DNA of 64,000 nt from Gleimia sp. 6138-11-ORH1 (GTDB lineage Bacteria; Actinomycetota; Actinomycetes; Actinomycetales; Actinomycetaceae). The DNA is taken from assembly GCF_024814355.1 (NCBI RefSeq), contig NZ_JANUXV010000001.1, positions 496,001-560,000 on the forward strand, written 5' to 3'. The notes below the pieces were generated by a model. It worked only from the letters and a program-made list of their open reading frames with translations. It was not told where the DNA came from and ran no database searches. The translations under genes and the position numbers were made by a program. Below, one piece after another: positions 1-64,000 of this stretch. Every line of letters begins with the position of its first letter. Position 1 is the stretch's first letter.

Positions 1-8
1 GGGCGGGA

Positions 9-33
9 CGGAGTCGTTCTTAACTAGACTCCG
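9..33. terminator. Possible hairpin downstream of the RecB-like gene
   Basis: A 7-bp inverted repeat (CGGAGTC at 9-15, GACTCCG at 27-33) with an 11-nt loop lies just past the 3' end of the minus-strand nuclease gene. There is no clear T tract on either side, and the window edge cuts the context, so a terminator role is only a guess. Confidence 0.3.
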
Positions 34-66
34 TTCCTAACCAGGCGCGTGGTTTCTGAGCTGAAC

Positions 67-912
67 CTATTGGGGACGTTTACTGATGGTGAGCAGCTCT
101 TTAACTTTACTAGCTTCAATTTCAGGCGGCTCTTTTCCAAACACAGGGCAGTGTTCCTTTACCCCACACCAGTTACAAAGCGGTTGTTTACGGGGGTAAA
201 AGTTACCGGTTTGGCAGGCATTTTCGATTTGGTTCCACAGTTGTTCCAGGTAGTGTTCGAATGCCTCAATCTGGGTTGGTTGCGGGTCGAATGTGAGAAT
301 TTTTCCGTCAGTAAGAAAGACCAGTTGGGTGCGAGCTGGAATACCATGACCAGCTCTTTGCATTAAAAGTGAGTAAAACCGCATTTGGTGCAGTTTATCT
401 TCTAAATATTGGGGGCGTGGGGATTTTCCGGTTTTGTAGTCTACGATTCGGATTGCGCCACTGGGAGCTTTATCTATCCGATCGATAAATCCGCGCAGAG
501 CAATACCTGAGGCTGTTTCCGCATCGACTAAAAGTTCTCTAGCGTAGGGTTCCAGCCGCTGTGGGTTTTCAATCTTAAAGTAGCTTTCAACCAGTTTTTC
601 TACTTCACTAAACCATTGTGTTTGCAAGGTTTCGTCAGTGAAAAGAGTTTCGATTTGCGGGTCATTTTCAAGTAGTTTTTGATAGCTGGGGTTAATCATT
701 TCTCGCGCAGCTTGGACTTGTCTTTGATTGGGTGGCAGGTTGAAAATTTCTTCAAGGACAGAGTGAACAAGGGTGCCGCGGGCAGTTACTAAAGAAGGCG
801 GTTCTTTAAATCCGTCAATGTAGATGAGCCTAAATTTTAGTTGGCACTGTTTCCAAGTTGAGGTGGAAGTCGCAGAAAGTGCTTTGCGTCGGGTAGCGTA
901 TGAATCACTCAT
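67..912 (-). CDS. RecB-family PD-(D/E)XK exonuclease with likely Fe-S cluster
   Basis: The 281-residue protein is a stand-alone RecB/AddB/Cas4-type nuclease. The N-terminal half carries the conserved GTLVHSVLE segment with the nuclease-core His, and GFIDRID followed by IVDYKTG gives the PD-(D/E)XK acidic and Lys residues. Cys23 together with Cys246, Cys249 and Cys255 (CxxCx5C) match the four ligands of the 4Fe-4S cluster that staples AddB- and Cas4-like nuclease domains. It is probably a single-strand DNA nuclease in repair; the exact role of the actinobacterial stand-alone family is not settled. The gene is divergent from trmI, as in other actinobacteria. The ATG at 912 is preceded by TAGTCT and a 7-nt gap with no ribosome binding site, so translation is probably leaderless. 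Confidence 0.85.
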   Translation of the reverse strand: MSDSYATRRKALSATSTSTWKQCQLKFRLIYIDGFKEPPSLVTARGTLVHSVLEEIFNLPPNQRQVQAAREMINPSYQKLLENDPQIETLFTDETLQTQWFSEVEKLVESYFKIENPQRLEPYARELLVDAETASGIALRGFIDRIDKAPSGAIRIVDYKTGKSPRPQYLEDKLHQMRFYSLLMQRAGHGIPARTQLVFLTDGKILTFDPQPTQIEAFEHYLEQLWNQIENACQTGNFYPRKQPLCNWCGVKEHCPVFGKEPPEIEASKVKELLTISKRPQ

Positions 913-918
913 GATTGA

Positions 919-925
919 TAGACTA
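919..925. promoter_or_regulatory. Near-symmetric -10 element shared by two divergent genes
   Basis: The heptamer TAGACTA reads as TAGACT on the plus strand (919-924) and TAGTCT on the minus strand (925-920). The minus-strand copy lies 7 nt before the ATG of the nuclease gene. The plus-strand copy lies 5 nt before GTG 930 and 8 nt before ATG 933 of trmI. No good -35 hexamer is visible on either side. A bidirectional promoter giving leaderless or nearly leaderless mRNAs is inferred. Confidence 0.45.
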
Positions 926-932
926 CATGGTG

Positions 933-1967
933 ATGAACGAAGACATTAAATATCCACAGTTAGAAAAAATTGGTGCGCCGTTTGGGCAGGCAACTCGGCG
1001 GGGGCCTTTACGGGTAGGTGACCGCGTGCAGATTACTGATCCAAAGGGCCGGTTACACACGGTTACTTTGGTGCCGGGCGGAATGTTTCAGTGTTCGCGC
1101 GGAACGATTCGTCACGATGAAATCATAGGTAAACCAGAGGCAATCACTTTTGTTGATGGCGATAAAGAGTTTCACATTGTAAGACCTCTTCTACATGATT
1201 ACGTGATGAGTATGCCGCGGGGGGCAGCTATCGTCTATCCAAAAGACGCGGCGCAGATTATTACCTACGGTGATATTTTCCCCGGCGCACGGGTTTTAGA
1301 AGCCGGCGTAGGTTCTGGGGCGCTTTCCATGTCACTGCTTAACGCGGTGGGGGTAGAGGGCTCTTTACATTCGATTGAACGACGTGAAGAATTCGCGACG
1401 ATTGCGCAGGGCAACGTGGATCTTTGGTTCGGAGGTCGCCACCCGGCATGGCAGGTGTCCGTTGGTGATTTTAATGACGTGGCAAATAGCTTAGAACCAG
1501 AATCAATCGATCGAGTGGTTTTGGATATGCTGGCTCCCTGGGAATGTATTGAGGCGGCTGAACGGGTATTGGCTCCGGGAGGCCTGTTACTTTGCTATGT
1601 GGCGACGGTGACTCAGTTATCGCGTTTAAACGAGGATTTGGTGGCGTCGCTCAGATTTTCTAAACCGCAGGCATGGGAGTCTTTTATGCGCGGTTGGCAT
1701 TTAGATGGTTTAGCGGTGCGTCCGGATCATCGGATGGTGGCGCATACCGGGTTCTTAATTACTTCTCGGAAGGTGGCGCGGGAATCATTCCCGCAAACTC
1801 GTCAAGGGCGTCCTGCGAAAGCTGCTGAAGGGTTGGCGGGGCAGTGGAATGACGAGGACGGTTGGGAAGCAAATCAGAAGCTTAATCCAGTTGTCTCAGA
1901 ACGGAAGATACGTCGTTCAGTGCGGGAAGTCACCACTAAAGCCGCTACGTGGTTAGAGGGCGAATAA
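933..1967 (+). CDS. trmI: tRNA (adenine-58-N1)-methyltransferase TrmI
   Basis: This SAM-dependent enzyme makes m1A58 in the T loop of tRNAs. The N-terminal beta domain (VGDRVQITDPKGR) precedes a Rossmann methyltransferase domain with motif I VLEAGVGSGALS, and the stretches MSMPRGAAIVYPKDAAQI and VLDMLAPWE are characteristic of actinobacterial TrmI. The open frame extends up to a TTG at 915, with ATG 927 and GTG 930 also possible. I chose ATG 933 because the putative -10 at 919-924 would start transcription close to it and there is no ribosome binding site for the earlier codons. The C-terminal 60 residues are charged and not conserved. In many actinobacteria this gene is followed by proteasome genes; here an FKBP-like gene follows 10 nt later. 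Confidence 0.93.
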   Translation: MNEDIKYPQLEKIGAPFGQATRRGPLRVGDRVQITDPKGRLHTVTLVPGGMFQCSRGTIRHDEIIGKPEAITFVDGDKEFHIVRPLLHDYVMSMPRGAAIVYPKDAAQIITYGDIFPGARVLEAGVGSGALSMSLLNAVGVEGSLHSIERREEFATIAQGNVDLWFGGRHPAWQVSVGDFNDVANSLEPESIDRVVLDMLAPWECIEAAERVLAPGGLLLCYVATVTQLSRLNEDLVASLRFSKPQAWESFMRGWHLDGLAVRPDHRMVAHTGFLITSRKVARESFPQTRQGRPAKAAEGLAGQWNDEDGWEANQKLNPVVSERKIRRSVREVTTKAATWLEGE

Positions 1968-1977
1968 GGAGAGGCAG

Positions 1978-3048
1978 ATGGCTGAGACTGAGGCTAACGA
2001 TTCGATGAAAGCTGGTTCAAAAACGGATCGCGTTGCGATAAATATACCTTCACGCGCTCAGCGTCGGAACCGTTGGTGGCGAAGGATTCTCCGCTGGTGG
2101 CGTGAGGCACTGGCTTTTGTAGTGATTATTTCGGTAATCGCAACTGCCGTGATTTTGATTAACAAACGTGAAAATTCAGAGGCTGATAAACTCATTCGCT
2201 GGACTGATATTGTGCAAGTTTCTGGACAGCCAGGAAGAATCCCGACCTTAGTTTTACAGCGTCCCGTGTCTGTAACTTCGCCGAAATCAATCGTACTTTC
2301 TGAAGGAACCGGAAGAGAGATTCAAAGTGAACAACCACTAATCATTTCGGTTACTTCTTTTTCCGGACAGACAGGGGAACTTTTATCTGCAAGTGGTCGT
2401 TCTGTTTTACATATTGGGGAAGCTACAGAAGAATTTTTTGATCAGGATCTGCTTGCTGGCGTTTTAAATCAAAACGAGGGGGCACGGATTCTTTTTGTTC
2501 GTCCTGTTTTAGTTGAGGGGAAACAGACGACTGAGATTAATGTAGTGGATATTCTTTATTCAGCGGCGCATGGGAAACCTGGCGAGAATCCGCAGGGGCC
2601 TTTGAATGTGACCTTTAACGATTTAGGGCCGATTGTGACTCACGCTGAGCAAGCACCGCCAGATGAGGTCGTTATTCAACAGTTAATTGTGGGCGACGGA
2701 GCGCAGGTTTTAGAAAACGATGCGGTCTTAGCTCAGTTCACCGCTGTTGGTTGGGAGGACTCAGTGGTTCGCGCATCTACGTGGAATACTGGGATTCCTC
2801 AATCAATTGATTTAAAAACTGCTTTCCCCGGGTTACAAACCGCTTTACTTGATCAGAGAGTTGGTAGTCGAATTGCGGTGACGATTCCCGCTGAGCAGGC
2901 TACCGGGGAAACTACTTTAATGATGGTGATTGACATTATCGGGACGGGGCCAGCGCAAGAGGCGCCGGTTCCATTTGAGAAATCTGATGCAAATACGCCG
3001 GTGACAGAGAAGAAATCTGAGAGTGTACCGGAATCTGAAAAGAAGTAG
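1978..3048 (+). CDS. Membrane-anchored FKBP-like protein with two degenerate domains
   Basis: The 356-residue protein has an Arg/Trp-rich cytoplasmic N-terminus, one transmembrane helix at about residues 45-61 (ALAFVVIISVIATAVILI) and an extracytoplasmic part of about 290 residues. Residues about 225-320 follow the FKBP plan: VGDGAQVLENDAVLAQFTAVGW, then a Trp-less loop, then a hydrophobic core segment around VGSRIAVTIPAEQATGE, then VIDIIG. A weaker copy occupies residues about 90-190. It resembles actinobacterial FKBP-type peptidyl-prolyl isomerases, but several aromatic pocket residues are not obvious, so activity is uncertain. A strong Shine-Dalgarno, AAGGAGAGG, overlaps the end of trmI, which suggests one operon. 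A role in folding exported proteins is inferred. Confidence 0.7.
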   Translation: MAETEANDSMKAGSKTDRVAINIPSRAQRRNRWWRRILRWWREALAFVVIISVIATAVILINKRENSEADKLIRWTDIVQVSGQPGRIPTLVLQRPVSVTSPKSIVLSEGTGREIQSEQPLIISVTSFSGQTGELLSASGRSVLHIGEATEEFFDQDLLAGVLNQNEGARILFVRPVLVEGKQTTEINVVDILYSAAHGKPGENPQGPLNVTFNDLGPIVTHAEQAPPDEVVIQQLIVGDGAQVLENDAVLAQFTAVGWEDSVVRASTWNTGIPQSIDLKTAFPGLQTALLDQRVGSRIAVTIPAEQATGETTLMMVIDIIGTGPAQEAPVPFEKSDANTPVTEKKSESVPESEKK

Positions 3049-3144
3049 CTTATACGGGAAATAGTGATTTTTAAAAATCAGCTCAGATAGTGGTTATTTT
3101 CAATAAAAACATGAGAATGGGTGACTTCTTGTTTAAGGATTCTA

Positions 3145-3150
3145 TATAAT
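3145..3150 (+). promoter_or_regulatory. Putative -10 for the trpC-like gene
   Basis: A perfect TATAAT lies 83 nt before the GTG start. A weak -35 candidate (GTGACT, 3121-3126) sits 18 bp upstream. A transcript from here would carry a leader of about 75 nt. Confidence 0.45.
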
Positions 3151-3233
3151 TATTTTGCTTTTAGTGGTCTTAATCTCTACTGGTAAACAAAGCTACTCAA
3201 GCAAAATAGTGCATTTGTAGAAAGGAGGTAAAC

Positions 3234-4100
3234 GTGGGGATCTTGGAGAAAATTGTTGCTTCCGTAAAATCCGAAGTAAATGGCCGTGAACAGCATATTT
3301 CTTTAGAAGAAATCCGGAAAATGGCGAATCAAGCGCCCGCTCCACGTTTAGCTTCTTACGCGATAATGCAACGCCCCGGAGCACTTTGTATCATTGGGGA
3401 AATAAAGCGTAGTACCCCACTGTGTGAAAGTTTTAGAGATAATCCGCAGATCGGACAGATCGCAGCTGACTATGAAGCTGGCGGAGCTGCTTTAATCTCT
3501 TGCGTCACAGAGAAACAGTATTTTGGGGGGAAATTAGAAGATTTACGGACTGTCCGTAAGTTTTCTAACCTGCCTATTTTACAAACTGATTTTATTATCA
3601 GCCCCTATCAAATTCTTGAATCCCGCGCCTACGGCGCAGATATGCTTTTGCTGCGTACCGGCCTATTAACTGATGAGCAACTAAAGAACTTTATTGACCG
3701 TACCGAGTCATTAGGTATGAGTGCGTTAGTAGAAGTGGAAAGTCGGTTAGAAGTACTTAAAGCAGTGGAAGCTGGAGCAAAACTAATTTCAGTTAATGCC
3801 CGGTCATTAAAAACTCAAGAACTTGACTGTGCAAAGGTCGGAGAAATCTTTGACATTGTTCCAGAGGAAGTAGTCGCCATTGCAGCTGCTGGCGTACACG
3901 GGCCCAAAGAAGTTTTTGAATACGCCAAAATGGGCGCTGACGCGGTGATGGTTGGAGAAACTCTACTACGCAGTGACGACATTATCCGCCGACTTCAGGA
4001 ACTGGTTGCTGCGGGACATCACCCCAGTTTATTAACCGATCGGAAACAAAGAGTAAAAATGCACGTGCTGCGTACCCAGCACGAGTTCTACCGAAATTAG
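3234..4100 (+). CDS. TrpC-like (indole-3-glycerol phosphate synthase fold) protein, catalytic residues lost
   Basis: Over its whole 288 residues the protein aligns with actinobacterial TrpC (EIKR, YQI-E-RAYGADMLLL, DRTESLGMSALVEVE, VNAR, GADAVMVGE). The catalytic set is incomplete. Glu56, Lys58, Glu167 and Asn188 remain, but the general-acid Lys of the KDF motif is Thr118 (QTDF). The conserved Glu-Ser of the ESG motif is Ala218-Ala219 (IAAAGV), and the SPS after the first Lys is STPL. The enzyme is therefore unlikely to make indole-3-glycerol phosphate. TrpC normally precedes trpB, trpA and lgt in actinobacteria; here lgt follows directly and trpBA are absent. GTG 3234 is preceded by a strong AAAGGAGG, so the gene is expected to be well translated, which argues for a retained non-canonical role rather than a decaying relic. 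Confidence 0.8.
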   Translation: MGILEKIVASVKSEVNGREQHISLEEIRKMANQAPAPRLASYAIMQRPGALCIIGEIKRSTPLCESFRDNPQIGQIAADYEAGGAALISCVTEKQYFGGKLEDLRTVRKFSNLPILQTDFIISPYQILESRAYGADMLLLRTGLLTDEQLKNFIDRTESLGMSALVEVESRLEVLKAVEAGAKLISVNARSLKTQELDCAKVGEIFDIVPEEVVAIAAAGVHGPKEVFEYAKMGADAVMVGETLLRSDDIIRRLQELVAAGHHPSLLTDRKQRVKMHVLRTQHEFYRN

Positions 4101-4103
4101 GGT

Positions 4104-4109
4104 TAAACT
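4104..4109 (+). promoter_or_regulatory. -10 element of lgt, predicted leaderless
   Basis: TAAACT lies immediately after the trpC-like stop codon and 7 nt before the lgt ATG at 4117, with no ribosome binding site between them. This spacing puts the transcription start at the start codon. Confidence 0.45.
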
Positions 4110-4116
4110 GGTAAGT

Positions 4117-4995
4117 ATGACACTTAGTATGGCACTTGAACTATTTGCTTATAACCTGCCTTTTTCTATTCCCTCTCCACCGCAAGGAGTTTGGTATTTA
4201 GGACCAATCCCACTGCGCGCCTACGGAATTATTATTGCCACCGGAATGCTCTTAGCTGTCTATTGGACTCGCCGGCGGTATGAAAAGCGTGGGGGAGACC
4301 CAGAAGTTGTCTACGATGTAGCCCTATTCGCGATTGTTTTTGGAGTAATTGGGGCCCGTCTTTACCATGTCACCACCAACTGGCAACCTTATTTTGGAGA
4401 AAACGGTTCCCTGCTTGAGATTCTTTACGTGTGGCACGGTGGTTTAGCGATTATGGGCGGTGTTTTAGCTGGTAGTGCAGCGGGAATGCTAGTCCTACGC
4501 TATAAGGGGCTAAAATTTGGTCCTTTCGCAGATGCGGTTGCGCCGACCATCTTATTTGCGCAGGCATTAGGGCGTTTAGGCAACTGGTTTAATCAAGAAC
4601 TATTTGGACAACCCACCACCCTTCCGTGGGGATTGGAAATCGACAACGCGCACCTGCCAGCAGGCTATGCGCCGGGAACTCTTTTCCACCCTACGTTCCT
4701 CTATGAAATAATTTGGAACTTGGCTATGGTGGGACTCATCTTATACTTAGATAAGAAACATGTTTTCAAGGGGGGACAGGTTATGTTCCTCTACATCATG
4801 GGATATACGTTTGGACGATTCTGGATTGAAATGATTAGAATTGAACCAGCAAATTATATTCTTGGCGTACGTGTGAACGTATGGGCAGCAGCGCTATTCT
4901 TTATGATTGGTGCGGTAGGATTTTATTTAGCAGGAAAACGTGGGGCTTCCACATCTGTGCAGTCCCAGACTAGAGAAGAAGAAAACGTAGAGTAA
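4117..4995 (+). CDS. lgt: Prolipoprotein diacylglyceryl transferase
   Basis: Lgt transfers diacylglycerol from phosphatidylglycerol to the lipobox cysteine of prolipoproteins in the cytoplasmic membrane. The 292-residue protein has seven hydrophobic segments. It carries the Lgt signature GRLGNWFNQELFG with the invariant Arg and Asn, the conserved LRAYGI and ARLYHV segments, and the WHGGLAIMGG motif with its essential His. The short hydrophilic tail is typical of actinobacteria. A second in-frame ATG exists at 4129; 4117 was chosen because of the -10 element 7 nt upstream. A client in this window is the importer lipoprotein at 24.6 kb. pyk follows after 4 nt. Confidence 0.95.
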   Translation: MTLSMALELFAYNLPFSIPSPPQGVWYLGPIPLRAYGIIIATGMLLAVYWTRRRYEKRGGDPEVVYDVALFAIVFGVIGARLYHVTTNWQPYFGENGSLLEILYVWHGGLAIMGGVLAGSAAGMLVLRYKGLKFGPFADAVAPTILFAQALGRLGNWFNQELFGQPTTLPWGLEIDNAHLPAGYAPGTLFHPTFLYEIIWNLAMVGLILYLDKKHVFKGGQVMFLYIMGYTFGRFWIEMIRIEPANYILGVRVNVWAAALFFMIGAVGFYLAGKRGASTSVQSQTREEENVE

Positions 4996-4999
4996 GGTT

Positions 5000-6451
5000 A
5001 TGCGTAGAGCAAAAATTGTATGTACGATCGGTCCGGCTACTGAAAGCCCTGAGCAAATCGAAGCCTTAGTAGAAGCCGGCATGGATGTTGCTCGGATTAA
5101 CCGTTCTCACGGTTCAGTTGAAGCACATGAGGAAGTAGTACGGCGTGTACGTAAAGCCTCCCGTGCCTCTGGCCGAGCGATTGCAATTCTGGTAGACCTC
5201 CAGGGACCAAAGATTCGTCTTGAACGTTTCGAGAACGGCCCACATATGCTGGAAGTAGATGATGAATTTACCATCACAACCCGCGACGTCCCCGGCACTA
5301 AAGAACTGGTTGGAACCACCTTTAAAGGGCTACCCGGAGACTGCCGTCCCGGCGATCGTCTTTTAATTGACGATGGTAACGTTCAGGTGCGCGTGGTTGA
5401 AGTTACCGACACGGATGTGAAAACACGAGTTGAAGTTCCTGGCATGGTCTCTGACAACAAGGGGATTAACCTCCCAGGTGTGGCAGTATCAGTTCCAGCA
5501 CTTTCGGAAAAAGACAAAGAAGATCTTCGTTGGGGCTTGAAAGTAGGAGCAGACTTTATCGCCCTCTCCTTCGTCCGTAACGCTAAGGACATTGAAGATG
5601 TTCACGCGATTATGGATGAGGTAGGAATTCGCCGTCCCGTTATCGCGAAGATCGAAAAACCACAGGCAGTGGACAACCTCTTAGAAATCGTTGAAGCTTT
5701 TGACGCGATCATGGTTGCCCGTGGCGACCTGGGCGTGGAAATGCCCCTTGAAACCGTACCACTGGTGCAAAAGCGAGCTATCGAATTAGCCCGTAGGCAG
5801 TCGAAACCAGTTATTGTGGCCACACAGGTAATGGACTCAATGATTAAGAACCCACGTCCTACTCGCGCGGAAGCCTCTGACTGTGCAAACGCTATTTTAG
5901 ACGGGGCAGACGCGGTAATGCTATCTGGTGAAACTTCCGTGGGTGCCTACCCAATTGAAGCGGTACACACAATGGCGCGGATTATTGAAAACGTCGAGGA
6001 AAATGGTGGCGAGCGGATCGCGGCACTCGGTGCATTCAATATGGGGCGAGGCTCCGTAATTACCATGGCGGCAGCACGTATTGGGGAAAGCCTGGACGCT
6101 AAATACCTGGTCACCTTTACACAATCCGGATCATCTGCAAGACAGATGTCCCGCCTACGTAGTCCGATCCCACTACTGGCATTCACCCCGTTGGAATCTA
6201 CCCGTAATCAGTTGGCCCTATCCTGGGGGATCCAAACCTATCGGGTGCCAGAAGTAAAGCATACTGACGATATGGTTTGGCAAGTCGATCAGGTTTGTCA
6301 GTTGTCTCAGATCGCTGAGGTAGGTGACGATATCGTCATCGTGGCAGGTATGCCACCGGGCACAGTTGGCTCTACTAACTCCCTGCGTATCCATACGATT
6401 GGTGATGAAGTTGATTACAACATCGGGGGAGTACCCGACGCAGGTTTTTAA
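5000..6451 (+). CDS. pyk: Pyruvate kinase
   Basis: It converts phosphoenolpyruvate and ADP to pyruvate and ATP, the last step of glycolysis. The 483-residue protein starts with the family-typical MRRAKIVCTIGPA, contains LVDLQGPKIR, DDG in the B domain, and the active-site signature VIAKIEKPQAVDNL with its catalytic Lys. MVARGDLGVE, ATQVMDSM and MLSGETSVGAYP are all intact. The C-terminal regulatory domain is present, so length and motifs indicate a normal bacterial enzyme. It lies 4 nt after lgt, and a strong hairpin terminator follows. Confidence 0.97.
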   Translation: MRRAKIVCTIGPATESPEQIEALVEAGMDVARINRSHGSVEAHEEVVRRVRKASRASGRAIAILVDLQGPKIRLERFENGPHMLEVDDEFTITTRDVPGTKELVGTTFKGLPGDCRPGDRLLIDDGNVQVRVVEVTDTDVKTRVEVPGMVSDNKGINLPGVAVSVPALSEKDKEDLRWGLKVGADFIALSFVRNAKDIEDVHAIMDEVGIRRPVIAKIEKPQAVDNLLEIVEAFDAIMVARGDLGVEMPLETVPLVQKRAIELARRQSKPVIVATQVMDSMIKNPRPTRAEASDCANAILDGADAVMLSGETSVGAYPIEAVHTMARIIENVEENGGERIAALGAFNMGRGSVITMAAARIGESLDAKYLVTFTQSGSSARQMSRLRSPIPLLAFTPLESTRNQLALSWGIQTYRVPEVKHTDDMVWQVDQVCQLSQIAEVGDDIVIVAGMPPGTVGSTNSLRIHTIGDEVDYNIGGVPDAGF

Positions 6452-6466
6452 CCTAACTTAAGAGTT

Positions 6467-6503
6467 AGCGTGCCCAGTAGCTGATCTTGCTACTGGGCAC
6501 GCT
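6467..6503 (+). terminator. Terminator of the lgt-pyk unit
   Basis: A perfect 14-bp stem (AGCGTGCCCAGTAG, 6467-6480, with its complement at 6490-6503) encloses a 9-nt loop just past the pyk stop and is followed by a short T-rich run. A second, smaller hairpin (AACACT/AGTGTT, 6529-6545) followed by TCTTTT could back it up. Confidence 0.75.
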
Positions 6504-6752
6504 TTACGATTCAGCGAATGTTACTTCTAACACTTAGCGAGTGTTTCTTTTGCGGGAGGTTTTATTCTGTGTAATCATTGAGTGTTCACCTGAACTGTAA
6601 AAATAGGGATGTGCCTAAAACTCAGTACAGCGGCGAAAGCTGCGGATGATTAAAGCCTACGCATCAGATGCGCCCCAGCTAATTCGCGTGAACCGTTGAG
6701 GAATACCCTTGAAAAATGCCTCTCCCTACCACCCTAAAAGTCGTAGTGAAGC
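6504..6752. other. Non-coding stretch between pyk and the small gene
   Basis: I see no convincing gene. It holds the secondary hairpin at 6529-6551, several short inverted repeats (for example CGCATC-A-GATGCG near 6660-6672) and a purine-rich end. The compact stem-loops between about 6590 and 6720 look like structured leader RNA, but I cannot match them to any riboswitch class I know. Confidence 0.4.
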
Positions 6753-6848
6753 ATGGTATTAACTCAAAAAGAGGACGACGTTAAAGTTTACCTGCGCGAA
6801 CGACGTGCACAGCTTAACGTCAGGAGGAAAGAAGGAAAAGAAAAATGA
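6753..6848 (+). CDS. Possible 31-codon leader ORF
   Basis: An ATG at 6753 opens a 31-codon frame rich in Lys, Arg and Glu that stops at TGA 6846-6848, overlapping the next ATG (6845) as ATGA. This arrangement is typical of translational coupling. The frame contains the inverted repeat GACGTTAA/TTAACGTC (6777-6784 and 6814-6821), whose right arm abuts the AGGAGG serving the next gene. No ribosome binding site precedes it, so it may not be translated. Confidence 0.25.
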   Translation: MVLTQKEDDVKVYLRERRAQLNVRRKEGKEK

Positions 6849-7048
6849 TGAAATACTCGATTTACGATACACAAACGAATCGTCACGCCCTTAACCTATT
6901 GGAAAATACTCTAGTTGAGGCAGTCCGCCCTTGGTTTAAGGGAATTAATGACGCAAATGTGACGGCAGCTATTGACGCGTTAGCTAATCCGGAAATGCGT
7001 GGGGAAGCCGCGCAGTACCTGGGGATTACCTTAGTGCCCTGTGCTTAA
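6845..7048 (+). CDS. Small protein of unknown function (67 aa)
   Basis: I do not recognise this protein. It has 67 residues and is predicted soluble and probably helical (LNLLENTLVEAVRPWFKG, then AAIDALANPEMRGEAAQYLG). The Gly-Glu-Ala-Ala-Gln-Tyr-Leu-Gly-Ile end looks like a short helix-turn. AGGAGG lies 17 nt upstream and a second purine run, AAGGAAAAG, lies closer to the ATG. Codon choice resembles that of neighbouring genes, and a bidirectional terminator follows the stop, which supports a real gene. A second ATG directly after the first could also be the start. Confidence 0.5.
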   Translation: MMKYSIYDTQTNRHALNLLENTLVEAVRPWFKGINDANVTAAIDALANPEMRGEAAQYLGITLVPCA

Positions 7049-7063
7049 TCGACTAAAAATTAC

Positions 7064-7096
7064 TTTGGGGGGTGTAGGCTAAACTACACCCCCAAA
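7064..7096. terminator. Bidirectional terminator between the small gene and fumarase
   Basis: A G-rich arm (TTTGGGGGGTGTAG, 7064-7077) pairs with CTACACCCCCAAA (7084-7096) across a 6-nt loop. A run precedes the left arm and A residues follow the right arm, so it can serve both convergent genes. Confidence 0.7.
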
Positions 7097-7109
7097 AAAC
7101 AGTTACATA

Positions 7110-8807
7110 CTATAAGCCAGGTCGCTTACCAATCGTTAAAGTAACCTGCTGCGTACCGGCAAAGAAGTCATTACCCTTATCATCAACAACAATGAAAGCA
7201 GGGAAGTCTTCAACCTCAATCTTCCAAATAGCTTCCATACCCAGCTCAGGGTATTCCAACAACTCTACTTTCTTAATGCAGTCCTGTGCCAGGCGAGCTG
7301 CCGGCCCACCAATAGAACCAAGGTAGAAACCGCCGTACTTCTTACAAGCATCAGTCACCAGCTGAGAACGATTGCCCTTTGCCAGCATAATCATCGAACC
7401 ACCAGCTGCTTGGAACTGATCAACGTAACTGTCCATACGTCCAGCGGTAGTAGGTCCAAAGGAGCCAGACGGCATACCCTCAGGGGTTTTTGCCGGACCA
7501 GCATAGTAAACTGGGTGATCCTTTAAGTACTGTGGCATTTCACCGCCACTATCAAGTAGTTCTTTAATCTTCGCATGCGCAATATCGCGAGCAACCACAA
7601 TCGAACCGGTTAAGGAAACACGGGTCTTAATAGGGTGCTTAGAAAGCTCAGCTAGAATCTCCGGCATGGGTCGGTTAAGGTCAATCTTCACTGCCGCACC
7701 CTTACCGGTGGAAGAAACCCCGCAGGCTTCACCATCTAAATCAGCGTCGGTAATCTCTGGGAGGAATCGGCCCGGATCCTTATCTAATGCCTCCAGGAAA
7801 ACGCCCTCGGGAGTGATCTTTGCCCGCGCCTGACGGTCAGCAGAGCAAGAGACAGCCAAGGCAACAGGCAGGGAAGCACCGTGGCGAGGCAACCGAATCA
7901 CACGCACATCGTGGCAGAAGTATTTGCCGCCAAACTGCGCGCCAATCCCCAGCTGGCGAGTTAGCTTAAGAATCTCATTTTCTAACTCAACATCGCGGAA
8001 ACCGTGACCAGCGATAGTGCCTTCAGTTGGAAGCTCATCTAAATACTTCGCTGACGCGTACTTAGCTGCCTTTAGACACATTTCAGCAGAGGTTCCCCCC
8101 ACAACGAAAGCCAAGTGGTAAGGAGGACAAGCAGCAGTACCCAAAGAACGAATCTTTTCTTCCACGAACTGCATCATCCGAGTGGGATTAAGCAGCGCTT
8201 TAGTCTCTTGGTAAAGGAAAGACTTATTAGCAGAGCCACCGCCTTTAGCCATGAACAAGAAAGAGTACTCCAACTCATGTCCAGGTTTAGTATCTGCCGC
8301 AATCTCAATCTGTGCCGGAAGATTATTGCCGGTGTTGCGCTCATCCCACATGGTGATCGGCGCGTTCTGAGAGTAGCGTAAATTCAATGAAGTGTAGGCA
8401 TCATATACACCGCGGGAGATTGCCTTTTCATCCTGGCTTTCAGATAAAACGTGCTGGCCGCGCTTAGCTGAAACAATCGCAGTACCGGTATCTTGACACA
8501 TGGGGAGCACTCCACCGGAAGAAATAACGGCGTTCTTAAGCAGGTCTAAGGCAACGAACTTATCGTTGTTAGAAGCCTCGGGATCGTCAAGAATGTTGCG
8601 TAACTGCTGCAAATGCGCAGTACGGAGGAAGTGGGAAATATCGTGAATAGCAGTTTCAGTAAGAAGCCGCAACGCTTCAGGAGCAACTTTTAAGAACTTA
8701 CGACCATCTGGGCCGTCCACAACTTCTACACCTTCTTTGGTGAGTAAACGATATTCGGTAGGGTCCTGCTTTAGCGGGAACATATCTTCGTAGAGAAACT
8801 CGGCCAC
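7110..8807 (-). CDS. fumA: Class I (Fe-S dependent) fumarate hydratase
   Basis: It interconverts fumarate and malate. The 565-residue length and the fused alpha-beta layout match the FumA/FumB type of class I fumarase. The three Cys ligands of the oxygen-labile 4Fe-4S cluster are visible in [15 protein letters not shown] and [17 protein letters not shown] and GGPAARLAQ are further family hallmarks. The C-terminal beta domain begins around [10 protein letters not shown] and includes [11 protein letters not shown]. The start is the GTG at 8807, preceded by AAAAGGAG at a spacing of 5 nt. An iron-sulphur fumarase rather than the stable class II FumC fits a microaerophilic or anaerobic lifestyle. 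The gene stands alone between terminators. Confidence 0.95.
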
Positions 8808-9253
8808 TTTGGCTCCTTTTCAGTAATTTTCCACTATGCCCTCAGGATAATCCGTCTGCTTTGCAAATCGGTTTGCTTTAGTCCTAGAGCCCAGGTTTTA
8901 TGCGAAATTATGAGGGTTTTTCACAGTAAAATGGCGGGGCGCAGCGGGGGGATTTATCCAGAACTGAAGATTAATAGGTTACGGCGGAGTTTCTTAAATC
9001 GAAAAAGGTAAGAAAACCGGTTGCAAGCCGAAGCCTTCCTCGGTAGGGGAGAGATGAAAAAATCGGCTCCCGCTTACCCTTGTGTAAACATCTACATTGT
9101 GGGGGTAGCTCAGCGGTTGTAAATGCGTTAAAGAATAAACCTAGCTAAACTAAAAACAGTTGAAATGAGGAAACTAATATAGCTTCATTGCCTCAGCGAG
9201 GGCTTTGAAATAGGTTAGTTTAGCTCACCTTCCCGAACGACAAAGGTTGTTAA
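8808..9253. other. Intergenic region between divergent fumarase and Hsp90-like genes
   Basis: No gene is visible. The fumarase Shine-Dalgarno lies at its left end and AAAGG at 9242-9246 serves the Hsp90-like GTG start. An 11-bp inverted repeat, AGCTAAACTAA (9143-9153) and TTAGTTTAGCT (9215-9225), flanks 61 nt and could be an operator pair or a long stem. The segment 9101-9117 resembles the 5' end of a tRNA, but no anticodon or T arm follows. Confidence 0.5.
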
Positions 9254-11065
9254 GTGTCAAATCGTTTTCAAGTTAATCTCACCGGCTTAGTTGAAGTGCT
9301 CTCACGTAACCTCTATTCAGGGCCGAAAGTCTTTGTAAGAGAGCTACTCCAAAATGGGTTTGACGCAATCACAGCAAGGCAAAAGCTTGACCCGAATTGC
9401 GCCGCGCAAATTAGTTTCCGCAGTTATGGCGATAAGAAACTGGTGGTTTCCGACACGGGGATTGGTTTAACTTTAGAACAGGCGAAAGACCTGCTTGCCT
9501 CAATTGGGGCCACTTCTAAGCGCGATGAGTTAGGGTTGGCGCGGACAGAGTTTATCGGTCAGTTTGGGATTGGGTTGCTTTCTTGTTTCATGGTGACTCA
9601 GACGATTGTGGTTTATTCGCAGAATGCGGAAACTGTTGGGGCGCCGATTATCTGTTGGAAGGGTTATGGTGACGGCACTTGGGACGTTTCTGTTGTTTCT
9701 GAAGCGGAAGTGCCCGCAGAATTTAATGGCCCGGGTACTACCATTATTTTAGAAGCGACCGGCGCCGAGCCGCTTTTTAATAAAACAGCGTTGGTTAATT
9801 TAGTTTTGGAATACGGGGCTCATTTACCTGTTTCGATTACGGTTGCTGATGAGATCAGCAGTGAACAGTTAGGAGCTGCAGCTTTTCCTTGGGAACTTGA
9901 GTTAATCGAGCAGGAAAAATGGTGTTCTGCTAACTTTGGTTTCCACCCGTTTGCGAAAATTCCCCTGCAGTTGGGTAGTTCCCAAACGGTGGGCATGGCC
10001 TTTGTCCTTCCCGAGGGCGCTCACCCAGGCCAGTCTTTAAAACATCATGTCTATGTGCAAAATATGCTGGTGTCTAAAACGGTTACTAACCTGGTGCCAG
10101 ATTGGGCGTATTTTGTGCGGGTTGTAGTAGATTCCAAATTTTTGAAGCCAACTGCTTCCAGAGAGAGCTTATTTGATGATGAGCTGTTAGAGGAAGTGAA
10201 AGAAAGCATTGGGGAAACGGTACGGGGTTGGTTAGTTAATCTTTCTAATCAAGATATGGAAAAGTTCGTTAAATTTATGCGAGCTCATATTGTGGGGATG
10301 AAAGCACTTTCTGTACACGATCAGCAAACCAGGGAGATGCTGAAATCTTCGATTCCCTATGAAACTACTTTAGGTTTTTTCACGTTAGAAGAGATTATTA
10401 ACCGCACTAACGCGATTATTTATACACAGACTAAAGATGATTTCCGCGCAATCGAAGCGGTTGCCGCTGCCCAGGAGATTCTGGTGATAAATGGTGGCTA
10501 CGCTTTTGATGAGCAAGTCTTTGCGCAGCTAAAATTAGACTATCCGCAAGTTGAGGTACGGGAAGTAAAAGTATCCGAAATTTTAGCGGCTTTAGAGTCA
10601 CTTCCTGTGACGGAAGAAATTAATTTCATTACTTTCTTAGAGTATGCTTCGCAGGCTTTAGCTTCACAAAAAGTGGATGTGGTGATTCGTAATTTCTTAC
10701 CGGCTAGCTTACCGATGGTTTATTTACCGCAACCGGGTGGAGCAGGTCGAGAGATTGAAAAGAAAGCGCAAGCCCAAGCTACCGGCGCTTTTGCCGGGTT
10801 AATTGGGCATATAGCTGCGGCTGCGCCGGCTGAGTCTCGTTCTCAGGTTGTATTTAATGGGCAGTCAAGTGTAGTTAATCAACTGGCTAACCTAGCTGAT
10901 CCCCAGACCATAGAATTGGCAGTGAGAGGTTTCTTTGTCCAGGCGATTCTAAACGGACACCATCCAATGACACCGGAAGTTAAACAGTGGTCTACACAAG
11001 TTTTCGCGGAATTAATATCGCGGCAACTTACAGCTAATCGTAAAAGTGATGAAGAGAGGAACTGA
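9254..11065 (+). CDS. Hsp90-family (HtpG-like) chaperone ATPase
   Basis: The 603-residue protein has the full Hsp90 plan. Residues 1 to about 210 form the GHKL ATPase with Glu30 and Asn34 (RELLQNGFDAI), Asp67 (SDTGIGL) and the lid GQFGIGLLSCF. A middle domain ends with VYVQNMLVSKTV and SRESLF, where Arg303 corresponds to the gamma-phosphate-sensing Arg. A C-terminal dimerisation-like domain contains NGQSSVVNQLANL and a helical end. It is shorter than HtpG (about 630) and diverged from it, belonging to the 'HSP90 family protein' group of actinobacteria. The GTG start has AAAGG 7 nt upstream. The TPR gene follows after 2 nt, so the two are co-translated; the acidic tail (KSDEERN) lacks the eukaryotic MEEVD. 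Clients are unknown. Confidence 0.85.
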   Translation: MSNRFQVNLTGLVEVLSRNLYSGPKVFVRELLQNGFDAITARQKLDPNCAAQISFRSYGDKKLVVSDTGIGLTLEQAKDLLASIGATSKRDELGLARTEFIGQFGIGLLSCFMVTQTIVVYSQNAETVGAPIICWKGYGDGTWDVSVVSEAEVPAEFNGPGTTIILEATGAEPLFNKTALVNLVLEYGAHLPVSITVADEISSEQLGAAAFPWELELIEQEKWCSANFGFHPFAKIPLQLGSSQTVGMAFVLPEGAHPGQSLKHHVYVQNMLVSKTVTNLVPDWAYFVRVVVDSKFLKPTASRESLFDDELLEEVKESIGETVRGWLVNLSNQDMEKFVKFMRAHIVGMKALSVHDQQTREMLKSSIPYETTLGFFTLEEIINRTNAIIYTQTKDDFRAIEAVAAAQEILVINGGYAFDEQVFAQLKLDYPQVEVREVKVSEILAALESLPVTEEINFITFLEYASQALASQKVDVVIRNFLPASLPMVYLPQPGGAGREIEKKAQAQATGAFAGLIGHIAAAAPAESRSQVVFNGQSSVVNQLANLADPQTIELAVRGFFVQAILNGHHPMTPEVKQWSTQVFAELISRQLTANRKSDEERN

Positions 11066-11067
11066 CA

Positions 11068-13725
11068 ATGACTTCACGGGAAGAGCTCCATCAACTGATG
11101 GATGAAGCTGCGAATACTCCTCCGGGGAAAACTCATAACGACCTGTGGGCTAAAGCGGCAGAACTAGCTGAGGCTGGAGGGTTCGAAGAAGAAGCAGTGA
11201 TTAGCTATGTTCATCTGGTAAATGGCTATGCTACTGGGGGGCAGGCTACTAAAGTAATTGCGCCTTTTATATGGTGTGACCAGAAAATTAAGGAACGTCC
11301 GGATTTATTTGGGGGCGAAATTGGGTTCTCTCACGCATGGCATTACAAGTATGTGATTGGGGCAGTGCGTGCAGTTCCTTCCGTGCCGGTGGAGCAATGC
11401 GAGAGCCTCCTTGAAGAAATGCGTAAGCACTATACGCAACTGGGGGACGGACTTCGCGCCTACTACATTCGTAAGTTCCTTTTTGCCCGCGACTGGGGGA
11501 CTAAAGCTGAAGCAGAGGAAGCTTTCAATCAGTGGCGTACAGCTAATGATTCAGAATTATCTGATTGTCCTAGCTGCGACCCCAGTTATGAGGTTGCCTA
11601 TTACAGTCGGCAGGGTAACTGGGCTAAAGCCGTAGAAATAGGGGAAGCTGCCCTGGCACGCCAAAATGAGAATACCTGCGATTCTCAACCTGAAGCGCTC
11701 CTTACCGAGATGATGGAGCCTTGGTCCCGGGTGGGTAATGATACTTCAGCGTGGAGTGCACACACGCGCGCCTATCGGCGTTACCAAGAGGGCGCACGCT
11801 ATTTGGAAGATATACCTGCGCACCTGCACTTCCTATTTTTATCGGGGATGGCGGGACGGCCTCAGCGTTTAGAAAGAGGCTTGCGGATCCTTTTACGTCA
11901 CCTTCCTTGGTGGCCAGAAGCTAATACCCCAATCGTGCTTCTCAACCTGGCTGTTGAGGGCGCTTTACTATTTAGCACTCTCTTAGATAATCCTTCGCAG
12001 AAACTGAACCTAACCTTACCTGGTGAAGATTTGGTGTGGTACCCCTGCGAAACTCTACACAATCCAACCGTACAAGAAGCGTATGACTGGATGCGTAAAC
12101 TAGCTTTAGGAATAGCAAGCCAGTTTGATGAGCGTCCCGGGTTGAAGTTTAAACGGTATGTGGAAGCGATTGAACGTCGTTTAGAACCTACCTTATTAGA
12201 AATAAAAGCCCCCGAAGTAGATGTCTTAGATGTTTCAGGACTATATACTCCAGATGAATCTAACTATCAGGTAAAAGCCGAAAAACCGGCAGAAACTGTT
12301 GAAGGGCAGTCTTTTGCAGTGCCTAATCGGGAAGAAAGTGTAGAAACGAAGTCCATCGAATACACTCCGATTACGCTAGATACCAGTTGGCAAAACCTTT
12401 CGATTAGCCAACTATTCCAAGCGGTAGTAACCGGCTTTGGGACATTTAGCTCCGCTTATACGTATTTGTATCATCGTTTATTCGACCCCGCGGCTGAACT
12501 TCCTTCACATCAAGAATTAACTATTTTTGCTACCAACGAAGAAGAAGCCGCCACTATCAGCGAGTTTTGGGATACGATTGTTGAAAACCGCTATACGCCG
12601 TGGAAATTCCCAGGTGAGTTCTGTGCAATCCCCGACCCGCAAAGTCCTGAGGTAAAGGTAATTCCCCATTTGGTGGAAGCCAGTAAAGCAATTAAAGCAC
12701 ATGATTTTTCAGTGGCAGTTGCAGCAGCTAAAGCAGCTATGCAGGTTCCGGATATTTCCGATGCGCTGGGAATCCGCCTCTATGGGCTAGATACCCTTGG
12801 ATTTGCCTATGCTTCTTTAGATAAATATGAGGAAGCGATCCAAGCCTACCGGCAGGCCCTTAACCTATACGCCGCATTAGGGGTTGCTTCACAACAAGCT
12901 CTAATGGGTTGGAAGCTCTCATACGTACTCATCAGTGCTCGCCGCAACGATGAGGCAATTGAAGTATTGCAAAGTTCCGTTGATGTGGGAGCTAACATTC
13001 TCCCAGCTGAACTTGAAGCAAGATTAAGAACCGAGTTGGCTGAGCAATACACGAAGGCCAAGCTCTTACACAGTGCCCTAAGAGAATTACTTAAGGCTTA
13101 CCAGCTTCACACCAACGCAGATGAGAAGTTTGAAGTAGCGAAGAAAATAGTGGATACGGCAGTTAATGAGGGCGAATTCCAGATTGCTACTGAATACCAG
13201 TTTAAGATTTTAGAGGATCGAAAAACTCGGGTGGTGTATCCCCTAAATCACCAAACTAAACTGTCCCATCGAGATTACGCCGCGGAAATATTCAATGCGG
13301 CCCGTCGTTTAGTTGAACGTCCGGGAATAATCAGTGAATCTGAAGCTGCACAGGCCCGTGAACTACTGGAAACTGGTATAAAAATCTTTGCCCAGTTGAG
13401 TGAACTGGAAGGCAGTGACCCAGAACGGGATGTTGCCGAGCTCATTATTGAATACCACCGCGTTATTGGTGCGTGTTATTCGACTTCAGAAACCGAACAA
13501 AAATTGCAGCAGGCTTTGGATATTATGAAAGACCATCAGGTAATGCATGCTGTGGGAATGGGGCTTTTAGCGCTTAGTCTAATCGCGGAAAAAGCGGGGG
13601 ACTATGAGAAGGCGAACGAAACTCTAAATGAGCTACTTTCTTTAGAGGGTAAGCATAGAGAGATTGAAGCAAATATTTTTGGGTATGCACACTATCTAAA
13701 AGAGATACTAAACTCGGATAATTAA
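11068..13725 (+). CDS. Large TPR-repeat protein, partner of the Hsp90-like ATPase
   Basis: I recognise only repeat architecture in this 885-residue soluble protein. Helical pairs with TPR spacing are clear around residues 530-690 (DALGIRLYGLDTLGFAYASLDKYEEAIQAYRQAL and the next units), at about 20-60, and again near the C-terminus (AVGMGLLALSLIAEKAGDYEKANETLNELL). Residues about 165-215 contain a Cys pair (DCPSCDPS). A Pro/Glu-rich linker lies near residues 395-435. There is no signal peptide or membrane helix. It starts 2 nt after the Hsp90-like stop, with GAGAGGAAC as its ribosome binding site. TPR proteins are classic Hsp90 co-chaperones in eukaryotes, so a scaffold or client-recruiting role is inferred. 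Confidence 0.75.
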   Translation: MTSREELHQLMDEAANTPPGKTHNDLWAKAAELAEAGGFEEEAVISYVHLVNGYATGGQATKVIAPFIWCDQKIKERPDLFGGEIGFSHAWHYKYVIGAVRAVPSVPVEQCESLLEEMRKHYTQLGDGLRAYYIRKFLFARDWGTKAEAEEAFNQWRTANDSELSDCPSCDPSYEVAYYSRQGNWAKAVEIGEAALARQNENTCDSQPEALLTEMMEPWSRVGNDTSAWSAHTRAYRRYQEGARYLEDIPAHLHFLFLSGMAGRPQRLERGLRILLRHLPWWPEANTPIVLLNLAVEGALLFSTLLDNPSQKLNLTLPGEDLVWYPCETLHNPTVQEAYDWMRKLALGIASQFDERPGLKFKRYVEAIERRLEPTLLEIKAPEVDVLDVSGLYTPDESNYQVKAEKPAETVEGQSFAVPNREESVETKSIEYTPITLDTSWQNLSISQLFQAVVTGFGTFSSAYTYLYHRLFDPAAELPSHQELTIFATNEEEAATISEFWDTIVENRYTPWKFPGEFCAIPDPQSPEVKVIPHLVEASKAIKAHDFSVAVAAAKAAMQVPDISDALGIRLYGLDTLGFAYASLDKYEEAIQAYRQALNLYAALGVASQQALMGWKLSYVLISARRNDEAIEVLQSSVDVGANILPAELEARLRTELAEQYTKAKLLHSALRELLKAYQLHTNADEKFEVAKKIVDTAVNEGEFQIATEYQFKILEDRKTRVVYPLNHQTKLSHRDYAAEIFNAARRLVERPGIISESEAAQARELLETGIKIFAQLSELEGSDPERDVAELIIEYHRVIGACYSTSETEQKLQQALDIMKDHQVMHAVGMGLLALSLIAEKAGDYEKANETLNELLSLEGKHREIEANIFGYAHYLKEILNSDN

Positions 13726-13731
13726 GTTTTA

Positions 13732-13768
13732 CGCTCACATCAGTGGAAGAAAACCGCTGATGTGAGCG
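13732..13768. terminator. Inverted repeat after the TPR gene
   Basis: A 15-bp stem with one wobble (CGCTCACATCAGTGG, 13732-13746, and CCGCTGATGTGAGCG, 13754-13768) has a 7-nt loop. It is followed by A rather than T residues in the plus direction, so it is not a textbook terminator, but its position between the TPR gene and the converging tRNA fits one. Confidence 0.5.
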
Positions 13769-13785
13769 AAAAACGGGTAAAAAAG

Positions 13786-13859
13786 TACCCCGGGTGAGAC
13801 TCGAACTCACAACGAGCCGGGTTTGAGCCGACTGCCTCTGCCAATTGGGCTACCGGGGC
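13786..13859 (-). tRNA. tRNA with anticodon CAA (Leu-like) and a short variable loop
   Basis: The minus strand folds into a complete cloverleaf of 74 nt. The acceptor is GCCCCGG/CCGGGGT with G1:U72, and the D arm is GCC/GGC with loop AATTGG. The anticodon stem is GTCGG/CCGGC with loop CTCAAAC (anticodon CAA). The variable loop is only TCGTT, the T stem is GTGAG/CTCAC with TTCGAGT, and the discriminator is A. CCA is not encoded; CTTTTTT follows. A CAA anticodon reads the Leu codon UUG, yet bacterial tRNA-Leu normally has a long extra arm. The amino acid identity is therefore uncertain. Confidence 0.88.
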
Positions 13860-13964
13860 AAGTGATTTATTCTATGAACCGATTGAGTTCCTAAAACGAA
13901 TCACTAAGTAATAGAATATAGATAAGTTTATCGGAAATCAAAATTAGATCTAGGAAGATTACGA

Positions 13965-14561
13965 ATGGGAAAGACTGAGAACAAATCCCGTCGGGTTCTG
14001 GTCGCAGAAGATGAAGGTCTGATCCGTTTAGATATCGTTGATATCCTCAAAACCGCTGGGTTTGAAGTAATCGCGGAATGCGACAATGGTGAAGACGCGG
14101 TAGAAAAAGCGCTTGAGCTGGAACCTGACTTATGTATTTTAGACGTGAAAATGCCTAAAATGGACGGAATAACTGCAGCAGAAAAGATTCTGAAAGAACT
14201 CTCATGTGCAGTTGTGATGCTTACCGCATTTTCGCAACGTGAATTGGTAGAACGCGTTCGCGACGCGGGTGCCATGGGATACGTGGTTAAACCATTCTCA
14301 GAAGCTGACTTGCTTCCCGCCGTAGAAATCGCCTTAAGTCGCCATAATGAAATCCTGGCGATGGAAAACGAAATCGCGGATCTTAACGAACGTTTCGAAG
14401 CTCGCAAGATAGTTGACCGTGCAAAAGGTCTGCTGATGGAACGGATGAAGATGAGTGAACATGAAGCCTTTAGGTGGATTCAGAAAACCTCTATGGACCG
14501 TCGGCTTTCAATGCGGGAAGTAGCTGAGGCTGTAATCGCACAGGTGGCACAAACAGACTAA
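13965..14561 (+). CDS. pdtaR: ANTAR-domain response regulator (PdtaR type)
   Basis: This RNA-binding response regulator of 198 residues has a receiver domain (about 8-125) with Glu15-Asp16, phospho-acceptor Asp60 (ILDVKMP), Thr87 and Lys109. A short coiled linker (LAMENEIADLNERFEARK) leads to a C-terminal ANTAR domain (about 138-195) with the RAKGLLMER signature. Family members bind paired hexaloop hairpins in nascent RNA and prevent termination when phosphorylated, usually by a PdtaS-type kinase; none is visible here. Proximity to polA and rpsA is as in mycobacteria (Rv1626 region). A TACGA-ATG context with weak AGGAAG upstream serves as start region. Confidence in the family is high; targets are unknown. 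Confidence 0.93.
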   Translation: MGKTENKSRRVLVAEDEGLIRLDIVDILKTAGFEVIAECDNGEDAVEKALELEPDLCILDVKMPKMDGITAAEKILKELSCAVVMLTAFSQRELVERVRDAGAMGYVVKPFSEADLLPAVEIALSRHNEILAMENEIADLNERFEARKIVDRAKGLLMERMKMSEHEAFRWIQKTSMDRRLSMREVAEAVIAQVAQTD

Positions 14562-14588
14562 ACCGGGGGCAAAGCCGAAGTAACGCCT

Positions 14589-14681
14589 AATCAGGCGTAG
14601 CATAGGACGCTCACCGGACAATCAGGCGCTGCATAATCTGCTCCTTGCATAACGTAAAACTGCATAATCTGCTGCTGCGCA
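14589..14681. repeat. Three degenerate 31-nt tandem units
   Basis: Units begin at 14589, 14620 and 14651. The first two share AATCAGGCG at their start and GCATA in the middle; the second and third share CTGCATAATCTGCT (14629-14642 and 14660-14673). The period is exactly 31 nt. The first unit starts inside a small hairpin (CGCCT-AATC-AGGCG). It lies in the 3' region of the ANTAR regulator gene. Confidence 0.6.
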
Positions 14682-14733
14682 GTAGAAAAAACCCGCCTGA
14701 AACATGTCACTGTGATTTAGAAAGTAACGTTAA

Positions 14734-14773
14734 ATATGGTGTGGGGGACTGAAAACAGTCCCCCACACCATAT
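14734..14773. terminator. Bidirectional terminator between pdtaR and the thioesterase
   Basis: An 18-bp perfect stem (ATATGGTGTGGGGGACTG, 14734-14751, with its complement at 14756-14773) closes on an AAAA loop between two convergent genes. Confidence 0.8.
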
Positions 14774-14781
14774 GCTTTAAG

Positions 14782-15186
14782 CTATACCAGTTGATTGCCT
14801 AACATAGCGGTAGAGATTAGCTTTCCGTCCTCGGAAAAAATCTGCACCTGATGTACGCAGCGCGTCCGCCCCAATTTAACTGCCACCGCCACCGCAGTAA
14901 CCGCAGCGCCGGAACCAGGACGCAAATGAGAAATCGACAAATCCGTACCCACCGGCGTGCGTTCCTGCCCATCCGCATCCCGTAATTGCTGCGCATAAGC
15001 TAGGGAAGCTAAAGACCCTGCAGTTTCCGCCAAAGCCGCTGCCCCGCCCCCGTGTAAAAACCCAGCTGGCTGCAGATTCCCAGCCACCGGCATTTCTAAC
15101 ACAGTTTTCTGCGCTGACACTTCAACAATACGCATTCCCATCCGTGACATGAGAGAATCAGGAGAGAAAGAAAAAATATCACTCAT
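14782..15186 (-). CDS. PaaI-type hotdog thioesterase
   Basis: The roughly 134-residue protein has a single hotdog fold. FLHGGGAAALAETAGSLAS is the PaaI/YbgC-like motif (HGG followed by an acidic residue on the long helix), and VGTDLSISHLRPG is the matching strand. Family members hydrolyse acyl- or aroyl-CoA thioesters, or 1,4-dihydroxy-2-naphthoyl-CoA in menaquinone synthesis; the substrate here is unknown. The open frame continues upstream to a TTG at 15222, but ATG 15186 (MSDIFSF) gives the family-typical N-terminus. The gene is divergent from polA, leaving 45 nt between starts. Confidence 0.85.
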   Translation of the reverse strand: MSDIFSFSPDSLMSRMGMRIVEVSAQKTVLEMPVAGNLQPAGFLHGGGAAALAETAGSLASLAYAQQLRDADGQERTPVGTDLSISHLRPGSGAAVTAVAVAVKLGRTRCVHQVQIFSEDGKLISTAMLGNQLV

Positions 15187-15231
15187 GGCACTATCGTGAC
15201 ACGAATATGACCCTGGCGCCAAGGAAAGAAT

Positions 15232-17877
15232 ATGAGCGAAGCAAAACTATTAATTATCGACGGACACTCCATGGCTTTTCGCGCCTTTTTTGCGCTTCCA
15301 GTAGAAAACTTCACCACCTCCACCGGGCAGGCAACTAACGCGATCTACGGCTTTGTCACCATGATGCTACGCCTGATTGAAGAACACCAGCCCACCCACC
15401 TGGCAGTAGCTTTCGATACTTCCAACGGCTCATTCCGCAACGAAGAATACAGCGAATACAAAGCCGGACGCGCAGAAACCCCCCAGGAATTTAAAGGCCA
15501 AGTTGGGCTAATCAAACAAGTCTTGGAAAATATGGGAATCACCTGGCTTACCGCCGACGGGTATGAAGCAGACGATATTTTAGCCACTTTAGCTACCTTA
15601 GGAGAAGCTAAAGACATGGATGTTCTACTGGCATCGGGCGACCGAGATTCCTTCCAACTTATCAGCGATAAAGTTAAAGTCATTTACCCGGGACGAACCC
15701 CGGCCGATCTGAAACTGATGGATGCTGCCGCAGTTGAAGCTCGCTACGGTGTCCCCCCACAGTGGTACCCACATATTGCCGCTCTAACCGGTGAAAAAGC
15801 AGATAACCTCCCCGGTGTCCCCGGAGTTGGTGAAAAAACCGCTGCCCAGTGGGTACAGCAATACGGTGGTTTAGAAGGGGTAATCGCCAACGCCGACAAA
15901 ATCAAAGGAAAACGCGGGGAAGCCCTACGAGAAGCGATCCCCGCAGTGGAACGTAACCGGCGACTAAACCAGTTACTCACCGATGTGAAACTACCCGTCA
16001 GCGTTGAAGAACTCCAGCGCACGGCAATAAATCGTAGCGGCTTAAACGAATTATTCGACGTTTTAGAGTTCAATCGCCTGAGGCAAAGAGTATTTGCCTT
16101 AGATGGTGAAACAGGGGAAGAAAACTCTGATTCGCGCTTACCTGAAGTTGAAATAACAACGCAGACCGATCTAAAGCAGCTGGCCAGCTGGGTGGAAAAA
16201 ATCCCCGCAGGGGAGCCACTTGTTTTAGCAACTGAAGTGCTTAACCGTGAAGTAGAAGCCATTTGTCTTTACTATGCCACTGCAAAAGCCGGTTTTGCTT
16301 TTGCCTGTGAACCAAGAGATTTAGATGCGGTGCAAACGAAACACCTGGAGGGGTGTCTCGCATCCCACCCAATCATCACTCATGATGCTAAAGGACTGCG
16401 GCACGCGTTCAAAAACTCTGGGTTAAATCTTCCCGCTCCAGCAGATGACGTGGAGTTAGCCGCCTATCTTTTAGGGCCAGACCAAAGAGATTATTCCCTC
16501 CGCACTTTAGCGGAAAAATATTTGGGAATCTTTTTAGCACCGCAAGAAGAACAGCTGACTCTTTTACGTGATTACGTGTCCTTAACACAATCAGCGCAGG
16601 TGATTGCCCGGTTAGCAGTGGAGTTCAAACGCCGGTTGCAACGAGACGAACTGTGGGACCTCTACCGGAATCTGGAACTTCCTGTCCAAAGTGATCTTTA
16701 CGAGTTGGAAGATACCGGCATTGCTATGTCGATGGAGGTGCTCAATCAGCTGCTTAGTGAACTTACTGAGCAAGTGGAAAGAGCTGAAGAAGCTGCTTAT
16801 AACGCGATTGGTCATAAGGTAAATCTTTCTTCTCCAATGCAGTTACAGACGGTGCTTTTTGAAGAGTTGCAGATGCCTAAAACTAAACGCACGAAACGCG
16901 GCTACACTACTAACGCAGAGGCTTTAGCTGACTTATATGCGAAAACTCAGCATCCTTTCTTAAAGTATCTTTTGGAACACCGCGATAAGATTAAACTTCG
17001 CCAGATTGTTGAAGGGCTTATTAACGCAGTTCGCGAGGACGGGCGGATTCACACTACTTTCCAGCAGACTGTGGCTGCTACCGGACGGCTTTCATCGACG
17101 GAACCGAATCTGCAGAATATTCCTGCGCGGACTGCTGAAGGAATGCGGATTAGAGCTGCTTTTGTGCCCGGCCAGGGGTATGATCAGCTGATGACTGTGG
17201 ACTATTCGCAGATTGAAATGCGGTTGATGGCCCATATGTCTGGGGATCAGGGTTTGATTGATGCGTTTAATTCCGGGGAAGATTTGCACCGCACCACAGC
17301 TGCTATGGTTTTCGGGGTTCCTGAAGCTGAAGTTACTCCGGCTTTGCGTTCGCAGATTAAGGCGACTTCCTATGGGTTAGCTTATGGGCTTTCTTCTTAT
17401 GGTTTGTCTCAGCAGTTGGGGATTCCGGTGCCGGAGGCGGCGAAGTTGAAAGCCGATTACCTGCAGCGTTTTGGCGGGGTGGCTCACTTTTTAGAAAAGA
17501 CAGTTGAGGATGCTCGAGGGCGGGGTTATACCTCCACTATGATGGGGCGGCGCCGCTATTTGCCGGACTTAAATGCAGCTAATCAAAATCTTCGCGCGAT
17601 GGCGCAAAGAGCAGCATTGAATGCACCTATCCAAGGAACGGCAGCTGACATTATTAAGCTGGCGATGCATCAGGTAATGCAGAAATTTAAAGAAGCTAAA
17701 TTAGCTTCCCGGGTGCTTTTGCAAGTTCATGACGAATTAGTCTTAGAAGTAGTGGACTCTGAAATCGCAGAAGTTACTAAGATTGTGACTGAGCTGATGG
17801 GGAGTGTAGTGCAGTTAAGCGTGCCATTAGATGTTTCGGTTGGGGTGGGAAGCTCCTGGCAGGATGCGGCCCATTAA
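15232..17877 (+). CDS. polA: DNA polymerase I
   Basis: This 881-residue repair and Okazaki-fragment polymerase has three parts. Residues 1 to about 290 form the 5'-nuclease, with YEADDILAT, SGDRDSFQL and GEKADNLPGVPGVGEKTA. Residues about 300-480 are a 3'-5' exonuclease-like domain. The rest is the family A polymerase with motif A DYSQIEMRLMAHMSGD, motif B RSQIKATSYG and motif C VHDEL. The exonuclease DxE motif is altered (VLATEVLNREVEAI), so proofreading is probably lost, as in mycobacterial PolA. AAGGAAAG 3 nt before the ATG fixes the start. It is the natural partner of UvrABC, which are also in this window. Confidence 0.97.
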   Translation: MSEAKLLIIDGHSMAFRAFFALPVENFTTSTGQATNAIYGFVTMMLRLIEEHQPTHLAVAFDTSNGSFRNEEYSEYKAGRAETPQEFKGQVGLIKQVLENMGITWLTADGYEADDILATLATLGEAKDMDVLLASGDRDSFQLISDKVKVIYPGRTPADLKLMDAAAVEARYGVPPQWYPHIAALTGEKADNLPGVPGVGEKTAAQWVQQYGGLEGVIANADKIKGKRGEALREAIPAVERNRRLNQLLTDVKLPVSVEELQRTAINRSGLNELFDVLEFNRLRQRVFALDGETGEENSDSRLPEVEITTQTDLKQLASWVEKIPAGEPLVLATEVLNREVEAICLYYATAKAGFAFACEPRDLDAVQTKHLEGCLASHPIITHDAKGLRHAFKNSGLNLPAPADDVELAAYLLGPDQRDYSLRTLAEKYLGIFLAPQEEQLTLLRDYVSLTQSAQVIARLAVEFKRRLQRDELWDLYRNLELPVQSDLYELEDTGIAMSMEVLNQLLSELTEQVERAEEAAYNAIGHKVNLSSPMQLQTVLFEELQMPKTKRTKRGYTTNAEALADLYAKTQHPFLKYLLEHRDKIKLRQIVEGLINAVREDGRIHTTFQQTVAATGRLSSTEPNLQNIPARTAEGMRIRAAFVPGQGYDQLMTVDYSQIEMRLMAHMSGDQGLIDAFNSGEDLHRTTAAMVFGVPEAEVTPALRSQIKATSYGLAYGLSSYGLSQQLGIPVPEAAKLKADYLQRFGGVAHFLEKTVEDARGRGYTSTMMGRRRYLPDLNAANQNLRAMAQRAALNAPIQGTAADIIKLAMHQVMQKFKEAKLASRVLLQVHDELVLEVVDSEIAEVTKIVTELMGSVVQLSVPLDVSVGVGSSWQDAAH

Positions 17878-18105
17878 GACGGGCTGAAATGGCAAGTGGG
17901 AAGGGAAAATTCTTTCGAGGCTTTGATACAAACGGTAAATGAGAGGTATCTCTCTTAAATAGTTGAGGTGGATAGTTAAAACTGCTATTTAATCTGCAAA
18001 CTGCCTGATAGTATTGAATTTGGTGTGCTTTAGAAGTTTTTATTTGTAAAACACACTGTAGAAAATTGTCCATATACTAGTTTAAAAAACGGGGAACATA
18101 TTTTT

Positions 18106-19557
18106 ATGACCACCTCTAAGCCCCAGATCGAGCAGATTGCCGTTAATGACATTGGCTCGCGCGAAGACCTGATCGCAGCTATCGACGAAACCTTCAAGTA
18201 CTTCAAAGAAGGCGACATTGTCGAAGGTACTGTTGTGAAGGTAGACCACGATGAAGTATTAGTTGATATCGGTTACAAGACCGAAGGTACTATTCTTTCA
18301 CGGGAACTATCCATCAAACACGATATTGCTCCAGAAGATATCGTTAAAGTTGGCGATAAGATTGAAGCTCTTGTCCTCCAGCTGGAAGACAAAGACGGAA
18401 TGCGTCTGCTGTTGTCCAAGAAGCGCGCTCAGTACGAACGCGCATGGGGCACCATTGAAAAGGTTAAGGAAGAAGACGGTATTGTTACCGGTACCGTAAT
18501 CGAAGTTGTTAAGGGCGGTTTGATCCTTGACATCGGATTACGTGGCTTCCTCCCAGCATCCTTGGTTGAAATGCGTCGCGTTCGTGACCTGGCTCCATAC
18601 ATTGGCCGCGAACTTGAAGCAAAGATTATTGAACTGGATAAGAACCGTAACAACGTTGTTCTATCCCGTCGTTCCTTCCTGGAACAAACTCAGTCCGAAG
18701 TACGCACCAACTTCCTGCACACTCTGCAGAAGGGACAGGTACGTACCGGCGTTGTTTCCTCCATTGTTAACTTTGGTGCATTCGTTGACCTGGGCGGCGT
18801 AGACGGCCTGGTACACGTATCCGAACTTTCCTGGAAGCACATTGACCACCCAGCAGAAGTTGTTGAAGTTGGCGACGAAGTAACCGTTGAGGTACTTGAA
18901 GTAGACATGAGCCGCGAACGCGTCTCCCTGTCTTTGAAGGCCACCATGGAAGACCCATGGCAAGCATTCGCTCGCACCCACGCATTGGGACAGGTAGTAC
19001 CAGGCAAGGTCACCAAGCTGGTTCCATTCGGCGCATTTGTTCGCGTTGAAGATGGCATCGAAGGTTTGGTTCACATTTCTGAACTGGCACAGCGTCACAT
19101 TGAAGCTCCAGAACAGGTTGTGAAGGTAGGCGACGGAGCATTCGTTAAGATCATCGACATTGATCTGGAACGTCGTCGTATTTCCCTCTCCTTGAAGCAG
19201 GCTAACGAGGGTGTAGACCCAACTTCTGAAGACTTCGATCCATCCCTCTACGGTATGGCTGCAGAGTACGACGAAAATGGTAACTACAAGTACCCTGAAG
19301 GCTTCGACCCAGAAACCCAGGAATGGATGGAAGGCTACGAAGCACAGCGTGAAGCATGGGAAGCAGAATACGCTGCAGCTCAGGAACGCTGGGAAGCTCA
19401 CAAGGCACAGGTTGCTAAAGCACTGGTAGAAGATGTTGAAGAAACTCCAGCTCCAGTTGAAGAAGAAGCATCCTACGAAACTCCAGTTGAAAATGAAGGC
19501 ACTTTAGCTTCTGATGAAGCACTGGCTGCACTTCGCGACAAGCTAACTGGAAACTGA
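18106..19557 (+). CDS. rpsA: 30S ribosomal protein S1
   Basis: The 483-residue protein binds mRNA and helps load it on the 30S subunit. Four S1 (OB-fold) domains are visible at about 35-105, 120-190, 205-280 and 290-365, each with the G-x-V and VH(V/I)SEL pattern (for example FGAFVDLGGVDGLVHVSELSW and FGAFVRVEDGIEGLVHISELA). An acidic, aromatic tail (DPETQEWMEGYEAQREAWEAEYAAAQ) follows, as usual in actinobacterial S1. Codon choice is strongly biased, as expected for a highly expressed gene, which also creates long antisense frames. A 228-nt leader precedes it. Confidence 0.97.
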   Translation: MTTSKPQIEQIAVNDIGSREDLIAAIDETFKYFKEGDIVEGTVVKVDHDEVLVDIGYKTEGTILSRELSIKHDIAPEDIVKVGDKIEALVLQLEDKDGMRLLLSKKRAQYERAWGTIEKVKEEDGIVTGTVIEVVKGGLILDIGLRGFLPASLVEMRRVRDLAPYIGRELEAKIIELDKNRNNVVLSRRSFLEQTQSEVRTNFLHTLQKGQVRTGVVSSIVNFGAFVDLGGVDGLVHVSELSWKHIDHPAEVVEVGDEVTVEVLEVDMSRERVSLSLKATMEDPWQAFARTHALGQVVPGKVTKLVPFGAFVRVEDGIEGLVHISELAQRHIEAPEQVVKVGDGAFVKIIDIDLERRRISLSLKQANEGVDPTSEDFDPSLYGMAAEYDENGNYKYPEGFDPETQEWMEGYEAQREAWEAEYAAAQERWEAHKAQVAKALVEDVEETPAPVEEEASYETPVENEGTLASDEALAALRDKLTGN

Positions 19558-19577
19558 GCTTATAAAAGCTAAATAAA

Positions 19578-19606
19578 ATATGCGGGTGGATTTTCCACCC
19601 GCATAT
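19578..19606 (+). terminator. rpsA terminator
   Basis: A 13-bp perfect stem (ATATGCGGGTGGA and its complement) with a TTT loop, followed by TTTTTAT, is a textbook intrinsic terminator 20 nt after the rpsA stop. Confidence 0.9.
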
Positions 19607-19651
19607 TTTTATGCCGGAAAAATCATATATACTACTTCCTGCTTTGCCCCT

Positions 19652-19657
19652 TATAAT
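19652..19657 (+). promoter_or_regulatory. Putative -10 of coaE
   Basis: A perfect TATAAT lies 35 nt before the coaE ATG, between the rpsA terminator and the coaE Shine-Dalgarno. No strong -35 is visible, so the call rests on the hexamer and its position. Confidence 0.45.
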
Positions 19658-19692
19658 GGAATCGAAATCAACCTACTGAAAGGCAAATACAA

Positions 19693-20325
19693 ATGCAAGA
19701 CAAAGCACCCGCAGATAAAGTTTGGGTTGGTTTAACCGGTGGGATTGGCGCAGGTAAAAGCACAGTGAGCCAAATGCTGGCCAAAGCTGGGGCACATATC
19801 GTTGACGCAGACGTTTTAGCTAGATACGTGGCAACCCACCAGCCCGTATTAGAAGAACTGGCCGAACACTTCGGACCTAAAATCCTTACGGACACCACGC
19901 CACCTTTACTTATGCGCTCAACCCTTGCTGATATCGTTTTTCATGACGATGAAAAACTTGAGGAACTAAACCAGATTATGCACCCTAAAATCGCAGAAGC
20001 TGCTTTAGAAGAGTTGAATAAAGTACCTGCAGGTGAAGTTGGGGTTTACGATGCCGCTATCTTAGTAGATGAAGGTCGGCCCAGTTATTTAGACCTGGTG
20101 GTGGTAGTAGTTGCCGATGAGCTGACGCGAATCGAACGCCTGGTTAATGACCGGCAGATGACTATTGCGGACGCAAAAGCGCGCGTTGCTAACCAGATCA
20201 CTGATGAGCAACGCGCCCTCCACGCAGACTACGTGATTGATAACTCCGGTTCTCTTAGTGAGCTGAAGCAGCAGGTGCAACAGTTATGGGAAGCAATTCA
20301 ACAGCATCCAAAACTGCGCGATTAG
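19693..20325 (+). CDS. coaE: Dephospho-CoA kinase
   Basis: CoaE phosphorylates the 3'-hydroxyl of dephospho-CoA, the last step of coenzyme A synthesis. The 210-residue protein has the P-loop GGIGAGKST, the substrate-binding VDADVLAR, HPKI in the lid and the conserved VVADELTRIERL. The C-terminal UPF0157-type extension found in some actinobacterial CoaE proteins is absent. GAAAGG lies 9 nt before the ATG. Its last 71 nt overlap the 3' end of the convergent M81 peptidase gene, which is unusual. The rpsA-coaE order is common in actinobacteria. Confidence 0.95.
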   Translation: MQDKAPADKVWVGLTGGIGAGKSTVSQMLAKAGAHIVDADVLARYVATHQPVLEELAEHFGPKILTDTTPPLLMRSTLADIVFHDDEKLEELNQIMHPKIAEAALEELNKVPAGEVGVYDAAILVDEGRPSYLDLVVVVVADELTRIERLVNDRQMTIADAKARVANQITDEQRALHADYVIDNSGSLSELKQQVQQLWEAIQQHPKLRD

Positions 20326-21793
20326 TATCGAAAGGTACCATCGGACGGTCTATCATCGTATGTCCTAAACGCAGGAGATCCTGATCAACCCCACCTGGAG
20401 TTAAAGCCATCTTCCAATCGCGATGCAGATTATACAGATCTGGTTCTAAGTAACCGATTTTTACAACGATAAGATCGGCTGTCTGCGGATCTAAACCTAA
20501 GGTAGTGAACTTCTCTAAGTCACCAAACTGGTTTCTTTTTTCAGTTACTACCACGTCTAAACCGGTTTCCACCAGCTCTTCATGTACTGGGCGAAATACT
20601 CTTAATACTGCTGAAGTGCCGCCTAAACTATCTTCTGCAAGCTGAGTAACTTTCGCCGGGAAAGAAACTGGACCGGGCCAACGTGGATCGATCTTTCCGC
20701 CCACGGTAAAGTTGGCAATTTGCCCCACCCCAACTTCTTCAGCAAGTTCAATTGCTTGGCGATCGTGGAGAGAAACGCAGATGGTGTGTAACTTTCCAGA
20801 CATGGTGGGTTCCCATTGTAAGAGATGGTGGAGCGCATAGGTGACGTCATTTGCTCCACCGGCACCCGGATTATCCCCAGAGTCAGAGATGAAAGTGGGT
20901 CGTTGGGCGGTTTCTGCCCAGCATAGACAATTTTCCATCGTATCGACGGGGGCAACGAACTCGAACTCATCGCGCGCTTCCCAAATTTCCTGAGCCCAAC
21001 CAAGGGCTAACTGACTTAACTGGTCTGCCGGTAAATCTCCGGTGATTACTACAGCAGCTTTACAGCGCGGTTGATCCGCCCAGGCAAAACCAATCCAAAA
21101 CGCAGCATCTAAAACGCCTGGGAGTGACTCTAAATAGGGGATACGCGCGTAGAGGCGCTTAGCAGGTTCAATCCGAGTTGAGGTTTTTTCTCCCGGCAAA
21201 AGAATCGGGATATGAACTAAACTTTTGGCGGGTTTCCCCTGATTGCTCAACAGTCGCATGGCCAGGTTGTACATTGCGCGCCGACGTGATTCTAAAGCAT
21301 CCTCATGCGGAGCCATTCGATACGTGGTGAGCAGATCACAGGCGTGAAATAAGGTTTCCGACATATTCCCGTGTAGGTCTGTGGATAAAGACACCAGTAC
21401 GTCAGGGCCGATTACTTCCCGCAGTGCAGTGATTAAATCGCCCTCGGCATCTAGTAACCCAGTTACGCTCATTGCGCCGTGCACATCAAAGAAAAGCCCA
21501 TCTAGAGCAGCTGCGCGGTGTAGTTTGGAAACTTCGCTTACTATTTCTGCTTTCCACGCGTCGTATACAGGACGGTCGATTACTCCGCCGGGCAGTGCGC
21601 GCGCGTGGAATACTGGTAGCCAGTCGATGGCTTGGCTCCAGGTTTCTTCAATCCAAGAGTAGCGTTGTAACATGGCTTCTTTGCGTAGCACAGTGAAGTC
21701 GTGCTCGTAAGAAAGCTGGGGAGTGAAGGTGGAAGATTCAATATGAATTCCACAGATAGCTACCCGAGGGCGCCAAATTTTCGGCAATTCCAT
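20255..21793 (-). CDS. M81-family metallopeptidase (microcystinase C / MlrC-like)
   Basis: This 512-residue protein has the two-domain M81 layout. The N-terminal metal-binding half carries GIHIESSTF, FDVHGAM and STDLHGN (Asp139, His141) with YRMAPHED (His163). The C-terminal MlrC domain begins at ISDSGDNPGAGGANDVT. The founding member hydrolyses linear microcystin. Most homologues, including those beside peptide or sugar importers, have unknown substrates, probably small amides or D-amino-acid-containing peptides. It is cytoplasmic, with no signal peptide. AAAGGAG lies shortly before the ATG at 21793. It is the last gene of a minus-strand set with the fucosidase and the ROK regulator. It overlaps coaE tail to tail by 71 nt. 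Confidence 0.88.
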   Translation of the reverse strand: MELPKIWRPRVAICGIHIESSTFTPQLSYEHDFTVLRKEAMLQRYSWIEETWSQAIDWLPVFHARALPGGVIDRPVYDAWKAEIVSEVSKLHRAAALDGLFFDVHGAMSVTGLLDAEGDLITALREVIGPDVLVSLSTDLHGNMSETLFHACDLLTTYRMAPHEDALESRRRAMYNLAMRLLSNQGKPAKSLVHIPILLPGEKTSTRIEPAKRLYARIPYLESLPGVLDAAFWIGFAWADQPRCKAAVVITGDLPADQLSQLALGWAQEIWEARDEFEFVAPVDTMENCLCWAETAQRPTFISDSGDNPGAGGANDVTYALHHLLQWEPTMSGKLHTICVSLHDRQAIELAEEVGVGQIANFTVGGKIDPRWPGPVSFPAKVTQLAEDSLGGTSAVLRVFRPVHEELVETGLDVVVTEKRNQFGDLEKFTTLGLDPQTADLIVVKIGYLEPDLYNLHRDWKMALTPGGVDQDLLRLGHTMIDRPMVPFDTNRAVLDAVELLPITVAPAASAH

Positions 21794-21821
21794 TTTTTAC
21801 TCCTTTGTATTTGCCGGTAGT

Positions 21822-23201
21822 TTAAGCCTGATGATTTGGAAGGTGAAGAATGATTGGAAGGTTTGAATTTGCTGGTGGCAGTTTCACTTCTTGTCCCGGG
21901 GTAATGGGAATAGGGTAAGTATTCCCCTCCCAATACCAGTAGCCGGTAGTTTCAGGGAAATCTAAGGGAACTAGAAAGTGGGAGGCAGTCCGGTCACGAA
22001 TTACCACTGCCAGTCCCGCTGCCGGATGAGTTGCCGGCAGAAGCAGGTAACGTTCGTCAGTGGGAGAGGGGATGCAGGCAGGCTCCGCTAAATGTCGGAT
22101 CCAGGGGCGGGAACCATAGATGAACTTTCCATAGCGTTCCATCCACTTTCCTAAACCGCGGATGAGCGTTGCTTGGCGGGGTTCTAAACTGCCGTCGGCA
22201 TTGGGGCCAACATTGAGTAAGAGGTTTCCACCTTTGGAAACTACATCCGTAAAGTAAAGCAGCAGGCCTTTTAAGGTGAGGAAATCAGTATCAGCTTCAT
22301 GATGATTAACGCCGAAGGATTTCCCTAATCCGCGGGTTGCTTCCCAGGGTTTTTCGATAATATTTGCCACGTGCGTGTACTCGCGAGTGAGGTAACCGTG
22401 GTAGGGAATGCCCCACCTATCATTAACAATTCCCTCTGGAGTTTTTGTAAAAAATGTCTTTAATAACTGCGAGAGACTGTACTTTGTGTTGCTTTTACCG
22501 GCGTCTGGCCAATCTATGTCATTCCACAGTAGTTCCGGTTTGAAACGGTCGATTAGCTCAGTTAGTTGAGCGGCAGCGTACCGCGCAAAAGCAGGGTCAT
22601 TGCGACGGTAGGTGAAGATTTCACGATCAGATTGGATGGGAGGAAAATCTGCGCAGTGCCAGTCTAAGGCCCCTGAAAAATAGATCCCAACTTTAACGCC
22701 GGCTTCGCGGGTGAGTTTTGTGATTAGGTCAATAACGTCTAATTTGGCGCCGCGTTTAGCACTGTTGAAATCTGTTGTTTGAGTATCCCAAAGACAGAAA
22801 CCATCGTGGTGTTTAGCTGTGGGGACCAGGTACTTTGCTCCGGCTGCAACTAATAGTTTCACAGTTTCTGTGAGTTTATCTGCCTGTGGGGTGAATCGGT
22901 CTGCGAAATCCTCATATGAGGTACCCACTCCGAAGGATGCTTCATGGAACTTTCGACAAGGGGAGTTTTCGATGCGATAAGTATTTGCGTACCACTCGGC
23001 GTATTGGTGGTAGGTGTAGGCATCTTCAAGGGGGATAGTTTCTCCCTGGGGTTGATATGCCCAAGCGGGAATGGAATAGAGTCCGTAGTGAATAAAAAAG
23101 CCCAACTTTGCATCTAAAAACCACTGTGGTGTCTGTGTCTTTGGGTAGCTGGTTTGGGGTATTAGATCGGGTGGGCCAATGCGGGTTTCAAAATTAACCA
23201 T
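21822..23201 (-). CDS. Intracellular alpha-L-fucosidase (GH29)
   Basis: The 459-residue glycoside hydrolase family 29 enzyme releases alpha-L-fucose. The barrel starts at WFLDAKLGFFIHYG, TAKHHDGFCLWD contains the conserved His pair, and the nucleophile is Asp228 in LLWNDIDWPD, the same context as in the Thermotoga enzyme. GNLLLNVGPNADG is another GH29 hallmark, and a short beta-sandwich ends the protein. No signal peptide is visible, so it acts on imported fucosylated oligosaccharides or glycosides, which fits the importer encoded divergently. A conserved Glu for acid/base could not be assigned by eye. Confidence 0.93.
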   Translation of the reverse strand: MVNFETRIGPPDLIPQTSYPKTQTPQWFLDAKLGFFIHYGLYSIPAWAYQPQGETIPLEDAYTYHQYAEWYANTYRIENSPCRKFHEASFGVGTSYEDFADRFTPQADKLTETVKLLVAAGAKYLVPTAKHHDGFCLWDTQTTDFNSAKRGAKLDVIDLITKLTREAGVKVGIYFSGALDWHCADFPPIQSDREIFTYRRNDPAFARYAAAQLTELIDRFKPELLWNDIDWPDAGKSNTKYSLSQLLKTFFTKTPEGIVNDRWGIPYHGYLTREYTHVANIIEKPWEATRGLGKSFGVNHHEADTDFLTLKGLLLYFTDVVSKGGNLLLNVGPNADGSLEPRQATLIRGLGKWMERYGKFIYGSRPWIRHLAEPACIPSPTDERYLLLPATHPAAGLAVVIRDRTASHFLVPLDFPETTGYWYWEGNTYPIPITPGQEVKLPPANSNLPIILHLPNHQA

Positions 23202-23235
23202 GATGTCTCACTTAGCGGGTAGGGAAGAGAACTAA

Positions 23236-24426
23236 CTAATTTGTGGTGATTAAAGGGGTGTTTTGGTGGGGGAGGCTATTTCCCGGAACTGGTAGTAGCT
23301 GATTGCGGATAGCTTTATCTAAACCAATTAGCGCTGAGTACTGCCGGTGGGTGGAAAGTTCTACTTCAAGTTCTTCCGAAATCATCGAAAGGCAGGCGCT
23401 ATAGAGGGCGGCGCGTACCGCGGCTTTGAATAAGCCTACTTCTGAAAGTGATCCCCCCAGAATAACTGCCTGCGGATTGAGGAAATTCACTAGGGGAGCC
23501 AGGGCTTCTCCCAGGCGGGTTCCGGCGTTGCGGATTGCTGAGGTTACCTGTGGGTCAGCCAGTTCTGCGGTTTGGACCAGTGCTTGCATATTTGGGAGAG
23601 AAACCCCTTGGGATGCTAGGAATCTGCGGATGGAGTAACCGGAGGCAATAGTTTCTAAGCAACCGACTCTGCCGCAGGCGCAGGTGAGATTGGTGGAGGG
23701 GAAAGAGAAGGTGTGGGTGATGTCTCCGCCCAGTCCGTTTCCGCCGGTGTAGGGCTTACCGTCGATTACGTAACTTGCACCGATACCTGATCCGGTTTTC
23801 ACGTAGATGAAGTTTTGGTAGTTCTTTTCAGTTGCACCTACTTCGCCAAGTGCGGCGGCGCGGGCGTCATTGTCAATGTAGGCGGGGCAGTTCAGTTCTT
23901 TTGAGAGCATTTCTGCTACGGGGGCGTTATTCCAGTTGGGCATTCGTGCTGGAGAGATGATTGATTGGGTTTGCGGATTAACCGGCCCGGGGAGGGCGAG
24001 GGCGCAGGCGGTAAATTTCTTAACATTTAGGTTGGAGCTGTTAAGCATTGCTTCCCAGGTGGTAGCAATTTGGGAAAGAACTGTTTCGGGGCCATCACTT
24101 ATTTCTAGGGGAATTTCTTTCGTACTAACAATATGCCCTGCCCAGTCGGTAATTGCCAGTAAAGCGTGTTTGGAACCAAGTTCACCGAGGGCGATAACGG
24201 CCCTTGGTTCAACTACTTTGAACTGAGCTGCGCGGCGCCCTCCGGTGGAGGCGGAGGTGCCCACAACGGTGATTAAGTTTTCTTCTAAAAGGGCGCGGGT
24301 GAGGTTTGAGGCGGTCGAGGCTGAAATGTCAAGGATCCGCTTAATCTCGGCGCGTGAAGTGGCTTCGCCAGTTTGGATTAGCCGATAGGCGGCTTGGAGT
24401 AGCTCAGGTTTTACGGCAGGGGACAC
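23236..24426 (-). CDS. ROK-family transcriptional regulator (NagC/XylR-like)
   Basis: The 396-residue protein has an N-terminal winged helix-turn-helix (about 5-65, ATSRAEIKRILDISASTASNLTRALLEENLI). A ROK sugar-kinase fold follows, with the zinc-binding CACGRVGCLE, ETIASGYSI and GGSLSEVG segments; the ATP-loop GELGSKHA in place of DLGGTKI suggests a regulator without kinase activity. GTG 24426 has AAGGAA upstream. It is divergent from the importer genes and heads the minus-strand set with GH29 and M81, so it most likely represses both, relieved by a sugar or sugar phosphate. Its candidate operators are the palindromes at 24463-24492. Confidence 0.92.
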   Translation of the reverse strand: MSPAVKPELLQAAYRLIQTGEATSRAEIKRILDISASTASNLTRALLEENLITVVGTSASTGGRRAAQFKVVEPRAVIALGELGSKHALLAITDWAGHIVSTKEIPLEISDGPETVLSQIATTWEAMLNSSNLNVKKFTACALALPGPVNPQTQSIISPARMPNWNNAPVAEMLSKELNCPAYIDNDARAAALGEVGATEKNYQNFIYVKTGSGIGASYVIDGKPYTGGNGLGGDITHTFSFPSTNLTCACGRVGCLETIASGYSIRRFLASQGVSLPNMQALVQTAELADPQVTSAIRNAGTRLGEALAPLVNFLNPQAVILGGSLSEVGLFKAAVRAALYSACLSMISEELEVELSTHRQYSALIGLDKAIRNQLLPVPGNSLPHQNTPLITTN

Positions 24427-24462
24427 TTGCTTAATTCCTTGTAATTGTGAGGTATAAAATTC

Positions 24463-24492
24463 ATAAGTTATTGCAACTTATTGTAATAAGTT
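24463..24492. promoter_or_regulatory. Overlapping palindromic operators, probably for the ROK regulator
   Basis: Two perfect inverted repeats overlap: ATAAGTTATTGCAACTTAT (24463-24481) and AACTTATTGTAATAAGTT (24475-24492), sharing AACTTAT as a middle half-site. They lie between the divergent ROK gene and the importer lipoprotein. A direct repeat GTTATC (24511-24516 and 24521-24526) follows 19 nt later. Binding by the ROK protein is inferred from position. Confidence 0.6.
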
Positions 24493-24612
24493 TAGCGTAT
24501 TTTCTAAAAAGTTATCGAAAGTTATCACAAAATTGTAAAAATCCTGCTAGTCTCAAATTATCGGAAACTTGGCAGCCGATTTAAAATGCCGAATTTGAAA
24601 GGAGTTTCAAGG

Positions 24613-26424
24613 ATGAAACGAATCAACTACGTGCGCCAAATGCTGGTTGTAGTCGCAGCTGGCGCACTCGCCACAGGCTTAGCCGCCTGCGGTGGCTCTT
24701 CTACTCCCCAAGGAGCGGCGAAACCCGATGCCGACTCTACCCAGGCTAACGGTTCTGCTTCAATTAGTGTTGCTATGAAGACACCAACCTGGATTCTGCC
24801 AATTTCTGTACCTGGTAAAACACAAGGCGAGAATGGTATTTTCCGTTCCATGCAGTGGCCCGCCTTATTCGACTTTACCCTTGAAGGAAACGCCAAGTAC
24901 AATCTTGACGCAGAACGCTCAATGGCAAACGTGCCAGAGCTAAGCGAAGACGGAAAAACCTACACCATCACCCTCAAAGATCTCAAATGGTCAGATGGCA
25001 CGGCCCTAACCACCCGCGACCTGGAATTTTGGTTCAACCTAATTAAGTACAACAAAGACGAATGGGCATCCTACCGGAAAGGAAACTTCCCAGATAACGT
25101 AGCCTCATTTGAAGTTGTAGACGAAAAAGTCATTAAACTAACCACTACTGAAGTTTACGCACCCGGTTTCTACATGGGGAACCAGCTAGCAGCGCTAACT
25201 CCAATGCCACACCACGTGTGGGCAAAAACAGCTGACGACGGTCAAATCACCGACGATGACCGTACCGAAGCCGGAGCCAAAGCCATTTTCCAATACCTGA
25301 AGAAAGCCTCTGAAGATCCAGCCTCCTATGGAACTAATCCCCTGTGGCAAACCGTATCCGGCCCCTGGAAACTAGCTGCATACACTCCATCAGGTGAAGT
25401 AAAACTAATGGCAAATGACGGTTACCTGGGAAGCGATAAAGCTAAAGTAAAGGAAGTCGTCTTTAAACCTTTCACCTCTGACGACTCAGAGTTCAACACG
25501 CTACGTTCCGGAGGGATCGACTACGGCTATATTCCAGCCGGTTCCATCTCAGAAAAAGGCTACATTGAATCACAGGGCTACAAAGTTTCTCCCTGGTACG
25601 GCTGGTCCATCACCTACATGCCCATGAACTTTGCTAACCCCAAAACCGGTCCCATCTTCAAACAAAAATATATCCGCCAAGCCCTCCAACAGCTTATCGA
25701 TCAAGAAAGTATCTCTAAGGTAATCTGGCAAGAAATGGCTGCGCCCACCTGTGGTCCGGTTCCACAAAAACCGGGGAAAGCAGGATCGTTAGATGGATGT
25801 GCCTACGGCTTCAACCCTGAAAAAGCAAAAGAACTCTTAGAATCACACGGTTGGAAAGTAAACCCAGATGGGGTTACTACTTGTGAACGTCCCGGCACCG
25901 GAGCAAACGAATGTGGCGAAGGAATCAAAGCCGGAACTGAACTACGCTTTGTGATGATTTCACAGTCAGGCTTCACCGCAACTTCAAAGATGATGGCAGA
26001 ACTCAAATCACAGTTCTCCAAGCTGGGCATCGTCCTCGAAATCCAAGAAGTACCTGACTCCGTAGCAGTTTCCCAAAAGTGTAAACCGGACACCGAATGT
26101 AACTGGGACCTTTCCTTCTTCGGCTCCCAAGCATCCTGGTACTACCCAGTTTACGCCTCCGGACAGCGTCTATTCGCTACCGATGCACCCGTGAACCTAG
26201 GTTCCTACTCAGATGCTAAAGCGGATGAACTAATCCAAAAGACACTCGTCTCAGCAGACGAATCTGCCATGCAAGAATACAACGACTACCTGGCAGAAGA
26301 CCTCCCGGTACTGTGGATGCCGAACCCAGTGGCACAGGTATCAGCCTATAAAGCAGATATCAGTGGCATCGATCCACAAGAGCCAACCTTGGGTATGTAC
26401 CCACAAGATTGGTCAAGAAAGTAA
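24613..26424 (+). CDS. ABC transporter substrate-binding lipoprotein, family 5 (peptide/oligosaccharide type)
   Basis: This extracytoplasmic solute-binding protein of 603 residues begins MKRINYVRQ, followed by a hydrophobic stretch and the lipobox GLAAC with Cys26 as lipidated residue. The mature part follows the SBP_bac_5 plan, with YTITLKDLKWSDGTALTTRDLEFWFN near the N-terminus. An earlier in-frame ATG (24586) exists, but GAAAGGAG at 24597-24604 sits just before ATG 24613. Family members bind di- or oligopeptides, and some bind oligosaccharides; given GH29 and ROK next door, a fucosylated glycan or glycopeptide is a reasonable guess. It is the first gene of the importer operon. Confidence 0.93.
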   Translation: MKRINYVRQMLVVVAAGALATGLAACGGSSTPQGAAKPDADSTQANGSASISVAMKTPTWILPISVPGKTQGENGIFRSMQWPALFDFTLEGNAKYNLDAERSMANVPELSEDGKTYTITLKDLKWSDGTALTTRDLEFWFNLIKYNKDEWASYRKGNFPDNVASFEVVDEKVIKLTTTEVYAPGFYMGNQLAALTPMPHHVWAKTADDGQITDDDRTEAGAKAIFQYLKKASEDPASYGTNPLWQTVSGPWKLAAYTPSGEVKLMANDGYLGSDKAKVKEVVFKPFTSDDSEFNTLRSGGIDYGYIPAGSISEKGYIESQGYKVSPWYGWSITYMPMNFANPKTGPIFKQKYIRQALQQLIDQESISKVIWQEMAAPTCGPVPQKPGKAGSLDGCAYGFNPEKAKELLESHGWKVNPDGVTTCERPGTGANECGEGIKAGTELRFVMISQSGFTATSKMMAELKSQFSKLGIVLEIQEVPDSVAVSQKCKPDTECNWDLSFFGSQASWYYPVYASGQRLFATDAPVNLGSYSDAKADELIQKTLVSADESAMQEYNDYLAEDLPVLWMPNPVAQVSAYKADISGIDPQEPTLGMYPQDWSRK

Positions 26425-26445
26425 TTATCTTATCGCACCACTTAA

Positions 26446-26501
26446 GGTGGGGTGGCAAAAGACCTGATAGGGAAACCCCCTAGAACTTTTGCCACCCCAC
26501 C
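26446..26501 (+). other. Large intra-operon hairpin between lipoprotein and permease genes
   Basis: A perfect 16-bp stem (GGTGGGGTGGCAAAAG, 26446-26461, complement 26486-26501) encloses a 24-nt loop that has its own small GGG/CCC hairpin. No T tract follows. Such structures commonly protect the 3' end of binding-protein mRNA or partly stop transcription, so that the lipoprotein is made in excess of the membrane parts. Confidence 0.75.
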
Positions 26502-26521
26502 ACCAGAAAGGCTAACTCCAA

Positions 26522-27478
26522 ATGTGGCGTTACATTCTGAAACGATTAGGACAGGCAATCATCGTCATGTTCCTAGTCACCTTCCTAACCTTCCTCATCC
26601 TCCACCTACTACCCGGAGGCGCCGCGCGTTCCGCTCTTGGCAAAGAAGCCACCGAAGCGCAGATAATCGCCTACAACGCGCAAATGGGCTACGACCAGCC
26701 CTTCATCATCCAATACGGAATGTACCTGGGACGGCTATTCCAAGGGGACCTGGGCTTCTCATTCCAACAAAACCAGCCGATCGCTGACCTAATCGCCCAG
26801 CGCCTGCCCAAAACAATCGTTCTCAGCCTCCTCTCAACGGTTTTAGCAGTAGTTATCGCCGTCCCCTTAGGCGCCTTACAGGCAGTACGCCGCAACAAAC
26901 CCGCCGACTACCTCATCACCGGAGTAGCCCTATTAGCATACGCAACCCCACTCTTTTTCCTGGGAATGCTGTTAATCGTACTCTTTTCACAAGTCTGGCC
27001 GATCCTCCCACCACAAGCCCCCCAAGGCTTCACAGTTGCGGAAATCTTCTCACAGTGGCAAGGCCTCATCCTCCCAGTGATAACCCTGGCGATTGTTGCT
27101 CTAGCAGCATTCACCCGTTACGTACGCTCCACAATGGTAGATAACCTAAACGAAAACTACATTCGTACCGCCCAGGCAAAAGGCCTTTCACCTGCTCGAG
27201 TAACCTTAAAACACGCCCTCGGGAACTCACTATTTCCAGTAATCACCCTACTGGGAATGTACGTGCCACACCTCTTTTCCGGGGCGCTGGTGGTGGAATC
27301 CCTCTTCAACTACCCGGGAATGGGACTAATGTTCTGGCAAGCAACCCAAACCCGCGATTTCCCAGTCCTACTGGCAGTAACCCTAATCGTCTCTTTCGCC
27401 ACGGTAATCGGAGCTTTACTAGCAGACATAGCCTACGCCATGGTCGATCCTCGCGTAAGACTATCTGGAGGCAAATAA
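26522..27478 (+). CDS. ABC transporter permease, DppB/OppB type
   Basis: The 318-residue membrane protein begins MWRYILKRLGQAIIVMFLVTFLTFLILHLLPGG, the classic DppB N-terminus, and has about six transmembrane helices. The EAA-like cytoplasmic loop (YIRTAQAKGLSPARVTLKHALGNSL) contacts the ATPase. GAAAGG lies about 12 nt before the ATG. Its stop overlaps the next permease start by one base (TAATG), so the two are translationally coupled. It forms the channel together with the DppC-type subunit. Confidence 0.95.
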   Translation: MWRYILKRLGQAIIVMFLVTFLTFLILHLLPGGAARSALGKEATEAQIIAYNAQMGYDQPFIIQYGMYLGRLFQGDLGFSFQQNQPIADLIAQRLPKTIVLSLLSTVLAVVIAVPLGALQAVRRNKPADYLITGVALLAYATPLFFLGMLLIVLFSQVWPILPPQAPQGFTVAEIFSQWQGLILPVITLAIVALAAFTRYVRSTMVDNLNENYIRTAQAKGLSPARVTLKHALGNSLFPVITLLGMYVPHLFSGALVVESLFNYPGMGLMFWQATQTRDFPVLLAVTLIVSFATVIGALLADIAYAMVDPRVRLSGGK

Positions 27479-28356
27479 TGGCATCACAAAAAACTAAAAA
27501 ACGCCACGTCGGAATGGGAAGACAGGGCGTAGCCGTATTCTTTGAAAACAAACTCGCTGTCTTTGGACTCTCCCTAGTTATCTTCCTAGTCCTCTTTTCC
27601 TTCCTAGGCCCCCTCATCTACCCTTCGGAACAAGTCCACACTAACCTCTCCCAAGTACATATCGCCCCCGGAGAACAAGGGTTCATCCTGGGAACAGATG
27701 GAGTTGGATACGACCAACTGGGACGGCTTATGCTCGGCGGACAAACCTCACTTATCGTTGGACTTTCAGCCGGACTATTAGCAACGGCCTTTGGAACCAT
27801 CTGGGGCGCCACCGCAGGGTTCATAGGCGGATGGGTGGACGCAGTAATGATGCGTATCGTCGATTCGCTCATGTCAATCCCCGCGCTCTTCCTCTTCATG
27901 CTAATCGCCACCATCGTTACCCCCACCATCCCCATGCTGGTACTGGTTATCTCAGCCTTCGCCTGGCTCAACCCCGCCCGTATGGTTAGAGGTGACTCCA
28001 TCGCCCTACGCTCCCGCGAATTCGTAACCGCCATGCGCGGAATGGGCGGTAAACCACTGCGCGCCGTCCGCACCCACATCGTCAGAAACTCAATCGGCAC
28101 TGTCATAGTAAACGCCACCTTCCAAGTAGCTGACGCCGTACTCTACGTAGCCTACCTCTCCTTCCTGGGACTGGGGGTACCACCACCGGCCGCTAACTGG
28201 GGTGGCATGCTATCCACCGGATTAAGCGAAATCTACTCCGGACGCTGGTGGCTAATTTACCCCCCAGGTATCGCCATTATCCTGTTGGTACTAGCATTCA
28301 ACTTCGTAGGCGACGGACTACGCGACGCATTCGAAGTAAGACTGCGAAAGAGGTAA
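27478..28356 (+). CDS. ABC transporter permease, DppC/OppC type
   Basis: The 292-residue second permease has the DppC layout: a basic N-terminal tail, a first helix (LAVFGLSLVIFLVLFSFLGPLIYP), the periplasmic LGTDGVGYDQLGRLMLGGQTSL motif, and four to five more helices. The EAA loop is REFVTAMRGMGGKPLRAVRTHIVRNS. In canonical members the motif reads LGTDxxGRDxLSR; GYDQLGR is a slight variant. It overlaps the upstream permease by one base and is followed after 6 nt by the ATPase gene with AGGTAAGGAA as ribosome binding site. Confidence 0.95.
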   Translation: MASQKTKKRHVGMGRQGVAVFFENKLAVFGLSLVIFLVLFSFLGPLIYPSEQVHTNLSQVHIAPGEQGFILGTDGVGYDQLGRLMLGGQTSLIVGLSAGLLATAFGTIWGATAGFIGGWVDAVMMRIVDSLMSIPALFLFMLIATIVTPTIPMLVLVISAFAWLNPARMVRGDSIALRSREFVTAMRGMGGKPLRAVRTHIVRNSIGTVIVNATFQVADAVLYVAYLSFLGLGVPPPAANWGGMLSTGLSEIYSGRWWLIYPPGIAIILLVLAFNFVGDGLRDAFEVRLRKR

Positions 28357-28362
28357 GGAAAC

Positions 28363-30381
28363 ATGACAACTCAACCCTTGCTATCAATCCAAGACCTCCA
28401 CGTGACAATCCCACGGCGAAAAGGCCAGGTAACTCCACTCAACGGCGTAAACCTAGACGTTTACGCAGGACAAACGCTGGGAATCGTGGGTGAATCAGGT
28501 TCCGGGAAAACCATGACCGCTTTAGCAGTGATGGGGCTCTTACCCGGTAACGGATATGTTGCCAGCGGAGACATCCTCTTTGACGGCATCAACCTCACCC
28601 AAGAAAAACCAGAAACAGTACGCAAACTTCGCGGCACCCAAATGGGAATGATCTTCCAAGACCCGATGACCTCACTCAATCCCACCATGAGCATCGGGAA
28701 ACAAATCGGAGAATCCCTACGCGTCCATAAAAAATACTCCCGTAAAGATGCCCGCGACGCCGCCATAGAAATCATGCGCAGAGTGGGGATGCCCCGCGCC
28801 GAAAAAATCGTTGACGACTATCCGCACCAGCTTTCAGGTGGAATGCGCCAACGCGCAATGATTGCCATGGCCCTAGTCTGCCACCCGAAACTACTGATCG
28901 CCGATGAACCAACTACCGCCTTAGACGTAACCACCCAAATGCAGATCCTGGATCTTCTCGATGAATTAAAAGAAGAATTCGGGTCAGCAGTCATCCTAGT
29001 TACCCATGACCTGGCGGTGGTATCCGGACGGGCAGATACCGTGGCAGTTATGTACGCTGGGCAGGTGATGGAACAGGCGCCCTCGGAAGAATTCTTCGCC
29101 TCCCCAGACCACCAGTACACGCGCGCCCTGCTAGCGGCCCTGCCAGAACGCGCCACCCACTCAAAAGAACGCCTCTATTCAATCCCCGGAATACCCCCAG
29201 CTCTTACTGAACCGATTAAAGGCTGTCCTTTTGCCCCGCGCTGCACTTTTGCAACCGAGCAATGCCACCGAGAAACTCCCAGCCTTTTAGGAGAAACTCA
29301 TAAAGTTGCCTGTTTCCACCCCGGCGGGGAAAAACTCAAAGTTGAAACATTCGCAGACACCCAGATCGCCCTCACCGAGCAACCCATTATTTTGCAAGTC
29401 GAGGGCGTCTGCAAAGACTTTGAAGCCAGAGCCGGAAGTCTAATCCGTAAGAAAATCGGCACCGTCTCAGCAGTTAAAGACGTATCCTTTAACGTGCGCA
29501 GAGGTGAAACCTTCGGGCTGGTCGGAGAATCAGGCTGCGGAAAATCAACCCTGGGACGCGTAATAGCAGGCTTAGATGAAGCAACCAACGGAAAAATAAT
29601 CATCAACGGAAAAGACCTTTCCAGCCTCACCGGAAGTGATCGCATCAAGTTTCACCGCACAGTGCAGATGATGTTCCAAGACTCTGCTGCCGCAATGGAT
29701 CCCAGAATGCGAGTTGATGAAATCATCTCAGAACCAATGGCGATCCAAAAAACCGCGAAACGCAAAGAAAGGATGGAACGCACTGAAGAACTGGTAGAAA
29801 AGATAGGCTTACCGGAAAACTCACTGGAACGCTACCCGCATGAATTCTCCGGAGGACAGCTCCAAAGAATCGGACTGGCCCGCTCACTTGCTCTCAACCC
29901 AGACGTGATAGTCTGCGACGAGCCGGTCTCTGCACTGGACGTCTCAGTACAGGCCCAGGTTTTAAACCAAATGCGCGAACTACAAACCCAGTACGGACTT
30001 TCTTACCTCTTCATCAGTCACGACCTGGCAGTAGTCCGCTACATGTCTGACCGGATTGGGGTAATGTACCTGGGAACCCTAGTAGAACTGGGAGACGCAG
30101 ACGATATTACCGAAAACCCCCTCCACCCCTATACCAGGGGACTCATCGACGCAGTACCGCGCATCGACGAACCAGTTCTAAATCGTGAAAAGTTCAAGAT
30201 AACCGGTGAACTACCCTCTGCCATCGATCCACCAAGTGGATGTCGCTTCCGCACCAGATGTCCTTTCGCTCAGGAAATCTGCGCAACCGAAGTACCAAAC
30301 CTTGAAGAAAAGGGGACCGTGGGAAGAAACGGGCAAGCCCACCAGGTAGCCTGCCATTTCCCATTACTTCCCCAAAACTAA
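28363..30381 (+). CDS. Fused two-domain ABC transporter ATPase (DppD-DppF type)
   Basis: This 672-residue protein joins both nucleotide-binding subunits of a peptide-type importer. The first half has Walker A GESGSGKT, signature LSGGMRQR and Walker B LLIADEPT. The second half has [16 protein letters not shown] and [12 protein letters not shown]. Each half ends with the oligopeptide-transporter C-terminal Cys motif ([15 protein letters not shown] and [15 protein letters not shown]). In many bacteria these are two genes; fusion is common in actinobacteria. It energises import with the two permeases upstream. The next gene, cutC, starts 1-13 nt downstream. Confidence 0.95.
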
Positions 30382-30394
30382 AATGAGGCGCAAA

Positions 30395-31108
30395 ATGACC
30401 ACAATTGAAGTCTGCGTAGAAGACTTAGCCGCCGTGGCAGCTGCCTACCAAGCCGGTGCAGATCGCGTTGAACTCTGCACTCGGCTTGAGGTAGGCGGAC
30501 TCACCCCACCAGATGAGTTAATCCATGCAACCATCGACCTAATCTCAGGATTACCCACCCCCTTCGGGTTAAGAATCCTGGTACGGGAAGAATACGCTAG
30601 TTTTCAACACACCCCCCAGCAGCAAGCAGCATTAATCGCGGAAGTGATTCGCCTGCGACAAAAATACGCATACACTAAAGTCCCCGTCGGGTTCGTTGTA
30701 GGCGCCCTCGACGAAACAGGGGAAATCCCCACGGAGTTTCTCACCCAAATGGTGAAAGCAGCCCAGGGGTGGCCACTGGTATTTCATCGGGGGATCGACA
30801 GCTGCCCAAACCGTGCTAAAGCCCTAAAAACCCTCAGCGAAAACGGGTTCGACGCAGTACTCACCGCCGGGGGACACCCAACCCTTGCCAACTATCAGCA
30901 ACTAAAAGAAGATATTAAACAAACCAAAGGTAAACTCACCATCATTATCTCTGGGGGAATCCGCGCACACAATGCCACGGAAATCATGCAAATCACCGGC
31001 GCTGAAGAAATCCACTTTAAAGCTCCCTATGCGACAGGTGAACCCGGCACAGACCCGCAGCTGGTAACCGCAATCGTAAAGGCAATTCGGAATGCGTCCC
31101 AAACTTAA
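30395..31108 (+). CDS. cutC: CutC family TIM-barrel protein
   Basis: The roughly 237-residue protein shows the CutC pattern from its start (TTIEVCVEDLAAVAAAYQAGADRVELCT), then GGLTPP, FHRGID and ISGGIRAHNA. The conserved Glu and Cys near the N-terminus and the Arg of FHR mark the presumed active site. CutC was linked to copper homeostasis, but that role is disputed and the fold suggests an enzyme. Here it is the last gene of an importer operon beside GH29 and M81 genes, with no copper genes nearby, which points to metabolism of the imported compound. The frame opens at ATG 30383, but TGAGG lies 7 nt before ATG 30395. Confidence 0.9.
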   Translation: MTTIEVCVEDLAAVAAAYQAGADRVELCTRLEVGGLTPPDELIHATIDLISGLPTPFGLRILVREEYASFQHTPQQQAALIAEVIRLRQKYAYTKVPVGFVVGALDETGEIPTEFLTQMVKAAQGWPLVFHRGIDSCPNRAKALKTLSENGFDAVLTAGGHPTLANYQQLKEDIKQTKGKLTIIISGGIRAHNATEIMQITGAEEIHFKAPYATGEPGTDPQLVTAIVKAIRNASQT

Positions 31109-31114
31109 ACTCAG

Positions 31115-31120
31115 TATGCT
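31115..31120 (+). promoter_or_regulatory. -10 element of uvrB, predicted leaderless
   Basis: TATGCT lies 6 nt before the GTG start of uvrB. The purine run GAAAAGG between them abuts the GTG too closely to be a normal ribosome binding site, so leaderless translation is likely. No LexA box is visible here. Confidence 0.4.
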
Positions 31121-31126
31121 GAAAAG

Positions 31127-33202
31127 GTGAGTGAATTGTTAAGCCGGCGGCAAGCCCCCTTTGAAGTAATTTCCGAATACACGCCCTCAGGTGACCAACC
31201 TAAGGCAATCAAAGAACTAACCGAACGGATCAACGCAGGGGAACGGGACATAACCCTTCTGGGCGCAACCGGCACTGGGAAGTCAGCAACCGCAGCTTGG
31301 TTAATCGAACAGGTGCAGCGTCCCACGCTAATCATGGCACACAATAAAACTCTTGCTGCCCAGTTAGCGGCCGAACTAAGAAGCCTACTGCCCAATAACG
31401 CAGTCGAATATTTCGTATCCTACTACGACTACTATCAGCCGGAAGCCTACGTCCCCCAAACCGACACTTTCATTGAAAAAGACTCCTCAATCAACGAAGA
31501 AGTTGAACGGTTACGTCACTCAGCCACAAACTCGCTTTTAACGCGTAGAGACACAGTTGTCGTCTCTTCAGTATCGTGCATCTACGGGTTAGGTACCCCC
31601 GAAGAATACGTAGACCGCATGGTGGAAATTGAAGTCGGGTTAGAACTTGACCGCGAGCGTTTCCTACGGCAACTGGTAGCCATGCAATATACCCGCAACG
31701 ATGTGGCATTTACCAGGGGAACTTTCCGCGTGCGCGGCGACACCGTGGAAATTATTCCAGTCTACGAAGAACTGGCGATTCGGATTGAATTCTTTGGTGA
31801 TGAAGTTGATTCGCTGGCAGTCCTGCACCCGCTTACCGGCGATTTAATTCGCGAGGTCGATTATACTTATCTTTTCCCGGCCTCCCACTATGTGGCTGGG
31901 GAAGAACGAATGAAAAAAGCGATCGCTTCAATCCAAGCTGAATTAGATGAAAGAGTTGCCTGGTTTGAAGCCCGTAATAAACTACTTGAAGCGCAGCGTT
32001 TGCGGATGCGCACCACCTATGATTTAGAAATGCTCCGCGAAATTGGTTCCTGTGCGGGGATTGAAAACTATTCGCGTCATATTGACGACCGTGCAGCGGG
32101 CACCGCACCGCATACGCTGTTGGATTATTTCCCTGATGACTTCCTGCTCATAATCGACGAATCTCACGTTACCGTTCCCCAGATTGGTGCCATGTATGAA
32201 GGGGATATGTCACGGAAACGCACCTTAGTTGATCACGGGTTCAGGCTACCTTCGGCGATGGATAATCGCCCGCTAAAGTTTGCTGAGTTTTTAGAAAGAG
32301 TGGGGCAGACTGTCTACCTATCGGCAACTCCTGGAAAGTACGAATTGGAACGGTCCAGTGGGGTAGTGGAACAGATTATTCGCCCAACTGGACTGGTTGA
32401 TCCGCTCATTAGAGTTAAACCAACAGAACACCAAATCGACGACCTATTAGCAGAAATCAGAATGAGGGTTTCCCAAAATGAGCGTGTCCTGGTAACCACA
32501 CTTACCAAACGAATGGCCGAGGATTTAACAACCTACTTTGCGGAACGAGGTATCCGAGTTGAATACCTCCACTCTGATGTGGATACGTTACGACGGGTTG
32601 AGTTACTTAGGGAACTACGATTAGGAAAATTTGATGTGTTAGTCGGGATTAACCTCTTAAGAGAGGGCCTGGACTTACCGGAAGTTTCCTTAGTGGCGAT
32701 TCTAGATGCGGATAAAGAAGGATTCTTGCGCTCAACGACCTCGCTGATTCAAACGATTGGCCGCGCCGCCAGAAATGTCTCCGGTGAAGTCCACATGTAT
32801 GCTGATCGCGTCACTGATTCAATGGCAGTGGCAATCGCCGAAACTGAACGGCGCCGAGAAATGCAGATTGCCTACAACCAGGCCCACGGGATTGACCCGC
32901 AACCACTTAGAAAGAAGATTCAAGATGTTACTGACCTCTTAGCCCGAGAGGACATTGATACTCAGGAACTGCTTCAAGGCGGCTACCGGAAAACACCCGC
33001 AAAATCGGGTGAAACAGGTAAAAAACAGCGTGAAAAAGGTGGTAACCTGCCGGCAGCAGAAGCTGAACTGATTGATTTAATTGAAGAATTGACAGTGCAA
33101 ATGCACCTTGCAGCTGAAGATCTGCAGTTCGAACTGGCAGCCAGGTTTAGAGATGAACTAAAGGAGCTGAAGCAAGAACTAAGGCAAATGCGCTCAGCTT
33201 AA
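31127..33202 (+). CDS. uvrB: Excinuclease ABC subunit B
   Basis: UvrB verifies DNA damage after UvrA loading and recruits UvrC in nucleotide excision repair. The 691-residue protein has Walker [16 protein letters not shown] and the damage-gripping beta-hairpin region with [17 protein letters not shown]. The helicase box DESHVT, motif V and VI stretches [17 protein letters not shown] and QTIGRAARN are present. A C-terminal UVR motif ([32 protein letters not shown]) binds UvrC. The GTG start gives [14 protein letters not shown] before the conserved SGDQPKAI. An in-frame TTG 9 nt later is possible. Confidence 0.97.
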
Positions 33203-33311
33203 CAGCTTGGCTTAATGAACCTAACTTATAACTGCGGTAAAGTTAGAAAGTAGCTTAAAAAATAAAACTCAGGTTTGCTTCGATTGCAAGCCCTTAGACA
33301 CGGAGAAGATT

Positions 33312-34307
33312 TTGGACGTACACTTGGCCGGTTGGCTCTTACTTTTCGGCCTGGTAATCACCATGATTACCGTTGATATCGTAGGACATGTGCGCACCCC
33401 GCACGCCCCAACTTTAAAGGAAGCCGCTTCTTGGACCGCTGGATACGTCACTTTAGCAGTGTCTTTCGGCTTTTTAGTCTGGTACTTTTGGAACCTTGAT
33501 TATGCAACTCAGTATTGGGCGGGTTGGATTACCGAATGGTCACTGTCTTTAGACAATCTCTTTGTCTTTGTGATTATTATTGCGGCTTTTAGAGTTCCCC
33601 GTGAATACCAGCAAAAAGTACTTCTTTCCGGGATCATCATTGCCCTGGTGCTGCGCTTCTTCTTCATTCTAATCGGCGCACAACTAATCAACCAATTCTC
33701 GTTTATTTTCTACATTTTTGGCCTGTGGTTAATCTGGACAGCTTACACGCAAGTAAGAGAAGCCACTTCAGGACATAGCGTAAGTGACGAAGAATTCGTA
33801 GAGCCTCTCTTTGTTCGCTTAACTCGTAAGGTATTCCCCGTAACTGACGGTTTCCTCTCAGATAAGTTGCTTCACCGTCACGGCGCGAAAACTTACCTTA
33901 CCCCCATGCTATTGGTAATCATCGCAGTTGGGTCAGCTGACCTCATGTTCGCTTTTGACTCGATTCCAGCTATCTTCGGTTTAACTTCCGAACCATACTT
34001 AGTTTTCGCTGCCAACGCATTTGCTCTGCTTGGTCTGCGCCAACTTTACTTCCTAATCGATGGGCTTTTAGAACGCCTGGTATATCTGCACTGGGGATTG
34101 GCTGCCATCCTTGGTTTCATTGGCGTGAAACTCATTCTCCACGCTATGCATGAAAACAATGTTTCGTTTATCAATAACGGGGAACCTTTTAACGTTCCAG
34201 AAATCGGAATTCCGGCTTCACTGCTATTTATCGTCAGCACATTATTAGTTACCGTAGCCGCCTCCATCTGGAAGTCCCGTTCAGACGCAGCAAAGTCTGC
34301 AGCTTAA
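33312..34307 (+). CDS. TerC-family integral membrane protein
   Basis: The 331-residue protein has about nine transmembrane helices. The TerC hallmarks are the acidic motifs in membrane segments, EWSLSLDNLFVFVIII and GSADLMFAFDSIPAIFGLTSEP. Recent work links TerC proteins to manganese export or to metal supply for exported enzymes; tellurite resistance is a historic name. The TTG start is supported by GGAGAAG 3-9 nt upstream. A P-type cation ATPase follows after a terminator, so both may concern metal balance, but the hairpin between them argues against one operon. Confidence 0.92.
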   Translation: MDVHLAGWLLLFGLVITMITVDIVGHVRTPHAPTLKEAASWTAGYVTLAVSFGFLVWYFWNLDYATQYWAGWITEWSLSLDNLFVFVIIIAAFRVPREYQQKVLLSGIIIALVLRFFFILIGAQLINQFSFIFYIFGLWLIWTAYTQVREATSGHSVSDEEFVEPLFVRLTRKVFPVTDGFLSDKLLHRHGAKTYLTPMLLVIIAVGSADLMFAFDSIPAIFGLTSEPYLVFAANAFALLGLRQLYFLIDGLLERLVYLHWGLAAILGFIGVKLILHAMHENNVSFINNGEPFNVPEIGIPASLLFIVSTLLVTVAASIWKSRSDAAKSAA

Positions 34308-34318
34308 CTTAAAATACA

Positions 34319-34357
34319 TTTCGAGGGCGCCAGCAACCTGTCTGGTCGCCCTCGAAA
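34319..34357 (+). terminator. Terminator after the TerC gene
   Basis: TTTCGAGGGCG and CCAG pair with CTGG and CGCCCTCGAAA across an 8-nt loop with a single bulged T. The hairpin lies 12 nt after the stop codon. Confidence 0.7.
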
Positions 34358-34383
34358 CTATGAATCCAAAGAATCGAATTTGA

Positions 34384-36747
34384 ATGTCTAATCTCACCAC
34401 AGCACAACTGACTGGTTTAACGCACAGCGAAATCGAAACTGCACTGGCTAACGGCGCCCAAACGAACTATGTGCGGCGCACTTCCTCGCGCCCGTTATCG
34501 ACCATTATCCGCGCCAACATTTTCACCCTCTTTAATGCAATTCTCACCACCGCGATGATTGTGGTTATCCTGATTGGCTCGTGGCAAGACGCCGTCTTTG
34601 CGATCGTCATGATCTCTAACGCGGTAATCGGAATTATTTCTGAAACTAAAGCTAAACGCACGCTTGACTCGCTGGCCATTTTGGAAGCCCCCCGAGCAAA
34701 GGTAATCCGTGACGGTAATGAGGAAGAAATCAGCTCAGATGAGATTCTTTTAAATGAACTGGTAGTGCTCCGCCAAGGCTCACAGGTACCCGCAGACGGA
34801 ATCACTATCTCATCGCAGGCTTTAAAAATTGATGAATCGATGCTCACCGGCGAATCTGTTGCGGTACGTAAAAGCTCTGACGACCAGGTGCTTTCTGGAA
34901 CCGTAGTAGTCGCCGGGGAAGGTATTATTCGCACCACCGCCATTGGCAAAGATGCGTACGCGCAGCAGCTCACTGAAGAAGCTAAGAAATTCAAAAAAGC
35001 TCACTCAGAAATCGTTGCGGGAATCAATGTCATTTTGAAAGTAATCTCTTGGGCGATTGTTCCTATAGTTGCTCTGCTAGTTTGGTCACAGTTAAATAAT
35101 GGGGAAAGTGACTGGCGTGGCGCCCTCATTCTCGCAATCGCCGGTGTAGTGGGAATGATTCCCCAAGGGCTGGTTCTGCTCACCTCACTTAACTTCGCTC
35201 TGGCAGCGGCTGGGTTAGCCCGCCAAAAAGTACTGATTCAAGAACTTAACGCGGTGGAGGTACTGGCTCGGGTAGACCGTCTGTGCGTTGATAAAACCGG
35301 TACTTTAACTTCTGGGGCTATCACCGGAAGAGAGATTATTGAACTCACCTGCGAAGCTGAAGCCCAGGCGTATCAGGCTCTTTCAGCTTTGGTGGGAGAC
35401 GCTGCTAATGAAACTGCGGTTGCCACCTTAAAACTATTAGAAAGTAGTCCGCTCACCGACGGTGAACTGATTCCTTTTGACTCCACCCGGAAGTGGTCTG
35501 CTTTCACCCAAGCAGAGCAAACTTGGTATTTCGGAGCTCCTGAAATTGTGGCGGCCACAGCCAGCAACAGTGAGGAAGTACTGCGACAAGTTAATGAACT
35601 GGCACAAACCGGTGCTCGCGTTCTGTGCTTGGCAAAAGCAACTGAGGGACAGTTGGATATTGATAATCCGGTATTCCTCACGGGACTAAAAGCTATCCTT
35701 TTGGTGGTTCTTGAAGAAGAAATTCGCCCAGATGCTGCCGATACTATGGCTTACTTCCTCAGACAAAAAGTGCAGATTAAAGTTATCTCCGGCGATAACC
35801 CCACTACCGTAGGTGCGATTGCCAAAAGAGTAGGGGTTAAGGTTGAGGGCGACATTAAAGTCATGGACGCGCGGGAGCTTGCCCCTGAAATCCTCACCGG
35901 TGACATGAGTAAACTGGCTGAAATAATGGCCGAATATGATGTGTTTGGGCGGGTTACTCCAGAGGTTAAACGAGCCATGGTACACGCTCTCCAACACCAT
36001 AAGCATACGGTGGCGATGACCGGTGACGGGGTTAATGACGTTTTAGCGTTAAAGGACGCCGACCTGGGGATTGCGATGGGTTCCGGCGCGCAGGCTACCA
36101 AAGCAGTTGCGAAAGTAGTTTTAGTTGACGGTAAGTTCGCGAAGCTACCCGCAGTGGTGGCTGAGGGCCGCAGAATTATCGCAAATATGGAAAGAGTCTC
36201 TTCACTATTCCTAACTAAAACTACCTATTCAGCGCTTTTAGCTATTATCGTTTCCGTGATGGCTTGGAAGTACCCATTCCTGCCACGCCACCTCACTATT
36301 ATCGGCAGTTTAACGATTGGGATTCCCTCATTCTTCTTAGCGATGGAACCTAACTTCCGGATTTACCGTCCGGGCTTCTTGGAAAGAACCCTCTGGCTGG
36401 CCATCCCCTCTGGGGTTACCTTAGCTTTAGCCGGTCTGGTTGGCTATCGTCTATTTGAAGCTAACCCGGAAATGGCATCTTCAGTGGCAGCCCTGACAGT
36501 AGTTGCCGGGGGACTCTATATGCTTTCAGTAATGTCACGTCCCCTCACAGTGTGGCGTGCATTTTTGCTGCTGGCAATGGCGACGATGGGCGTGCTGATT
36601 TTGCTAGTTCCCGCCCTCCGGGTATTTTTCGCTCTACAGTGGCCAAGTTTGCTGGGCTGGGGCTTCGTATTAGGAGGATTCCTAACGATCGCTCTGATTC
36701 TTGAAGGGGTGGCCTACAACTATCGGCGCAGATTCGGAAAATACTAG
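34384..36747 (+). CDS. P-type cation-transporting ATPase (CtpE/P2-like)
   Basis: The 787-residue pump has an N-terminal P-ATPase segment, the actuator motif LTGES, phosphorylated Asp303 (DKTGTLTSG), a nucleotide-binding domain, the hinge TGDGVNDVLALKDADLGIAMG, and about eight to ten membrane helices. The helix-4 motif is PQGLVLLTS, where P2 pumps usually have PEGL, so one ion-ligand Glu is Gln here. It most resembles mycobacterial CtpE, which moves calcium; the ion is inferred, not shown. A weak purine stretch precedes the ATG. A sialidase-like gene follows after 8 nt. Confidence 0.9.
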   Translation: MSNLTTAQLTGLTHSEIETALANGAQTNYVRRTSSRPLSTIIRANIFTLFNAILTTAMIVVILIGSWQDAVFAIVMISNAVIGIISETKAKRTLDSLAILEAPRAKVIRDGNEEEISSDEILLNELVVLRQGSQVPADGITISSQALKIDESMLTGESVAVRKSSDDQVLSGTVVVAGEGIIRTTAIGKDAYAQQLTEEAKKFKKAHSEIVAGINVILKVISWAIVPIVALLVWSQLNNGESDWRGALILAIAGVVGMIPQGLVLLTSLNFALAAAGLARQKVLIQELNAVEVLARVDRLCVDKTGTLTSGAITGREIIELTCEAEAQAYQALSALVGDAANETAVATLKLLESSPLTDGELIPFDSTRKWSAFTQAEQTWYFGAPEIVAATASNSEEVLRQVNELAQTGARVLCLAKATEGQLDIDNPVFLTGLKAILLVVLEEEIRPDAADTMAYFLRQKVQIKVISGDNPTTVGAIAKRVGVKVEGDIKVMDARELAPEILTGDMSKLAEIMAEYDVFGRVTPEVKRAMVHALQHHKHTVAMTGDGVNDVLALKDADLGIAMGSGAQATKAVAKVVLVDGKFAKLPAVVAEGRRIIANMERVSSLFLTKTTYSALLAIIVSVMAWKYPFLPRHLTIIGSLTIGIPSFFLAMEPNFRIYRPGFLERTLWLAIPSGVTLALAGLVGYRLFEANPEMASSVAALTVVAGGLYMLSVMSRPLTVWRAFLLLAMATMGVLILLVPALRVFFALQWPSLLGWGFVLGGFLTIALILEGVAYNYRRRFGKY

Positions 36748-36755
36748 GCAGTAAA

Positions 36756-37823
36756 ATGCAGCTTTTAGATTCGCAAGAGGTTGTTACCGTCACGCAAATG
36801 CGGCGGTTGCTTCCCAACGCCCTCGAAACCAGAGTCCCAGCGCTAACTGCTTTCGCAGATGGAAATCTGCTGGTCGCCTTTGACACCCGTCTGGCTCCCA
36901 CCGATTCTGATTGGGAAGCAGTTGGGGGAGCGATGGCTGCTGACCTGCCAAATCCAAACTCGCTGGGTCTAGTGCGCGGCAGCGTCAAAGGAAACGAATT
37001 GGTCTTTTCCGCACCAAAAATTTGGAAGCAGGGGAGCACGCAGCCGAAAACAGGTTTTTCCGATCCCTGTATTCTTTCTGCTGGCAATCGGGTGGTGGTT
37101 GTCTACGCTAAGAGTACTGACGTGGGTTTTGCCGGTTCACGCGGTTACCGCGGGCAGGAGGCTCGAAACACTTTATTCATTGAAGTTGCGGTTTCTGATG
37201 ATCGCGGTGAAACCTGGTCTTATGCGGATACCAGTGCAACTGTCTACGGTGATTATGCGGGTGTTTTTGCCACTTCTGGACATGGAGTAGTTATTTCCTA
37301 CGAGTTTGGAGATACCTGGGTTGTTCCGCTGGTGGCGCGCCGGTTTGATGGCAGTACTACCCATTTGACGATGCGGAGCGCAGACCGCGGTTTAAGTTGG
37401 GTGGTGGGTGAGCCAACTGGTGCCGATATGGATGAAACTGCCTATGGGCTGTTAGACGGCAAACTGGTTCTTAGTGCGCGCCGGACTTCTGCTTTTAAAT
37501 CAGGTGAGTTGGGGCGTTACACAGCAGTTTCCGAGGACGGTGGTTTAACCTGGTCTGTTCCGCAGTGGGATGATTCCTTACCAGCCGCCGCCTGTAATGC
37601 TAGCTTGCTTAGCGTTGATAGGGGATTATTGTTTGCCTATAGTGGAGCGGGGAGAAAAGGCGGTTTTTTGGCGTTAAAGTCGAAACTATCTGCCCCGTGG
37701 GAAGAAATCGGGTGTTTCACTACCGGTCCGTGCGGATATGTTGAAACTGCCTGGGTAGCTGGAAAATTACTGGTTCTCTACGAGGTTCCTACGGGGATCC
37801 GAGCAAGTTTATTGGCTTTGTAA
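36756..37823 (+). CDS. Exo-alpha-sialidase, GH33 type, without signal peptide
   Basis: The 355-residue beta-propeller carries three Asp boxes: SDDRGETW (147-154), SADRGLSW (208-215) and SEDGGLTW (259-266). Arg26 in RVPAL corresponds to the RIP arginine; Arg242/243 and Arg300 could complete the arginine triad. Asp103 (FSDP) fits the acid/base position, with Glu227 and Tyr328 as the catalytic Glu-Tyr pair. These assignments are by eye. It has no signal peptide or anchor, so it is probably cytoplasmic and needs a sialoglycan importer. It starts 8 nt after the ATPase stop; no sialic acid catabolism genes are adjacent. Confidence 0.85.
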   Translation: MQLLDSQEVVTVTQMRRLLPNALETRVPALTAFADGNLLVAFDTRLAPTDSDWEAVGGAMAADLPNPNSLGLVRGSVKGNELVFSAPKIWKQGSTQPKTGFSDPCILSAGNRVVVVYAKSTDVGFAGSRGYRGQEARNTLFIEVAVSDDRGETWSYADTSATVYGDYAGVFATSGHGVVISYEFGDTWVVPLVARRFDGSTTHLTMRSADRGLSWVVGEPTGADMDETAYGLLDGKLVLSARRTSAFKSGELGRYTAVSEDGGLTWSVPQWDDSLPAAACNASLLSVDRGLLFAYSGAGRKGGFLALKSKLSAPWEEIGCFTTGPCGYVETAWVAGKLLVLYEVPTGIRASLLAL

Positions 37824-37954
37824 ATTTTCACAATATTTTCTTTGTACTTTCTTTACAAAGCCGGGTGCACTAAGATGTTTAGTGAATCAGACCGGCTACA
37901 TAAAATCTAAATTTGTTTATGCTTAGTCGTTGATATTAAGGAAAAGAGAAGTAT

Positions 37955-38950
37955 ATGACGACTCCAGAAAATACTCCGCAACCAGCTGAAGGTCAGCCAA
38001 CTCCACCAAATGTGCCCAGTCAGCCAGAAGTAGCTCCAACTTGGGATGGCGCTGCGCCAGCTAGCTTTGAACCATTTGCAGCACCGATGCAGGCTACTCC
38101 TGAAACTCCGCAGATGCCAGCTAATGCTATGCCGGGAGAATACCCTCAGGGACAAGTCCCACCAGTAGCACCGCAAGCGCCAGCCTATGGGCAGCCAGTC
38201 CCACAGCCAGGTGCTCCAATACCAGCATTGGGAATGCCTCAAGGTGCTCCCCAACCAGCTGGTCCTTCCTTTTCAGAACAGATGAACGCTGCAGTTAATT
38301 CCGAAAAGTTAGCTCCCTACAGGAATATTTTCACTAACCTGTGGAAGGGTGATACCGGCGCATCTATTGATGAGGGCGATCGTAATTCGAAACTATGGAT
38401 TCCAGCTCTGTCAGTAGTAACTGTTTTCAGCGCCTTTGTTTACACATTCTTTATTAGCCGTATGGCCGGACAGGTAGGGTCCTTCCTTTTCGGCGGATAT
38501 CCTCGCCTAAATGACCGTTTCTCCAGCTACCTTGGGTTGCCCGCCGATAAGTTCTTTGCCCTACTTTTCGGGATGATCATCATGTTCGGGATCGGTTTAG
38601 CGCTGCGTGCAGTGGCCCTTACAGTAGCAGCCAAGTTACGGCAAAAGACCTATAGCTTCACTCGAGCTGCGAATCTGCTGGCAGTGGCCTATCTTCCATC
38701 CTTGATGATGATCAGCTTAGTTTTCGTATTCGCTCTAATGCCAGGTACTTTGATGATTCGCATTGCCAGCCTAATGCTCTTTGTCCTCTTCCTACCAATG
38801 TTGTTGATGAGCGAACTGATTATCTACGTTGGTTTCAACCGGCAAAATGGATTCGCAAAATCCGTTCTAGTTCCTCACGTAATGCTCACCGGAGCATCGA
38901 TGGTTCTGCTGCTGGTTATCATGACTATCCTCAGGTCGATTGTTGACTGA
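37955..38950 (+). CDS. Pro/Gln/Ala-rich membrane protein of unknown function
   Basis: The 331-residue protein has two parts. Residues 1 to about 110 are a low-complexity cytoplasmic or external region rich in Pro, Gln, Ala and Glu. Residues about 145-330 hold five predicted transmembrane helices, including FALLFGMIIMFGIGLALRAVAL and SLMMISLVFVFALMPGTLMI. The membrane part recalls the Yip1-like group, but I do not recognise a family firmly. AAGGAAAAGAGAAG before the ATG is a good ribosome binding site. It stands alone between a CTTTGTA/TACAAAG inverted repeat (37840-37860) and a strong terminator. Confidence 0.8.
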   Translation: MTTPENTPQPAEGQPTPPNVPSQPEVAPTWDGAAPASFEPFAAPMQATPETPQMPANAMPGEYPQGQVPPVAPQAPAYGQPVPQPGAPIPALGMPQGAPQPAGPSFSEQMNAAVNSEKLAPYRNIFTNLWKGDTGASIDEGDRNSKLWIPALSVVTVFSAFVYTFFISRMAGQVGSFLFGGYPRLNDRFSSYLGLPADKFFALLFGMIIMFGIGLALRAVALTVAAKLRQKTYSFTRAANLLAVAYLPSLMMISLVFVFALMPGTLMIRIASLMLFVLFLPMLLMSELIIYVGFNRQNGFAKSVLVPHVMLTGASMVLLLVIMTILRSIVD

Positions 38951-38964
38951 TCACTAACCAAAAT

Positions 38965-38993
38965 AAATCGCAGGTGCAAAGCACCTGCGATTT
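38965..38993 (+). terminator. Terminator of the Pro-rich membrane protein gene
   Basis: A perfect 13-bp stem (AAATCGCAGGTGC and complement) with an AAA loop ends in TTTTT, 14 nt after the stop. Confidence 0.9.
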
Positions 38994-39114
38994 TTAATTG
39001 GATAAGAATAAAAATCAGCTAAACCCCGATTTATCCGGTGAAAATAATGACTTCGGTTCGGTAACATTAAGTAACTGCGAGGAAATTTAGTAACTGTGAG
39101 GAAAGAGAAGACAC

Positions 39115-39936
39115 ATGAACCGATTAAATCTAAATGTCTTTGGTAAAGCATCTGAAGAAGTAGTTCCCTTAGTTCTCATCCACGCATTGGGCACCGATAG
39201 TTCCTCATTCAAACAGGTAATCGCCGCGCTTAACTACCCGTGGACGATTACGGTAGATCTGCCTGGTCACGGTAAATCTGCACCCCTTTCAACCTTAAAA
39301 CCTTCCTCTCCTGAAGTAGTTTTCACCGCGATTTTAGAAAACCTAGAAGCAATTGGCGTGCAGCAGTTCCACCTAGCCGGAATATCAATTGGGGGAATGC
39401 TCAGCTGGTACGGGCTGACGCATTATCCGGCGCAGGTGCTTTCGGCCACGGTGCTCTGCGCCGGTCCAGCAAATCTACCAGCCACCCAGTGGGAAGAAAG
39501 AGCCAGGAAAGTACGTGCAAGCGGAGTAGCACATTTAGTTGAACCAACTATGGAACGATGGTTCACCCCGGAAATGTTCCGCAACCGCCCTCGGGAAATT
39601 GAATGGATTAAAGAAACCTATCGTAACTGTAACCCAGAAGGCTACGCACAGTGCTGTGAAGTCCTTGCCAACTTGGACCTACGCGAAAAGGAACTACCAG
39701 CGGGACGCAACTTCACTTTGGCAGCGGCTGAACACGACGGAGGTTTCCCCCCTGAAACAGGGCAGAGCGTATTCCAATCCATCTGTGACAGACACCAAAG
39801 TCCACAAGTCGAAAGTGGCGTTGCCACCGCCAGTGGGAAGCTTCACTTCCAGGTGATTAAAGGAGCTGCCCATCAAGCTGCCGTGGAGCAACCCCAGCAG
39901 GTAGCTGAAATCATTAAACTAGCTTTAGGGAACTAA
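39115..39936 (+). CDS. Alpha/beta-hydrolase (3-oxoadipate enol-lactonase-like)
   Basis: The 273-residue protein has the alpha/beta-hydrolase plan: oxyanion HALGTD, VDLPGHGKS, the nucleophile elbow GISIGG with its Ser, and a C-terminal GAAHQAAVEQP with the catalytic His. It resembles PcaD-like lactonases, but no other beta-ketoadipate genes are present, so the substrate is unknown. The upstream region contains a short duplication, AGTAACTGCGAGGAAA and AGTAACTGTGAGGAAA, so the Shine-Dalgarno is present twice. The gene lies between a terminator and the promoter of uvrA. Confidence 0.88.
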   Translation: MNRLNLNVFGKASEEVVPLVLIHALGTDSSSFKQVIAALNYPWTITVDLPGHGKSAPLSTLKPSSPEVVFTAILENLEAIGVQQFHLAGISIGGMLSWYGLTHYPAQVLSATVLCAGPANLPATQWEERARKVRASGVAHLVEPTMERWFTPEMFRNRPREIEWIKETYRNCNPEGYAQCCEVLANLDLREKELPAGRNFTLAAAEHDGGFPPETGQSVFQSICDRHQSPQVESGVATASGKLHFQVIKGAAHQAAVEQPQQVAEIIKLALGN

Positions 39937-39962
39937 GCGAACGGGGCAACACTCACCGGGAA

Positions 39963-39978
39963 TCGAACATTTGTACGA
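39963..39978 (+). promoter_or_regulatory. LexA/SOS box over the -35 of uvrA
   Basis: TCGAACATTTGTACGA matches the Gram-positive and actinobacterial SOS consensus TCGAAC-N4-GTTCGA with one mismatch. It overlaps TTGTAC (39971-39976), which is spaced exactly 17 bp from the TAAACT -10 at 39994-39999. Repressor binding there would block polymerase directly. Confidence 0.75.
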
Positions 39979-39993
39979 CATGCGGTGGTTAGG

Positions 39994-39999
39994 TAAACT
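39994..39999 (+). promoter_or_regulatory. -10 element of uvrA, predicted leaderless
   Basis: TAAACT with TTGTAC 17 bp upstream forms the uvrA promoter. The GTG start codon lies 6 nt after the -10, leaving no room for a ribosome binding site. Confidence 0.6.
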
Positions 40000-40005
40000 T
40001 AAGCT

Positions 40006-42840
40006 GTGCAAGAAAAACTAATCGTCCGCGGAGCCCGCGCCCATAATCTAAAAAGTGTAGACCTAGATTTACCTCGGGAAGCAATGATTGTTTTCACCGG
40101 ACTATCTGGTTCGGGAAAATCCTCTTTAGCTTTCGACACGATTTTTGCCGAAGGGCAACGTCGCTACGTGGAATCACTATCTTCCTATGCCCGCCAGTTC
40201 CTGGGACAAATGGATAAACCAGAAGTCGATTTCATTGAAGGGCTTTCCCCAGCAGTCTCAATCGACCAAAAATCCACTTCGCGTAACCCCCGTTCAACAG
40301 TGGGGACAATTACCGAAATCTACGATTACCTGCGTTTACTGTACGCTCGCACTGGTATTGCACACTGTCCTAAATGTGACGAACAGATTACTGCGCAAAC
40401 TCCACAGCAAATCGTTGATTCAGTTAGTACCCTGCCGGCGGGCACCCGCTTTCAAGTGCGTGCCCCGATGGTCAGAGGGCGAAAAGGTGAGTACGCGGAC
40501 TTATTTGCTGACCTGCGGGCCGAAGGATACGCCCGCGTCGTAGTCGATGGGGAAGAACACCGGTTAGAGTCGGTGCCGGTGTTAGAAAAGAAACTGAAAC
40601 ACTCAATCGATGTAGTAGTCGATCGCCTAGTGGTTAAAGATAATATACGTCAACGGCTCACTGATTCGGTTGAAACAGCTCTTAAACTAACTGACGGGCT
40701 AGTGGTAATTGAACTGGTTGATCTTGAGCCAACTGACCCGCATAAGTTCCGGCGCTATTCTGAAAAACGAGCTTGCCCTAACGATCATCCGCTCACTTTA
40801 GAAGAAATTGAACCACGCACATTTTCATTCAATGCTCCCTACGGGGCTTGCCCCACGTGTTCTGGATTAGGGACACGTTTAGAAGTCGATCCTGATCTGG
40901 TTATTCCAGATGAGGGACTTACCCTAAAAGAAGGGGCGATTAGCCCCTGGCCACCGCACAATAAGTATCACCGGCAGATTCTAGAAGCCCTGGGTAAAGA
41001 ACTTGGCTTTGACATGGATACTCCGTGGCGAGATTTCTCAGACGAACTGAAACAGACACTGTTATTCGGCAAAGACTATAAAGTGCAGGTGCAGTACCGC
41101 AACCGCTTTGGCCGCGAACGTAGCTATACCGGCGGATTTGAAGGTGCCGTACTTTGGGTTGAACGCAAACGGAAGGAAACTGAGTCCGAAAGTCAGCTGG
41201 AAAAGCTCACTTCCTACATGCGCGAAACCGCCTGTCCAAGCTGTAAGGGAGCTCGTTTAAAACCAGAAGTACTGGCAGTTAAAATCAACGGGCTTTCTAT
41301 CTCCAGCTTAACTGAGCTATCAGTGGTGGATGCTCGCGATTTTCTCCAAGAAGTTGAACTAACTGCCCGGACTAAACAGATTGCAGCGCCAATCCTAACA
41401 GAGATTTTAGCGCGCCTAAACTTCCTCATCGACGTGGGGTTAAACTATTTAACCCTTTCCCGTTCAGCGGGAACTCTCTCTGGTGGCGAAGCGCAGCGTA
41501 TTCGCCTGGCAACCCAAATCGGATCAGGTTTAGTAGGCGTACTTTACGTACTGGATGAACCCTCTATTGGTTTACATCAGCGAGATAATGATCGGCTGAT
41601 TGAAACTTTAGAAAAACTCCGCGACCTGGGAAATACGCTGATTGTGGTTGAACACGATGAAGATACGATTGCCCACGCAGACTGGATTGTAGACATTGGG
41701 CCCGGCGCTGGGGAACACGGGGGACAAATTGTTCACTCCGGTACTTTGTCGCAGTTAAAACGCAATCATGACTCACTTACCGGCGACTATCTTTCAGGGC
41801 GTAAGCGAATTGAAGTTCCGAAAGAACGCCGGCAAGTAAACCCCGAATCGGCGATTGTAGTCCATGGAGCAAAAGAAAATAACCTGCAGAATGTAACCGT
41901 TTCTTTTCCCCGCGGAGTATTCACCGCGGTTACCGGTGTGTCTGGTTCAGGTAAATCAACTTTGGTAAATGGGATTCTCTATCAATCCCTGGCTAAGCGT
42001 CTGAACCGAGCACAGTTAGTGCCTGGCCGGCATAAGTCAGTTTCTGGAATAGAGGAACTTGATAAGGTAGTTCACGTTGATCAATCCCCAATTGGGCGCA
42101 CTCCTCGCTCTAACCCAGCCACTTATACGGGCGTGTGGGATATTGTGCGAAACCTATTTGCTGGTACCCCCGAAGCAATGGTCCGAGGTTACACAGCAGG
42201 ACGGTTTTCCTTCAACGTAAAAGGTGGGCGCTGTGAACCATGTAAAGGCGACGGAACCATCAAGATTGAAATGAACTTCCTCCCGGACGTCTACGTCACC
42301 TGCGAAGTCTGTCAAGGAAAACGTTATAACCGAGAGACTCTAGAAGTCACCTATAAGGGCAAAAATATTGCCGATATTTTAGAGATGCCCATTGCTGATG
42401 CAGCTGAGTTTTTCGCGCAAATCCCACGTATTTCCCGATATTTACAGACTCTGGTAGAAGTCGGTTTAGGATACGTAAGGCTGGGGCAGTCCGCCACCAC
42501 TCTTTCCGGTGGGGAAGCGCAGCGAGTGAAACTGGCAGCTGAACTACAACGCAGAACCCGAGGGCGGTCTGTTTACGTCCTCGATGAGCCAACCACCGGT
42601 TTACATTCAGAAGATATTAGAAAGCTACTTTTGGTCTTGCAAAGCCTGGTCGATAAAGGCAATACGGTGATCGTGATTGAACACAACTTAGATGTGATTA
42701 AATCAGCTGACTGGATTATCGATATGGGACCCGAAGGTGGCGCCGGCGGTGGCCAGGTGATTGCGGAAGGAACTCCGGAAAAAGTAGCTACGATTGGGAA
42801 GTCACATACGGGACGGTATCTGCGCAGACTACTGAAATAA
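40006..42840 (+). CDS. uvrA: Excinuclease ABC subunit A
   Basis: UvrA is the damage-sensing ABC ATPase dimer that loads UvrB. The 944-residue protein carries two ATPase modules: Walker [17 protein letters not shown] and [15 protein letters not shown], and signatures [13 protein letters not shown] and [13 protein letters not shown]. Its zinc modules include [23 protein letters not shown] and [16 protein letters not shown] is a further Cys pair. Length and motifs are complete. The GTG start is read without a leader, and the LexA box upstream predicts induction by DNA damage. uvrB and uvrC lie about 9 kb and 4 kb away. Confidence 0.97.
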
Positions 42841-42842
42841 AA

Positions 42843-42887
42843 TACTGTGGTGGAGCATAAGCCTAGTGCTTTAACTCCACCACAGTA
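42843..42887. terminator. Bidirectional terminator between uvrA and the SDR gene
   Basis: TACTGTGGTGGAG (42843-42855) pairs perfectly with CTCCACCACAGTA (42875-42887) and is followed by ATTTTAT. It separates two convergent genes. Confidence 0.8.
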
Positions 42888-42897
42888 ATTTTATCGG

Positions 42898-43572
42898 TTA
42901 AATAAGTGGCGCAATCGATAATGAGCCAATGAAAGCTTCCGCAGAAGCATCTAAAACCGCTCTTACCGCTTTAGCAACAGAACTAGGTTGCAGATGTTCA
43001 CCCGGATCATAGGGACGATCCATGGAGGCTTGTATTGCCACCTGCATTTGCGTGTCTACCCGGCCAGGGTGAATCGAAGAGACCCTCACCTTACCGCGTT
43101 CTTCTTCTCTTAAAGAATCTGCAAACGCACGTAAAGCAAACTTAGAAGCAGCGTATGCCGCCCACCCGGGACTAGCTTTTAGACCAGCCCCAGAGTTAAT
43201 GAAAATTACCTGCCCTTTTGCCTTACGAAGCACCGGTAAAAGCTGTCTGGTTAAATCAGCTGTGGAAATAACGTTCAGGGCAAACATCTGCTCCCAGTCA
43301 GTATGCGAGGTTTCTAAAACGGACTTAACAAAAGCAATTCCCGCGTTATGGATTAAACCATCCAACTCAGAAATCTGCGCGCAGGCATTTTCTAAGGCTG
43401 ATTCATCTGTAAGATCAACGATAAAAGGTTCTGCAGACGGAAGTGAAGCGACCAACTCCGTAACTTTTTCGGGATCTCTACCACCTACAAGAAGATGAGT
43501 ATCTTCCGCAAGCTCAGAACAGATCGCCCGCCCAATTCCACCAGTTGCGCCAGTAACTAAAACTTTCCGCAT
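42898..43572 (-). CDS. Short-chain dehydrogenase/reductase
   Basis: The 224-residue oxidoreductase has the classical SDR core: the cofactor loop TGATGGIGRAI, the NAG-type motif HNAG, the catalytic Ser in INSGAG and the YxxxK pair in YAASKFALRAFADSLR. The Arg of GGRD after strand 2 suggests NADP(H). The substrate cannot be told from the sequence. It lies 12 nt downstream of the acyl-CoA ligase gene, with AGGAGT upstream of its ATG, so the two form an operon and a fatty or isoprenoid acyl intermediate is possible. Confidence 0.93.
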   Translation of the reverse strand: MRKVLVTGATGGIGRAICSELAEDTHLLVGGRDPEKVTELVASLPSAEPFIVDLTDESALENACAQISELDGLIHNAGIAFVKSVLETSHTDWEQMFALNVISTADLTRQLLPVLRKAKGQVIFINSGAGLKASPGWAAYAASKFALRAFADSLREEERGKVRVSSIHPGRVDTQMQVAIQASMDRPYDPGEHLQPSSVAKAVRAVLDASAEAFIGSLSIAPLI

Positions 43573-43584
43573 GGAAACTCCTGA

Positions 43585-45417
43585 TTACTTCACTGAAATA
43601 GAGTTATCTGAACCGTCATACAGGGAAGCAATTTCCACTGCGAAGTCAGTAGATACTTTTGCGCGTTTTAATTTCATAGAGGGAGTTAAATAACCATTCT
43701 CAACTGTGAATTCGGCATCGATAAATCTAAAACGCCGGATTGATTCAGCTTTAGATACAGTTTTATTAACTCGTTTAATGGCAGCTAAGATGGACTCAAT
43801 CACCTTCGGATGAGCTTTAGAACGCGCCGGATCCATCGGAGGCAAACCGTGGTTCTTCAACCAGGTAGGGAGCATTTCCGCATCTAAAGTAACAATCGCA
43901 CTAATGTAGGGCTGTTGGTCGCCAACTACAACCACGTGGGAGATCAGCGGATGAGTTACCAGGCTTTCTTCTAAAGCTACTGGAGCAACATTCTTTCCTC
44001 CGGCAGTGACGATCAGATCTTTCGCACGTCCAGTAATGTAAAGCCGGTCTTTCTTATCGATCTTCGCAATATCACCGGTTCTGAACCAGCCGTCCTCGAA
44101 AGCCTCTGCAGTGGCCTGTGGATTATTGTAGTAGCCGGCGAAAACTGCCGCGCCCTGTACCAGCACTTCACCTTCGCTAGAAAGTTTAATCCGGTTACCG
44201 GGTATTAGGTTACCGACCGAACCCATTTTCTCTTTCCCTAAACGGGTGATTGAAAGTGGGCCGGTAGTTTCAGATAGGCCGTAGCCTTCTAAAAGATCTA
44301 ATCCTAAACCGCGGAAGAAATGCCCCAGGGTCGGGGAAAGCGGTGCCCCACCAGAGACGATATAACGCATTTTAGGCCCTAAAGCGGCTTTAATCTTATG
44401 AAGAACCAGGCGGTTGGCTAACTTTAAACGCCGTTTCTGTCTAAAGGATGGTCCTCTGCGGGTATCAAGTGCCCGCGAATAAGAGATCGCAGCATTAGCT
44501 GCCCAGCGGAATAGTTTACGTTTGATTCCCTTACCTGCTTTAGCTTCAGAGGCGTTGTAAATCTTTTCCAAAACTCGCGGTACTAAAAGCAGGATACTCG
44601 GTTGGAAAGTCTTCAGGTCGCCCAGCAGATTCTTAGTGTTAGAAACATTGGCGAATACGCCGTTGCCAGCCAAGATCAGGAACTGTACGAAGCGGGCCAG
44701 CACATGGGCCAGGGGAAGGAAAAGTAGAAAACGGGTTTCGTTTGAAAGGCAGATATTTGGCACTGCTTCTTGCGCACCATAGATAGTTTCCACGAAGTTC
44801 CGGTGGGTGAGCGTAACTCCCTTTGGAAGTCCAGTGGTTCCCGAGGTATAGATGATGGTAGCGACATCGTCGATATCGACCTTGGCTTGGGCTGCTTTAA
44901 GTTTTTCATCTGAGACCTGCAGGCCCCGAGACTGCAGTAGTCGAATAGCGCCGTTATCAAAAGAAAGGATTTCTTTTACGGAGGGGCCAGCCGAGGCTTT
45001 GACAAGTTCTAAACGAGTATTGTTATCGGTGATAACCAAAGAAGGGAGAGCGTCGTTGGTAATCCATTCGATTTGTAAACTGGAATCCGACTCATAGATG
45101 GGAGCCACAATAATCCCCAGGGAGAGGGCAGCCAGGTCTAGAACTGTCCACTCAGTGCAAGTTGCTGCCATGATGGAGATGCGGTCGCCTTTGGAAAGTC
45201 CCATTTGTAACAGGCCTCTGGCAACGTCATCAACTTCGATCTGCAAATCTTTAGCGCTGATTTCCCGCCAGCTTCCCACAGATGTACGGCGTTCCAAAAC
45301 CGGGGCATTTGGTGTGCGCTCAGCGCGGTCAGATAAGAAAGTGTAGAGGGTTTCATGCGGTTTAGCTTCTTGCTTAAGTGGAATTTCCCAAATCTTTTCT
45401 TTCTTAAACAGTCCCAC
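43585..45417 (-). CDS. Long-chain fatty acid-CoA ligase (AMP-forming, FadD15-like)
   Basis: The roughly 610-residue adenylate-forming enzyme activates a fatty acid to acyl-AMP and acyl-CoA. The P-loop [15 protein letters not shown], the YGLSETTGP motif, [12 protein letters not shown] and the C-terminal [17 protein letters not shown] with its hinge are intact. It resembles mycobacterial FadD15 and the 'AMP-dependent synthetase/ligase' of actinobacteria. The frame opens at GTG 45426, but AAAGG overlaps that codon; it is correctly spaced (about 8 nt) for the GTG at 45417, which I use. Exogenous fatty acid use or membrane lipid remodelling is inferred. Confidence 0.94.
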
Positions 45418-45553
45418 CAGTGGCACCTTTCTATGCGGTATATTTGCAGTTACTTCTAGTTTAGCTACTTAAAATCTTTAATCAACGGATTGGGTTAATA
45501 ATGAGACTCGTGTCCTTGCTATTAAGCAAAAGAACCCATTTAACCGATGAGGT

Positions 45554-46981
45554 TTAGATATTGTAGTAGAGCTCAAACTCATAAGGATGAACCAAAGCCC
45601 GCATCGGAGCGATTTCTTGGGTTTCCTTATAGTCAATCCAAGTGTGAATTAAATCCTCTGTGAAAACATTCCCCTCAAGTAAAAACTCGTGGTCCTCGCG
45701 CAGAGCTTCTAAGGCTGCTTCCAAAGAGGTTGGCAATTTTTCAATATCTTCATATTCAGCCGGAGGAAGCTCGTAAAGATCCTTATCGATGGGAGCCGGC
45801 GGCTCTATCCGATTACGAATCCCATCAATCCCAGCCATCAGACAGGCAGCAAAAGCCAGGTAAGGATTTGCTGTTGGATCCGGCACGCGATATTCAACCC
45901 GCTTAGCAGCTGCAGAGGTGCCGGTGACCGGAATTCTGATGCAGGCAGACCGATTCCGCGCAGAATAAACCAGATTGATGGGTGCTTCAAAACCGGGAAC
46001 TAAACGACGATAAGAGTTAATCGAAGGGTTGGTGAAGGCCAGTAATGCCGGGGCGTGGTGAAGTAATCCCCCCACAAACCAGCGCGCTGTATCGGAAAGC
46101 CCCCCGTAGCCATTAGGATCGTGGAATAACGGTTTGCCATCTTTCCAAAGGGAGAGGTGGCAGTGCATTCCCGAACCGTTGTCCTTTGCAAGCGGTTTGG
46201 GCATAAAGGTTGCCGTGTAACCACTTTGCAGGGCGCAGTTACGGACAATATATTTGAACTTCAACATATCATCGGCGGCGCAGGTTAGTGTATCGAAGCG
46301 ATAGTTAATCTCTTGCTGACCACCCGAAGCACATTCATGGTGATGACGCTCTACCCGCAAACCGGCCTCGGCCAGGACAGTCGCCGTGTAGTCACGGAAA
46401 TCTACCTGCCCATCTAAGGGAGCTACCGGGAAGTAGCCGCCCTTTTGAGCAACCGTATGTCCAACGTTTTGGAAACTATCATCGGAGGCTCGTCCGGAGT
46501 TCCAGTAACCTTCCTCGGAATCAATTTCAAATACTGTGTGGTGTGGAAGCGACTGATAACGTACCTCTTTAAAAGTGAAGAACTCTGCCTCAGCCCCAAC
46601 GTAGCAGGTGTCGGCAATTCCGGTGGACCGCAGATAGTTTTCCGCCTTTTGGGCAACCTGGCGAGGATCGCGCTCAAAGGGGGCGTCTGTGAAGGGATCC
46701 ACAATCGAAAAATTCATGTTCAACGTGGGAATCGGGCGGAAAGGGTCAAGATAGGCTGAACCGATATCAGCCACCAGTTTCATATCAGATTCGTGGATTT
46801 GGGTGAATCCCTTGATTGAGGAGCCATCGAACATAATTCCGTTGTCTAAAACTGCTTCAAGCTCACTGGCTGGCACCGTAATATGCTGTTGCACACCGGG
46901 AAGATCGCAAAATCGAACGTCTAGTTGTTCGATCTTATGTTCATTTACATAAGCCAAGAGACTTTCGCGGGTACTAAACAT
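45554..46981 (-). CDS. glnA: Glutamine synthetase type I
   Basis: It makes glutamine from glutamate, ammonia and ATP as a dodecamer. The 475-residue length, the N-terminal beta-grasp with RFCDLPGVQQHI, MFDGSSIKGF, the metal-binding GAEAEFF, HHHECASGGQQEI and FMPKPLAKDNGSGMHCH are all present. The adenylylation loop DKDLYELPPAEYEDI carries the Tyr that GlnE modifies in the GSI-beta class, so activity is probably controlled by adenylylation. The gene is alone, with a palindrome in its upstream region. A GTCCTCA-complement (TGAGGAC) gives the ribosome binding site. Confidence 0.97.
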   Translation of the reverse strand: MFSTRESLLAYVNEHKIEQLDVRFCDLPGVQQHITVPASELEAVLDNGIMFDGSSIKGFTQIHESDMKLVADIGSAYLDPFRPIPTLNMNFSIVDPFTDAPFERDPRQVAQKAENYLRSTGIADTCYVGAEAEFFTFKEVRYQSLPHHTVFEIDSEEGYWNSGRASDDSFQNVGHTVAQKGGYFPVAPLDGQVDFRDYTATVLAEAGLRVERHHHECASGGQQEINYRFDTLTCAADDMLKFKYIVRNCALQSGYTATFMPKPLAKDNGSGMHCHLSLWKDGKPLFHDPNGYGGLSDTARWFVGGLLHHAPALLAFTNPSINSYRRLVPGFEAPINLVYSARNRSACIRIPVTGTSAAAKRVEYRVPDPTANPYLAFAACLMAGIDGIRNRIEPPAPIDKDLYELPPAEYEDIEKLPTSLEAALEALREDHEFLLEGNVFTEDLIHTWIDYKETQEIAPMRALVHPYEFELYYNI

Positions 46982-47006
46982 TCGGTACCGTCCTCAAAAT
47001 AAGTTG

Positions 47007-47024
47007 TATCTAGTTACGTAGATA
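47007..47024 (-). promoter_or_regulatory. Palindrome upstream of glnA
   Basis: TATCTA-GTTACG-TAGATA is an inverted repeat of 6-bp arms with a 6-nt centre, 26 nt upstream of the glnA start. The shape is that of a dimeric repressor operator. A nitrogen regulator such as AmtR or GlnR is a guess; the sequence does not match either consensus closely. Confidence 0.35.
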
Positions 47025-47090
47025 ACCTTAGCATTTGCCTTAAACAATCGGCAGGCAGTTTTATATTCTGATTTAACAGTCCGGCTTGTT

Positions 47091-47096
47091 TACAAT
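47091..47096 (+). promoter_or_regulatory. -10 element of uvrC, predicted leaderless
   Basis: TACAAT lies 7 nt before the ATG at 47104, with no ribosome binding site. The longer frame opening at TTG 47086 would start inside this promoter, so it is unlikely to be the true start. Confidence 0.5.
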
Positions 47097-47103
47097 GGAA
47101 ACT

Positions 47104-49119
47104 ATGGCAGATCCTCTTACCTACCGACCCAAAACCAGCGATATTCCGGTAAGTCCGGGGGTATATCGTTTCTCTGATGCCACGGGCAGGGTCATTTATG
47201 TGGGTAAAGCAAAGAACCTGCGAAACCGTTTAACCAGCTATTTTCAAGATCCTGCGAACCTGCATCCGCGCACTCAGCAAATGGTTTTTAGTGCCACTAA
47301 TGTGCAGTGGACGGTAGTTAATTCTGAGGTGGAGGCACTCACTTTAGAATATAACTGGATTAAAGAGTTTGATCCGCGTTTTAACGTGATGATGAAAGAT
47401 GATCACTCTTACCCGTACCTTGCGGTGACAGTGAATGAGCAGATTCCGCGGATGACAATTATGCGGGGCAATCGCAATAAGAAGGTTCGTTATTTTGGTC
47501 CTTATGCGCAAGTTTGGGCGTTAAGAGATACAGCCGATCAACTTCAGAAAGTGTTTCAAGTTCGTACCTGTTCTGATGGAGTTTTACGCCGCGCTCAGTC
47601 TCAGGGGCGGCCCTGTTTACTGGGTTATATTGAAAAGTGTTCGGCTCCTTGTACCGGTAAAATTAGTGAGGCTGACTATCAGCAAAGAGTTACTCAGCTG
47701 TGTCAATTTATGGCAGGTAAAGTAGGGCCATATTTGGCGAATCTGCGTTCTGAAATGAAAGCTGCTGCCAGCGAGCTTGAGTTTGAAAAAGCTGCGCGGT
47801 TACGGGATAACTTGCAGGCTTTAGAAGTAGTTTTGGAACGTAATGCGATTGTTTTTAACGATGGAACTGACGCGGATGTATTCGGGTTAGTTTCCGATGA
47901 GTTAGAAAGTGGCATTTATCTTTTCCACGTGCGCGGCGGAAGAATCCGCGGTGTGCGCGGCTGGGTACTTCACAATCAGTATGGGGCCAGTGATGCAGAG
48001 AATCTGCAGGCAGTTTTGCAACAGGCTTTTGCCGAGGCCGTTGGAGTTAAAGAAACGCAGAAACGCCAAGCGGTTTCGGTTGATGATTTAGAACATCTTC
48101 CCACTAATGCGGTTCCACCAGAGATCCTGGTACCGGTGCTCCCCACGGAAGTTGCTGTCTTAGAAGAATGGCTAAGTGAAAAACGGGGTGCAAAAGTACG
48201 GATTAAAGTACCCGTCCGTGGAGAGAAAAAGGCGCTGCAAGAAACTGTCCAAAAGAATGCGGCGGAAACTCTGCGCCAACATCGGCTTAGAAGAATCAAT
48301 GATTTAACCCAACGTTCGGTCGCTTTAGAAGAGTTGGCTGACTACTTGGAATTGTCCCATGCCCCGCTGCGGATTGAATGTTTCGATATTTCTCATCTGC
48401 AAGGTACTCATCAAGTGGGCTCCCTAGTAGTTTTTGAAGATGGCGCGCCCCGGAAGAAGGACTACCGGAGTTTCACTATTCAAGCACCTTCCGGAGAGTC
48501 TCTTGACGATACCGCGGCTATGCGGCAGGTTTTAACCCGCCGGTTCAAACGCCTTCTTGCTGAAGAAAATGGGGTTGCTGGATATGACGAAGAGGGGATT
48601 AAGCTGGAGTCTGGGCCGATCGATGAGACAACCGGGCGTCCTCGGCGGTTTTCCTACCGCCCCGATCTGGTGGTAGTTGATGGTGGTTTACCGCAGGTGA
48701 ACGCGGCAGCTGAAACTCTCACTGAGTTAGGGATTGATATTCCGGTAATTGGTTTAGCTAAACGGTTGGAAGAAGTGTGGATTCCTCAGGAGGAGTATCC
48801 CGTGATTTTTCCGCGCACTTGCGCAGGACTTTATCTGCTGCAGCATCTGCGGGATGAATCCCACCGTTTTGCGATTACCGCGCACCGGAAGAAACGCTCT
48901 AAATCCATGTTGATATCTGTTTTAGATGAGATTCCTGGTTTAGGTGCCGCTAAGCAAAAAGCCCTGCTTGCAAAATTCGGTGCAGTTAAGCATATTAAGG
49001 TTGCGAAGGTAAGTGATTTACAGGAGGTTGCGGGAATCGGACCACTGCTTGCCCAGGCAATTTACGACTACTTTCATCCCGCAGAGGCTTCAGTTGATCC
49101 CGATGAATCCGTTGAATAA
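47104..49119 (+). CDS. uvrC: Excinuclease ABC subunit C
   Basis: UvrC makes both incisions around the lesion marked by UvrB. The roughly 671-residue protein has the N-terminal GIY-YIG nuclease (GVYRFSDATGRVIYVGKAKNLRNRL) and a Cys cluster region (CLLGYIEKCSAPCTG). A UVR motif (LEFEKAARLRDNLQAL) contacts UvrB. The RNase H-like second nuclease has ECFDISHLQGT and the DLVVVDGG acid, and tandem helix-hairpin-helix motifs lie at the end (IPGLGAAKQKALL, VAGIGPLLAQ). It leads the conserved uvrC-rapZ-yvcK-whiA cluster. Confidence 0.96.
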   Translation: MADPLTYRPKTSDIPVSPGVYRFSDATGRVIYVGKAKNLRNRLTSYFQDPANLHPRTQQMVFSATNVQWTVVNSEVEALTLEYNWIKEFDPRFNVMMKDDHSYPYLAVTVNEQIPRMTIMRGNRNKKVRYFGPYAQVWALRDTADQLQKVFQVRTCSDGVLRRAQSQGRPCLLGYIEKCSAPCTGKISEADYQQRVTQLCQFMAGKVGPYLANLRSEMKAAASELEFEKAARLRDNLQALEVVLERNAIVFNDGTDADVFGLVSDELESGIYLFHVRGGRIRGVRGWVLHNQYGASDAENLQAVLQQAFAEAVGVKETQKRQAVSVDDLEHLPTNAVPPEILVPVLPTEVAVLEEWLSEKRGAKVRIKVPVRGEKKALQETVQKNAAETLRQHRLRRINDLTQRSVALEELADYLELSHAPLRIECFDISHLQGTHQVGSLVVFEDGAPRKKDYRSFTIQAPSGESLDDTAAMRQVLTRRFKRLLAEENGVAGYDEEGIKLESGPIDETTGRPRRFSYRPDLVVVDGGLPQVNAAAETLTELGIDIPVIGLAKRLEEVWIPQEEYPVIFPRTCAGLYLLQHLRDESHRFAITAHRKKRSKSMLISVLDEIPGLGAAKQKALLAKFGAVKHIKVAKVSDLQEVAGIGPLLAQAIYDYFHPAEASVDPDESVE

Positions 49120-49155
49120 GATTCAGATTATTAAAAAACCTGGCAAACTAGATAT

Positions 49156-50109
49156 ATGAATAATCTTGAAGCCAGCGACTCTACTCATCCGCACGCAGTT
49201 CCGACGGATATTTCAGTTTTAGACGAGGCAACATCTTTACCGCAAAACCTGGGTACTGAGATGTTAATTATTACTGGAATGTCCGGTGCCGGACGTACCC
49301 GCGCTTCTATGGCGTTGGAAGACCTTGATTGGTATGTGGTGGATAATCTTCCCCCGGTGCTGCTGCCAGTTTTGGCGGGTATGATGACTCCGGATGGGGG
49401 AGGGGTACACCGTTTAGCTGCGGTGGTAGATGTTCGTTCAGGTGGATTCTTCCGCGATTTTGAATCTATTTTGGCGAAACTAGCTGCAGAAAATATTTCG
49501 CATCGCCTGATTTTCTTAGAAGCTGATGAGGCTGAGTTGGTTAAACGCTATGAGTCTAATCGGCGTCCGCACCCACTGCAAGAAGATGGGCGGATCTTAG
49601 ATGGGATTGCGAAAGAGAAGGAACTGCTGGCCCCGTTGCGGGCTTTGGCAGATGAGATTGTGGACACTACGAAGATGAGTGTGCATGATTTGACTCGCCA
49701 TATGCGGGATGTAGTTGCCGGTGATTCTCATCAGACTTTGAACCTAACGGTGATGTCTTTTGGTTTTAAGTACGGTTTACCGTTGGATGCGGACCATGTT
49801 TTAGATGTGCGTTTCTTAAAGAATCCCTACTGGGTGAGTGAACTTAGGCATTTGACTGGGCGCGATGAGCCGGTGGCTAAGTATGTTTTGGAACAGCCTG
49901 GGGCAAGGGAATTTGCTGAGAATTATGCGGATTTGTTGGCTCCAATGCTGGCGGGATATTTATCTGAGTTGAAGCCTTTTGTAACCATCGCGGTGGGGTG
50001 TACGGGCGGTAAGCACCGTTCTGTGGCAAATGCAGAGTTGATTGCCGCTAAGCTGCGGGAAAAGGGTTTTCCAGTGCGGGTAATTCACCGAGATTTAGGG
50101 CGTGAATAA
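49156..50109 (+). CDS. rapZ: RapZ family nucleotide-binding protein
   Basis: The 317-residue protein belongs to the RapZ/YvcJ family. The N-terminal P-loop GMSGAGRTRA has Arg where enterobacteria have Lys, as is usual in actinobacteria. VVDNLPP and the EADEAELVKRYESNRRPHPL segment follow, and the C-terminal domain has FGFKYGLP, DVRFLKNPYW and VGCTGGKHRSV. In E. coli it delivers a small RNA to RNase E and senses glucosamine-6-phosphate; the actinobacterial role is less known. CAAACT lies 6 nt before the ATG, another possible leaderless start. It overlaps yvcK by one base. Confidence 0.95.
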   Translation: MNNLEASDSTHPHAVPTDISVLDEATSLPQNLGTEMLIITGMSGAGRTRASMALEDLDWYVVDNLPPVLLPVLAGMMTPDGGGVHRLAAVVDVRSGGFFRDFESILAKLAAENISHRLIFLEADEAELVKRYESNRRPHPLQEDGRILDGIAKEKELLAPLRALADEIVDTTKMSVHDLTRHMRDVVAGDSHQTLNLTVMSFGFKYGLPLDADHVLDVRFLKNPYWVSELRHLTGRDEPVAKYVLEQPGAREFAENYADLLAPMLAGYLSELKPFVTIAVGCTGGKHRSVANAELIAAKLREKGFPVRVIHRDLGRE

Positions 50110-51122
50110 TGAGTATGCTGCTAGATAAGGAAGGTTGGCCGTTAAGAGGAGAAGCGGGAACAAAAGTGGTTGCCTTTGGAGGTGGTCATGGTTTGTCTGC
50201 GACGCTTCGCGCTTTAAAGCATATTACTCATCAGCTTACTGCAGTGGTTACCGTTGCTGACGACGGTGGTTCTTCGGGAAGATTGAGAAGTGAGATGGAA
50301 GTGCTACCGCCTGGTGATTTGCGGATGGCTTTAGCTTCCTTATGTGATGATTCTGAGTGGGGACTTACTTGGCGTGATGTGATGCAACATCGGTTTAAGA
50401 CCGAGGGAGAGTTGGATAATCACGCATTGGGTAATCTGCTGATTGTGGCGATTTGGCAGTTACTCGGTGACGAGCTGCAGGGCTTGGATTGGGTTGGGAA
50501 ACTCTTGAAAGCTCATGGGCGAGTTTTGCCGATGGCTTCCGTTCCGTTGGAGATTGAAGCGGATATGATTCTTCCCGAGGACGGTTCGCAAAGGACTTAC
50601 CGGGGGCAGGTAAATGTGGCTAAGGCTCCAGGAAGGGTAGCTGATATTCGGATTATTCCCAGTAATCCGCCGGTTTCAGCTGAGGTTAAGCAGGCGATTG
50701 CGGAGGCAGAGTGGATTGTTTTAGGACCGGGGTCTTGGTACACGTCTGTTTTGCCGCACCTATTAGTTAAAGAGCTGCACGATGCGCTGGTGAGTACTCC
50801 TGCTAGGCGTGCGTTGATTTTGAATTTGACTGAGCAGGCGGGGGAAACGGATTCGTTGTCGGCTGCTGACCACGTGCGTTTGCTGGGGAAGTATGCTCCC
50901 AGTTTTGCTTTAGATGTGGTGATTGCGGATCCTTCTATGGTTGAAGATATTGATGATTTAGAAGCTGCCGCGAGGGAGTTGGGGGCGCGACTTTTGTTGC
51001 GTCAGGTGTGTATTGGGTCGCGTTCGGGTTTACACGATCCGTTGCGTTTAGCCGCGGCTTTAAGAGATGCTTTCGAGGGCGTGTTGGGGGAGGTTAATGC
51101 GCCGGAGAATTGGTTGGCATAA
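50109..51122 (+). CDS. yvcK: YvcK/GlmR family regulator of carbon flux
   Basis: The 337-residue protein carries the YvcK hallmarks GGGHGLSATLRALK, TVADDGGSSGRLR, PPGDLRMALASL and DNHALGNLLI, with LGPGSWYTSVLPHL in the middle. Related proteins bind UDP-sugars and stimulate GlmS in Bacillus, or affect cell-wall precursor supply in mycobacteria. The CofD-like fold lacks the deazaflavin enzyme partners. The start ATG overlaps the rapZ stop (TAATG), so translation is coupled. whiA follows after 85 nt. Confidence 0.95.
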   Translation: MSMLLDKEGWPLRGEAGTKVVAFGGGHGLSATLRALKHITHQLTAVVTVADDGGSSGRLRSEMEVLPPGDLRMALASLCDDSEWGLTWRDVMQHRFKTEGELDNHALGNLLIVAIWQLLGDELQGLDWVGKLLKAHGRVLPMASVPLEIEADMILPEDGSQRTYRGQVNVAKAPGRVADIRIIPSNPPVSAEVKQAIAEAEWIVLGPGSWYTSVLPHLLVKELHDALVSTPARRALILNLTEQAGETDSLSAADHVRLLGKYAPSFALDVVIADPSMVEDIDDLEAAARELGARLLLRQVCIGSRSGLHDPLRLAAALRDAFEGVLGEVNAPENWLA

Positions 51123-51207
51123 TTCACTTTTAGGTACTTTAAGAGACTATCCTAACTGTTTCCAGGTAAAGTTTTTACGGTATTAGAATCTGCTTGAAAG
51201 GTTTACG

Positions 51208-52191
51208 ATGGCGCTTACTGCTGGTTTGAAAAAGGAACTGGTGCAGCATCCGGTGACCACGGCTTCGCAAATGAATGCGGAGATCGCTACTTTACTGCGT
51301 TTTGCTGGAGGGCTACACGAGGTCAATGGTCACGTGGTAATCGAGGCCGAGTTAGATTCTAAGGCGGCAGCTACCCGTTTGCGCGCATTTTTAGCGAAAC
51401 TTTATAACGCCTCCACCTCTGTGGTAGTGGTTTCTGGGGGCGCTTTAAAAAAGGGCGACCGCTATGTGGTGCGGGTAGTTGAAAGAGCTGAGCAGTTAGC
51501 TCGTTTAACGGGATTGGTTGATCACCGAAATCAAGCTATTCGCGGTTTGCCACCAGAGATTGTTTCCGGCGGAGAAGCTGAAGCGATCGCTGCTTGGCGG
51601 GGCGCTTTTTTAGCGCGAGGCTCTCTGTTAGAACCCGGCAGGTCTTCTTCGATGGAATTGACTGCGCCGGGGCCTGAAGCTGCGCTGGCGCTGGTGGGAG
51701 TAGCCCGTCGGATGGGGGCTACGGCGCGGGTAAGAGAAGTGCGGAATTCTCATCGGGTGGTGGTTAAGGATGCCGATGGTATTTCGGTTCTTTTAGATAA
51801 GCTGGGCGCGAAGGAAACTTTTGAGATTTGGAATTCTCGACGGCAGCGGCGTGAACTGCGCGGAAATATAAATCGGTTAGCTAACTTTGATGACGCAAAT
51901 TTACGGCGGTCTGCACGTGCCGCTGTGGCAGCGGGAGCCAGAGTACAGCGGGCTTTTGAAATCTTAGGTGATGACATTCCGGCGCACCTGTATGAGGCTG
52001 GGCAGTTGCGTTTACAGTATAAAGAGGCTTCGTTGGAAGAACTTGGGAAGCTCTCTGATCCCCAATTAACTAAAGATGCAGTGGCAGGGCGGATCCGTCG
52101 CCTACTGGCGCTGGCTGATAAGGTGGCTTCTGAGCAGGGGATTGCTGATACTGAAGCGGCGATCACCATGGAAATGCTTGACGAATCCTAG
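51208..52191 (+). CDS. whiA: WhiA DNA-binding regulator
   Basis: WhiA controls division and sporulation genes in streptomycetes and is conserved in most Gram-positive bacteria. The 327-residue protein has the degenerate LAGLIDADG-type domain ([20 protein letters not shown]) and a C-terminal helix-turn-helix ([37 protein letters not shown]). CTTGAAAGG lies 9 nt before the ATG. Its position after rapZ and yvcK is the standard one. In a non-sporulating organism a role in cell division is more likely. Confidence 0.96.
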
Positions 52192-52196
52192 TTTTT

Positions 52197-52229
52197 TCTG
52201 CCTTGAGTTTCTTAAAAACTCAAGGCAGA
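52197..52229 (+). terminator. whiA terminator
   Basis: A 14-bp perfect stem (TCTGCCTTGAGTTT and complement) with a CTTAA loop lies just after the whiA stop. A T run precedes the left arm and TTGCTTT follows the right arm. Confidence 0.8.
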
Positions 52230-52308
52230 TTGCTTTATAACTCTTTACTTAGTTTGTAAGAACGTTTTAATTAGGTCATCAGACCCTGATAAAAATCAGA
52301 AAACAGTG

Positions 52309-53425
<1,117 letters not shown>

Positions 53426-53451
53426 TCTAAAACGCATCTAAGAGCGTATAA

Positions 53452-53489
53452 ATGACGCCCGCGCATGCTCCGGCGTGCGCGGGCGTCAT
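53452..53489 (+). terminator. gap terminator
   Basis: A perfect 14-bp, GC-rich stem (ATGACGCCCGCGCA and complement) with a 10-nt loop and TTGC after it stands between gap and pgk. Confidence 0.8.
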
Positions 53490-53542
53490 TGCTTAACCAA
53501 GCAAACTAGACAGCTACAACAAAGACTCTAAGGAGAGAATCT

Positions 53543-54736
53543 ATGTTGCGTACAATTGAAACCCTGGGCGACCTTAAAGGTAAGCGCGTCCTGGTACGTT
53601 CCGACTTCAACGTTCCATTAAAAGATGGGGTAATCACCGACGACGGACGTATCCGCGCCGCCCTCCCCACCTTGAATCAACTGCGTGAAGCCGGAGCGAA
53701 AGTAATCGTCATGGCACACCTGGGCCGCCCTAAAGGTGAAGTAAACCCAGCCTTCTCCCTCGCCCCAGTAGCAAAACGACTGGGCGAACTAATTGACGCT
53801 CCCGTCGCCCTGGCAGCAGACACCACCGGCGCTTCCGCGCAGGAACTAGCTGCTAACCTTAAAGAAGGTGAAGTACTACTATTAGAAAACGTTCGCTTTG
53901 ACGCACGTGAAACTTCCAAAGTAGACGCAGAACGTGAAGCAATGGCAGCTGAACTAGCAGAACTTGCAGACGCCTACGTTTCCGACGGTTTCGGAGTAGT
54001 CCACCGCAAGCAGGCTTCAGTATACGATATTGCGAAGAAACTACCTTCCGCATCTGGACAGCTAGTTCTCAAAGAAATCGAATCCCTACGTAAAGCAACC
54101 GACAACCCAGAACGCCCCTACACAGTAGTCCTGGGCGGAGCAAAAGTTGCCGATAAGCTGGGCGTAATCGCTAACTTGCTGAACAAAGCTGACATTCTGG
54201 TAATTGGTGGCGGAATGGCCTACACCTTCCTCAAAGCCAAGGGATACGAAGTAGGCACCTCTTTACTGGATCTTGACAATGTGGAAACCGTTGCCGGTTA
54301 TATTGCCGAAGCCGAAGCAAAGGGCGTAGAACTGGTACTCCCAGTTGATATCGTAGTTGCCCCTGAATTCGATAAAGACGCCACCCCAACTGTAGTTGCT
54401 GCAGACGCCATCCCAGCTGACCAAATGGGCCTCGACATCGGTCCTAAATCACAGGCACTTTACGCTGCGAAAATTGCAGCCTCAAAGACCGTGGCTTGGA
54501 ACGGCCCCATGGGCGTATTTGAATTTGAAAACTTCGCTAACGGCACCAAAGCAGTGGCTTTAGCCATGTCAGAAGGCGAAGGATTCTCAGTCGTAGGTGG
54601 CGGCGACTCAGCTGCCGCGGTACGCCTACTGGGCTTCGACGAAGCAACTTTCTCTCACATTTCCACCGGTGGTGGAGCTTCCCTCGAACTACTTGAAGGA
54701 AAGACTCTACCAGGCATTGCAGTATTGGAGGACTGA
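53543..54736 (+). CDS. pgk: Phosphoglycerate kinase
   Basis: It transfers phosphate from 1,3-bisphosphoglycerate to ADP. The 397-residue two-lobed protein has [12 protein letters not shown], the substrate-binding [25 protein letters not shown] and the nucleotide-binding [13 protein letters not shown] near the end. AAGGAGAG lies 6 nt before the ATG. tpi starts 2 nt downstream, with the Shine-Dalgarno GGAGG inside the last pgk codons, so both are made from one message. Confidence 0.98.
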
Positions 54737-54738
54737 AA

Positions 54739-55515
54739 ATGACCCGTATTCCCCTAATGGCAGGTAACTGGAAAATGAACCTGGACCACTTGGAAGCAAT
54801 CCATTTGGTACAGGGCCTGCACATGGCACTAACCGACGCAAACTTCGACTACAGCAAGACTGAAGTTGTCGTCATCCCCCCATTTACCGATATTCGTTCC
54901 GTACAAACCGTTGTTGAAGGTGACGAAATGGGCATCAAATACGGTGCACAGGACGTCTCTGTACACGCATCCGGTGCATACACCGGTGAAGTATCCGCAA
55001 ATATGCTGAAGAAACTCGGCGTATCTTACATTGTGGTGGGACACTCAGAACGCCGCGAATACCACGGCGAATGCGACCAGAAGGTAAACCAAAAAGCCCG
55101 CGTTGCATTAGAAAATGGCATGACCCCGATTATCTGCTGCGGTGAAGGCCTTGAAGTACGTAAAGCTGGCGAACACGTCCCACACGTACTGGCACAGATC
55201 GACGGTGCGCTGGCAGGATTCTCAGCTGAAGAAGTTGCGAAATCAGTTATCGCCTACGAACCAATCTGGGCAATCGGAACTGGTGAAGTAGCCACCCCAG
55301 AAGACGCACAGGAAGTTTGCGCAGCTATCCGCGTACGCATTAGCGAACTATACGACGAGGAAACTGCTGCAGCAACCCGCATTCTCTACGGTGGCTCTGT
55401 GAAGTCCTCCAACGTAGCTGACATCATGGCAAAAGCAGATGTAGACGGCGCATTGGTAGGCGGAGCATCACTAGAAGCAGGCGAATTCTCAAAGATTGCA
55501 CGCTTTGATGCCTAA
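54739..55515 (+). CDS. tpiA: Triosephosphate isomerase
   Basis: It interconverts dihydroxyacetone phosphate and glyceraldehyde-3-phosphate. The 258-residue TIM barrel has the N-K-H-E set: [14 protein letters not shown] with the electrophilic His, and [11 protein letters not shown] with the catalytic Glu; the phosphate loop YGGSVKSSN is also present. TTGGAGGACTG before the ATG is the ribosome binding site, lying in the end of pgk. An 18-bp stem terminator follows. Confidence 0.98.
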
Positions 55516-55527
55516 TCGGCTAACTTA

Positions 55528-55566
55528 AGTTTGGGTGGGAAGAAACTATTTCTTCCCACCCAAACT
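55528..55566 (+). terminator. pgk-tpi terminator
   Basis: An 18-bp perfect stem (AGTTTGGGTGGGAAGAAA and complement) with a CTA loop, followed by ATTTCT, lies 12 nt after the tpi stop. Confidence 0.85.
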
Positions 55567-55676
55567 ATTTCTAAGGCAGCAGCGGCAATCAACTAGGCAT
55601 TTGCTGTTAAATTAGATAAACTTGATAAGTTGATAAGAAATTTGTCTTAAGTTGCAAACTCGAAAGGGAAAACCGC

Positions 55677-55922
55677 ATGAACGCCTTCCTCTACTTTCTA
55701 TACGTCCTGCTGGTAATCTCTAGCCTTTTTTTAATCCTCACTGTACTAATGCACAAAGGTAAAGGCGGCGGCGTATCCGATATGTTCGGTGGCGGACTTT
55801 CTCAGACAGCCGGTTCTTCTGGCGTAGCTGAACGCAACCTAAACCGGATCACCTTGGCAACCCTCACCGTCTGGATCACCGTAATCGTTGCGATCGGTAT
55901 TCTCAGCAAATTCGCACTCTGA
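55677..55922 (+). CDS. secG: Preprotein translocase subunit SecG
   Basis: The 81-residue protein has two transmembrane helices (LYFLYVLLVISSLFLILTVLMHKGKG and LATLTVWITVIVAIGILSKFAL) joined by a Gly-rich loop, GGGVSDMFGGG. It is the auxiliary subunit of the SecYEG channel. CGAAAGGG precedes the ATG. Its position after tpi is conserved in actinobacteria. An RbpA-like gene follows after 2 nt. Confidence 0.95.
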   Translation: MNAFLYFLYVLLVISSLFLILTVLMHKGKGGGVSDMFGGGLSQTAGSSGVAERNLNRITLATLTVWITVIVAIGILSKFAL

Positions 55923-55924
55923 AA

Positions 55925-56251
55925 ATGCCACAATCGGCCCAGGTCGAATACTTCTGCGCGCGTGACCACGTCACGCGCGTTAGTTATAGTGTTGAAGCAC
56001 TTTTAGACGCACCACCAAGCAGGCCCTGCGCCACATGCCAACAACCGGCTTACCGCAGCAGACCCACCAAATCCCCCCACACGCAGACACAAACAGGGGA
56101 GGGGCCAGGAAACTCTAGAGTTGAAAACCCAGAAACGGCAAAGCAAGCTTTTTCGAAATCACACCACCAAGAGCTTCAGCTTCGGCGTAGCCAAGCTGAA
56201 GCTGAAGAGCTTTTAAACACCGCCCTCGAAAAGTTAAGAAAAGAAAACTAA
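55925..56251 (+). CDS. RbpA-like RNA polymerase-binding protein lacking the N-terminal tail
   Basis: The 108-residue protein aligns with the core and sigma-interaction parts of RbpA. Cys11, His15, Cys35 and Cys38 form the zinc set (VEYFCARDH, RPCATCQQ) found in streptomycete RbpA. The C-terminus KSHHQELQLRRSQAEAEELLNTALEKLRK matches the RTHWDMLLERRS...EELL...L helix pair that holds the sigma factor. The usual first 25 or so residues, the tail that reaches the active-site cleft, are missing, because the start is squeezed 2 nt after secG. The linker between the domains is longer and Ser/Thr/Gln-rich. It could be the only RbpA or a paralogue. Confidence 0.75.
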   Translation: MPQSAQVEYFCARDHVTRVSYSVEALLDAPPSRPCATCQQPAYRSRPTKSPHTQTQTGEGPGNSRVENPETAKQAFSKSHHQELQLRRSQAEAEELLNTALEKLRKEN

Positions 56252-56252
56252 A

Positions 56253-57035
56253 CTAACCCAGGGGATTAACGCGCACTGCCGCCGCTGCGTCACACCACCA
56301 AATTGTGCCCACCTGATTCATTGCTGAAGCAGGAACTTCTCGATAATCAGCCCCATGTATTGCATGGGCTAAAGCCAGTGCTTTATCACTTCCAGTCACG
56401 ACAAACCAAGAAACCTGCGTGCGCCGCAGTAACTCCAAAGTCATCGTCACCCTAATGGCAGGTGGCTTCGGAGAATCCAACTCGGCAGTAACTAAGCCAG
56501 CCGCCTGCAAGGACTCATGTGAGGGAAACAAAGAGGCAAAATGCCCATCGGGGCCCATTCCCAGTAATGCGAAATCAAGCCGTACTGTCTGCGCTTTCTT
56601 AGAAAGCGCATCTAAACTACCTTGCGCAGGAGAGAAAACTTCTTTAAGTTCCTGCTCGTAGGCGCGCGCCGCAGCCACCGGGTCTGCACAGGTGTCGGGG
56701 GGTAAAACATCATGCAAAGTAAAAATCGGGTACTGATCCGTCAAATATTTACGCACCAAAGTAGAAGTGCGCTCAGCGGAAGTTATAGGCACATGCCGTT
56801 CATCAACTAACCAAATGTGAATCGGCACCCAGTTATCAATTACTTCTGGGTGAGCTTCCAAAAATTGGCTTACCATCGGGAACAATTTAGTAGCAATCGA
56901 GCCACCAGAGACTCCCAGCTGAATCCGCGAACGCTGCTTCGAAAGTTCGGTAATTTTTCGGATAAAGGCCTGCGCTACCTTCGCATAAAGTTCATTAACA
57001 TTGGAAAAGACTTTCACATCTGAGGTTAAAGACAT
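56253..57035 (-). CDS. pgl: 6-phosphogluconolactonase
   Basis: It hydrolyses 6-phosphoglucono-1,5-lactone in the oxidative pentose phosphate pathway. The 260-residue DevB/SOL protein has the conserved GVSGGSIATKLFP, WLVDERHVP and LLGMGPDGHFASLFP motifs, the last containing the catalytic His. It ends 1 nt from the convergent RbpA-like gene. Its ATG overlaps the end of opcA by 10 nt, so zwf, opcA and pgl are one minus-strand operon. Confidence 0.95.
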   Translation of the reverse strand: MSLTSDVKVFSNVNELYAKVAQAFIRKITELSKQRSRIQLGVSGGSIATKLFPMVSQFLEAHPEVIDNWVPIHIWLVDERHVPITSAERTSTLVRKYLTDQYPIFTLHDVLPPDTCADPVAAARAYEQELKEVFSPAQGSLDALSKKAQTVRLDFALLGMGPDGHFASLFPSHESLQAAGLVTAELDSPKPPAIRVTMTLELLRRTQVSWFVVTGSDKALALAHAIHGADYREVPASAMNQVGTIWWCDAAAAVRVNPLG

Positions 57036-57931
57036 AACGCAAGTACCTCTTTATATAGGATGTCCTCGTCAAGTAAGCGTAGATCCTCCATCAGGGAATC
57101 GTGATCTTGTCTCCGCGGAAGATTAACCATAGTCTTAGCTAAACCAGGGCGCTGCAAAACAGCGACAGCTGAATCATCAGCACGCGAAAGTTCATAGACC
57201 TGCCCCTTAGAAATTAGGGCCACCGATTCTAAGGTTTTCACATCTTTAGGGATAAACTCTGCCTCCACAGCGAGCTTCAGCTGAATCCATTTGGCCAGCA
57301 AATAGGGCGCCGGATGGGTTGGATTACCGACAATTTTCACCTTATCAAAGTGGGATACTTGGGCTTCATCAACTAAAGCAGCTAAAAGACCACGCCACAT
57401 AGTTACTGCTGCCCAAGCCAGATCGGTATCACCTGGAGCATAGTTGCGAGCTAATTGCCGAATGAACTCGAACGGGGTTTCAAGCCGCCGAGAGTTGGTA
57501 ATTCGCCGGGAAGCCAGTCTACCCAGCGGGTGTTCAGCTGGCGCTGCCGGAGCCGTAAAGGGCCAGAAACAAACTACCGGGGTATCGGCGATCAAAAGTG
57601 GAATCACTAAAGAGTCAAGACTTTCTGGCGCACACCCACCCGGGTTAAGGACGATCACGTCAGAAGCACCCATTTCGGTGCCGTAATGAAGTGAAGCATT
57701 CAATCCGTGGCAAAGGGCCTGCGGTGAATTGACAACAATAATCACCCGGCAAGGATGTTCCACTGAAGCAGCCGAACACAGCTTAATAGCCGGGGCAACC
57801 TCAGTTTCTGCGGCAACTACCGTAATCAGATTAAGTACCCGCCCAGAAGCAGGAATCGCGGCTTCTTCAGTAAGCTGAGCCAAGCGTTTAAAGATTGCTG
57901 CAGACGTGGTGTCAGTTAATGTTTCAATCAT
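57026..57931 (-). CDS. opcA: Glucose-6-phosphate dehydrogenase assembly protein OpcA
   Basis: OpcA activates Zwf allosterically in cyanobacteria and actinobacteria. The roughly 301-residue protein has the family pattern: VLNLITVVAAETE, HPCRVIIVV, GASDVIVLNPGG, PLLIADTPVVCFWPF and DTDLAWAAVTMWRGLLAAL. The frame reaches TTG 57943, but GGAG 6 nt upstream selects ATG 57931. That ATG overlaps the zwf stop as ATGA, so translation is coupled. Its place between zwf and pgl is standard in actinobacteria. Confidence 0.95.
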   Translation of the reverse strand: MIETLTDTTSAAIFKRLAQLTEEAAIPASGRVLNLITVVAAETEVAPAIKLCSAASVEHPCRVIIVVNSPQALCHGLNASLHYGTEMGASDVIVLNPGGCAPESLDSLVIPLLIADTPVVCFWPFTAPAAPAEHPLGRLASRRITNSRRLETPFEFIRQLARNYAPGDTDLAWAAVTMWRGLLAALVDEAQVSHFDKVKIVGNPTHPAPYLLAKWIQLKLAVEAEFIPKDVKTLESVALISKGQVYELSRADDSAVAVLQRPGLAKTMVNLPRRQDHDSLMEDLRLLDEDILYKEVLALCL

Positions 57932-59481
57932 GGATTTCTCCAACTTCTGCCGTCTTTTGCAAGGATTTCATGTGCTTCTTTGGGACCCCAAGTGCCGGGA
58001 CGATAGGGAACCGGAGTGACCTCTTCAGCCCAGTACTTGAAGATAGGATCCATAATTGCCCACGAAAGTTCCACTTCAGTTTGCCCTGGAAACAGTGGCG
58101 AATTCCCGGCTAATGCGTCCAGCAAAAGCCGTTCATAAGCCAGGGGAGAATCCTCTGTAAAAGCATGACCATACCCAAAGTCCATTGAAACATCGCGCAC
58201 TTGCATTCCATTACCAGGGATCTTTGAACCAAACCTTAAGGTGATTCCTTCATCAGGTTGAACTCGAATCACTAAAGCATTATTTCCCAGCTCTTGGGTA
58301 GCTGCTTTATCGAAGGGAATATGTGCTGCACGCTTAAATACCACGGCAATTTCAGTTACGCGTTTACCTAAGCGTTTACCCGTACGTAGATAGAAGGGGA
58401 CTCCCGCCCAGCGTCTAGTATCAACGTAGAGTTTAACTGCTGCGAAAGTATCGGTCCGAGAAGAAGCGGGAATATTATCCTCTTCTAAGTAGCCTTTAAC
58501 CTGCTGTCCGCCCTGCCATCCGGCAGTGTATCTGCCAATTACCGTGTTACTGGCCAGGTCCTCTGGTAGGCGCACTGCGGAAAGAACTTTTTCTTTTTCC
58601 ACGCGCAGGTCATGTTCGCTAAAAGTCACGGGTTCTTCCATAGCTGTTAAGGCTAAAAGCTGTAGTAAATGATTTTGCATCACATCTTTAGCAGCACCAA
58701 TCCCGTCGTAGTAGCCAGCGCGAGTACCGATCCCAATATCTTCAGCCATGGTAATTTGTACGTGGTCTACGTAGCGCGAGTTCCAAAGTGGCTCAAACAT
58801 AATGTTAGAAAAACGCATTGCCAAAATATTTTGTACAGTTTCCTTACCCAGGTAGTGGTCGATGCGGAAAGTATCTTTTTCAGCAAATACTTCATGAAGG
58901 ATCGCTGCCAGTTCTTTTGCTGAATCAAGATCATCTCCGAAAGGTTTTTCAATAATCACCCGGCGGAAACTCTCAGGATTCTTAGTGTTTAACCCAGATT
59001 GTGCCAGTTGAGAAACAACCTTTGGGAAGGATGCTGGGGGAATGGATAGATAGAACGCATGGTTACCACCGGTACCACGGGTTTCGTCAAGTTCAGTGAC
59101 GGTTTCAGCAAGGCGAGTAAAAGCGGCCTCGTCATCGAAAGTACCCGAAACGAAACGTAATCCAGCCCGGAACTGTTCCCAAGTATGCTCATCCCACGGA
59201 GTGCGAGCATAGGACTTAATCGAGTCTTGAATATAGTTAGCGAAATCTTCATCTGACCAGTCACGACGAGCGAACCCAGTTAAAGCAAAAGCTGGATGAA
59301 GTAAACCGCGGTTAGCTAAATCGTAGAGCGCGGGAACCAGTTTCTTTCGCGCTAAATCGCCAGTGATCCCGAAAATTACCAGATCACAAGGTGGTGCAAT
59401 CAACGGCAACCGCCGGTCCCGCGTATCATGTAGGCTGGCTTTTTGCCTGACATTAGCCGGTGAGAGCCGAGGAAGATTCAT
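57928..59481 (-). CDS. zwf: Glucose-6-phosphate dehydrogenase
   Basis: It oxidises glucose-6-phosphate to the lactone with NADP+. The 517-residue enzyme has the cofactor loop IFGITGDLARKKLVPALYDLA and the catalytic RIDHYLGKETVQN. EKPFGDD and PLWNSRYVDHVQI in the substrate site are also intact. A 30-residue N-terminal extension precedes the conserved core, as in other actinobacteria. GAGG lies upstream of the ATG. It is the first gene of the zwf-opcA-pgl operon, and the HerA-like gene diverges from it. Confidence 0.97.
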   Translation of the reverse strand: MNLPRLSPANVRQKASLHDTRDRRLPLIAPPCDLVIFGITGDLARKKLVPALYDLANRGLLHPAFALTGFARRDWSDEDFANYIQDSIKSYARTPWDEHTWEQFRAGLRFVSGTFDDEAAFTRLAETVTELDETRGTGGNHAFYLSIPPASFPKVVSQLAQSGLNTKNPESFRRVIIEKPFGDDLDSAKELAAILHEVFAEKDTFRIDHYLGKETVQNILAMRFSNIMFEPLWNSRYVDHVQITMAEDIGIGTRAGYYDGIGAAKDVMQNHLLQLLALTAMEEPVTFSEHDLRVEKEKVLSAVRLPEDLASNTVIGRYTAGWQGGQQVKGYLEEDNIPASSRTDTFAAVKLYVDTRRWAGVPFYLRTGKRLGKRVTEIAVVFKRAAHIPFDKAATQELGNNALVIRVQPDEGITLRFGSKIPGNGMQVRDVSMDFGYGHAFTEDSPLAYERLLLDALAGNSPLFPGQTEVELSWAIMDPIFKYWAEEVTPVPYRPGTWGPKEAHEILAKDGRSWRNP

Positions 59482-59623
59482 AATTAGCAGACCTCATTTT
59501 AGTTATCTGCCCGGGTAAATTTACCTGAGCTAAACACATTCCAAGTTCTATTTTACGGGCGTGAAGAAAATCTGCCCAACGAAAACTAGGCGGAGGATAT
59601 ATCAATTTCTTTGGATTGACAGA

Positions 59624-59629
59624 TAAACT
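59624..59629 (+). promoter_or_regulatory. -10 element of the HerA-like gene, predicted leaderless
   Basis: TAAACT lies 7 nt before the ATG at 59637 and no ribosome binding site is present. The open frame upstream to TTG 59616 would overlap this element. A TTGACA at 59616 is too close to act as its -35. Confidence 0.4.
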
Positions 59630-59636
59630 TAACACT

Positions 59637-61457
59637 ATGAGTAAAGATTCCCACGGCTGGGCCGTATCCAAAAAGACTTTGGAAGCCATTACTACTTCCT
59701 ACCCGCAAGAGAATTCACTTTCGCTTGGTGTTGCGATTGATTCGGAAAATACTTATCCGGAAGCAAAAGTCAGTATTCCATTAAACATTCTTAACCGGCA
59801 TGGGTTGATTGCCGGGGCTACGGGAACTGGTAAAACCCGTACTTTACAGCTTTTAGCGGAAAAGCTTTCGGCGGCGGGAGTTCCTGCCTTAGTAACCGAT
59901 GTGAAGGGTGATTTAACGGGAATTGGGGCGCCTGGGCAAGCATCTGAAAAGCTTTTGGCTCGTTCTGAAAAAATCGGTCAAATCTGGGAGGGCAAAGGCT
60001 TCCCGATTGAGTTACTTGCTTTAGGGGAATTAGCTGAGGCTGAAAATGCCACGCATGTGCCTGTTCGCGCTACGCTTTCTGACATTGGCCCGCTTTTATT
60101 GGCGAAAATTTTAGGTTTAAACACTACTCAAGAACAGGCTTTGCAGCTTATTTTTAGTTGGGCTGATCAGCAGGGGCTGGCATTAATTGATTTGCAGGAT
60201 CTTAAGTCTGTCACTCAGTATCTTACGGAAGATGGTAAGAGTGAACTTAAGAAAATTGGGGGAGTTTCCTCAGCTACTGCAGGAGTGATTCTTCGCGCGG
60301 CAACGGTATTACAAAGCCAGGGTGGAGATGATTTCTTTGGCACTCCAGCTTTCGATACGGCTGATCTTTTTAGGGTTAATCCCGATGGTAGTGCGGTAGT
60401 GTCAATTCTGGCGATTGATGGGATTTTGCGTCAGCCTGCGATTATTTCTTCACTAATCATGTGGATGTTGGCGGATTTGTTTGAGACTTTGCCTGAAGCT
60501 GGGGATTTAGATAAGCCGAAGTTGGTTTTTTTCTTTGACGAAGCGCATTTGCTGTTTAAAAATGCGACTCCTGCGTTCTTAGATCAGGTTGTGCAAACAG
60601 TGAAGTTGATTCGTTCTAAGGGGGTGGGGATTTTCTTCATTACTCAGTCTCCGCAGGATATTCCCGCTGAGGTGTTAGGGCAGTTAGGGTCGCGGATTGT
60701 ACACGGTTTGCGTGCTTTTACTCCTAATGATGTGGCTGACTTGAAAAAGACGGTTTCGTCTTTCCCGATTACGGATTTGCTTTTAGATGAGGTGCTTACC
60801 ACTTTGGGTACGGGGGAAGCGGCAATTACTGTTTTGAGTGAGAAGGGTGCGCCGTTACCGGTGGCGCCGACTCGCTTATTTGCTCCCCAGGCGATTATGG
60901 GGCCGCTTCCCGAGGGCGGTGCTTCAACTGTTATTGCCGGGTCAACGTTATTTGCGAAGTACCGTGATGAAATTGATCCTTACTCTGCTTTTGAAAAGCT
61001 AACTGCTTTATCTGCTGATCCTCAAGCGGCAGCTGCTGGTGGAGTGCCTAATGCTGGTGGAGTGCCTAATGCTGCTGGTGTACCTAATGCTACTGGTGTA
61101 CCGGGTTCGACACCTGCGGGGGACTATGGTTATGCGCCGGCAGGTAATGGTTACCCTGGGGGAGGCGGTTACTCAACGGGTAGTGGTTACCCCGGTGGCA
61201 GTGGTTATCCGGGCGGAACTGGTTATCCCGGCGGAACTGGTTATCCCGGTGGAACTGGCGCAGATCCTTCATGGGAGGAGCTGGGTTTCCCTGCTGAGAA
61301 ACCAAAGTCGAAACGCCAGCCAAAACCCGAACCTAGTTTCGGTGAGGAAATAATTGAAGCGGGGCAAGGTATGCTTCGCTCCGCGCTACGCTCTTTCGGT
61401 ACGCAGCTGGGACGGGAGTTTTCCCGCACAATATTCGGAACTCGTAAACGCCGGTAG
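59637..61457 (+). CDS. HerA-like ATPase (DUF853/YjgR family) with repetitive tail
   Basis: The roughly 606-residue protein is a cytoplasmic RecA-fold ATPase. Walker A is GATGTGKTRTLQLL, Walker B is KLVFFFDEAHLLF, and GVGIFFITQSPQDIPAEVLGQLGSRIVHGLRAFTP is the conserved sensor region. Residues about 466-540 are low complexity: four six-residue units of (A/G)(A/G/T)GVP(N/G), then six of GYPGG(T/S/G). A basic C-terminus with an RSALRSFGTQLGREFSRTIFGTRKRR-like amphipathic end is shared with YjgR homologues. The function of this family is unknown; a DNA- or polyphosphate-linked role has only been suggested. Confidence 0.88.
   Translation: MSKDSHGWAVSKKTLEAITTSYPQENSLSLGVAIDSENTYPEAKVSIPLNILNRHGLIAGATGTGKTRTLQLLAEKLSAAGVPALVTDVKGDLTGIGAPGQASEKLLARSEKIGQIWEGKGFPIELLALGELAEAENATHVPVRATLSDIGPLLLAKILGLNTTQEQALQLIFSWADQQGLALIDLQDLKSVTQYLTEDGKSELKKIGGVSSATAGVILRAATVLQSQGGDDFFGTPAFDTADLFRVNPDGSAVVSILAIDGILRQPAIISSLIMWMLADLFETLPEAGDLDKPKLVFFFDEAHLLFKNATPAFLDQVVQTVKLIRSKGVGIFFITQSPQDIPAEVLGQLGSRIVHGLRAFTPNDVADLKKTVSSFPITDLLLDEVLTTLGTGEAAITVLSEKGAPLPVAPTRLFAPQAIMGPLPEGGASTVIAGSTLFAKYRDEIDPYSAFEKLTALSADPQAAAAGGVPNAGGVPNAAGVPNATGVPGSTPAGDYGYAPAGNGYPGGGGYSTGSGYPGGSGYPGGTGYPGGTGYPGGTGADPSWEELGFPAEKPKSKRQPKPEPSFGEEIIEAGQGMLRSALRSFGTQLGREFSRTIFGTRKRR
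61035..61106 (+). repeat. 18-nt minisatellite, four units
   Basis: Units of GCTGGTGGAGTGCCTAAT type start at 61035, 61053, 61071 and 61089. The first two are identical and the last two vary. They encode the GVPNA repeats of the HerA-like protein. Confidence 0.85.
61149..61256 (+). repeat. 18-nt minisatellite, six units
   Basis: Units of GGTTATCCCGGCGGAACT type start every 18 nt from 61149 to 61239 and encode GYPGGT-like repeats. The last three differ only at one or two third positions, which suggests recent expansion. Confidence 0.85.
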
Positions 61458-61527
61458 AAACCAAATACGCCTACCCTGTGCAAAACAGTGGTTTTTACGT
61501 TCGGGCGTACCACTTTAAGTGAACAAA

Positions 61528-61568
61528 TAGTTTGGGGCGGAGACTTAATCAGTCTCCGCCCCAAACTA
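61528..61568. terminator. Bidirectional terminator between the HerA-like gene and tkt
   Basis: An 18-bp perfect stem (TAGTTTGGGGCGGAGACT and complement) with a TAATC loop separates the two convergent genes. Confidence 0.85.
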
Positions 61569-61581
61569 CCGTGAAAGGCAA

Positions 61582-63675
61582 TTAGTTAGCTAAAACTTCA
61601 CGAGCTACCTTCAAAAGGTTCTCAGTAGTGATTCCAAAATGAGCGAAAAGTTCTTCCGCATTGCCAACTCCACCGAAAGATTCAATTGAAACAGCCTTAC
61701 CTTCTGAGCCTAAATACTTCAGCCAAGGCATTGCTAAACCAGCTTCAATCGAAACGCGTTTGGTTACATTCGCAGGCAGGACTGCTTCCTTATACTCCGC
61801 GTCCTGCGCGTCGAACCATTCCATACAGGGCATAGAAACAACGCGGACTGCAACGCCCTCGGAAGTAAGTACCCGGGCGGCTTCCAACGCACACTGAACT
61901 TCGGAACCAGAACCCATCAAAATCAGATCTGGAGTGCCTGCGCAGTCCTGTAACACATATGCGCCGCGAGCCAAACCAGAAGCCGGAGCCAACTCACCTG
62001 GCTTAACCACCTCGCCACCGGCGACGCGTTCTGGATTAGGCAGATTCTGACGGGTGAGAACCAAAGCCACTGGGCTGCGCTGCAGAAGTGTTTGCTTCCA
62101 AGCCTCCACAGTTTCAGCTGCGTCTGCTGGACGCACTAAAGCGAGATTAGGAATCGCACGGTAAGCGGTTAAATGTTCTACCGGCTGGTGGGTAGGCCCA
62201 TCTTCACCCACCCCAATCGAATCATGCGTCCACACGTAGGTTACTGGCAGATTCATTAAGGCTGCTAAACGAACTGAACCGCGCATGTAGTCTGAGAAAA
62301 CGAAGAAAGTACCGCCGTAAACTCGGGTGAATCCCTCTAAGGCGATCCCATTCATGACCGCTCCCATAGCGTGCTCACGGACGCCGTAGTGGAGGTTTCG
62401 CCCATAGGGGGAAGCTGCGAAGAGCTTTGAAGCCCGCGCTGCGGGAAGGAATGACTTTTCGCCTTTCAAAAGCGTATTGTTAGAACCAGCCAAGTCGGCA
62501 GAACCGCCCCACAGTTCAGGTAGAACTGGGGCGAGGGCATTAAGGACTTCCCCTGAAGCAGCACGAGTTGCGATTGCCTTACCAGCAGGGAAAACTGGGA
62601 GTGCTGACTCCCAATTAACTGGCATTTCTTTTGAATGTAGCCGGTTGAAAAGTTCCGCTCGCTCACCTGCAGAAGCTAACCAGCTAGCGAATTTTTCATT
62701 CCAGTGGGCGCGTAGTTCCTGAGCGCGGGCGGCAACATTTTCTTGTGCATGGGTAACTGCTTCAGTATCAACTTGGAAGAGCCCCTCAGTTGGAGCGCCC
62801 AAAGCTTCTTTTAAGCCGGTGAGTGCTTCATTTCCTAAAGCTGAACCGTGGATTCCACCGGTATTTTGTTTACCGGGAGTGGGCCAACCAATAATCGTGC
62901 GTAAGGCGATAATCGATGGGCGGTTAGTTTCAGATTTAGCTGCGTGTAGGGCGGCGTCTAATGAATGTACATCTTCGTGGTAGGTTCCGTCATCTTGTAA
63001 CCAATTGACCCGCTGAGTGTGCCAACCTTGCGCTGCGAAACGACCCAGCACATCTTCAGAGAAAGTAATATTTGTATCATCTTCGATAGAAATATGGTTA
63101 TCATCCCAGATGACAATCAGATTACCCAGCTCTTGTGCTCCGGCAAGTGAGCAGGCTTCAGCGGTAATTCCTTCTTGCATACAACCATCACCGGCAATTA
63201 CATACACGTGATGGTCGAAAGGGGATTCACCAGTTGGCGCTTGTGGATCGAACATTCCTCTTTGACGGCGTGCGGCCATAGCCATGCCAACTGCCGACGC
63301 AATTCCTGAACCTAACGGGCCGGTAGTGATTTCCACGAAATCAGTATGTCCGTATTCAGGGTGTCCGGGAGTGAGGGAACCAAAAGTGCGGAATTTCTTT
63401 AAATCGTCAAGTTTCAGACCTGCACCGGCCAAATACTGTGACACGTACTGGGTGATTGAAGAGTGTCCGGCAGAAAGAACAAAACGATCCCGGCCAATCC
63501 AATTTGGGTCAGTGGGATCGATTTTTAAATGTCGTTGGAAAAGCAAGTAGGCTGCTGGAGCAAGGGAAATCGCCGCTCCTGGGTGTCCAGAACCCGCATT
63601 TTCTACTGCGTCAGCAGCCAGTATTTTCGCGGTTGTTACCGCGCGTGAATCTAAATCAGTCCAAGCTAAAATCAT
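61582..63675 (-). CDS. tkt: Transketolase
   Basis: This thiamine-diphosphate enzyme moves two-carbon units in the pentose phosphate pathway. The 697-residue protein has the N-terminal SGHPGAAISLAP, the cofactor motif GDGCMQEGITAEACSLAG...NLIVIWDDNHISID-like segment, and LRTIIGWPTPGKQNTGGIHG. The pyrimidine domain carries REHAMGAVMNGIALEG with the catalytic Glu, and THDSIGVGEDGPTHQPVEHL. AAGGGG lies 12 nt before the ATG. It completes the pentose phosphate set with zwf, opcA and pgl next to it, although tal and gnd are not in the window. Confidence 0.97.
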   Translation of the reverse strand: MILAWTDLDSRAVTTAKILAADAVENAGSGHPGAAISLAPAAYLLFQRHLKIDPTDPNWIGRDRFVLSAGHSSITQYVSQYLAGAGLKLDDLKKFRTFGSLTPGHPEYGHTDFVEITTGPLGSGIASAVGMAMAARRQRGMFDPQAPTGESPFDHHVYVIAGDGCMQEGITAEACSLAGAQELGNLIVIWDDNHISIEDDTNITFSEDVLGRFAAQGWHTQRVNWLQDDGTYHEDVHSLDAALHAAKSETNRPSIIALRTIIGWPTPGKQNTGGIHGSALGNEALTGLKEALGAPTEGLFQVDTEAVTHAQENVAARAQELRAHWNEKFASWLASAGERAELFNRLHSKEMPVNWESALPVFPAGKAIATRAASGEVLNALAPVLPELWGGSADLAGSNNTLLKGEKSFLPAARASKLFAASPYGRNLHYGVREHAMGAVMNGIALEGFTRVYGGTFFVFSDYMRGSVRLAALMNLPVTYVWTHDSIGVGEDGPTHQPVEHLTAYRAIPNLALVRPADAAETVEAWKQTLLQRSPVALVLTRQNLPNPERVAGGEVVKPGELAPASGLARGAYVLQDCAGTPDLILMGSGSEVQCALEAARVLTSEGVAVRVVSMPCMEWFDAQDAEYKEAVLPANVTKRVSIEAGLAMPWLKYLGSEGKAVSIESFGGVGNAEELFAHFGITTENLLKVAREVLAN

Positions 63676-63705
63676 GTTTGTTAAACCCCTTAAATAAAAA
63701 ACCCT

Positions 63706-63711
63706 TACACT
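63706..63711 (+). promoter_or_regulatory. -10 element of xerD, predicted leaderless
   Basis: TACACT lies 7 nt before the ATG of the recombinase gene in the 43-nt gap shared with the divergent tkt start. There is no ribosome binding site between the element and the start codon. Confidence 0.4.
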
Positions 63712-63718
63712 TCATATT

Positions 63719-64000
63719 ATGGCGAAGAATTGGGCAAAAAACACCTCTGCGCAGATTTTAGAGGACTTTTTAGACTATCTTACGGTAGAAAAAGGGGCTT
63801 CCCCGCATACTGTGGCGGGGTATCAACGAGATTTAGAACGTTTCCTCACCCTGATGAATCTAACTACCACCCCTTTAAGTGAAGTTACTACTGATTTAAT
63901 CAATCAGTTTTTAACCTTGCTTTCTACCGGTACTGAAGCGCAGCGACCTTTAGCTCCCAGTTCTATTGCCCGTTCTCGAGCAGCCATCCGCGCCCTATTT
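63719..64000 (+). CDS. xerD: Tyrosine recombinase XerD, 5' part (cut by window end)
   Basis: The 94 visible codons encode the SAM-like N-terminal domain of a Xer recombinase: ILEDFLDYLTVEKGASPHTVAGYQRDLERFL, then LINQFLTLL and SSIARSRAAIRALF. The catalytic domain with the R-K-H-R-H-Y residues lies beyond the window, so activity cannot be judged. XerD with XerC resolves chromosome dimers at dif. A phage integrase is less likely, because no other mobile genes are near and the gene follows tkt, a housekeeping setting. Whether it is XerC or XerD is by resemblance only. Confidence 0.8.
   Translation, partial: MAKNWAKNTSAQILEDFLDYLTVEKGASPHTVAGYQRDLERFLTLMNLTTTPLSEVTTDLINQFLTLLSTGTEAQRPLAPSSIARSRAAIRALF

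Follow-up and report, generated by a model that had tools for sequence, protein, structure and literature searches.

TPR co-chaperones of Hsp90 are treated as a eukaryotic feature. In a 64,000-nucleotide stretch of the genome of Gleimia sp. 6138-11-ORH1, referred to here as the window, a gene for an Hsp90-family protein is followed by a gene for a large TPR protein, and an earlier note on this sequence had proposed that the two might form a minimal bacterial chaperone/co-chaperone system. The question raised by the locus is whether a bacterial Hsp90 can have a TPR partner of its own and, if so, what kind of partnership this would be.

The hsp90-TPR locus and its two proteins

Both open reading frames were found at the positions given for them in the earlier note, on the same strand and with a gap of 2 nt between them, and the pair lies, as described there, between a fumarase gene upstream and a tRNA gene downstream, both in the opposite orientation (Table 1). 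The palindrome that separates the TPR gene from the tRNA gene is perfect, with 12-nt arms at 13732-13743 and 13757-13768, and judging from its sequence it is a probable bidirectional terminator. Because of the 2-nt gap and this downstream palindrome, hsp90 and the TPR gene are predicted to be transcribed as one unit. Neither CIRCE nor HAIR elements were found near the operon, and heat-shock control through either of them was rejected. The leader of hsp90 contains a perfect 11-nt inverted repeat (9143-9153/9215-9225, arms 61 nt apart), possibly a regulatory site or an RNA stem, and a segment at 9101-9127, GGGGGTAGCTCAGCGGTTGTAAATGCG, that resembles the 5′ half of a tRNA. Neither ARAGORN nor Rfam calls this segment; it may be a decayed tRNA or a scar left by integration. 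The class I fumarase is encoded in three of 11 genomes of the genus, the same three that have the Hsp90-TPR pair, and is probably a subclade marker.

Table 1. Features of the hsp90-TPR locus, numbered from the first nucleotide of the window.
Feature	Position	Strand	Remarks
Class I fumarase, upstream of hsp90	7110-8807	-	
hsp90 leader	8808-9253	+	446 nt
hsp90 (non-canonical Hsp90, NF010683 "HSP90 family protein")	9254-11065	+	GTG start, 603 aa
TPR partner gene	11068-13725	+	ATG start, 885 aa, 2 nt past hsp90
TPR-N, conserved N-terminal helical domain (~370 aa) by which the partner family is defined	11068-12177	+	Alignment, family profile searches
C167-x2-C170 motif (SDCPSCD), with the first two residues of the Cys triad	11566-11577	+	Alignment
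C204, which completes the Cys triad	11677-11679	+	Alignment
C-terminal TPR superhelix, about residues 530-885	12655-13722	+	TPR_8, pLDDT, fold matches
Perfect palindrome separating the TPR gene from tRNA-Leu; probable bidirectional terminator	13732-13768	.	Sequence
tRNA-Leu(CAA), downstream of the TPR gene	13785-13859	-	

The Hsp90 of the window contains a complete Bergerat ATP site, composed of E30, N34, D67 and a GxxGxG motif at residues 102-107 (G102/G105/G107). Across 19 aligned members these residues are invariant or near-invariant, and the catalytic arginine of the middle domain (R303, within PTASRES) is invariant. The N-M-C architecture is complete as well, since residues 1-598 align with positions 4-602 of the 604 in profile NF010683 and with positions 3-598 of the 614 in the HtpG profile. 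These catalytic residues and the full-length match bear out the earlier description of a complete Hsp90-family ATPase. A score of 590 bits against NF010683 (curated cutoff 455) makes the protein a member of that family, and its score against the canonical HtpG profile NF003555 is 150.6 bits, below the cutoff of 371. The TPR-linked Hsp90s, along with one borderline relative, are split from canonical actinobacterial HtpG by a branch with 100/100 support in a maximum-likelihood tree; on the strength of this separate clade and of the sub-cutoff score, a mis-assigned canonical HtpG was rejected. An AlphaFold2 model based on two aligned sequences (mean pLDDT 37) has its best PDB matches among TRAP1, Hsp90 and HtpG, with low TM-scores. 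The earlier note had also raised the matter of a canonical htpG elsewhere in the genome: neither this gene nor any other Hsp90 was found in the assembly (1.67 Mb, 97.5% complete), and the Hsp90 of the window is the sole one.

Canonical HtpG shares with this protein the ATP-site residues, the three-domain length and, as predicted, the Hsp90 fold family, but belongs to a separate clade. The family NF010683/PRK14083 is annotated from sequence only, and its library description includes neither TPR-N nor YbjN partners. Chen et al. (2006; PMC1525184) described HTPG Group C, a second, divergent lineage of HtpG that occurs in Actinobacteria and Firmicutes and includes the second of the two copies in Streptomyces coelicolor; the consulted passages do not mention gene partners. 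Going by this published description, Group C is probably the same lineage as the TPR-linked Hsp90s.

The partner had been described as an 885-residue TPR protein with no other known domain, which stands for its C-terminal half. Pfam TPR_8 matches there with 31.6 bits (curated cutoff 25.7), and in an AlphaFold2 model built on two aligned sequences (the window protein and one relative; mean pLDDT 51) helical hairpins are confidently predicted only from residue ~540 onward, with pLDDT mostly 70-90. The fold matches of this half are TPR superhelices, among them LGN/Pins, consensus TPR and, from bacteria, the peptide sensors NprR and Rap. The N-terminal ~370 residues, however, form a separate conserved domain, TPR-N, for which no named domain was found in Pfam or NCBIfam. 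The partner in Paenibacillus (353 aa) and the two tandem partners in Listeria (324 and 320 aa) consist of barely more than TPR-N. Positions of TPR-N conserved across phyla include a cysteine triad (C-x2-C...C) and also W/K/FD. The triad is retained in all copies checked that lie directly downstream of Hsp90; among the copies away from Hsp90, it is lost in L072, L073 and L134_13007 and retained in L093, L125, L126 and L135.

Co-occurrence of Hsp90 and TPR-N

Among 213 genomes of Actinomycetaceae, this Hsp90 was identified in 40, and TPR-N is present in the same cluster in all of them; 31 genomes have TPR-N only, none has Hsp90 only and 142 have neither (Fisher p = 4e-24, a value that is only indicative, the genomes of one family being related). 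The two genes are directly adjacent in 38 of the 40 loci, and a pair of YbjN genes lies between them in the other two (G590 and G594). According to match coordinates, they are at most 200 nt apart in 36 of the 40 genomes; in G475 they abut once the full open reading frame is used, and the gap of 360 nt in G512 comes from an incomplete profile match and is probably overestimated.

The association extends beyond the family. In 396 genomes of Actinomycetota, one fixed sample drawn evenly across the phylum, TPR-N is located directly downstream in 13 of 13 strong Hsp90 loci, and the reciprocal search of the same genomes with a TPR-N profile recovered 15 strong loci, 13 of them beside Hsp90 (Fisher p = 1e-18). 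The same pair occurs in the Bacillota genera Listeria and Paenibacillus and on the human fecal contig MT837560. Seven of 72,556 plasmid-collection records contain TPR-N: six are the six best Hsp90 matches (from Streptomyces, Paenibacillus and Listeria), and the seventh is a copy from Actinomyces oris without Hsp90. The spacing between the two genes is mostly between -8 and +25 nt. These results contradict the possibility, considered in the earlier note, that homologues of the two genes are rarely adjacent in other genomes; in Actinomycetaceae, Streptomyces and others, the pairing is essentially obligate for Hsp90s of the NF010683 type.

At 21 canonical htpG loci compared, no TPR-N was found; flanks of 1.5 kb were covered at 18 of these, and three, from the same set of genomes, were read again with wider flanks. 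Setting aside antisense shadow ORFs and a few generic dehydrogenase/transporter matches at non-corresponding positions, no flanking genes are common to different genera, and general synteny was rejected on this ground as the source of the pairing. The distance matrices of Hsp90 and TPR-N are correlated with r = 0.957 (reached in 0 of 2000 permutations), a value to which species relatedness contributes, and 13 of 19 splits are in common. Independent of relatedness is the behavior of paralogues: in two Streptomyces genomes that each carry two pairs, every TPR protein tracks its own Hsp90 paralogue and not the genome. This conserved pairing suggests that some bacterial Hsp90s have dedicated partner proteins.

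Additional genes accompany the pair in some lineages. A SUKH (SMI1/KNR4) gene follows Hsp90 and two TPR-N genes on the same strand in Listeria (L090:11870-12616). In Streptomyces (L079, L080, L082, L083 and L092), a conserved protein of ~330 aa is encoded directly upstream of one Hsp90-TPR type; it is probably helical and is a possible further subunit. Its identification as YbjN is unsupported, given that the two sequences scanned had no significant Pfam match and that the sequence looks helical.

Other combinations of Hsp90-like and TPR proteins were observed as well. Escherichia coli FDAARGOS_144 (L130:7038-11181) and Salmonella Infantis (L129:4962-9109) encode a second, divergent Hsp90-like protein of about 611 aa, which in Salmonella scores 286 bits against NF010683; its gene is followed after 1-2 nt by that of a 769-aa protein with weak TPR matches and conserved cysteines of its own. 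This partner is not detectably TPR-N. The E. coli pair lies between fdhD and yiiG; 149 of 5426 E. coli genomes carry it. In G379 (L086:7704-10369), a borderline NF010683 Hsp90 lacks TPR-N, and a different TPR protein of up to 328 aa overlaps or abuts its end. Homology of the Salmonella and G379 TPR proteins to TPR-N is not claimed, the hhalign probability being about 1% or less. Plasmid ABRG53a of Pseudanabaena (L128:4213-9795) encodes an Hsp90-family protein of 877 aa whose C-terminal part has a weak TIR-like match; beside its gene are a TPR gene, a hypothetical gene and a TIR gene that is strongly ThsB-like. The locus is possibly an Hsp90-based defence cluster.

YbjN genes and TPR-N copies without Hsp90

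One or two YbjN genes (PF10722) lie upstream of hsp90 in all six other Actinomycetaceae loci first examined, the sister locus L036 excepted, and YbjN is part of the cluster in at least 15 of the 40 loci of the family. YbjN belongs to the TY-chaperone superfamily and is related to type III secretion chaperones (PMC9503650). In the same-genus genome G005, two YbjN genes occupy the position of the hsp90 leader, where no YbjN remnants were found in the window. YbjN is absent from the clusters of the window and of L036, and the four YbjN matches in the window genome are all located away from the Hsp90-TPR cluster. Because relatives often carry YbjN in the cluster and the window retains no trace of it there, the pair of the window is a reduced form. 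The minimal two-gene system of the earlier note is therefore not primitive, YbjN genes having been lost in the lineage of the window. In G259, TPR-N is even fused to YbjN in a single 550-aa protein, encoded behind another YbjN gene. The cluster of G565 (L134:4171-15787) is expanded: a single strand carries Hsp90 once, YbjN twice and TPR-N three times, and the Cys triad is lost in the TPR-N copy that lies beyond the YbjN pair.

TPR-N without this Hsp90 occurs in about 31 of the 213 family genomes, in some of them with YbjN. Both YbjN and TPR-N are present without Hsp90 in A. oris (L093) and G451, and TPR-N is likewise without Hsp90 in G226 and G259. An intact TPR-N in G498 lies behind a truncated Hsp90 remnant of 230 aa, and therefore at least one orphan TPR-N arose by decay of Hsp90. 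The existence of TPR-N families without Hsp90 implies some role of TPR-N that is independent of this Hsp90. The word "dedicated" in the earlier note thus applies in one direction: Hsp90 never occurs without TPR-N (40 of 40), but TPR-N does occur without Hsp90.

Possible roles of the pair

We consider it rather probable that the two proteins constitute a bacterial Hsp90 machine in which the obligate TPR protein serves as adaptor or co-chaperone; physical binding, the adaptor role and client handling are what we infer for this machine. Such a partnership would resemble that of eukaryotic Hsp90 with TPR co-chaperones like Hop/Sti1, FKBP51/52 and Cpr6, but differs in that the partner in the window has an unrelated N-terminal domain with a Cys triad and that its Hsp90, which ends in KSDEERN, has no MEEVD tail. 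No MEEVD-like tail or other common motif was found among 22 Hsp90 tails compared, and because the tails are not conserved a eukaryote-like tail contact is excluded; any contact must differ from the MEEVD type, as the earlier note had anticipated. Instead, TPR-N would most likely dock on the body of Hsp90, and the C-terminal TPR superhelix would present or capture clients, either proteins or peptides. Relatives keep the ancestral form, in which small YbjN-type chaperones might act in the same pathway, holding client segments before or after the action of Hsp90. The one-way dependence of Hsp90 on TPR-N fits a requirement for TPR-N in the task of Hsp90. A more elaborate version, in which a metal- or thiol-binding Cys triad gates this widespread machine with its obligate, tail-independent TPR co-chaperone and YbjN proteins cooperate with it, is put forward tentatively and is on balance doubtful.

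The same asymmetry is accounted for by the main rival explanation, which we regard as rather unlikely: the TPR protein could be a dedicated client, a large metastable sensor or scaffold that does the work in the cell and that Hsp90 matures or holds. With the TPR protein as the functional end, TPR-N would be expected to occur without Hsp90 and the reverse would not, as seen in the family; the Hsp90 remnant in G498 and the presence of the peptide sensors Rap and NprR among the best fold matches of the C-terminal half also agree with this. However, a client is expected to vary more than a contact surface, and TPR-N has an invariant Cys triad and conserved W/K/FD across phyla. Lower still is the probability that adjacency reflects nothing but co-regulation of two proteins that act in one pathway without binding each other. 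Operon neighbors need not interact, and YbjN genes can sit between Hsp90 and TPR-N, but obligate pairing across phyla with changing flanks exceeds the usual needs of co-regulation, and the mostly overlapping or near-zero spacing and the paralogue-specific co-inheritance also argue against this explanation.

It is improbable, too, that the pair serves in stress or conflict (anti-phage or anti-toxin), with Hsp90 and TY-type chaperones activating or restraining an effector. Its patchy distribution (40/213 in the family and 3/11 in the genus) would suit such a role, as would the report of the superfamily of YbjN from ADP-ribose conflict systems (PMC9503650) and the TIR-like match and gene neighbors of the Pseudanabaena Hsp90 relative. 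Nevertheless, the pair in the window carries no effector domain, PADLOC gives weak matches to generic ATPases only, on which a known defence system was rejected, phage association is limited to contig fragments, and the loci are at ordinary chromosomal sites. Phage or plasmid cargo was also rejected: viral contigs yield only three partial Hsp90-like matches, and most matches in the phage collection come from short contigs or are unrelated HtpG.

As of 2014, E. coli HtpG had no identified co-chaperone (PMC4428384), and a Hop orthologue is missing from bacteria (PMC7688965). The open literature searched yielded no description of the cluster, and on this scope the novelty of the system is provisional; it is apparently an undescribed conserved partner system of a known chaperone family.

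Since an Hsp90 lineage in two phyla is, in the genomes examined, never without a large TPR protein, the origin of the TPR partners of Hsp90 becomes testable in bacteria. The partners in Listeria and Paenibacillus (324-353 aa) are of a size suited to biochemistry, and standard genetics would allow deletion of the related pair in E. coli. If the proposed machine is real, bacteria would have recruited TPR partners to Hsp90 more than once, given the unrelated Hsp90-TPR pairs of Enterobacteriaceae and cyanobacteria.
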